Of a stretch of 32,259 bases of DNA, positions 1-32,259 are shown one piece after another; the stretch's first letter is position 1, and each line of letters starts with the position of its first letter. This stretch comes from Clostridia bacterium. GTDB taxonomy: Bacteria > UBA6262 > WVXT01 > JAUXBS01. The stretch spans positions 1-32,259 of the forward strand of contig JAUXDE010000004.1 in assembly GCA_030618495.1 (NCBI GenBank). The letters run 5' to 3'. Both the position numbers and the translations under genes were made by a program. Below the pieces are notes generated by a model. That model was not told the origin of the DNA, ran no database searches, and worked only from the letters and a program-made list of their open reading frames with translations.

Positions 1-23
1 GTTGAAGTATTTCATACAATAAT

Positions 24-52
24 ATTATACTACAATGTGTGCCTATTGTCAA
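24..52 (-). promoter_or_regulatory. Perfect consensus promoter reading out of the left edge
   Basis: On the minus strand TTGACA (52 to 47) and TATAAT (29 to 24) are separated by exactly 17 bases, a full match to the housekeeping sigma-70 consensus. Transcription would start near position 17 and run leftwards off the window, so the gene served is not visible. A promoter this strong often serves stable RNA or a highly expressed operon, but that is inference. Confidence 0.7.
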
Positions 53-110
53 CACTTTTTATTTTTCGTTTTTAAGGAAAGGTTTTAAATCACTGCTCAC
101 TACTGTCGTT

Positions 111-250
111 ATGCGGAACGAAGTAAAACCGATAAGTCGTGGGGGCTGGGGTTTTCCCGGGGTTTTGACATCTTGAGCAACCCCGGCAGTCCTGAAGGGA
201 CTTGCGAAAGAGAAATGCCGCCTTTTCCGTACGGTGCTGGAAATATGTGT
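111..250. other. GC-rich block with nested inverted repeats, function unknown
   Basis: This block is clearly more GC-rich than its AT-rich surroundings. CCGGGGTT at 157-164 pairs with AACCCCGG at 179-186. CGGCA at 184-188 pairs with TGCCG at 216-220 and encloses a smaller AGTCC/GGACT hairpin at 188-202. GGGGTTTT occurs twice (148-155 and 159-166), and CCGTACGG at 227-234 is a perfect palindrome. Reading frames are open on both strands (about 89-297 on plus and about 54-260 on minus), but neither has a convincing start. It could be a structured RNA, a dispersed repeat or a remnant. I recognise no known RNA family. Confidence 0.4.
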
Positions 251-276
251 GCGTGGGATTTGTTTTACATTACATC

Positions 277-558
277 TTACTTGTATTCTGGAAAATAATC
301 TGCAATATTTTTACCCTTAAAATAAACATCACATAACAATCTTCCACGAGTAATCATAACCATATCTCTAAGTTCAACTTCTTTTCCTGAAATCAGTTCA
401 GTAAGACGGTCCTTTGCGCTATTGTCTCCGGGACTTACTTGTTCTGGATGTTTGTATCCACTTATTAGCACAGTGTCCCCGGTCTTATTATCAAATACCC
501 ATTCAGGAGATATCTTAAATATATCACCAGTAATGACTTCTTTAACCTTGCGATTCAT
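277..558 (-). CDS. Small SNase-fold (thermonuclease-like) protein, probably catalytically degenerate
   Basis: This 93-residue protein follows the staphylococcal nuclease pattern. It begins with VITGD (D12 is a candidate metal ligand), then has a strand ending in HPE (E39), then SAKDRLTELISGKEVEL, then GRLLCDVYFKGKNIADYF with R73. Compared with the family, E43 and R87 equivalents are kept, but the usual catalytic Arg35 falls on Leu31 and Asp40 on Lys36. Activity may therefore be lost or changed, leaving a nucleic-acid-binding fold. There is no signal peptide, and at 93 residues it is shorter than typical secreted nucleases. A strong AGGAGG ribosome site precedes the ATG. The next gene upstream encodes a small Cys/His protein on the same strand. 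The fold is recognised by motif; the function is inferred. Confidence 0.6.
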   Translation of the reverse strand: MNRKVKEVITGDIFKISPEWVFDNKTGDTVLISGYKHPEQVSPGDNSAKDRLTELISGKEVELRDMVMITRGRLLCDVYFKGKNIADYFPEYK

Positions 559-718
559 TTTGCCCTCCTAATACGTTGCGTTTTATTATTCTTCTGAAAA
601 CTCGATGTTTTTTTAAATAACATTTAATCGGTATAATTGGCGCGCAATTAAACAATGCTTTTAATTATCTTTGGTTTTTTGGGCCCATCATTAACTCAGC
701 ACTTAATGTCTATTGATG

Positions 719-970
719 TTAAGGTAGTATCTTTTTATTTTTTTCCGCAAAATCCGGTAAACAATGGATACAGCCATGATAGTCCGGGTTTTTTAGAAAC
801 CACTTACTAAGTTCTTTCTTACTTATACAATCTAGATACTTGATATTATCACTTTTAATGATATCTTTTATATGACAATAAGACCCCTGGTTTCTACGGT
901 CATGGACCTCTAATACTTTAGGGTGAGTATTTATAATATATCTCTTAATTTTAGCATCTTTATTTAGCAT
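719..970 (-). CDS. Small Cys/His-rich protein, possible zinc-binding domain
   Basis: This is an 83-residue lysine-rich soluble protein with no signal peptide. The core runs LEVHDRRN (residues 20-27), C32-H33, and then HGCIHCLP with C67-x-x-C70 and H69. The spacing of an early Cys/His pair and a late CxxC, with GY-like residues in front, resembles small zinc-ribbon modules of the Ada-like type that often sit C-terminal to SNase domains. A GGAG ribosome site lies 6 bases before the ATG. It is upstream of the SNase-like gene on the same strand with a 160-base gap, so co-transcription is possible. I do not recognise a named family with certainty; metal binding is inferred from the residues only. 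Confidence 0.55.
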   Translation of the reverse strand: MLNKDAKIKRYIINTHPKVLEVHDRRNQGSYCHIKDIIKSDNIKYLDCISKKELSKWFLKNPDYHGCIHCLPDFAEKNKKILP

Positions 971-1678
971 ATATTACTCCTTTATTTGTTGTCATCTATT
1001 GAGATTGTCGTTGTATTTAATATAAATGAAATATATATTATACAAACCAATACATAGTTTATATTACTAAAATGACTTGGTAGATATCAGAATATGCTGA
1101 ATTTAGCTGGAGAAATGTTACCAAACTGTTATTGGGTATTTATTGGAGGGGGATGCATTACAAAGGATATAGTTATTAAAATCAATGTTTTTTGAACAGT
1201 GATAATTAGATTACGTGCTATTATTTTATTTATATTATTAGCCATGTTAGTAATTTATTACTATGGGCTTTCAGCATTAGTTTGAGATCATGTCATTTAT
1301 ATATTACTTAAAAAACAATTAAGGAGAATGTTCTTTTTGTATATTAAATGTAGGGGAAATTCTATCTTCCCTTTTTTCTCATTTTTATCATTGATTGGGT
1401 CAATCGAAATCAAGATAACTTATTCCCGAATTTACTTTTATAAAATTCTTCATAAAATATCTTTCTGAGTAATTGTACTAAAAAAACATACAAGTATCAA
1501 GCATAAAATTGTCAAGAAATATATAAAATAAAATGTTTTTAATGGTTTTGTGAGCGACATTATGAGCCGGAGTTTATCCTGTGGAATCTTGGCACAGGGA
1601 TTAAGCGACATCTTGGGCGTAGCAATATCGATTCCTGCTAAACTATATTTCCACAGCTATGATGAATCTCCATGACCC
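971..1678. other. Gene-poor stretch, AT-rich with a small GC-rich island
   Basis: Positions 971-1540 are very AT-rich and hold no convincing gene. A more GC-rich island at about 1550-1660 has two related words, GAGCGACAT (1552-1560) and AAGCGACAT (1603-1611), and an imperfect hairpin ATCCTGTG/CACAGGGAT around 1569-1594. The island is open in two frames, but both are short and lack a good start. It may be a decayed gene or repeat remnant. No tRNA or known RNA was seen. Confidence 0.4.
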
Positions 1679-1707
1679 TTGACATGTCAGTTTTTTTTGT
1701 ATAAACT
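1679..1707 (+). promoter_or_regulatory. Possible promoter abutting the start of the large secreted protein
   Basis: TTGACA at 1679-1684 is followed by TATAAA at 1700-1705 (15-base spacer) or TAAACT at 1702-1707 (17-base spacer). Transcription would begin at about 1712, right at the ATG pair 1709/1715. No ribosome site precedes either ATG, so the mRNA could be nearly leaderless. Confidence 0.35.
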
Positions 1708-1708
1708 T

Positions 1709-4700
1709 ATGAACATGAGGCATATTTTATTAGTAATCCTTTTTTTATTCACCTTTAACATCCCCCTTCACTCCGCGCAGGGTAACTTCAGTAATTCCGG
1801 AAACGGCTGTTGGCGCTATAGTGAAACCGTCATTATCAACAACACCTCATCCGAACTTATCGATTACCAGGTTTTCATAAGCGCGTCCGCGCTTAATACG
1901 GGAAAACTTGTAAGCGACGGAGTGCTGCAGCCTGACCTTGACGATGTAAGGTTTGCCGACGCGGGCGAACGCGAACTCCCTTACCTGATAGAACCCGATA
2001 CGATTAATCCCCTGGGATTTTATGTAAGAATTCCCGCCATAGAGGTTTCCACCGGGACCACGATATCCTTTTATTACGGCAATTCCTCGGCAACGGCAAC
2101 CAGCAGCGCGTATGACACCTTCCTTTTCTATGATGACTTTGAAAACCTGGACTGCTGGAAAACCAGGAAAGGTTCCTGGGAAATACTTGACGGGACGCTT
2201 CACGGCACGGATGAAAAAATAAATACCCTCAGAAGTTCAAGAAAACGCAACCATTCAAACGTTTGCATCAGCTTCAGGGCGCTGAGCGCGTTAAACAACG
2301 ATATTTCCCTTGAATGGAAGAAGAGCGGCAGAAACAGTTACAGGATTACCTATTCTTCAACAAATCCGAATATAGCAAGGATAACAAGAGCAGGCATTAC
2401 GGGTGGAATTTCCCTCCCTCCCGTAGAAACAAAAAACTGGAGAACATATGAAATCACGGACCTGGGAGGCAGGATTGAAACAACCTGCGGCGCAGCCGCA
2501 TCAATCTTCGTTGACAGCCAACCCTTCGTTTCGGGAGATTATTTTACCCTGAACTCAAACGGCCGGGCCCGCTTCGATGATTTTATAGTCAGGCGCTACA
2601 CACAACCTGAACCGTCCGCCGGCGTGGACAGGGAACTGCTTGTTCTTGCGCCGGGAACCCCGCTGTGCGAAGGTAAACCCAACCCCGAAGGAGTCGTGGA
2701 CGGTACTCCTGAATTCTCCTGGAAGTTCATTTACCGGGGCGATTACGCCCATGAGAGTATGCCACAGTATGCATACAGAATACTGGTATCCACCAGTTCT
2801 ACCGATTTGAACAACAATATCGGAAACGCCTGGGACAGCGGCAAAACCAAAAATCACGAAGAAACTTCCGAATATGCCGGCAAGCGGCTGCTTGCGGGGC
2901 CCACGTATTTCTGGAAGGTGCAGGCCTGGATAACCGGCGCTATAAGTTCACCCTACTCCGTAAACCGGTATTTCAACTACGCATTGAACAGTCCTCCAAA
3001 TGAACCCGCAAACCTTCTATGTGACGGGAAAACTAATCCCGTGAAAATGGTAAAGGTCAAGCCTGAACTTTCCTGGAAGTTTTCCGACCCTGATAAAATG
3101 AGTTCACAGGAGTATTACCGGATTCTGGTATCACTAAATCTCAATGAACTGAATAAAAACGCCGCAGACGTCTGGGACAGCGAAAAAACCCGCTCCGCGG
3201 TCCCGGGGGCGGTTTACAATGGCCTTTCACTCATTCCGGATACAACCTATTATTGGAAGGTAATGACCTGGGACGACGGCAGGTCATCCGGCACTTACAG
3301 CAGCGCCCAGGCGTTTCACTTCATATACGATTCCGCCCTTTATCCTGAAGCCGTAAAGAATCTCACTGCGGTTTCTTTAAAGGGCCGTAAAATACGGTTA
3401 AGGTGGCTTCCTTCCAAATCAAAAGATACGGCAGGATATACGATTCTATGCTCAACGGGAGGGTTTGAGAAGGAATACCCGGTTTACGAAGAGCAGGTTT
3501 CAGCGGAAAGTATTTCATGGACATCACCGCCATTCGACGAGGACGTCATGTACAGTTTTATCGTAAGGACACGTAATGTGGAAGGCTACGAGGAAAGAAA
3601 TGAAAATATCATCACCGCGGCGGCTTTCAAGGAACCTCCCGATATATTGAAAACCCTCGTGCGCGCGCTGCCCAACGGCAAGAAAATCAGCGGAAACAGG
3701 TTCACATTAATGGCGGAAACAGGGAAGAATATACTCAAGAAAACGGAGGAACTTCGTTTTGAGTTCAAGAAACCCCATGACAGGCAATGGACGGGGATAC
3801 AAAATTCCTTCAAGCCGAAAAACAAATCCGGATACGCCTGTTTCTGGGACGCAACTCTTATGGAAGAAGGAAGGTATAACCTGAAAATCCTGTTGGATGA
3901 TAAAAAGGGCAAAAAAAACCTGAGCGTCTCCTGTGTAACCGTTATTGTGGACCACGACAATCCCGACATAGAAGAAACCGTTGACGGTAACCGGGCAAAG
4001 AAAACGGAAAAACTTGACAACAGGATTGACAACAACATAAGACTGTTAAGAAGTTCGGACAAAAACATGACTGAAATTCTTATTACTGCCGGCTCTCTGA
4101 GCAATGACCAGGCAAGCCTGACGGTAATAGACAATCCGGGTAAAATCCCCGAGACACAAACCGATGAAATGGTCCCGGTCGGAGAATACAGGCAGATAAC
4201 CCTTGAGGGTGCCCAACTCAACGAACCGGCAGTAATCAGAATCCCTTACAGGGACGAAGACGGCAACGAAGTGGTTGACGGCACCTATCCTCCCGTACTC
4301 GAATATGATTTAAAACCATTCGTTTACAACAATGACCTTAACCTCTGGGAGATGATTTACGACCATGAAATTGACAGGGAAAACAACCAGGTGGTTTTTA
4401 AAGCAGAGCATTTCTCGCTGTTCTGTCTCATGGGGCGCGGGCTGTCAACCCTGACGCACCCTTTCAACTACCCCAATCCTTTCGGTGATGACGGAACAAC
4501 CTTCATATACGAACTTGCCGAGGATAGTAACGTGACCATAAAAATCTATTCCGTTTCAAACAGGCTCGTGAAAGTTTTACTTGATAACGAACCGAGATTC
4601 ATAGGCGCGCAGGAGGAATCCTGGGACGGAACTGACGACAGTTCACCTCCGGCAAGACTGGCAAACGGGAATTACTTCTACAGGATAATTGTCAATATGT

Positions 4701-4750
4701 CAAGCGGCAAGACACTGCAGAAAACGGAAAAACTCGTAATAATGAGATAG
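1709..4750 (+). CDS. Large secreted multidomain protein with DUF2341, jelly-roll, Fn3-like and C-terminal sorting-type domains
   Basis: This protein of about 1013 residues starts with a signal peptide (MRHILLVILFLFTF, cleavage near HSA). Next come a DUF2341-type domain (about residues 25-120), a concanavalin-like sandwich opening with FYDDFENLDCW, two related Ig/Fn3-like repeats (each with an SWKF strand, Y-RILVS and YYWKV or YFWKV), a further Fn3 domain and an Ig-like domain. A module ending VVFKAEHFSLFCLMG precedes the C-terminal FlgD-Ig/T9SS-type domain (YPNPF, then SWDG and GNYFYRI). Proteins of this design are exported and surface-attached or released. Binding of polysaccharide is plausible but unproven. 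The frame is open back to a TTG at 1679, but that would put residues before the signal peptide; ATG 1709 or 1715 is preferred. Its C-terminus resembles the two other secreted proteins in the window. Confidence 0.8.
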   Translation: MNMRHILLVILFLFTFNIPLHSAQGNFSNSGNGCWRYSETVIINNTSSELIDYQVFISASALNTGKLVSDGVLQPDLDDVRFADAGERELPYLIEPDTINPLGFYVRIPAIEVSTGTTISFYYGNSSATATSSAYDTFLFYDDFENLDCWKTRKGSWEILDGTLHGTDEKINTLRSSRKRNHSNVCISFRALSALNNDISLEWKKSGRNSYRITYSSTNPNIARITRAGITGGISLPPVETKNWRTYEITDLGGRIETTCGAAASIFVDSQPFVSGDYFTLNSNGRARFDDFIVRRYTQPEPSAGVDRELLVLAPGTPLCEGKPNPEGVVDGTPEFSWKFIYRGDYAHESMPQYAYRILVSTSSTDLNNNIGNAWDSGKTKNHEETSEYAGKRLLAGPTYFWKVQAWITGAISSPYSVNRYFNYALNSPPNEPANLLCDGKTNPVKMVKVKPELSWKFSDPDKMSSQEYYRILVSLNLNELNKNAADVWDSEKTRSAVPGAVYNGLSLIPDTTYYWKVMTWDDGRSSGTYSSAQAFHFIYDSALYPEAVKNLTAVSLKGRKIRLRWLPSKSKDTAGYTILCSTGGFEKEYPVYEEQVSAESISWTSPPFDEDVMYSFIVRTRNVEGYEERNENIITAAAFKEPPDILKTLVRALPNGKKISGNRFTLMAETGKNILKKTEELRFEFKKPHDRQWTGIQNSFKPKNKSGYACFWDATLMEEGRYNLKILLDDKKGKKNLSVSCVTVIVDHDNPDIEETVDGNRAKKTEKLDNRIDNNIRLLRSSDKNMTEILITAGSLSNDQASLTVIDNPGKIPETQTDEMVPVGEYRQITLEGAQLNEPAVIRIPYRDEDGNEVVDGTYPPVLEYDLKPFVYNNDLNLWEMIYDHEIDRENNQVVFKAEHFSLFCLMGRGLSTLTHPFNYPNPFGDDGTTFIYELAEDSNVTIKIYSVSNRLVKVLLDNEPRFIGAQEESWDGTDDSSPPARLANGNYFYRIIVNMSSGKTLQKTEKLVIMR

Positions 4751-4753
4751 TCC

Positions 4754-4770
4754 TGGTGTGGTGCTTCTAA
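4754..4770 (+). repeat. Gene-end 17-base motif, copy 1 (degenerate)
   Basis: TGGTGTGGTGCTTCTAA matches the window consensus TAGTGTAGTGTTACTAA at 13 of 17 positions. It starts 3 bases after the stop of the large secreted protein, in the convergent gap before lepB. It overlaps an inverted repeat GCTTCTA (4763-4769) / TAGAAGC (4777-4783) that could help end transcription in both directions, although no T-run follows. Confidence 0.45.
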
Positions 4771-4772
4771 CA

Positions 4773-5279
4773 TTAGTAGAAGCCGAATATCCTTCCTTCT
4801 ACATCCTCAAGTTTGATGAAAGGCATTGGTTCGTTGGTTTTCGGGTCAATCCAGTTCCTGCTGTCATTACTTTCATCCCGGTTGTCTCCCAAAACAAAAA
4901 CACTGCCTTCCGGCACAATTTGAGATAAAAAATTATCATCCAGAAACTTTTCCCCTTCTCTTGTATGCTGAACGTACAGTTCCTCAATTTTCTTCCCGTT
5001 TAACCATACCGCTTTATCCACCATCTCCACCCTGTCGCCTTCTATCGCTATCACCCTCTTGACAAGCTTTTTATCGTCTGCCGGCGATTTGAATGCGATT
5101 ATCTCCCCTCTTTTCGGCCTGCCGGTTTTGTACACCAGCTTGTTGACAAAAAGCCGCGTGTTCACATGCAGGGTCGGCTCCATCGAACCGGATGCGATGT
5201 ATATCCATTCAACCACGTGCGTCCTGAGAATATAAGCCAGCGATAATCCTATAATGAGCAATCCCAATAATTTCTTCAT
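4773..5279 (-). CDS. lepB: Signal peptidase I
   Basis: This 168-residue type I signal peptidase cleaves signal peptides from Sec- or Tat-exported proteins on the periplasmic side of the inner membrane. One N-terminal membrane segment (residues 3-18) is followed by SGSMEPTL with the nucleophile Ser32. The Lys general base is Lys74 in KLVKRVIAIEGD. The family box GDNRDESNDSR lies near the C-terminus. It is a short, single-span form without the large E. coli insertion. A GGAGGA ribosome site lies 8 bases before the ATG. It is convergent with the large secreted protein and has its own probable promoter. It is a logical neighbour for a region rich in signal-peptide proteins. Confidence 0.95.
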   Translation of the reverse strand: MKKLLGLLIIGLSLAYILRTHVVEWIYIASGSMEPTLHVNTRLFVNKLVYKTGRPKRGEIIAFKSPADDKKLVKRVIAIEGDRVEMVDKAVWLNGKKIEELYVQHTREGEKFLDDNFLSQIVPEGSVFVLGDNRDESNDSRNWIDPKTNEPMPFIKLEDVEGRIFGFY

Positions 5280-5329
5280 AATAAATTTCCTCCGGTAAAT
5301 TACACAATCAATAATTTTATCTTCATAGA

Positions 5330-5359
5330 ATTATACTAAATTATCGGGCAGGAATACAA
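5330..5359 (-). promoter_or_regulatory. Probable lepB promoter
   Basis: On the minus strand TTGTAT (5359 to 5354) is followed after 18 bases by TATAAT (5335 to 5330). The start would be near 5323, about 45 bases upstream of the lepB ATG. It lies downstream of the hairpin/T-run at 5376-5429, so lepB does not need to be read through that terminator. Confidence 0.5.
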
Positions 5360-5375
5360 CTATTTTTGAAAGGAT

Positions 5376-5429
5376 AAAAAAAGTAGACTCACTTTATCTT
5401 CAGGGGGTTGAAGACAGAAGTAAGTCTAC
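5376..5429 (-). terminator. Intrinsic terminator of the candidate small RNA
   Basis: A 16-pair interrupted stem between 5429-5411 and 5401-5383 is followed on the minus strand by an uninterrupted T7 tract (5382-5376). The reverse direction has no T-run, so the terminator is directional. Confidence 0.7.
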
Positions 5430-5430
5430 A
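5376..5430 (-). ncRNA. Candidate small RNA of about 54 nt, single hairpin with C-rich loop
   Basis: On the minus strand a promoter (5465-5437) is followed at the expected start site by one long imperfect hairpin. GTAGACT/AGTCTAC forms the base (5429-5423 with 5389-5383), with ACTT/AAGT and TCTTC/GAAGA further in. The hairpin is followed directly by seven T (5382-5376). The apical loop reads AACCCCCT, a C-rich loop that could pair with G-rich ribosome-binding sites. The RNA would be almost entirely its own terminator hairpin. No open reading frame is present. It lies between divergent lepB and the C45 hydrolase gene. An alternative is an attenuator in a longer lepB leader, but lepB has a nearer promoter. 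No match to a named RNA family is known to me. Confidence 0.55.
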
Positions 5431-5436
5431 GGGCAT

Positions 5437-5465
5437 ATTATAATTATTATTTTTGAACTTGTAAA
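5437..5465 (-). promoter_or_regulatory. Promoter of the candidate small RNA
   Basis: TTTACA (5465 to 5460) and TATAAT (5442 to 5437) have a spacer of exactly 17 bases, an 11 of 12 match to the sigma-70 consensus. The predicted start at about 5430 coincides with the first base pairs of the hairpin. Confidence 0.65.
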
Positions 5466-5547
5466 GGAAAAAATTAATTTATTTTTAGTTGGACTATAAT
5501 TATGTCAGTACTTGTGGGATATTTATTTATAGCTGATTAAAATAAAA

Positions 5548-5576
5548 TTGACTTGACCAACAATATTAAGTAGGAT
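5548..5576 (+). promoter_or_regulatory. Possible promoter of the C45 hydrolase gene
   Basis: TTGACT at 5548-5553 is followed after 17 bases by TAGGAT at 5571-5576. The start would be near 5583, just upstream of an AAGGAT ribosome site and the ATG at 5597. The -10 match is moderate. Confidence 0.4.
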
Positions 5577-5596
5577 AATGGAAAAAGGATATCATC

Positions 5597-6787
5597 ATGC
5601 CATTGATTAAACTTCTAGGAAAAAAATCCATAGACTCACATAAAAAAGTCCTTCTGACTCCTTATTTTGAGGAGATCGCCTGTTCGGGCAAACCCTATGA
5701 TATGGGTTTCCAGCAGGGCAAACGGTACAGGCGTAAAATAGCAAGAAACGATAAAATTCTTACAGAAACAGAACTCTTCCGGAAATTCGTGCCGCATTTC
5801 ATCCCCCTGCCATTCCTGATCAGCACTGCAAAGAAAGTACTGCCCATATTCGTTCCAGCAATACTGGCGGATGAAAAGGATACCTTCCTACGACTTAACG
5901 GAATTGCAGATGGGGCTGGCGTGAACAGGGAACTGATATTCCTCACCCAGGCGCTTGAAATCATCCTTGACCACATCCCGTACAACATGGGCTGCACCAC
6001 CGTGGCAATCACCCCGGGAAGGTTCATAACCGGGGAACCGGTAATAATCAGGAACTTTGATTTCCTTAATAATTTTCGGACATTTAATATTATAAGGAAG
6101 AGTAAGCCGGAAGGGAAAATACCCAGCATGGAGCTGTCCTTCACGTCAATTGCCGGCTCGCATACGGGCATGAACAGCGAAGGTTTAACACTTTCGTATA
6201 ATTACGGTTATTCAAAGGAGCCCGTGCAGGCAAGAGTCCCCCTGACCTGCCACGTACAGACCGCGCTGGAACGTTTTAAAACAACCCAGCAGGCGGTAAA
6301 TTTTTTCCTCAACAAACCCTTCTCCAGCGGCGCCATACTTACCATTTGCGATTCAAGGGGAAATATGGTCACCCTGGAGGGCAGCCCGACAAAGAAAGCG
6401 TTAAGATATCCTGACAAGAACGGCCTTATAATAAACACCAACCGCTACATGACGGATGAAATGCAGACTGCAAATATCCCCGGGGACGCCCTGTTTGACA
6501 GGAACATGCCTTACGGTCTGGACAAAATCAGGGTTCATGAGTCAAATGAAATACGAGCAAACTCCATTGAAAAACTTCTAAACAGCACCAAGGTATTACC
6601 GGTAGATACTCTGTTCAAGGTGCTGTCCCACCATGGTGATGATAACAATGCATACGATAACTGCACCTGCAGGCACCTGCCCATCTTCCATACGGTTGCT
6701 TCTGCAATACTGTTCCCGAAAAGAAAGACAGCTTACTTCCTAATTGGTTCCCCCTGTAGGAAAAAGTACCATAAGTATTGTTTCTAA
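5597..6787 (+). CDS. C45-family Ntn-hydrolase (penicillin acyltransferase-like)
   Basis: This 396-residue protein has the layout of the peptidase C45 / acyl-CoA:6-aminopenicillanic acid acyltransferase family, whose members self-cleave before a cysteine and hydrolyse or transfer amide-linked acyl groups. The early YDMGFQQGKRYR segment (residues 34-45) is the usual N-terminal signature. MGCTTVAI places the nucleophile at Cys133 after Gly132, and IIRNFDF (N153, D155) is the downstream family motif. No clear signal peptide is present. The natural substrate in most bacteria is unknown; amide or lipid conjugates are possible. The gene is monocistronic, with its stop 4 bases from the convergent histidine kinase stop and no room for a separate terminator. 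An AAGGAT ribosome site precedes the ATG. Confidence 0.82.
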   Translation: MPLIKLLGKKSIDSHKKVLLTPYFEEIACSGKPYDMGFQQGKRYRRKIARNDKILTETELFRKFVPHFIPLPFLISTAKKVLPIFVPAILADEKDTFLRLNGIADGAGVNRELIFLTQALEIILDHIPYNMGCTTVAITPGRFITGEPVIIRNFDFLNNFRTFNIIRKSKPEGKIPSMELSFTSIAGSHTGMNSEGLTLSYNYGYSKEPVQARVPLTCHVQTALERFKTTQQAVNFFLNKPFSSGAILTICDSRGNMVTLEGSPTKKALRYPDKNGLIINTNRYMTDEMQTANIPGDALFDRNMPYGLDKIRVHESNEIRANSIEKLLNSTKVLPVDTLFKVLSHHGDDNNAYDNCTCRHLPIFHTVASAILFPKRKTAYFLIGSPCRKKYHKYCF

Positions 6788-6791
6788 TAGT

Positions 6792-8204
6792 CTATTTCGG
6801 CAGGGTAACTATAAACGTGGAGCCCTTATCGAGTTCGCTTTCAACCCGGACTTTTCCCCTGTGGGCTTCAACTATGGATTTTACTATTGGCAGACCCAGG
6901 CCGGTCCCCTTCTGGCCCGGGATGGTATCCCTGATACTTCTAACCTGTTCAAACTTTTCAAAGATTTTACCGATACTTTCTTTCGGAATCCCCGCCCCGT
7001 TATCTATCACGCTTATCCTGAGGTTTTCAGCGCTATCGGCTACATCAACCTTTATCTTCCCGTTCTTTTGAGTGAACTTTATGGCATTACTCAAGAGATT
7101 CGTAATAATCTGGCCGATCCTTTCCGGGTCGGCATTTATCTTGGGCAAATTATCCGGAGCATTCACGCTTAATTCTATCTCCTTTGAATCAGCCTGGGGT
7201 TGCATGAGCTTGATTATTTCCTGCACAGAATCAAGTATATTGAAAGATTCTTTTCTTATCGTCATCTTACCACTTTCTATCTTCGATATGTCCAGAAGGT
7301 CATCAATGAAACGGGCAAGCCTGTTCGTGCTCTTCTTGATAACATTAAGGCATTCCGCCTGTTTTTCAGAGAGTTTGCCCCCTGCGCCCCTGAACAGAAG
7401 GCCTATGTACATCCTTATGGAAGTCATGGGGGACCTTAACTCGTGTGTAACGGAAGAAACAAAATCCTTTTTCATATCATCAAGTTCCTTCAACCTCCGG
7501 GCCATCCTGTTGAACTCCCTTCCTAACATGCCCAGTTCGTCTGTCTGCTTCACCTTGATTTGATAATCAAGCTCACCCTTGCCGATATGTTCTACCGCGC
7601 GGGACAGGCGGTTAATGGGCCTTATCATCATCCCCGCCATAATAAGCGAACCGATAAAACCAATGACCAGGGATATCACCGCAATGATTAATATTCTGTT
7701 GCGCGTCTTATTCAGGTTTCTCTCGATTTTTCCATCAAGGACAGCGCAGGAAAACCCGATTCTTACCACGGCCTCTTTTTTCCCGCTAATAAAAACCGGC
7801 ATGCTCACTTCATAGACATCATTACCCTTCCCGTCCGAATGGCGCTGTACCAGTAACCCTTCAGCATCCTTCACCCTTTCCCCCACCTCATCCCTGTATA
7901 TGTTACCCAGGAGACTTAAATCAGTATGCCCGAGTATCCTGTCATTCATGTCAATCAGCATCGCGTACATGACGCCTTCTGTTTTCCCGATGAGTTTCAG
8001 GTAATTCACAAGCGCTATTTCATTTCTTGCTATAAGAGATTCCTCGCCCATTCTGACAAAACCCTTTACAATATTCTCCTGGTTTGCCCTCATCTCGTCA
8101 AGCAGCATTTGCCTCTGTGAAAAGAAAAGCATGACGCTAACGCCTGTTATTACAATAATAACCAGCAGGCTTGCCATTAAACTGAATTCTGTTCTTAATT
8201 TCAT
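6792..8204 (-). CDS. Membrane sensor histidine kinase
   Basis: This is a 470-residue two-span kinase. The first membrane helix is at residues 9-28. The periplasmic sensor (about 30-168) has a Cache-like strand pattern (MLIDMNDRILGHTD). The second helix is at 170-193, HAMP at about 194-245, and HisKA has the phospho-acceptor His254 in SSVTHELRSPM. The ATPase domain has N373 in NLLSNAIKF, the DNGAGIP loop at 401-407 and GTGLGL at 433-438. All catalytic boxes are present, so it should be active. No response regulator lies in the window, so the partner is encoded elsewhere. The ATG overlaps the stop of the upstream PorV-TPR gene by 4 bases, indicating translational coupling, and a GAGGA site lies upstream. 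The ligand cannot be told from sequence. Confidence 0.92.
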   Translation of the reverse strand: MKLRTEFSLMASLLVIIVITGVSVMLFFSQRQMLLDEMRANQENIVKGFVRMGEESLIARNEIALVNYLKLIGKTEGVMYAMLIDMNDRILGHTDLSLLGNIYRDEVGERVKDAEGLLVQRHSDGKGNDVYEVSMPVFISGKKEAVVRIGFSCAVLDGKIERNLNKTRNRILIIAVISLVIGFIGSLIMAGMMIRPINRLSRAVEHIGKGELDYQIKVKQTDELGMLGREFNRMARRLKELDDMKKDFVSSVTHELRSPMTSIRMYIGLLFRGAGGKLSEKQAECLNVIKKSTNRLARFIDDLLDISKIESGKMTIRKESFNILDSVQEIIKLMQPQADSKEIELSVNAPDNLPKINADPERIGQIITNLLSNAIKFTQKNGKIKVDVADSAENLRISVIDNGAGIPKESIGKIFEKFEQVRSIRDTIPGQKGTGLGLPIVKSIVEAHRGKVRVESELDKGSTFIVTLPK

Positions 8205-10132
8205 TTCTTATCGCGTTCCTCTTTTGCCCTTATTAAATTCTTCCTGGAGCTGACATGGTCCGGGAATAACCTTAAAACCTCTTCCCACAACTCTATTGCC
8301 TCGTCTATCTTGCCGTCGCTGTACTTGAGAAGCGCCTCCTTGTTGATTTCGTCCGCCCTGCTCCCGCATATTTGCTTCAGGGACTCCGCCGCCCGGCTGT
8401 TACCGGGGTTCAGTTTGACGGCATGTTTTAACTTTTCTATGGATTCATCAAAGTTGCCCACATCAAACAGTTCTTTTCCCTTGGAAAAATATTCATCTGA
8501 CAGTTCTTTTTTTGCCTTCTTTAAGAGCCCCACGGCGCTTTCATGCTTCGGGTTGAGCTTAACGGTTGACTCAAGAGTTTTCACTGCCTTATCATAATCC
8601 TGTTTCTCATATTGTTTCAGCCCTTTTTTATAAAGGACATCGGCCTGGCTGTACTCCCGGGCAAGTATTTCAATTTCTTCTGCCTTTCTTGTCTCCTCCT
8701 GTTTTGCCTCCGCCGCCACAATAAAATCCCTGCTTTCCTTGTGTCCCGGTTTTATTAAAAGAACCTTCTTCCACAGTTCAATAGCATCCTTGTACTGTTT
8801 CTTCCTGTAATACTCAAGTCCGTCGTCAAACATGATATCAGCCATTTTTTGTTTTTCGGTAACAATCCTATCCTTGAGCTTTTCGATATAATCCTCTGCC
8901 TGGGGGTGACCCGGGAAAAGGGAAAGTATGTTCTCAAACTCCTCCTTTGACTCCAGGAGTTTGTTCTCCTCAAGGTATCTTCGCCCCTTTTCAAGGTACA
9001 ATTCAACCTTTATATCCTTCACCGTTGAAGCAATCATCCCCAGGTATTTCTTCGCATCCTCATGGTTCGGGTCAAGCACCAGCACATTGTTAAACAACTT
9101 GTTCGCTCTTACGTAATCTTTTCTCCCGTAATACTTCTTTCCCCTGAGGAAATACTTATCTATCTTTTCAAAAATCAATCCTCTTTCAAACCGGTTTCCA
9201 AAACGGTAACTCAGGCTGAACCTGTGGGCCTCCCCGAGAAAACCGTAAGGCGTATAGGCATAGTCAACATCGACAATATCGCTTATAAATCCCATGCCGC
9301 ACCTCAGCCCCTCGTCAAGGTCATACTGGGCAGGTTTTATTTTGTAACCCGCCCTGAGGGCAAACAGATTGCTAATCCTGTATTCACAGCCCACGTTCAT
9401 GCTGATTCTATTATCGTTCGGCAGGTTGAAATCAAGAGCCACCAGGAGATCATCGCCTAATAACCTTGAGGAAAAACCCAGCCTGTAATTCAAGGGCAGA
9501 GGATAGCCGGCAGACGAATGGTTCAACTCAGTTCCCAGGTTCTGCATACTGAACCCGATATTGAACTTTTCCCCGCTTAATTTATAAAGAACGCCCGCAT
9601 CAAGAGCAAACACAACGGCCTGACTCTCATGAAGTGTTTCCCCTATGTACTTTACATTGACCCCCAGGTGGAATGTCCTCCCCTTTTCCCTGTCCAAAGT
9701 TACCTTGTGCGCGTATGTAAGAGCAATTGCCGTATCAGACACGCCTATATTTCCAATGGAAGCTCCATCGTTTCCATATCCCGCAATATCGTTTTTTGAA
9801 AGGCTTGTAATACTGAGCCCGAACGCCCCCGATTTCTTAACAGGCATCACTCCCGAAAGGAAACCGAAACTCATACCACCGAGCCACTGAACGAGCATCC
9901 CCGATACCTCCCACCGGTTTAACTGAGACAACCCCGAAGGATTCCAGTAAAAAGCGCTGGCGTCATCGCTCACGGCGACAAAAGCCTCCCCCATACCTAT
10001 CGCCCTGGGACCCACCCCTAACTTAAGGAAGTTCAGGCCCGTACCGCCCGTTTCCACCGAATAAGCGGTTCCATATATAAAAGGAAACAACAGACAAACT
10101 ATAATAATAAATTTCTTCATTGACATAATCAT
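8201..10132 (-). CDS. PorV/PorQ-family outer-membrane barrel fused to TPR repeats
   Basis: This is a 643-residue protein. After a signal peptide (KKFIIIVCLLFPFIYGTAYS) comes a PorV/PorQ (UPF0164-like) beta-barrel, residues about 30-312. It has the family signature GPRAIGMGEAFVAVSDDA...YWNPSGL (41-68) and ends in strands such as HRFSLSYRFG. In Bacteroidota, PorV shuttles substrates of type IX secretion at the outer membrane; that role here is by homology. Residues about 325-643 are a TPR array (for example RANKLFNNVLVLDPNHEDA and DEAIELWEEVLRLFPDH) that probably faces the periplasm and binds partners. The fusion is longer than ordinary PorV. Four-base overlaps join it to the secreted-protein gene upstream and the kinase downstream. 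The start is probably the overlapping ATG at 10132; in-frame ATGs follow within 12 bases. Confidence 0.85.
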   Translation of the reverse strand: MIMSMKKFIIIVCLLFPFIYGTAYSVETGGTGLNFLKLGVGPRAIGMGEAFVAVSDDASAFYWNPSGLSQLNRWEVSGMLVQWLGGMSFGFLSGVMPVKKSGAFGLSITSLSKNDIAGYGNDGASIGNIGVSDTAIALTYAHKVTLDREKGRTFHLGVNVKYIGETLHESQAVVFALDAGVLYKLSGEKFNIGFSMQNLGTELNHSSAGYPLPLNYRLGFSSRLLGDDLLVALDFNLPNDNRISMNVGCEYRISNLFALRAGYKIKPAQYDLDEGLRCGMGFISDIVDVDYAYTPYGFLGEAHRFSLSYRFGNRFERGLIFEKIDKYFLRGKKYYGRKDYVRANKLFNNVLVLDPNHEDAKKYLGMIASTVKDIKVELYLEKGRRYLEENKLLESKEEFENILSLFPGHPQAEDYIEKLKDRIVTEKQKMADIMFDDGLEYYRKKQYKDAIELWKKVLLIKPGHKESRDFIVAAEAKQEETRKAEEIEILAREYSQADVLYKKGLKQYEKQDYDKAVKTLESTVKLNPKHESAVGLLKKAKKELSDEYFSKGKELFDVGNFDESIEKLKHAVKLNPGNSRAAESLKQICGSRADEINKEALLKYSDGKIDEAIELWEEVLRLFPDHVSSRKNLIRAKEERDKK

Positions 10133-11484
10133 TTAATTATAACCAGCTGACCGGACTTGCTCTTCTCGGCATTAAATATGTAGTACAGGTACACCCCGCT
10201 TGAAAACTTATCCACGTCAAGCGTATCATTAGAACCGTCCCCGTCAACTTCTTCTATGGTCTGGACAAGTTCCCCCGATAAGGTGTATACCTTAATCGTT
10301 GCCTGTGACGATAAACCTGTAAATTTAATCTCCGTATGATTTTCCGGGCTATTTGCTATAAAAGGAACGGGATACGCGTAAGCGCCTGATAAATTGGTCT
10401 CATTAACGCCCATGAGCGTATATATAGAAAAATGATTGACCTTTGCGGTGACTGTATTTGCCGATGTATCGACCACGGAACCCGGTATTTTTACCCATAT
10501 ACTGTCATCCTCGTTTAGCCAGTATATTGCCAGGGTTTCCTCCCTCACGGGAGGCGATGTTCCTTTTACATAATTGCCATCCATCTTATACGGAATTGTT
10601 AACTCAACATCAGAAGAAAAATCATCGTGGGAAAGCGCCAGCGGATTGCCTTTATAAACCTTGATGTCCCTCAGGGTGCTGTCAACAGGCATAAAAAACC
10701 TGTCATCACTGTTATCAGCCTTGATATTAGCGGCAATTATCTGTGAAGTAAAAGCAGGATTCGTATCAATAACAATATAATAACTATTATTACCGAACGG
10801 AAACGGAGGTAATTTTATTTTTGTTTTACCGTCATTGGCGGTAATCGTATGACTACTAGTATTCATTATGGTTAAAAACTCATATGCCCTATAATACCCA
10901 TTGAAATCCCCTCCCGCTCCTATCTCATCCCAGTCATATCCCTGTTCATCGCTAAGTGATACTGTTGCCGTGGGAACACCCACATCCAACCACCACCCGT
11001 ATCCGTCCGTTTGACTTGTATTGGTACTTTCCACACATATCCAGTATGTTGCTCCACTGATTAATTTTGGAGGATTATCCAGGAAAAATTCATGCCAGTG
11101 ATATGTTGTTGTACTGACATTTGCAGTAATTGAATAAAGTGCCGGGGTGGGTTTTGAATCAGGTCTCAAAAAACCATTATCGTTTCTGATTTCCACCGTA
11201 ATATAATCAGTTGTTGATTCAACATTTCTTATCCGTAACTCAACCTTTCCTAAATAGAAATCCTTGGGAGCAACAAAATTCTGGGCAACCCAGCCATAAG
11301 TAGTATTTGCAACTCCATACCAAATAGATATTCCTCCGCTGCTTGTACCAACATGATATTGATGAGAAGATATGGGTGTGGTATATGCTTGCCCGCCGTG
11401 GTCAACCGCAAGAACATTAGAAGTGAACAATAGACATGATAATGAAAGAAATAATATTATTTTAATATAATTTAACCTTAACAT
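10129..11484 (-). CDS. Secreted protein with jelly-roll domain and C-terminal FlgD-Ig-type sorting domain
   Basis: This is a 451-residue protein from ATG 11484. The frame is open to 11616, but the signal peptide (MLRLNYIKIILFLSLSCLLF, cleavage after NVLA) and the promoter at 11500-11528 both fix the shorter start. Residues about 30-200 form a beta-sandwich like choice-of-anchor R domains (WVAQNFVAP, then SGATYWICVEST). A middle module follows, containing LAIYWLNEDDSIW and VTAKVNHFSIYTLMG. The last 85 residues are a FlgD-Ig/T9SS-like domain (AYPVPF, TIKVYTLSGELV, SSGVYLYYIF). It is probably displayed on or released from the outer surface. It is first in an operon with the PorV-TPR gene, overlapping by 4 bases, which suggests a cargo/exporter pair. 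Confidence 0.8.
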   Translation of the reverse strand: MLRLNYIKIILFLSLSCLLFTSNVLAVDHGGQAYTTPISSHQYHVGTSSGGISIWYGVANTTYGWVAQNFVAPKDFYLGKVELRIRNVESTTDYITVEIRNDNGFLRPDSKPTPALYSITANVSTTTYHWHEFFLDNPPKLISGATYWICVESTNTSQTDGYGWWLDVGVPTATVSLSDEQGYDWDEIGAGGDFNGYYRAYEFLTIMNTSSHTITANDGKTKIKLPPFPFGNNSYYIVIDTNPAFTSQIIAANIKADNSDDRFFMPVDSTLRDIKVYKGNPLALSHDDFSSDVELTIPYKMDGNYVKGTSPPVREETLAIYWLNEDDSIWVKIPGSVVDTSANTVTAKVNHFSIYTLMGVNETNLSGAYAYPVPFIANSPENHTEIKFTGLSSQATIKVYTLSGELVQTIEEVDGDGSNDTLDVDKFSSGVYLYYIFNAEKSKSGQLVIIK

Positions 11485-11499
11485 TTTAAACCCTGGAGA

Positions 11500-11528
11500 A
11501 TTATACAACAGTTTTAACCAGGTAGCAA
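11500..11528 (-). promoter_or_regulatory. Promoter of the left secreted-protein/PorV/kinase operon
   Basis: On the minus strand TTGCTA (11528 to 11523) and TATAAT (11505 to 11500) are 17 bases apart. The predicted start near 11493 lies just before the AGGG site and ATG at 11484, which rules out the longer in-frame start at 11616. Confidence 0.6.
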
Positions 11529-11754
11529 GGATTTTTTTTAAAACCTTTCCCCGCACTGCCGGAAAGCCAGAAAAAATGTGAGGGTTCTTATTTTTATATG
11601 AACCTTCCAGAAACATATAATACCAAGAATATCAGTGTTTTTCAGGTTTTTCATGAAACATTTAAAACAACAGATTTTGTCACTAATGTTACAAAATTAT
11701 TACTGAATATGAACTATATAGCGACGATAAACGAAATATTTACGAAAATAATAC

Positions 11755-11783
11755 TTGACAAACCAAAATACCTGTGATATAAT
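11755..11783 (+). promoter_or_regulatory. Perfect extended -10 promoter of the riboswitch-controlled operon
   Basis: TTGACA at 11755-11760 and TATAAT at 11778-11783 are separated by exactly 17 bases, with TGA (11775-11777) forming an extended -10. Transcription would start near 11790. Two copies of GAAAGGACAA (11791-11800 and 11805-11814) follow at once in the leader. Such a strong promoter fits control by premature termination downstream. Confidence 0.85.
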
Positions 11784-11830
11784 TTACATTGAAAGGACAA
11801 AGTAGAAAGGACAATTTAATATTTAACAGG

Positions 11831-11931
11831 TTTATCCGATAATAGCAAACCATTCCGAAAGGGTGGGACGCAAAGCCACGGAACTAAATCCCGGGAAACC
11901 GGGACAAGCAAGCCGGGTTACCGAAGATAAG
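11831..11931 (+). promoter_or_regulatory. Class I cyclic-di-GMP riboswitch (GEMM-I) aptamer
   Basis: The conserved GEMM-I core is present. AGCAAACC (11844-11851) leads into a hairpin with a GAAA tetraloop (11857-11860), followed by GTGGGACGCAAAGCC (11863-11877), a second hairpin CCCGG-GAAA-CCGGG (11890-11902), and GGGTTACCG (11915-11923). TTATC (11832-11836) can pair with GATAA (11926-11930) to close the aptamer. The ligand-contacting position G20 of the Vibrio Vc2 aptamer aligns with G11845, as in c-di-GMP-selective members; cGAMP-selective variants carry A there. The 3' part of the aptamer is reused as the 5' arm of the terminator, so ligand binding should favour read-through (ON switch). 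Alignment was made by eye. Confidence 0.93.
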
Positions 11932-11970
11932 ATTATTGTTAATTCTTATTTGTGGTAACCCGGTTTTTTT
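11913..11970 (+). terminator. Riboswitch expression platform: intrinsic terminator
   Basis: CCGGGTTACC (11913-11922) is perfectly complementary to GGTAACCCGG (11954-11963). An inner ATAAGA/TCTTAT pairing extends the stem, and T7 follows (11964-11970). The 5' arm is the 3' strand of the c-di-GMP aptamer, so the two folds exclude each other. The ribosome site GGAGG begins directly after the T-run. Confidence 0.9.
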
Positions 11971-11981
11971 GGAGGCTTGAA

Positions 11982-13709
11982 ATGAAAATTAAAAGAATAT
12001 TAATACTTAGTTTATTCTTCATGATTTCAGGTCTACTTATATACCCGCTTAATGCTGAATTCGTTGTTGTCGTGGAACCCGAAGATGAAGTCACCGTGGT
12101 TTTTGACAACGATATTCCTGCTCCCCCCCCTGTCGAAGAACCTCCCGCTGAAGAACCCACCGTTGAAGAGCCTGCAGAAGTCCCCGGAACTGATACCGTG
12201 GATTTGACTGTAGATGACACTAATTCAAACATTGTATACAAGAAGCTGGTTTTTAACCTCAGTGATTACATTTCCGAGAACACAACGATTATAGAAGGCA
12301 GGATCTGGTTCAGCCGCAGTAAGAACGACACCGACAAATACTACGAACAGGCAAGATTATGGATCAAGCAGCTGCCCAAGAAGAATAAAGAATCAATGAA
12401 AGTTTCTTTAAAGAAGAAATGGAGCAAACCATACACGTCTAACTGCAAGAAGGGCGGATACGAATGGAATGTTACGGATGAACTAATAGGCCTAATAACT
12501 GACGGCAATGATAGTTTTGAAATTAACGTTAAATACTATAACAAGGAATCATTAAGTAAATCATTCTTATTGATTACTTATGAAAACGAAGAATCCAGTG
12601 AAACCGGCGCCCTGATTAGCGCATCCGTTGATGTTTATCCAAAAACCATTAACCTCAAGAGCAGGCGTTCATGGATCAAAGCCCATATAGAACTTCCTGA
12701 AGAATACGATGCGAACGAAATAGACATTTCAAGTGTAAAGATCACAGAAATCGACGGTTCACAGATAGAGGCAATATCCATCGCTAACGGATATAAAAAG
12801 GCCTCAGGTTTAATGGTCCGGTTCCCCAGAGAAGAGCTAAAGAAAGTCCTTTCACCGGCAGTAAATGTATCCATAACCGTTGCCGGCAGTCTTGCCAGTG
12901 GAGAAAAATTCGTTGGCAAAACGCTGGTAAATGTTATAGAGCCGGGAATAAATAAGCTGATATCGGTAAGCGGCGGCGGAGTCGGTAATCTCAAGAATGC
13001 GAATATTAACATCCCGCTGGGAGCCCTTGACGAAGCAACGGAAATCACCATAGCTACAGATGAAGAAACTGAGGAAGAGGATTCCGATGAAGATCAGGAT
13101 TCAGACAATGCCTTGGATGAACAGGAACTTGAAGGAATTGGTAAGGGCTGTCACTTCGGCCCCGAAGGAACACAGTTTAATAAGCCGGTTCTTATAACTC
13201 TTTATTATGACGATATAGAAGGGAATGATTCCCGGAATTTGAATATTTACTATTGGAACACAGCGCTTAGGTTATGGGAAGTTCTCGCTAATTCTGAAGT
13301 TGATACCGCGAACAATTCAGTAAGCGCCGAAGTGAAACATTTTTCACTGTACCGGGTACTTTCAACCAAAGCGGCCGAATCCAACGAAGACTATCTTGGT
13401 TCATCCTTTAGGCTGGGCGAGGTATACTGCTATCCCAGCCCGGCAAGAGAAGGAATAGACCCCACGTTTCATGTTGAAGCCGACAACGCAAATGAAATTC
13501 AAATAAGGATCTTTAATGTTGCCGGAAATGAAGTTAATGCAATCCTTCTCGATGGTTCCAATATTGTCTACAAGAATTCAATACCGGCATATGAGTATGT
13601 CTGGAACACAGCAGGTGTTGCCTCGGGTGTTTATGTATACTCCGTTACGGCAGTAAAAGAAGGCCATCAGTCTCTGCGGGTAATCAAGAAAATGGGGATT
13701 GTAAAATGA
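11982..13709 (+). CDS. c-di-GMP-regulated secreted surface protein with C-terminal sorting-type domain
   Basis: This is a 575-residue protein from ATG 11982, behind GGAGG with a 6-base gap. The in-frame GTG at 11952 lies inside the terminator hairpin and is not the start. A signal peptide (MKIKRILILSLFFMISGLLI, cleavage near NAE) is followed by a short acidic, proline-rich linker (residues about 38-65) and a DNRLRE-like beta domain (LVFNLSDYISENTTIIEGRI). An Ig-like part follows, then a ZU5-like module (NINIPLGALDEATEITI, with an acidic insert, then FGPEGTQFNKPVLITLYY). A module ending AEVKHFSLYRVL precedes the C-terminal FlgD-Ig-like domain (CYPSPAR, GVYVYSVTAV). The riboswitch predicts expression when c-di-GMP is high, the usual signal for attachment or matrix building, so adhesin or matrix protein is a reasonable guess. 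It overlaps the PorV-like gene by 4 bases. Confidence 0.85.
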   Translation: MKIKRILILSLFFMISGLLIYPLNAEFVVVVEPEDEVTVVFDNDIPAPPPVEEPPAEEPTVEEPAEVPGTDTVDLTVDDTNSNIVYKKLVFNLSDYISENTTIIEGRIWFSRSKNDTDKYYEQARLWIKQLPKKNKESMKVSLKKKWSKPYTSNCKKGGYEWNVTDELIGLITDGNDSFEINVKYYNKESLSKSFLLITYENEESSETGALISASVDVYPKTINLKSRRSWIKAHIELPEEYDANEIDISSVKITEIDGSQIEAISIANGYKKASGLMVRFPREELKKVLSPAVNVSITVAGSLASGEKFVGKTLVNVIEPGINKLISVSGGGVGNLKNANINIPLGALDEATEITIATDEETEEEDSDEDQDSDNALDEQELEGIGKGCHFGPEGTQFNKPVLITLYYDDIEGNDSRNLNIYYWNTALRLWEVLANSEVDTANNSVSAEVKHFSLYRVLSTKAAESNEDYLGSSFRLGEVYCYPSPAREGIDPTFHVEADNANEIQIRIFNVAGNEVNAILLDGSNIVYKNSIPAYEYVWNTAGVASGVYVYSVTAVKEGHQSLRVIKKMGIVK

Positions 13710-14677
13710 AGAGAATAATCATTACCGTCTTTTTGCTCCTGGGCCTGGTATCCGGCAGTCATTCTCTTGCCGGGACCGCAGCAACAGGCGCGTCCTTCCT
13801 CAATATAGGCACGGATGCAAGGGCAATGAGCATGGGAAATGCATTTACAGGCATGGCCAGCGGTATAAGCGCGATTCACTATAACCCTTCCGGGATTGCC
13901 GGTCTTCAGGAAAAGGAATTTCAGGCCAGCCATTCCGAATGGATGTCCGGCATGCATTACGAGTGCATGGGATTTGCATCGCCGGTGGAAATAAGCATCG
14001 GTGACGCCTTTGAAACAAAAGGCGCCGCGGGAATCAGTTTGATATATTTCTCAACAGGCGAAATAGAAAGAAGAAGCCTGTCAGGAGAAAAACTTGAAGG
14101 GAATTACAGCGCTTCTGATATGGCTCTCGCATTCTCTTACGGCCAAAAACTTAACAATAGAACGGCCCTTGGAATGAATTTCAAAATAATCAGCCAGACA
14201 ATTGACACTGAGAATGCCGGGGGATTTGCAGTTGACCTGGGGAGCACTCACAAAACATCTGTTCCGGGCCTTTCTCTCGGAATAGCCATGAGGAACCTGG
14301 GGCCGCAAATGAGATTCATTCAGGCGGACTACCGGCTCCCATTGGAACTCTCCATCGGCGGAACCTTCATGTCCCGGGACATTAACGGTTATACAATCGG
14401 AATGGATATCAGTTACCAACCGTTTGAAGAAAGAACAAACATATCTTTTGGCGGCGAATACAACTTCAACAGCATATTCAGTTTCAGGACAGGCTATTCG
14501 CTGGATGCCTTTAAATCAGGCCTCGCTTCTGGGAATATCGGCGGGCTGCTGTCTTCCGCCGGCGGGCTGTCGGGAGGAATAGGGTTAAACTTCCCAAAAT
14601 ACAGTATTGATTATGCCTTCCTGCCGATAGGAGAACTCGGCATAACACATCGCATAACCTTCTCAACCAGATTTTAG
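13706..14677 (+). CDS. PorV/PorQ-family outer-membrane beta-barrel
   Basis: This is a 323-residue protein. A signal peptide (MKRIIITVFLLLGLVSGSHS, cleavage near LAG) precedes the family signature GTDARAMSMGNAFTGMAS...IHYNPSGIAGL. Alternating strands follow to a terminal THRITFSTRF, typical of an outer-membrane barrel ending in phenylalanine. It lacks the TPR tail found on the homologue in the divergent operon. In type IX secretion PorV binds cargo C-terminal domains; here the 4-base overlap with the secreted-protein gene upstream suggests a dedicated partner. It lies downstream of the c-di-GMP switch, so both would be made together. No terminator hairpin is evident after its stop. Confidence 0.87.
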   Translation: MKRIIITVFLLLGLVSGSHSLAGTAATGASFLNIGTDARAMSMGNAFTGMASGISAIHYNPSGIAGLQEKEFQASHSEWMSGMHYECMGFASPVEISIGDAFETKGAAGISLIYFSTGEIERRSLSGEKLEGNYSASDMALAFSYGQKLNNRTALGMNFKIISQTIDTENAGGFAVDLGSTHKTSVPGLSLGIAMRNLGPQMRFIQADYRLPLELSIGGTFMSRDINGYTIGMDISYQPFEERTNISFGGEYNFNSIFSFRTGYSLDAFKSGLASGNIGGLLSSAGGLSGGIGLNFPKYSIDYAFLPIGELGITHRITFSTRF

Positions 14678-14841
14678 AAACAACTTCAAACATTCACTAA
14701 ACAACTTTAAATTTCCCAATTAAGATTTATTAACGTAATTATTTCTTTTCTCGCCACTTTTTTATCATGGTATAATTCCAGATACAGTTAATTATATTCT
14801 ATATTATAAACAGTATAATTTATATAAAAATAATAATTGTG

Positions 14842-14870
14842 TTGAAAAGAATCCATTTCTCACCTATAAT
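14842..14870 (+). promoter_or_regulatory. Promoter of the spermidine-synthase-like/TPR gene
   Basis: TTGAAA at 14842-14847 and TATAAT at 14865-14870 are 17 bases apart. The start near 14877 lies downstream of the first in-frame ATG (14875), supporting ATG 14896 with its GGAAGG site as the true start. Confidence 0.6.
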
Positions 14871-14895
14871 ATAGATGAATCCGGAAGGTTGTTAT

Positions 14896-17832
14896 ATGAA
14901 TAAAATAAAAACCACCCCAAAAATTATGCTTTTGTTGTTTTTTATTTCAGGAGCCACTGCGCTTATCTATCAGGTAATCTGGGTAAGATTGTTTGGTATG
15001 GTATTCGGGGTTACAGCTTTTGCCACAGGCACAGTCCTGAGTTCATTCATGGCGGGGCTGGCTCTTGGCAGTTATTATTTTGGAAGGTTTATTGAAAAAA
15101 ATAGGAATCCTCTCAGGGTTTTTGCCTTTCTGCAGGCTGGGATTGGTATCTTCGGGCTGGTTTTCCCATTTCTCCTGTCGGCGCTTACTTCTTTATATGG
15201 CCATGTTTACCACCAGTTTCATGTTAGTTTTTATTTATTCAGCCTGATCCGTTTTATCCTTGCTTTCGGTTTACTTATAATCCCCACAACGTTGATGGGG
15301 GGGACCCTGCCGGTAATCAGCAAATTCTTTATCAGGAAAATGAAGAACCTGGGCTGGAGCATAAGCGTATTATACGGGGTCAACAACGCGGGCGCGCTTG
15401 TTGGTTGCTGCCTGGTGGGATACTTTCTAATAAAGACGATAGGGATAAGAGCTTCCCTTTACTCTGCCAGTATTATTAACCTGTTGATAGCTGTTGTGGT
15501 ACTGATAATACAAAAGAAACAGAAGGATGAGAATAAAGCGGCTCAAAACATGGATGATACCAGTGAGGCGTCCCTAGCGAATGAATCAGTCTCCTACCCC
15601 AGGCATATTATCTATATCGTCATGGGAGTGTTTGCCGTTGAAGGCATTGCCTCCCTGGCTTACGAGGTTATCTGGGCGCGGATCCTTGTTTTCTTTCTTG
15701 GTTCAAGCGTTTATGCCTTTACTACAATTGTCGCAACGTTCATCTTCGGGCTTGCCCTGGGCGGTTTCCTGATGGCAAGGCTGGTTGACGGGAAGAAGGA
15801 CCTGGTAGGCATATTCGGGCTGGTTGAAATCCTGATAGGGATTTCCGCTGTGCTTGTGGTGCCCCTTCTCGGCAGATTGTATTATGTACTGGAAGGGGTA
15901 AGCGGGTTGTTCGGCAAGAAATCACTATTCATGGTCGTAACAGGTGAATTTGTCTGTTCCTTCCTGATAATGCTGATACCAGCCGTTCTCATGGGGACCG
16001 TTTTTCCTCTGGCCGCAAGGATATATACAACAAATTTAAAGGGCATCGGAAAAAAGATGGGGAACGTGGGAGCAGTTGATACCATAGGTTCCGTATTTGG
16101 TCCGTTTCTAGCGGGTTTTGTGCTCATCCCCCTTGTCGGACTGCAAAAGAGCGTTTTCTGGATTGCGCTGTTGAACATAATGCTTGGGATAACCCTCATA
16201 GTTTTTAATCCTGCCATGAAGCGTCTCAAGAAAATAATAATACCGGTAGTTGGTTTCCTGGCTTTTCTGGCAATAAGAATTTTTGTGCCTGTCAATGAGC
16301 CCCTTATAACCTATTCCGGGATTACCAAGAGGACGATACCACAGAGACTGCTTTATTATAAGGAGGGAATAGAGGATACGGTGTCGGTGATAGAAACCAT
16401 AGAGGGACTGGAAATGAATAAAACGAGGGAGCTATACAGCGATATAAACCAGGCAATATCCGATTCACGGTGGGACCTGCCCTCAAATTCGATAATAGCG
16501 CACCTCCCGTTATTATTACACCCTGACCCGAAAGCAGCGCTTGTCATAGGTTATGGAATGGGGGGTACCTCCTGGTCTATAATTCAGCATGGCGTGACGG
16601 TGGATGCTGTTGAGCTGTCGCCGCAAGTTGTAGAAACGAACAGGAAGGGCTATTTCCCGAACGCTAATTTCAATGTTCATGATGACCCCGGATTAAACCT
16701 TGTGGTGAATGATGGCAGGAACCATGTCCTTGTGACCGACAGGAAGTATGACATGATTTCCGTGGGGATTATACACCCCGTGCTGAACACGGGGAGCGCC
16801 TCGTTCTACAGCACGGAATTCTATGAATTATGTAAGGAAATATTAACCGAGGACGGCATAGTATGCCAGTGGCTTCCCCTGCATCATGTCCTGGTAAATG
16901 ATTTCAGGATGCTTGTAAGGACATTCGTACAGGCGTTTCCACATACAACAATATGGTATAAATATACGCCGGATTTCCTGATATTAATAGGCACTCCTGA
17001 GAAACTCAGTATAGATTTCCGGGCTCTCAGGGAAAGGATGGGAGTTGACAGGATTGAAAGGGATTTAAAGAGGTCCAGCATGAGCAATGTGTTTGACCTG
17101 CTTGATTCCTTTATGATGGACGAGGATACAGTCCGGGAATATGCCGGTAGCGGTCCGATGCATTCTGATTACCATCCCCATATTGAATTCTCCACACCCA
17201 TGGTCAGGTTCGTAAAGGATACCACCTATGCCAACCTGCTGGGTATAAGCAGGTACAGAAAGCGGGTGTTCCCGGTTCTAACCAATACGGGGACTACGGC
17301 TGAAGCCACCGAAACAAAAGATTCCCTGGAGCGGTATTTCCTTGGAACACAGCGCGCTATAAAAGCGCAGCTGCTGCATTCCCTGCTCAGGAAAACGGAG
17401 GCAATCCGGGAATACAGGAAAGCATTATTAATCAATCCCGATGATATGAATACCCGATATATATTGGAATGTCTCGAGGAAAACGAAAAATCAAGTTTCT
17501 TCATCCTGGGTGAAAAAAAACGGCAGGAGGGCAACGTAAAGGAAGCAATTATGCTGTATATTAAAGCCCTGGAAGTGGACCCGGATTACCTGGTGGCGCT
17601 TAACAGCCTGGGGGTTGTATATTATGAACTACGTCAGCTTGAAGAGGCGCTTGCTGTATACAATAAGATTATCAAGCAGTATCCTGATTATGCTATTGGC
17701 CATTATTCAATTGCTGCTATTTATAACGACAGGGGCATGTTCGGGAAAGCAAAAACCAGTTTAAAAGAAGCATTAAGGCTTAACCCTGAATTCAAAGAGG
17801 CTGAAACAGCCTTAAAAATATTAGACAGATAG
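14896..17832 (+). CDS. Polytopic membrane protein with spermidine-synthase-like domain and C-terminal TPRs
   Basis: This is a 978-residue protein from ATG 14896 (GGAAGG, 7-base gap). The N-terminal half holds two membrane blocks, each opening with the signature of MFS-fused spermidine synthases (SGATALIYQVIWVRLFGMVFG and IASLAYEVIWARILVFFLGSS). Residues about 490-760 are a Rossmann methyltransferase-like domain with VIGYGMGG, AVELSP and NDGRNH. The catalytic Asp segment of true spermidine synthases (usually D-x-T-D-P) reads VGIIHP, so aminopropyl transfer is doubtful. The last 160 residues contain about four TPRs (AIREYRKALLINPDD, EAIMLYIKALEVDPDY). Such fusions are common in environmental bacteria and have no settled function. 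The membrane glycosyltransferase gene follows after 46 bases. Confidence 0.83.
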   Translation: MNKIKTTPKIMLLLFFISGATALIYQVIWVRLFGMVFGVTAFATGTVLSSFMAGLALGSYYFGRFIEKNRNPLRVFAFLQAGIGIFGLVFPFLLSALTSLYGHVYHQFHVSFYLFSLIRFILAFGLLIIPTTLMGGTLPVISKFFIRKMKNLGWSISVLYGVNNAGALVGCCLVGYFLIKTIGIRASLYSASIINLLIAVVVLIIQKKQKDENKAAQNMDDTSEASLANESVSYPRHIIYIVMGVFAVEGIASLAYEVIWARILVFFLGSSVYAFTTIVATFIFGLALGGFLMARLVDGKKDLVGIFGLVEILIGISAVLVVPLLGRLYYVLEGVSGLFGKKSLFMVVTGEFVCSFLIMLIPAVLMGTVFPLAARIYTTNLKGIGKKMGNVGAVDTIGSVFGPFLAGFVLIPLVGLQKSVFWIALLNIMLGITLIVFNPAMKRLKKIIIPVVGFLAFLAIRIFVPVNEPLITYSGITKRTIPQRLLYYKEGIEDTVSVIETIEGLEMNKTRELYSDINQAISDSRWDLPSNSIIAHLPLLLHPDPKAALVIGYGMGGTSWSIIQHGVTVDAVELSPQVVETNRKGYFPNANFNVHDDPGLNLVVNDGRNHVLVTDRKYDMISVGIIHPVLNTGSASFYSTEFYELCKEILTEDGIVCQWLPLHHVLVNDFRMLVRTFVQAFPHTTIWYKYTPDFLILIGTPEKLSIDFRALRERMGVDRIERDLKRSSMSNVFDLLDSFMMDEDTVREYAGSGPMHSDYHPHIEFSTPMVRFVKDTTYANLLGISRYRKRVFPVLTNTGTTAEATETKDSLERYFLGTQRAIKAQLLHSLLRKTEAIREYRKALLINPDDMNTRYILECLEENEKSSFFILGEKKRQEGNVKEAIMLYIKALEVDPDYLVALNSLGVVYYELRQLEEALAVYNKIIKQYPDYAIGHYSIAAIYNDRGMFGKAKTSLKEALRLNPEFKEAETALKILDR

Positions 17833-17878
17833 CGATGATTCCTTTGTTTTATGTAACTGAGGGAAATTGCAGGCATAA

Positions 17879-19132
17879 ATGATGAATAATACAAATGACA
17901 GAAAAATATGGATGTATGTTATTGTTGCGTTGTATGGAGTATTTCTATTTAGAATACTGCTATTACGGGAAACGGGGTGTTATCCTTTCTACTATAATTC
18001 CATACAACTTTCAATAAATGGTTCCCCGGAAAAACCCTATTTGGAAAAAGGGTTTTCATACATGCCTTTTGCCTATCTGTTTTTCCATTACATGGGCTTG
18101 TTTTCCATGAAGATAGCTAGGACGCTTCATCATTTCATGGAATTATTCCTTCTTATAATTACATGTATTATGTTTCGTAATCTTGCCCTGAAAAACGAAA
18201 AATATCTTCCATTTCTTGTGGGTATCACTCTTTTACAAATATCAAGATACCTCCATAGAAATGTTTGTATGAGTCAAATCAATGTCATAATTCTATTTTG
18301 TATAGTTGCCTGTATATTCTTTTATCATAAAAACAATGTATATTTATCAGCCTTGTTTTTGGCCTGCGCCATTTCCTTTAAAATGACCCCGGGGCTTATT
18401 CTGCTTTATTTTCTATTGAAGAGGGAATACCGGGTATTTATATATACTTTAGCAATAATTGCAGTTTTAAATTTTCTGGTGCCTTTTGCCTACTGGGGAG
18501 TTGGCGATAGCCTGGGTATATACAGAGCCTGGGTACGTTCATTGTTCATCTTATCGGGATATGCAGAGCAGTTTGAAAGTTCAACTTTCCTGTCGTTTCT
18601 TTTCCGCTATCTGACTGAATACTCCAGAAGCTGGTGGGGCAGGTATGAAATGGTGAACATACTCTCTCTTTCAAAAAATACTGTAATCTATATCTATTTA
18701 ACATGCAGCACGGTAATATTATTGCTATTGGCAAAGGTTTTCTATGTAAGGAAAGATGAACTTAAAAAGGATATTCCCGGAGATAAGACGTTTATGAAAA
18801 TGCTGCCTGATTATTCCCTTATTATAATTATTATGCTTTTATTATCTCCTATTTCCTGGCAGCATCATTATGTTTTATTGTTCATCCCATGTTTTTATTT
18901 CAGCATGTATATCCTGAGAAACGGCATTAAACACGATAAAATAACTTCTGCCCTGGTAATTGTTCCATTTTTAATTACAGGATTAACCTCTCCTATATTC
19001 GTGGGGGCGGAAGCGGATAGGGTTTTTAAAGCTTATGATGTTTTCAGCATAAGCGCATTTATGCTTCTTGCTGCTCTTATAAGAATAAGAATAGTCTCGG
19101 GAAGAAAGTCCGGTAATAAACAAATAGTGTAA
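17879..19132 (+). CDS. GT87-like (DUF2029) polytopic membrane glycosyltransferase
   Basis: This 417-residue protein has about ten membrane helices. Family marks are GFSYMP early (residues 58-63), where GT87 enzymes have FxYxP. MSQINVIILF (131-140) stands in place of the common GQxN. ISFKMTPGLILLYFLLKREYR (166-185) is the usual K-x-x-P and basic pattern. GT87 enzymes such as mycobacterial PimE use polyprenyl-phosphate sugars on the outer face of the inner membrane; donor and acceptor here are unknown. The ribosome site is weak (AGG), and two ATGs are adjacent. It follows the spermidine-synthase-like gene by 46 bases and may be co-transcribed. It is more AT-rich than the neighbouring secreted-protein genes. 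Confidence 0.75.
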   Translation: MMNNTNDRKIWMYVIVALYGVFLFRILLLRETGCYPFYYNSIQLSINGSPEKPYLEKGFSYMPFAYLFFHYMGLFSMKIARTLHHFMELFLLIITCIMFRNLALKNEKYLPFLVGITLLQISRYLHRNVCMSQINVIILFCIVACIFFYHKNNVYLSALFLACAISFKMTPGLILLYFLLKREYRVFIYTLAIIAVLNFLVPFAYWGVGDSLGIYRAWVRSLFILSGYAEQFESSTFLSFLFRYLTEYSRSWWGRYEMVNILSLSKNTVIYIYLTCSTVILLLLAKVFYVRKDELKKDIPGDKTFMKMLPDYSLIIIIMLLLSPISWQHHYVLLFIPCFYFSMYILRNGIKHDKITSALVIVPFLITGLTSPIFVGAEADRVFKAYDVFSISAFMLLAALIRIRIVSGRKSGNKQIV

Positions 19133-19199
19133 CGGCGCGTGACTTTATAAAGATATCAGCCCACAAATCAAAAGGAAAAGGATTCAGGGAGGCTTCAAC

Positions 19200-19376
19200 A
19201 TGAAAAAACTTATTGTTGGGAAAGTCGTTGTTCTTTGCCTGGCGTCTCTTCTGCTGCTGCAGATGGGGTGCGCTACTTCAAAAAAGAAAAAGGCATCAAG
19301 CGACAAAAAGAAAGGATTGATTGAGTCAATACTTGACGGTCCTCTTAAATCGTTAAGCGAGAAAAAGAAAAAGTAA
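19200..19376 (+). CDS. Small lysine-rich lipoprotein-like peptide
   Basis: This is a 58-residue open frame with a strong GGGAGG ribosome site 7 bases before the ATG. A basic start (MKKLIVGK) and hydrophobic stretch (VVVLCLASLLLL) end in QMGC with Cys24, as in bacterial lipoproteins, although Gln at -3 is not ideal for the lipobox. The mature part, CATSKKKKASSDKKKGLIESILDGPLKSLSEKKKK, is strongly cationic at both ends around a short amphipathic segment. It would be a tiny membrane-anchored protein able to contact acidic polymers or lipids. I recognise no family. The sequence lies 67 bases after the glycosyltransferase and is convergent with archease. Confidence 0.65.
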   Translation: MKKLIVGKVVVLCLASLLLLQMGCATSKKKKASSDKKKGLIESILDGPLKSLSEKKKK

Positions 19377-19387
19377 GGTTAGGTTTC

Positions 19388-19404
19388 TCGTGTAGCGTTA
19401 CTAA
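19388..19404 (+). repeat. Gene-end 17-base motif, copy 2
   Basis: TCGTGTAGCGTTACTAA matches TAGTGTAGTGTTACTAA at 15 of 17 positions. It lies 11 bases after the lipoprotein stop and overlaps the archease stop codon on the other strand, filling the convergent gap between the two genes. Confidence 0.55.
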
Positions 19405-19811
19405 ATATCGAAGATTATCCTGGCTTCCCAGCAGGATTTCTTTTCTACTTGCAGTTGATGGTAGGTTGCCGCCTTTATCTCTCTTTCAATAACATGCCTG
19501 CTGTTATCGTATCTTTCACCTTTGACTTTTGCATTGAGGCCGGACTCGCTTATCTGCAGTATATTATATTCTGAAGGTATGATTTGATCCACGGCAAAAC
19601 GGTAAAGCAGTTCGTTGAGCCAGTTTACCATTAACTCTTCTCTGTTTCTACCCTGCGCCGATATTTTAAATGCTTCCTTTTCTTCTACTTTCTCTAAATC
19701 CGTTATAAGACTGAACATGCCGGTTGCGGCGTTACTGAAAAGTTCCGCTGTGTCCTTCCCGAAAGCCCTTACCCCTATATCCGCGGTGTGCTCTATAATC
19801 TCAAACTTCAT
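19401..19811 (-). CDS. Archease
   Basis: This is a 136-residue protein from ATG 19811 (a GTG lies one codon upstream). It matches archease almost end to end: [14 protein letters not shown] with the metal-site Asp near residue 11, [49 protein letters not shown], and the C-terminal WEARIIFDI with the conserved final Asp. Archease promotes guanylylation and multiple turnover of the RNA ligase RtcB in tRNA splicing or RNA repair. RtcB is not in this window. The start overlaps the end of gyrA by 11 bases (GTGATGAAGTTTGA), with no clear ribosome site, so translation probably depends on re-initiation after gyrA. It appears to be the last gene of the dnaA-to-gyrA run. Confidence 0.93.
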
Positions 19812-22290
19812 CACTGCCCGAGAGCTTCGCGATAGACACCAGTTTGTCCTCCGGCTGCAACCTGATAAGCCTCACGCCCTGGGTTGCCCTGCCAGCCGAG
19901 CGGATTTCCTTTACTCGCTGCCTGTTTACTACGCCCTTTGACGTCACCAGAACAATTTCATCGGAATTTACAACTTTTTTTATACCTATTACTTCACCCG
20001 TTTTATCGTTCACCTTCATGTTTTTAACGCCCTTGCCGCCTCTTGTTTGTAGCCTGTATTTTTCAACTATCGTTCTTTTACCATAGCCGTTTTCGGAGGC
20101 AACGAGGAAAGCGTCCTTTGGCTTTACCACTTCCATTCCAATGGTATAATCGTCTTCGGCAATCCTCATCCCCCGGACTCCTCTTCCGCTCCTGCCTATA
20201 ATCCTGATTCCCTCTTCCTTGAAGCGTATCGCCATCCCTTTCCTGGTTGCAATTACTATCTCATTCTTCCCATCGGTATACTGTACGACTATGAGACTGT
20301 CTCCTAAATCAAGGTTTATCGCGATAATCCCTGATTTTCTCGGGTTGGAGTACGCGGAAACCGCCGTTTTCTTGACTACCCCGTTCTTCGTCAACATCAT
20401 GAGATAGCCCTTGTCCACTTCCTTGTCTTTTTCCGGAACAAGGTTCCTTATTGCCACAATGGCGGTTACGCGCTCATCCCTGGAAGACAGGTTCAGGAAG
20501 TTGACTATTGCCTTGCCCTTTGACGTTCGGGTTGCTTCGGGAATTTCATAAATCTTCAACCAGTAAACTCTTCCTAAACTGGTGAAACAAAGCATGTAAC
20601 TGTGTGTTGTCGTTATAAATATATCTTCCATGAAATCTTCTTCGCGCGTGGTCATGCCCACAATACCCTTGCCGCCCCTGCGCTGGCTCTTGTAAGTATC
20701 TATCGGCATTCTTTTAATATACCCCGCCTTTGACATTGTTACTACAACCTCATTATCGGGAATCAGGTCCTCTATGCCCATTTCAACGGACCTTGCCCTT
20801 ATCTGGGTTCTGCGGGGGGTTTTATATTTTTCCCGTATTTCATTCAGTTCTTCCTTAATAATTTTAAATATTTTCTTTTCGCTCCCAAGAATTGCTTTCA
20901 GTTTTTCTATTAACTTTATCATTAAAAGGTATTCATCCTCTATTTTTTTCCTTTCAAGTCCCGTCAGCTGGTGTAATCTCATGTCAAGAATCGCCTGCGC
21001 CTGGATTTTTGTCAATTTAAAATTTTTCATCAGGGCTTCCCTGGCTTCATCAGCGTCCTTCGACTGCCTGATGGTTTTTACAATCTTGTCCATGTTGTCT
21101 ATGGCAATTTTAAGCCCTTCCAGTATATGAGCCCGGGCTTCGGCTTTTTCAAGGTCGAACTTCGTTCTCCGGATAACAATATCCTTCCTGTGGTTAAGGT
21201 AATGTGTCAGGACTGTCTTGATATCCATTACTTTTGGGACATTGTTAACCAGCGCAAGCATTATGACGCCAAATGAAACCTGCATCTGCGTGTGCTGGTA
21301 AAGCTGGTTCAATATTATTTGTTCATGCTCATCGCGCTTCAACTCAATGACAACCCTCATTCCATCCCGGTCCGATTCGTCGCGCAGGTTGCTTATGCCC
21401 GTCATTTTTTTACTTCTTATCAGCCCGGCAATGGTTTCAAGAAGGTTTGACTTGTTAACCTGGTACGGAAGCTCCTTGATAATAATCGCTTTCCTTGCGT
21501 TCTTTATATCTTCAAAATCCACCACCGCCCTAACGCGCATCGAACCGCGGCCCGTGTTGAAATATTCCTTTATCCCCTTCACGCCGTAAATGATACCTCC
21601 CGTGGGGAAATCCGGTCCTTTTATGATTTTTGACAGCGCGGCTATATCCATGTCCGGGTTATCTATAATTTCTGTCAGCCCGTCAATTATCTCTGAGGGG
21701 TTGTGCGGCGGGATGTTGGTCGCCATACCAACGGCAATACCCGATGATCCGTTAATAAGAAGATTAGGAATGGCTGACGGCAGAACCGAGGGTTCAGTAA
21801 GGGAACCGTCAAAGTTAGGAACAAAATTAACTGTATTTTTATTTATATCGGCAAGCATTTCCGCCGAGATTTTGGCAAGTTTCACTTCAGTGTAGCGCAT
21901 CGCCGCGGCAGAATCGCCATCCACGCTTCCAAAATTGCCCTGACCGTCAATGAGCGGACATCTCAGCGAGAAATTCTGTACCATCCTCACCATTGTTTGG
22001 TAAACGGCAGCATCCCCGTGCGGGTGATACTTACCAAGCACCTCACCGACAATTCGCGCGCTCTTCTTGTAGGATTTATTCGACGTAAGGCCCAGGTCCT
22101 GCATCCCGTAAAGTATCCGCCGGTGAACGGGCTTAAGCCCGTCCCTCACATCAGGCAGCGCCCTTCCCACAATGACGCTCATGGAGTAATCAAGATAAGA
22201 TTCCTTCATCTCGTCAGCGATGTCCCGGTGGCTGACGCCCGGGGCTAATATTTCCTGCTTTTCAATATCGTTATTTTTCTCATCCGCCAT
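19801..22290 (-). CDS. gyrA: DNA gyrase subunit A
   Basis: This 829-residue DNA-breaking subunit of gyrase introduces negative supercoils together with GyrB. The winged-helix region carries the active Tyr133 in AAMRYTE. The C-terminal pinwheel contains the GyrA box QRRGGKG (in [14 protein letters not shown]) and a later degenerate blade motif TRGGKG, identifying gyrase rather than topoisomerase IV. In the quinolone-determining region [13 protein letters not shown], the positions matching E. coli Ser83 and Asp87 are Ala94 and Gln98. Ala at the first site is also found in mycobacteria with naturally lower quinolone sensitivity. It follows gyrB by 23 bases with an AAAGGA site, and its 3' end overlaps archease. 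Confidence 0.98.
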
Positions 22291-22313
22291 AATAATAAAT
22301 CCTTTCCGTGTCT

Positions 22314-24752
<2,439 letters not shown>

Positions 24753-24974
24753 TTATTTATTTTCCTTTCCGTTATGATTTATCGGGGTCAAAGCGCCCCT
24801 TTCAATGCGGTGCTTTAACGTTGATGAATTTATCCGCGACGAATGTTCCTTCCCATCGGTTAACAGTATAATCGATTTCGTGCCGGCTTTTTTCTTCTTC
24901 GCATTTCTGACATCAATTATCATTAATATCTTTTTTTCATTAATTATAACGTTATCGCCCGCATGTAAAAACAT
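24753..24974 (-). CDS. DUF370 / RemB (YaaB)-like small regulator
   Basis: This 73-residue protein matches the DUF370 family of Bacillus RemA/RemB. It has MFLHAGDNVIINEKKILMIIDV at the start, then KSIILLTDGKEHSSRINSSTLKHRI. The SSTLKxR signature corresponds to B. subtilis YaaB, which sits in the same place between recF and gyrB. RemA binds DNA and activates biofilm matrix genes in Bacillus; the role of RemB is less clear, and the role in a Gram-negative cell is unknown. The C-terminal tail is Lys/Asn-rich. An AAGGTG site lies 6 bases before the ATG. It follows the DciA-like gene by 23 bases, and the last codon is directly followed by gyrB. Confidence 0.85.
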   Translation of the reverse strand: MFLHAGDNVIINEKKILMIIDVRNAKKKKAGTKSIILLTDGKEHSSRINSSTLKHRIERGALTPINHNGKENK

Positions 24975-24983
24975 ATAAACACC

Positions 24984-25000
24984 TTAGTAACACTACACTA
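24984..25000 (-). repeat. Gene-end 17-base motif, copy 3 (includes the dciA-like stop codon)
   Basis: On the minus strand TAGTGTAGTGTTACTAA starts with the TAG stop of the DUF721 gene and runs to within 9 bases of the next ATG. It is identical over all 17 bases to the copy that starts at the yidC stop. Confidence 0.7.
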
Positions 25001-25282
25001 TATACTGCCCTGCTTGAACCTTATGTCTTTTATGGTTTTACCTTTTAATCCTTTGTTGAGTTTTTCAAGAATCTCCTTTTTTCTCAACGTAAGCTCCTGC
25101 AGGTAAACAGAGTTATCAACGTTAACGACCATAAGATCATTTACTACCGAAACCACCTGGGCGTGCTTTGCAAACTTGCCCATCTTCTTGTCCCAGGCAT
25201 CATAAACATCCCTGGCCGACCCGTCTATCTTGAACTTATACAGCGTGTTCTGTAGTATCTCTTTGATTGAAACAAGGGGCAA
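24998..25282 (-). CDS. DUF721 / DciA-like protein (predicted replicative helicase operator)
   Basis: This 94-residue protein has the DUF721 pattern: an N-terminal helix (SIKEILQNTLYKF), a central DVYDAWDKKMGKFAKHAQVVSVVNDLMVVNVDNSVYLQELTLRKKEILEKLN, and a short basic end with TIKDIRF. The VYLQELTLRKKEIL segment is the typical KH-like core. DciA helps load or operate the DnaB helicase at oriC in bacteria lacking DnaC or DnaI. In mycobacteria the homologue also lies between recF and gyrB, which supports the call. The start appears to be TTG at 25282 behind AAGGTGG (6-base gap); the next in-frame ATG is too far in. It overlaps the end of recF by 47 bases. Confidence 0.8.
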   Translation of the reverse strand: MPLVSIKEILQNTLYKFKIDGSARDVYDAWDKKMGKFAKHAQVVSVVNDLMVVNVDNSVYLQELTLRKKEILEKLNKGLKGKTIKDIRFKQGSI

Positions 25283-26372
25283 TTTTTTCCACCTTAATAA
25301 TATTAATGTTGTTTTTTATTGATTCAAACGGTTTCAATCCCGTTGTCGTAATAAAGGATTGGATAGGGCCGTTGTCCCCTCTTTTCCCGCTGAGAATTTC
25401 CAGAAAATACTCGCGTCTTTCATCATCAAGCTCTGACATAACATCATCAAAAAGGATTATCGGGTATTCGTTAAACTCTTCCTTCATAAGTTCAAGCTCC
25501 CCGAGCTTCATGGAAAGAGCCACCGTCCTCTGCTGTCCCTGTGAACCGAATTGACGAAGGTTCATCCCGTTAAAAAAAATATAAACGTCGTCTCTGTGCG
25601 GCCCCGTAGTGGTTATTCCCTGTTCTATTTCCTGTCTTTTTTTCTCTTCCAGCTTTTTCCTGTAAGAATCTTCTGTTCCGGCGGACGGGGAATATTCCAG
25701 GGAGATTTCCTCATTGCCGCCGGTCATCTCCCGGTGTATTACCAAACAGATGCGGTTGAGTTTTGAAACGATGTCCTGTCTCCTGCGGATGATTTCCATC
25801 CCGGCGCCTATCACCTGCTCATCCCATACATCCAGCATCTTAATATCAAGGACCCTTTCCCTCACCTGACTCAATGCTCTGTTTCTTTCAATAATTATTT
25901 TCTGATATTTTTGCAGATTTAACAGGTACCGGTGGTCTATCTGGGAAATAAGTATGTCAAGAAATTTCCGCCGGAAAGAAGGGTTTTCTTTTACCATATA
26001 AAGATCTTCGGGAGAAAAGAAAACCACCGGCATCTGGCCTACAATATCCCTCCGGGCGCGTATTTTTTGATGATTCAGTTTTATTGCCTTTTTCCCACCC
26101 AGCGAACAACCAATTTCAAGGATGAGGGAGCTTCCGTTTTTTACCGCTTCGCCTTTGATATAGAAGTTCTTACTGTCCTTGTTTATCAATTCCTTTGTCA
26201 CAGAGGTTCTGTGAGATTTAGTTGTTGATAAAAAAAAGATGGCTTCAAGAATATTAGTTTTACCGCTGGCATTCCTGCCAGTCAGAACGTTTACCTTTTC
26301 GCTAAAACTTACTTTCAACGCCCTGTGGCACCTGAAATTATTTAAAACAATATATTTCAGATTCAATATCAA
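25236..26372 (-). CDS. recF: DNA replication and repair protein RecF
   Basis: This is a 378-residue protein from TTG 26372. RecF is an SMC/ABC-type ATPase that helps load RecA at single-strand gaps. The N-terminus LNLKYIVLNNFRCH leads to Walker A GRNASGKTN (residues 32-40). Near the C-terminus are GSQGQQRTVALSMKLGE (signature) and Walker B IILFDDVMSELDDERREYF. The frame is open upstream to 26429, but that would add 19 residues inside dnaN that RecF proteins do not have. TTG 26372 overlaps the dnaN stop as TTGA and gives the usual RecF start; TTG 26366 is an alternative. The 3' end runs 47 bases into the DciA-like gene. Confidence 0.95.
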   Translation of the reverse strand: MILNLKYIVLNNFRCHRALKVSFSEKVNVLTGRNASGKTNILEAIFFLSTTKSHRTSVTKELINKDSKNFYIKGEAVKNGSSLILEIGCSLGGKKAIKLNHQKIRARRDIVGQMPVVFFSPEDLYMVKENPSFRRKFLDILISQIDHRYLLNLQKYQKIIIERNRALSQVRERVLDIKMLDVWDEQVIGAGMEIIRRRQDIVSKLNRICLVIHREMTGGNEEISLEYSPSAGTEDSYRKKLEEKKRQEIEQGITTTGPHRDDVYIFFNGMNLRQFGSQGQQRTVALSMKLGELELMKEEFNEYPIILFDDVMSELDDERREYFLEILSGKRGDNGPIQSFITTTGLKPFESIKNNINIIKVEKIAPCFNQRDTTEHAV

Positions 26373-27472
26373 ACTCTCATGGGCATTATTACGGCAAGGT
26401 AATCGCCCGAAGACGGTTTTATAACGCACGGGTTCAAAGAATTCGTCAGTTCAAGCGTGACTTCCTCGCTGCCGATATTGTTCAGCACATCTATGATAAA
26501 AACAGGATTATAACCGATTTCAAAGTCCTCGCCGTCAAAGCTTACGTCAAGCTTATCCTGCGCTTCTCCCATGTCCTGTGTTTTTGCGGATATTACCAGG
26601 CTTTTCTTTGAAAATGAATACTTTACGGATTGTGACTTTTCGCTGCTCATGAGGGCAACTCTTCTTGTGGTGCGAAGCAGGTCTTCCGTTTTTAATGTGA
26701 GCTTAACCTTGCTTTCCTTGGGAATCACCTGTTCATAGTTTGGAAATTGTCCGTCAATAAGCCTTGACGTAATGGTAATGTTTTCCGCTTTAAAACTTAT
26801 CTGGTTTTCTTTGACATCTATACTGACGTTAATATCATCGCCCAGCTGTTCAAGTATCTTCATCAATTCGACAACCGCTTTGTTGGGAATTATAAGTTTC
26901 AATGATTTCTTTTTATCAACTGAAATGCTGTTCTGTATAAAAGAAAGCCTTCTTCCATCCGTAGAAACCATTTTAATCTTTCCTTTTTCAATAGACATGT
27001 AAATTCCGCAAAGTACGTATCTGGTTTCATCCGTGGACACCGAAAACCTTGTTTTTCTAATCATCTCTTCCAGCATATCCTTCTTCATGGAAAAAGAGCT
27101 TGACTCACTGAATTGCGGAATCACGGGAAAATCCTCTTTTGACATGCCGACCAGTTTGTAAACAGCGTTTTTAGACGTTAACTTTACCTGGTTATTGGTA
27201 GTTACTTCCAGGTCGAATTCTTTTGAAGGAAGTTCCCTGACGATTTCAAACAATTTTCTGCCGGGAATAGTTGTTGCCCCGGGTTTTGATATTTCTGCCT
27301 TTATAACGCAGGTAACGCTTAATTCAAGATTGGTTGAGGAAAGCACTATTTCTTTATCCGTCGTTTCAATCATAATGTTCGTGAGTATGGGCAGGGTGCT
27401 TTTTGACGAAATTGCTGATTGAACAATGTGCATTCCTTTTGAAAACTCTTCCTTTTTGCAACTGATTTTCAT
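26369..27472 (-). CDS. dnaN: DNA polymerase III sliding clamp (beta subunit)
   Basis: This 367-residue clamp has the usual length and three-domain repeat. It begins MKISCKKEEFSKGMHIVQSAISSKSTLPILTNI and ends NSLNPCVIKPSSGDYLAVIMPMRV, the normal clamp C-terminus. The dimer encircles DNA and holds polymerase and repair partners. AAGGAGGA precedes the ATG with a normal gap. A possible weak promoter, TTTACA-N18-TATTAC on the minus strand (27572 to 27543), lies in the gap after dnaA, so dnaN may be partly independent of dnaA. The last four bases overlap the probable TTG start of recF. Confidence 0.98.
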   Translation of the reverse strand: MKISCKKEEFSKGMHIVQSAISSKSTLPILTNIMIETTDKEIVLSSTNLELSVTCVIKAEISKPGATTIPGRKLFEIVRELPSKEFDLEVTTNNQVKLTSKNAVYKLVGMSKEDFPVIPQFSESSSFSMKKDMLEEMIRKTRFSVSTDETRYVLCGIYMSIEKGKIKMVSTDGRRLSFIQNSISVDKKKSLKLIIPNKAVVELMKILEQLGDDINVSIDVKENQISFKAENITITSRLIDGQFPNYEQVIPKESKVKLTLKTEDLLRTTRRVALMSSEKSQSVKYSFSKKSLVISAKTQDMGEAQDKLDVSFDGEDFEIGYNPVFIIDVLNNIGSEEVTLELTNSLNPCVIKPSSGDYLAVIMPMRV

Positions 27473-27740
27473 CTAATGTTCCTCCTTTTTAATAGACCTT
27501 CAGGCCTTCTATTACTATTAATTATTCTAAATATAGTTTATAGTAATAGTAGGCATTGTTAATATCTGTAAAAGTCGGGTACGGTCGTTAAATGTCCGCT
27601 TAAAGATAGAATTTCAAAGTTTCCTTAAAGTAAATAATTAAGTGGAAAACAAACCATAGTTATTAACACTGTTAACAAAGAACGGTAAAACCCCAAAGTT
27701 ATTAACTTATTATTTAATTATGAACAACTTTTTCCCGGAA
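27473..27740. promoter_or_regulatory. dnaA-dnaN gap with palindrome, direct repeats and degenerate DnaA-box-like sites
   Basis: This is an AT-rich 268-base gap. The word AGTTATTAAC occurs at 27658-27667 and 27697-27706. TTAACACTGTTAA at 27663-27675 is a perfect interrupted palindrome. TTATTAACA (27660-27668) and AGTGGAAAA (27641-27649, reverse) each differ from the DnaA-box consensus at one position. This could be a second origin half or a DnaA-controlled dnaN promoter. No gene or terminator hairpin was found. Confidence 0.4.
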
Positions 27741-29120
27741 TTATTCACCGGACTTAATTTCACCCGTTATTTTATTAACCAGGGCGGAAAAGTATGGATC
27801 AACGGACAATTTATTCTTTATTTTTTCATTTGCGTACATAACCGTAGTATGATCTCTTCCGCCAAAAGAATCGCCTATTTCAGTCGTTGAGAACTCTGTC
27901 AGTATCCTTGCAAGATACATAGCAATTTGCCGCGGGAAAGCCAGGGCTGCGGTTCTTTTTTTGCTTTTCATGTCCCTTATGTCGATTTTAAAGTGCCTTG
28001 CAACGATTTTCTGTATGGATTCTATGGTAATCTGTCCTATTATTTCTTCCTTTATTATTATATCCCGTAGAATTTCCTTTGCCCGGTCTATCGTTATTTC
28101 TGTTCCAGTAACATGTGAAAAGGCGACTATTCTTATAAGCGCGCCCTCAAGGTCCCTTATGTTGGCTTTTATTTCACCCGCTATGAAAAGAAGAACATCA
28201 TCCGGAACAAAAAGGTTCTCGGATTCGGCCTTTGCCCGCAAAATGGCTATTCTCGTTTCAAGATCCGGTGGTTGTATGTCCGCAATAACGCCCCACTGGA
28301 ATCTTGAGCGGAGCCGTTCCACAAGATTCTGTATTTCTTTCGGCGGCCTGTCGGAGGCGAATGCCACCTGGTTGTGAGTGCCGTAGAGGGAGTTGAATAT
28401 ATGAAACAATTCTTCCTGGCTGCTGGGTTTGTCGGAAATAAACTGGACGTCATCTATAAGAAAAAGATTAAGATTGCGGTATTTTGCCCTGAAATTTATC
28501 ATTTGTTTCTTCTGGATTGACTCTATAAATTCATTGGTGAACCTCTCTGCGGTAATATAGAAGACGGATAAATGAGGAAACTTTTCTTTAACATGATGGC
28601 CTATTGCCTGAAGAAGGTGGGTTTTACCAAGGCCGACACCGCCATATATAAATAAAGGATTGTATACTTCACCGGGAGCATTTGCCACCGCTTCGGCAGT
28701 TGCCTGCGCAAAACGGTTTGACCCGCCAACCACAAAGTTTTTAAATATGTACTTAGGATAAAGGTCCTCCGACCTGTTGAAGGAGGTTTCCGGAACGGGG
28801 CTTGGGATTGCTTCTTTCTCCGGGGGCGCCGGTTCTTCAATGTCTTTTTCAATAATCAGTTTCTTGGAGTTAGGGTCAAGGGAAAAAATAACCTTAACAT
28901 CCTTATCAGTAACATTCTTTACCAGTTTTTCAAGTTCTTCCTGATAATGGTCTTGAAGCCAGTCTGAGAAGAACTTATTAGGCACGCTTAAGTTAAGGAA
29001 TTTATCGTCAAATGAAGCCGGGGTTATCGGTTTGAACCAGAGTTCGTAGCTTTCCCGGGAAATGTTGTTCTTCAGATGAGAAAGGACTTCGTCCCAGAGT
29101 TGTTCGGGGTTTAATGGCAT
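27741..29120 (-). CDS. dnaA: Chromosomal replication initiator DnaA
   Basis: This 459-residue initiator has all four domains. Domain I (about residues 1-85) includes LWFKPITPASF, and a short Pro/Glu linker follows (about 92-118). The AAA+ domain has Walker A GGVGLGKT (160-167), Walker B LIDDVQF (221-227) and the sensor/arginine region ASDRPPKEI and RLRSRFQWG. The C-terminal helix-turn-helix carries the DnaA signature GGRDHTTVMYA (420-430), which reads DnaA boxes. An AAGGAT site precedes the ATG. The gene points away from the boxed interval at 29.1-29.5 kb and starts the leftward replication gene run. Confidence 0.98.
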   Translation of the reverse strand: MPLNPEQLWDEVLSHLKNNISRESYELWFKPITPASFDDKFLNLSVPNKFFSDWLQDHYQEELEKLVKNVTDKDVKVIFSLDPNSKKLIIEKDIEEPAPPEKEAIPSPVPETSFNRSEDLYPKYIFKNFVVGGSNRFAQATAEAVANAPGEVYNPLFIYGGVGLGKTHLLQAIGHHVKEKFPHLSVFYITAERFTNEFIESIQKKQMINFRAKYRNLNLFLIDDVQFISDKPSSQEELFHIFNSLYGTHNQVAFASDRPPKEIQNLVERLRSRFQWGVIADIQPPDLETRIAILRAKAESENLFVPDDVLLFIAGEIKANIRDLEGALIRIVAFSHVTGTEITIDRAKEILRDIIIKEEIIGQITIESIQKIVARHFKIDIRDMKSKKRTAALAFPRQIAMYLARILTEFSTTEIGDSFGGRDHTTVMYANEKIKNKLSVDPYFSALVNKITGEIKSGE

Positions 29121-29263
29121 AAATAATCCTTAATCTTGTATAGAGTAAACTTGAACCCCGAATTACGCGGCTGGTCTGTATGAGTTTTCCACCGTTGGAT
29201 TTGGGGCATTCTCTATCAAGGCATATATAAGTTTACATACGAGTCAACATAAACGGCTAAAAG

Positions 29264-29272
29264 TTATTCACA
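29264..29272 (+). promoter_or_regulatory. DnaA box
   Basis: TTATTCACA is a full match to the TTATNCACA consensus, in the gap upstream of dnaA. Confidence 0.75.
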
Positions 29273-29285
29273 AGTTATAAACAAT

Positions 29286-29294
29286 TGTGGATAA
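29286..29294 (-). promoter_or_regulatory. DnaA box
   Basis: TGTGGATAA is the reverse complement of TTATCCACA, the strongest DnaA box. It faces the box at 29264-29272 across 13 bases. Confidence 0.8.
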
Positions 29295-29538
29295 CTCGTT
29301 AAGAACTTCAAGGTATTTTAGGTTTTGTAGAGAATAAAACATTTGGGATGAAAACAATTCCTTCTTATCGTTAACAATATAATTTTCGGATTTAAGCTGA
29401 ATCCAAGCTCAGTCTTTAATATGGAATTAAGACTGTTTCTATAAGACGATTATAGTATTTTGGATAATTTAAGTCAAGGATAAATTAAAAAAATAATTAA
29501 CGATTAAAACGGGTGAATATTTTATGGATTTATTATTC

Positions 29539-29567
29539 TTGACATGGCCGGTATTATAATATATAAT
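29539..29567 (+). promoter_or_regulatory. Perfect consensus promoter of rpmH
   Basis: TTGACA at 29539-29544 and TATAAT at 29562-29567 are exactly 17 bases apart. A second TATAAT at 29555-29560 has the wrong spacing. The start near 29574 gives a leader of about 46 bases before the rpmH ATG. Confidence 0.85.
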
Positions 29568-29619
29568 TCCCGACTATTAAACAAACACGAGAGAAAAAAC
29601 TATATTTGGGGAAAATAAA

Positions 29620-29754
29620 ATGAAACGCACTTTTCAACCGAAAAAAAAGAGAAGAAAAAGACGGCTTGGTTTTAGGAAAAAAATGACAACAAGCGGAGGG
29701 CGCAGAACAATAAAAGCCAGGAGAAAAAAAGGCCGGAAGCGCTTGACTGTTTAA
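29620..29754 (+). CDS. rpmH: 50S ribosomal protein L34
   Basis: This is a 44-residue, extremely basic protein, [22 protein letters not shown] and then [20 protein letters not shown], matching L34 over its whole length. L34 binds 23S rRNA in the large subunit. The N-terminal MKRTFQP, the RxGFRxRM-like centre and the GRRxxxxRRxKGRxxL end are all present. It is the first gene of the rightward arm from the origin, behind a perfect promoter, with rnpA 78 bases downstream as in most bacteria. Confidence 0.97.
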
Positions 29755-29832
29755 CGCAACAACAGATTCCTTAGAGACGCCAGTAACAACCCACGAGTAA
29801 GGCCACGCTAAAAATGCCGGGATGGTTTAGAT

Positions 29833-30192
29833 TTGGAGAAAAGATTTTCTTTCAATAAAAACGAACACATCAGGAAAACGGAAGATATTAAAAACGTATA
29901 TAACTACGGGAAATCATCCGCTAACCAATATGCTGTTATGTATATACTGGATAGAAAAGACGGGAAACAGACGAGAATGGGCTGGGTGCTGTCAAAGAAA
30001 GTCGGTAAAGCCCATCATCGCCTGAGGGTGAAACGCCTTATAAGGGAAGTATTCCGGCTTAATAAAGCGGTTTTGAAAAAAGGGTTTGATATAATATTAC
30101 TGCCGCGCAGAAAGATTTCGGAATTGCGGAATTATTCGGCCGTTGAAAAGATGCTTCTTGAGTTCTGGGGTAAGAGAAAAATAACAAGGTGA
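29833..30192 (+). CDS. rnpA: Ribonuclease P protein component
   Basis: This 119-residue protein subunit of RNase P helps the RNA subunit mature the 5' ends of tRNAs. The N-terminal MEKRFSFNKNEHIRKTEDIKNVYNYGKS, the strand MGWVLSKKVGKAHHR, and RLRVKRLIREVFRLNK followed by GFDIILLPRR give the normal fold and length. The strongly conserved RNR motif (R-N-R-x-K-R) reads R-L-R-V-K-R here, with Leu in place of Asn. The start is probably TTG 29833, since upstream ATGs are out of frame or hit a stop; the ribosome site is poor. The stop overlaps the GTG start of yidD by 4 bases. Confidence 0.93.
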   Translation: MEKRFSFNKNEHIRKTEDIKNVYNYGKSSANQYAVMYILDRKDGKQTRMGWVLSKKVGKAHHRLRVKRLIREVFRLNKAVLKKGFDIILLPRRKISELRNYSAVEKMLLEFWGKRKITR

Positions 30193-30431
30193 TTAAGAAA
30201 ATATTAGTATTCCTTATCGGGGCTTACCGGGTTTTTTCGGGACTAACCAATCGAAGGTGCAGGTTTTATCCCACTTGCTCAGAATACATGCTGGAAGCAA
30301 TAAATAGTCGCGGACCGGCCAGGGGGATAGTTCTTGGCCTGGGGAGAATAATCAGGTGTCATCCTTTTAACAGCGGTGGCCACGACCCCGTGCCGTCGTT
30401 TCGGCCGGGGAAGCGTAAAGATAAGGAATAA
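30189..30431 (+). CDS. yidD: Membrane protein insertion efficiency factor YidD
   Basis: This is an 80-residue protein from GTG 30189, overlapping the rnpA stop as GTGA. The family core is complete: CRFYPTCSEYMLEAI, then GLGRIIRCHPFNSGGHDPVP, with the three conserved Cys residues. A short amphipathic N-terminal part (IKKILVFLIGAYRVFSGL) suggests membrane association. YidD helps YidC/Sec insert inner-membrane proteins. The order rpmH-rnpA-yidD-yidC is the standard one. The C-terminus is a basic tail (RPGKRKDKE). Confidence 0.95.
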   Translation: MIKKILVFLIGAYRVFSGLTNRRCRFYPTCSEYMLEAINSRGPARGIVLGLGRIIRCHPFNSGGHDPVPSFRPGKRKDKE

Positions 30432-30466
30432 GAGAAGGCAATAACGAAAGGAAGAAAACAAGGAAA

Positions 30467-32137
30467 ATGGAAAAAAATGTGATAATAGCCGTTGTTCTGT
30501 CAACGTTAATTCTGCTGGTATGGTTCAGAATAAATCCGACTCCGCCGGCGCAGAACCAGCCTTTTACCCGGGGACAGGTCATGACATCGGAGCCGCGCGA
30601 AGAGTCGCGGGCGGTCATGGAAGAAGAATCCGCTAAAAGCAGGACAACAAGGGCGGGAGGGACTCGCGAAAAGGGAAAAACAATAACAGTGCAGACAGCC
30701 GAAGACATAATAGAACTAACTTCCAGGGGGGCGGGGATTAAACACTGGTATATAAAGGAAAGACACAAGGAAAAGGAGAACATGCCGGACCTGATATTCA
30801 TGAAGGAAGTTGACATTATCCCGCTACAGGTAAGCGCGAGGAATATTGAGGATATTTCCGACGTGATGTTTAAGGTCGGCAAATCCCCGGGACGTACTGA
30901 CGGCAGGATAGTACTGAATGAAGGGGAAAACGCCAGGATACAGTTTGATTATCTTACGAATTCAGGGATTAAAATATCCAAAATATACGATTTTTCCTAT
31001 AGCGGGGGTATGCATAATTTTAAGTTAAAGATAACCAACAAGTCAAAAAATGTTCAAGAACTTAAGAATTTAAGCGTCCTGTGGAATTCGGGCCTCGGTA
31101 TAATCGGCGAGGGGATTACGAGCAGGGAAAAGAAGCTCAGCGAAAGCCTTAACAAGGAGAATTACATGAACATGAAGGTGCTGAGTTTCGTGGATGGAAG
31201 GCTGCGGAGGAAGCTGAAGGATGGCATAGTATCCCCGGCAATAGACTGGACGGGGATAGGCAACAGGTATTTTGTAAGCGCGCTTATTAACCGGGATAAG
31301 GATTTCTCAAGGATAATAATAAACAAATACGAAACAGGAAAACGCGGCAAGAAAGTCCCGCAAACGGGACTTGGAGCCGAGGCGTTCAGCCTGAACCCCG
31401 GGGAATCAAAGACCTTTAATATCGATTTATTCGTTGGCATCAAAGACAGTGATAAAATGAAGGTGCTGGGCATTAACCTGGAAAAAATAATAAATTACGG
31501 GTTTTTTGACCCGATAAGCAAGCTATTCATGGTAATGCTTAAATTCTTCTATAAATTAACGCGTAACTATGGTATTGCAATCATACTGCTGACCTGCGTA
31601 CTTCACCTGCTTACGTTTCCGCTTTCAAGGAAGAGCCTGAAGGCTACTCAGAAGATGAAGGAACTCCAGCCCCAGATGAAAGAAATGCAGGCGAAGTACA
31701 AGGACGACCCGAAGAGGCTTAACGCTGAAACGATGAATTTCTACAAAAGTAAAAAGGCTAATCCTTTAGGCGGCTGCCTGCCCATGATATTTCAAATACC
31801 CATATTCTTTTCGCTGTTCAGGATGCTCCAGGGAGCGACAGCCCTGCGCTATGAAGGCTTCCTGTGGGTGATAGACCTGTCCATGAAGGACCCGTACTAT
31901 GTATTTCCCGTTCTCATGGGCGTGTCCATGTTTTTCCAGCAGAGAATATCCTCCCCCGGAGGAGACCCGGCGCAGCAGAAGATGATGATGTTCATGCCGG
32001 TATTTTTTACATTTATATTTTTAAAATTCCCGGCGGGTTTAACCCTGTACTGGCTGACCAACAACATATTGACTTTGACACAGCATCTTATCATGAGCAT
32101 GAAGGAAAAGAAAAAAAGGGAACTCGTGGTTCCCTAG
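30467..32137 (+). CDS. yidC: Membrane protein insertase YidC
   Basis: This is a 556-residue insertase of the Gram-negative long type. The first membrane helix is at residues 5-20, followed by a basic linker and a periplasmic beta-domain (about 75-330). The conserved insertase core of five helices follows from about 345, with FPLSRKSLKATQKMKELQPQM, the cytoplasmic loop KYKDDPKRLNAETMNFYKSKKANPLGGCLPM, and FPAGLTLYWLTNNILTLTQHL. At the groove position held by a conserved Arg in E. coli and Bacillus (five residues before PL), this protein has His380. The C-terminal tail is short and basic. AAGGAAA precedes the ATG, 35 bases after yidD. The TAG stop is the first codon of a repeated 17-base motif. 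Confidence 0.97.
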   Translation: MEKNVIIAVVLSTLILLVWFRINPTPPAQNQPFTRGQVMTSEPREESRAVMEEESAKSRTTRAGGTREKGKTITVQTAEDIIELTSRGAGIKHWYIKERHKEKENMPDLIFMKEVDIIPLQVSARNIEDISDVMFKVGKSPGRTDGRIVLNEGENARIQFDYLTNSGIKISKIYDFSYSGGMHNFKLKITNKSKNVQELKNLSVLWNSGLGIIGEGITSREKKLSESLNKENYMNMKVLSFVDGRLRRKLKDGIVSPAIDWTGIGNRYFVSALINRDKDFSRIIINKYETGKRGKKVPQTGLGAEAFSLNPGESKTFNIDLFVGIKDSDKMKVLGINLEKIINYGFFDPISKLFMVMLKFFYKLTRNYGIAIILLTCVLHLLTFPLSRKSLKATQKMKELQPQMKEMQAKYKDDPKRLNAETMNFYKSKKANPLGGCLPMIFQIPIFFSLFRMLQGATALRYEGFLWVIDLSMKDPYYVFPVLMGVSMFFQQRISSPGGDPAQQKMMMFMPVFFTFIFLKFPAGLTLYWLTNNILTLTQHLIMSMKEKKKRELVVP

Positions 32138-32151
32138 TGTAGTGTTACTAA
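32135..32151 (+). repeat. Gene-end 17-base motif, copy 4 (includes the yidC stop codon)
   Basis: TAGTGTAGTGTTACTAA begins with the yidC TAG stop. It is identical to the minus-strand copy at 25000-24984, which begins with the DUF721 TAG stop. The centre TAGT-GTT-ACTA can form a tiny hairpin. Confidence 0.7.
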
Positions 32152-32156
32152 CATAT

Positions 32157-32194
32157 CTTGACATATGCTGAAAGTATTTTGTTTCAGCGTCAAG
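32157..32194. other. Long bulged hairpin downstream of yidC
   Basis: CTTGAC (32157-32162) and GCTGAAA (32167-32173) pair with TTTCAGC (32182-32188) and GTCAAG (32189-32194): 13 pairs with a 4-base bulge and an 8-base loop. No T-run follows on either strand, so it is not a clear intrinsic terminator. It could be an RNA processing site, a repeat or part of an RNA cut by the window edge. Beyond it, to 32259, no gene can be supported. Confidence 0.45.
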
Positions 32195-32259
32195 GAACGA
32201 AGAGTGAGAATACTGTACGTATGTGAAAGATGAGTGACGCTGACGATGGACAAAAGACG

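Follow-up and report, generated by a model that had tools for sequence, protein, structure and literature searches.

A conserved, C-rich-loop hairpin beside lepB is very likely a small-RNA gene in an uncultured bacterial genus

The minus strand at positions 5465-5376 of the window, the 32,259-nt stretch of DNA analysed here, very likely carries a real, conserved, and previously uncatalogued small-RNA gene, judging from sequence features kept in two species. The best overall explanation for this element, and probably the correct one, is a stand-alone, Hfq-free small RNA of ~54 nt, made solely of an intrinsic-terminator hairpin, that blocks G-rich mRNA leaders. In the proposed mechanism, transcription would initiate from the promoter at the hairpin's first base and stop at the hairpin with its U-tract, two steps for which the conserved anatomy argues strongly. 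The rigid loop, (A)ACCCCCU, would then be offered in trans to AGGGGG-type Shine-Dalgarno sequences or G-rich leaders of a few mRNAs, where by analogy with RepG and sX13 its pairing would block ribosome binding and turn the target genes down. The conserved candidate target is the gene for a GAF-PAS signalling protein.

The window corresponds to contig C95 of assembly G000 (1.69 Mb, 98% complete). G001, the one further genome of the genus compared, is 76% complete and has the element at locus L003. This relative (L003/L056, JAUXBS010000082.1) is labelled 'Clostridia bacterium' but is placed in a phylum represented here by six genomes, and the label may be misassigned. In the window, the element lies in a 317-bp gap (5280-5596) between lepB, which encodes signal peptidase I (Peptidase_S26; 4773-5279, minus strand; PF10502, E 3.6e-43), and a gene for a C45/AAT-type hydrolase of the acyl-CoA:6-APA acyltransferase family (5597-6787, plus strand; PF03417, E 9.8e-18). 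Both genes diverge from the gap, with lepB downstream of the RNA and on the same strand. The earlier note had proposed an undescribed small RNA here whose promoter and terminator no ORF explains, and indeed the gap holds no ORF of at least 80 aa; a short ATG frame in the G001 element is absent from the window in the sequences read. The hydrolase gene has a promoter-like TTGACT-17-TAGGAT of its own at 5548-5576 (plus strand), in one of the better conserved intergenic stretches (42 of 56 aligned bases). Elsewhere in the window, a c-di-GMP-I riboswitch (RF01051, 70.4 bits) occupies 11834-11925 (plus strand), just 5' of the ORF at 11952-13709. The large proteins encoded at 1679-4750, 10129-11616, and 11952-13709 have C-terminal tails that are alike (Y-x-x-P-x-P ... 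G-x-Y-x-Y) and look like secreted-protein sorting domains, and the first of them also contains DUF2341, Ig, and fn3 domains.

The predicted RNA has a sigma-70-type promoter, TTTACA-17-TATAAT, at 5465-5437 (minus strand), with TTTACA at 5465-5460 and TATAAT at 5442-5437. It matches the consensus at 11 of 12 positions and so outscores the other promoter-like sites in 3.5 kb, which reach 9/12. The hairpin, GUAGACUUACUUCUGUCUUCAACCCCCUGAAGAUAAAGUGAGUCUAC, follows at 5429-5383 (47 nt, minus strand) and starts 7-8 nt past the -10 hexamer (7 nt in G001), so that transcription can begin at the hairpin's first base, as had been suggested from the window alone. A T7 tract at 5382-5376 (minus strand), which is T6 in the G001 alignment, completes the intrinsic terminator and brings the predicted transcript to 54 nt; both the tract and the length agree with the original description. 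That description gave the hairpin 16 pairs, and here the structure turned out to be stronger than stated: the 54-nt RNA folds with 20 pairs as a single sequence (-25.5 kcal/mol, z -8.95, with no shuffle equally good), and 18 pairs make up the two-species consensus structure. Its apical loop is ACCCCC, which becomes AACCCCCU when the closing A-U pair opens. The element is present in a single copy in the genome.

In G001, the element is found at the same locus, between lepB and a hydrolase ortholog that is 79% identical, with a hairpin of equal length and a TTGACA-17-TATAAT promoter that matches the consensus at 12 of 12 positions (L003 630-602). Between the species, 14 of the 47 hairpin positions have changed. 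Eleven of these substitutions, all transitions, fall in paired columns, and nonetheless 18/18 consensus pairs are retained in both species, two of them through changes on both sides; the remaining three are transversions, each at an unpaired column. If mutation were unconstrained, all 18 pairs would be kept with a probability of 0.00002-0.002 at transition biases of 1-8; the probability is 0.013 when each stem change is forced to be a transition. A shuffle control that counts pairs gave 124/500 and is uninformative with only two sequences. The check for covariation in relatives thus recovered the same hairpin, and as judged by this comparison the element is beyond chance, with an identical architecture kept at the same locus. 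Between the two species, UCAACCCCCUG is unchanged (5411-5401, minus strand; alignment columns 19-29). This segment comprises the apical C-rich loop and its closing pairs and is the proposed seed. C-rich-loop regulators are recognised by an accessible and conserved loop with at least four C's on a stable stem, and the invariant ACCCCC presents such a loop.

The loop (A)ACCCCCU complements AGGGGG(U)(U), which bears out the earlier proposal that it could pair with G-rich Shine-Dalgarno sequences for the AGGGGG type; the common GGAGG pairs with a mismatch. The pattern AGGGGG-N4-11-ATG is modestly commoner than its reversed-pattern control in G001 (100 vs 67) but shows no excess in G000 (89 vs 93), and most of its occurrences sit inside ORFs. 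Because there is no genome-wide excess in G000, action of the loop on AGGGGG-type Shine-Dalgarno sites, suggested by analogy, is plausible only. The target search covered the listed sites and short stretches around them, with the G001 sites read in part. About nine AGGGGG sites are at genuine gene starts in G000, those of genes for the GAF-PAS protein, two response regulators, lipoprotein-like proteins, an accD-like protein, a mannose-1-phosphate guanylyltransferase-like protein, and others; these names come from N-terminal sequence, and the GAF-PAS protein alone was domain-scanned. Duplexes of the loop with eight computed sites have energies of -12.9 to -17.0 kcal/mol, and about -13 kcal/mol at the sites of the GAF-PAS orthologs. 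The leader of the GAF-PAS gene is AGGGGGAAGTAATG, and its start reads AGGGGGAAGT(A)ATG in both genomes. Among the sites read in G001, where ortholog starts were compared for three candidates (the second response regulator being left out), the GAF-PAS gene is the one that keeps AGGGGG; the mannose-1-phosphate guanylyltransferase ortholog has AGGAGAG instead, and one response-regulator ortholog likewise lacks the G-run. Prediction with the loop as seed therefore yielded one site kept in both species but no enrichment in G000. The full 10-mer loop complement, CAGGGGGTTG, has no start-site occurrence among the forward-strand sites read; these look coding and so were not counted as targets.

A search for Hfq (PF17209) found none in the six phylum genomes (G000-G005), while control genomes match, and small RNAs in these genomes would need another helper or none. 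The lack of a detectable Hfq is consistent with a mechanism driven by the loop itself. By analogy with characterised small RNAs, we somewhat favour pairing of the C-rich loop with G-rich mRNAs as that mechanism. Its fullest form, a minimal riboregulator of a rare Hfq-less phylum in which one terminator hairpin serves as transcript, seed, and end signal and competes with the 16S anti-Shine-Dalgarno for AGGGGG-type mRNAs, including those for the GAF-PAS protein and response regulators, is offered tentatively and may well be wrong in some part. The invariance of the loop and its flanks while the stem drifts is also how a protein site would look, and the RNA might act by binding a protein, as a loop-binding translational regulator or a ligand of RNA polymerase, instead of by base-pairing. 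We consider this unlikely, as the C5 loops of characterised small RNAs bind G-rich mRNAs by base-pairing (PMC3771888, PMC8295292) and the element matches neither 6S RNA nor any other Rfam family.

In both genomes, the first gene past the element on its strand is lepB, which begins ~100 nt after the terminator in the window. This position raises the alternative of a lepB leader in which transcription from the upstream promoter usually stops at the hairpin and some C-loop-binding factor permits read-through. Known intrinsic-terminator attenuators share this order of promoter, terminator hairpin, and same-strand gene. However, they act through a leader that can form mutually exclusive terminator and antiterminator structures and is the sole route to the gene, an arrangement that is not apparent in the sequence here. 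Because the first transcribed base already belongs to the hairpin, there is no upstream leader to act as a sensor and nothing left to form an antiterminator, and no alternative structure was seen. The lepB leader past the hairpin is poorly conserved (50/94 aligned bases, with many gaps), and a conserved G-rich stretch that could pair with the loop was not seen in it. Furthermore, the gene has a promoter-like site of its own past the terminator in each genome. In the window this is the candidate TTGTAT-18-TATAAT at 5359-5330 (minus strand), a 9/12 match found by eye, with its first hexamer under the scan threshold; in G001 it is TTGATT-17-TATAAT with the TG of an extended -10 (L003 460-432), between the terminator and lepB. 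With these sites in both genomes, an independent small RNA appears the better reading, and attenuation of lepB is improbable. In both species the element has, as sequence features, the general marks of a small RNA: its own promoter, its own intrinsic terminator, and no coding potential. We hold it highly probable that the element is a real, independent small RNA.

The two strands of the hairpin are not equivalent, and G-U pairs are gained or lost through many of the substitutions. The minus-strand RNA contains two G-U pairs in the window and five in G001, each of which is an A-C mismatch on the plus strand, so that the plus strand retains 16/18 pairs in the window and 13/18 in G001. The G001 fold is no better than shuffles on the plus strand (z 0.25) but clearly better on the minus strand (z -4.7), which makes a plus-strand RNA the weaker reading. 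The strand-specific G-U pairs and the unfolded plus strand in G001 lead us to infer that selection acted on the RNA made from the promoter described above and not on a DNA palindrome. Although the gap is AT-rich, a setting where promoter-like sites occur by chance (six found vs 5.7 expected in 3.5 kb), a DNA palindrome such as an operator, insertion scar, or repeat element, or a chance promoter and terminator with no RNA function, is very improbable given the single copy, the reliance of pairing on one-strand-only G-U pairs, the consensus or near-consensus promoter of both species, and the invariant loop.

The small RNA favoured here appears to be confined to its genus. A model search found the element in G000 and G001 only among the six genomes of the phylum, and a search of 386 genomes of wider kinship likewise returned just the two genus members; no homologue outside the genus was found in either set. 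Exact-pattern matches in Mariniphaga (L057), a JZ-2 bin (L058), and a viral contig (L075) lack a matching stem and were set aside as chance, those in L057 and L058 also overlapping long reading frames, and weak blastn matches in other phyla covered short stretches only. A covariance search of Rfam 15 at the gathering score matched the element to no family, 6S included, in keeping with the original view of the RNA as undescribed; sub-threshold matches were eukaryotic or far under the cut-off. If expressed, the element would be an independent small RNA of very short and simple form, and a further origin of the C-rich-loop strategy, in an uncultured lineage with no detectable Hfq. The two species together provide a clean covariation signal in a phylum from which six genomes were compared, and the element opens no new mechanism.

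By its sequence features, the element would be a genus-restricted addition to the C-rich-loop small RNAs, a functional kind of the RepG and sX13 type and not a homology family. Helicobacter pylori, the host of RepG (HPnc5490), is regarded as lacking Hfq. RepG, as predicted for the element, is an independent small RNA from an intergenic region, and the element's loop would be used as that of RepG is: the C/U-rich terminator loop of RepG suffices for repression (PMC8295292). However, RepG contains two or more stem-loops, and its proven target carries a homopolymeric G-repeat, whereas the element has one hairpin and a candidate target, and no sequence relationship between the two was found. In sX13 of Xanthomonas, C-rich loops with 4C and 5C motifs act independently of Hfq on G-rich motifs near translation starts, and one loop carries UCCCCCU, which is common to RepG (PMC3771888). 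The element shares the C-rich apical loop and may act on G-rich motifs in a like manner, but sX13 is 115 nt long, folds into three stems, leaves its 5' end unstructured, and is not homologous by any search run. The 6C RNA is likewise stable and structured, and its loops are C-rich (PMC6582537); it differs in having three helices and two such loops and is known from actinobacteria. The element has no Rfam covariance match. Compared with RepG and sX13, the element is more minimal, with a single hairpin that would serve as body, seed, and terminator.
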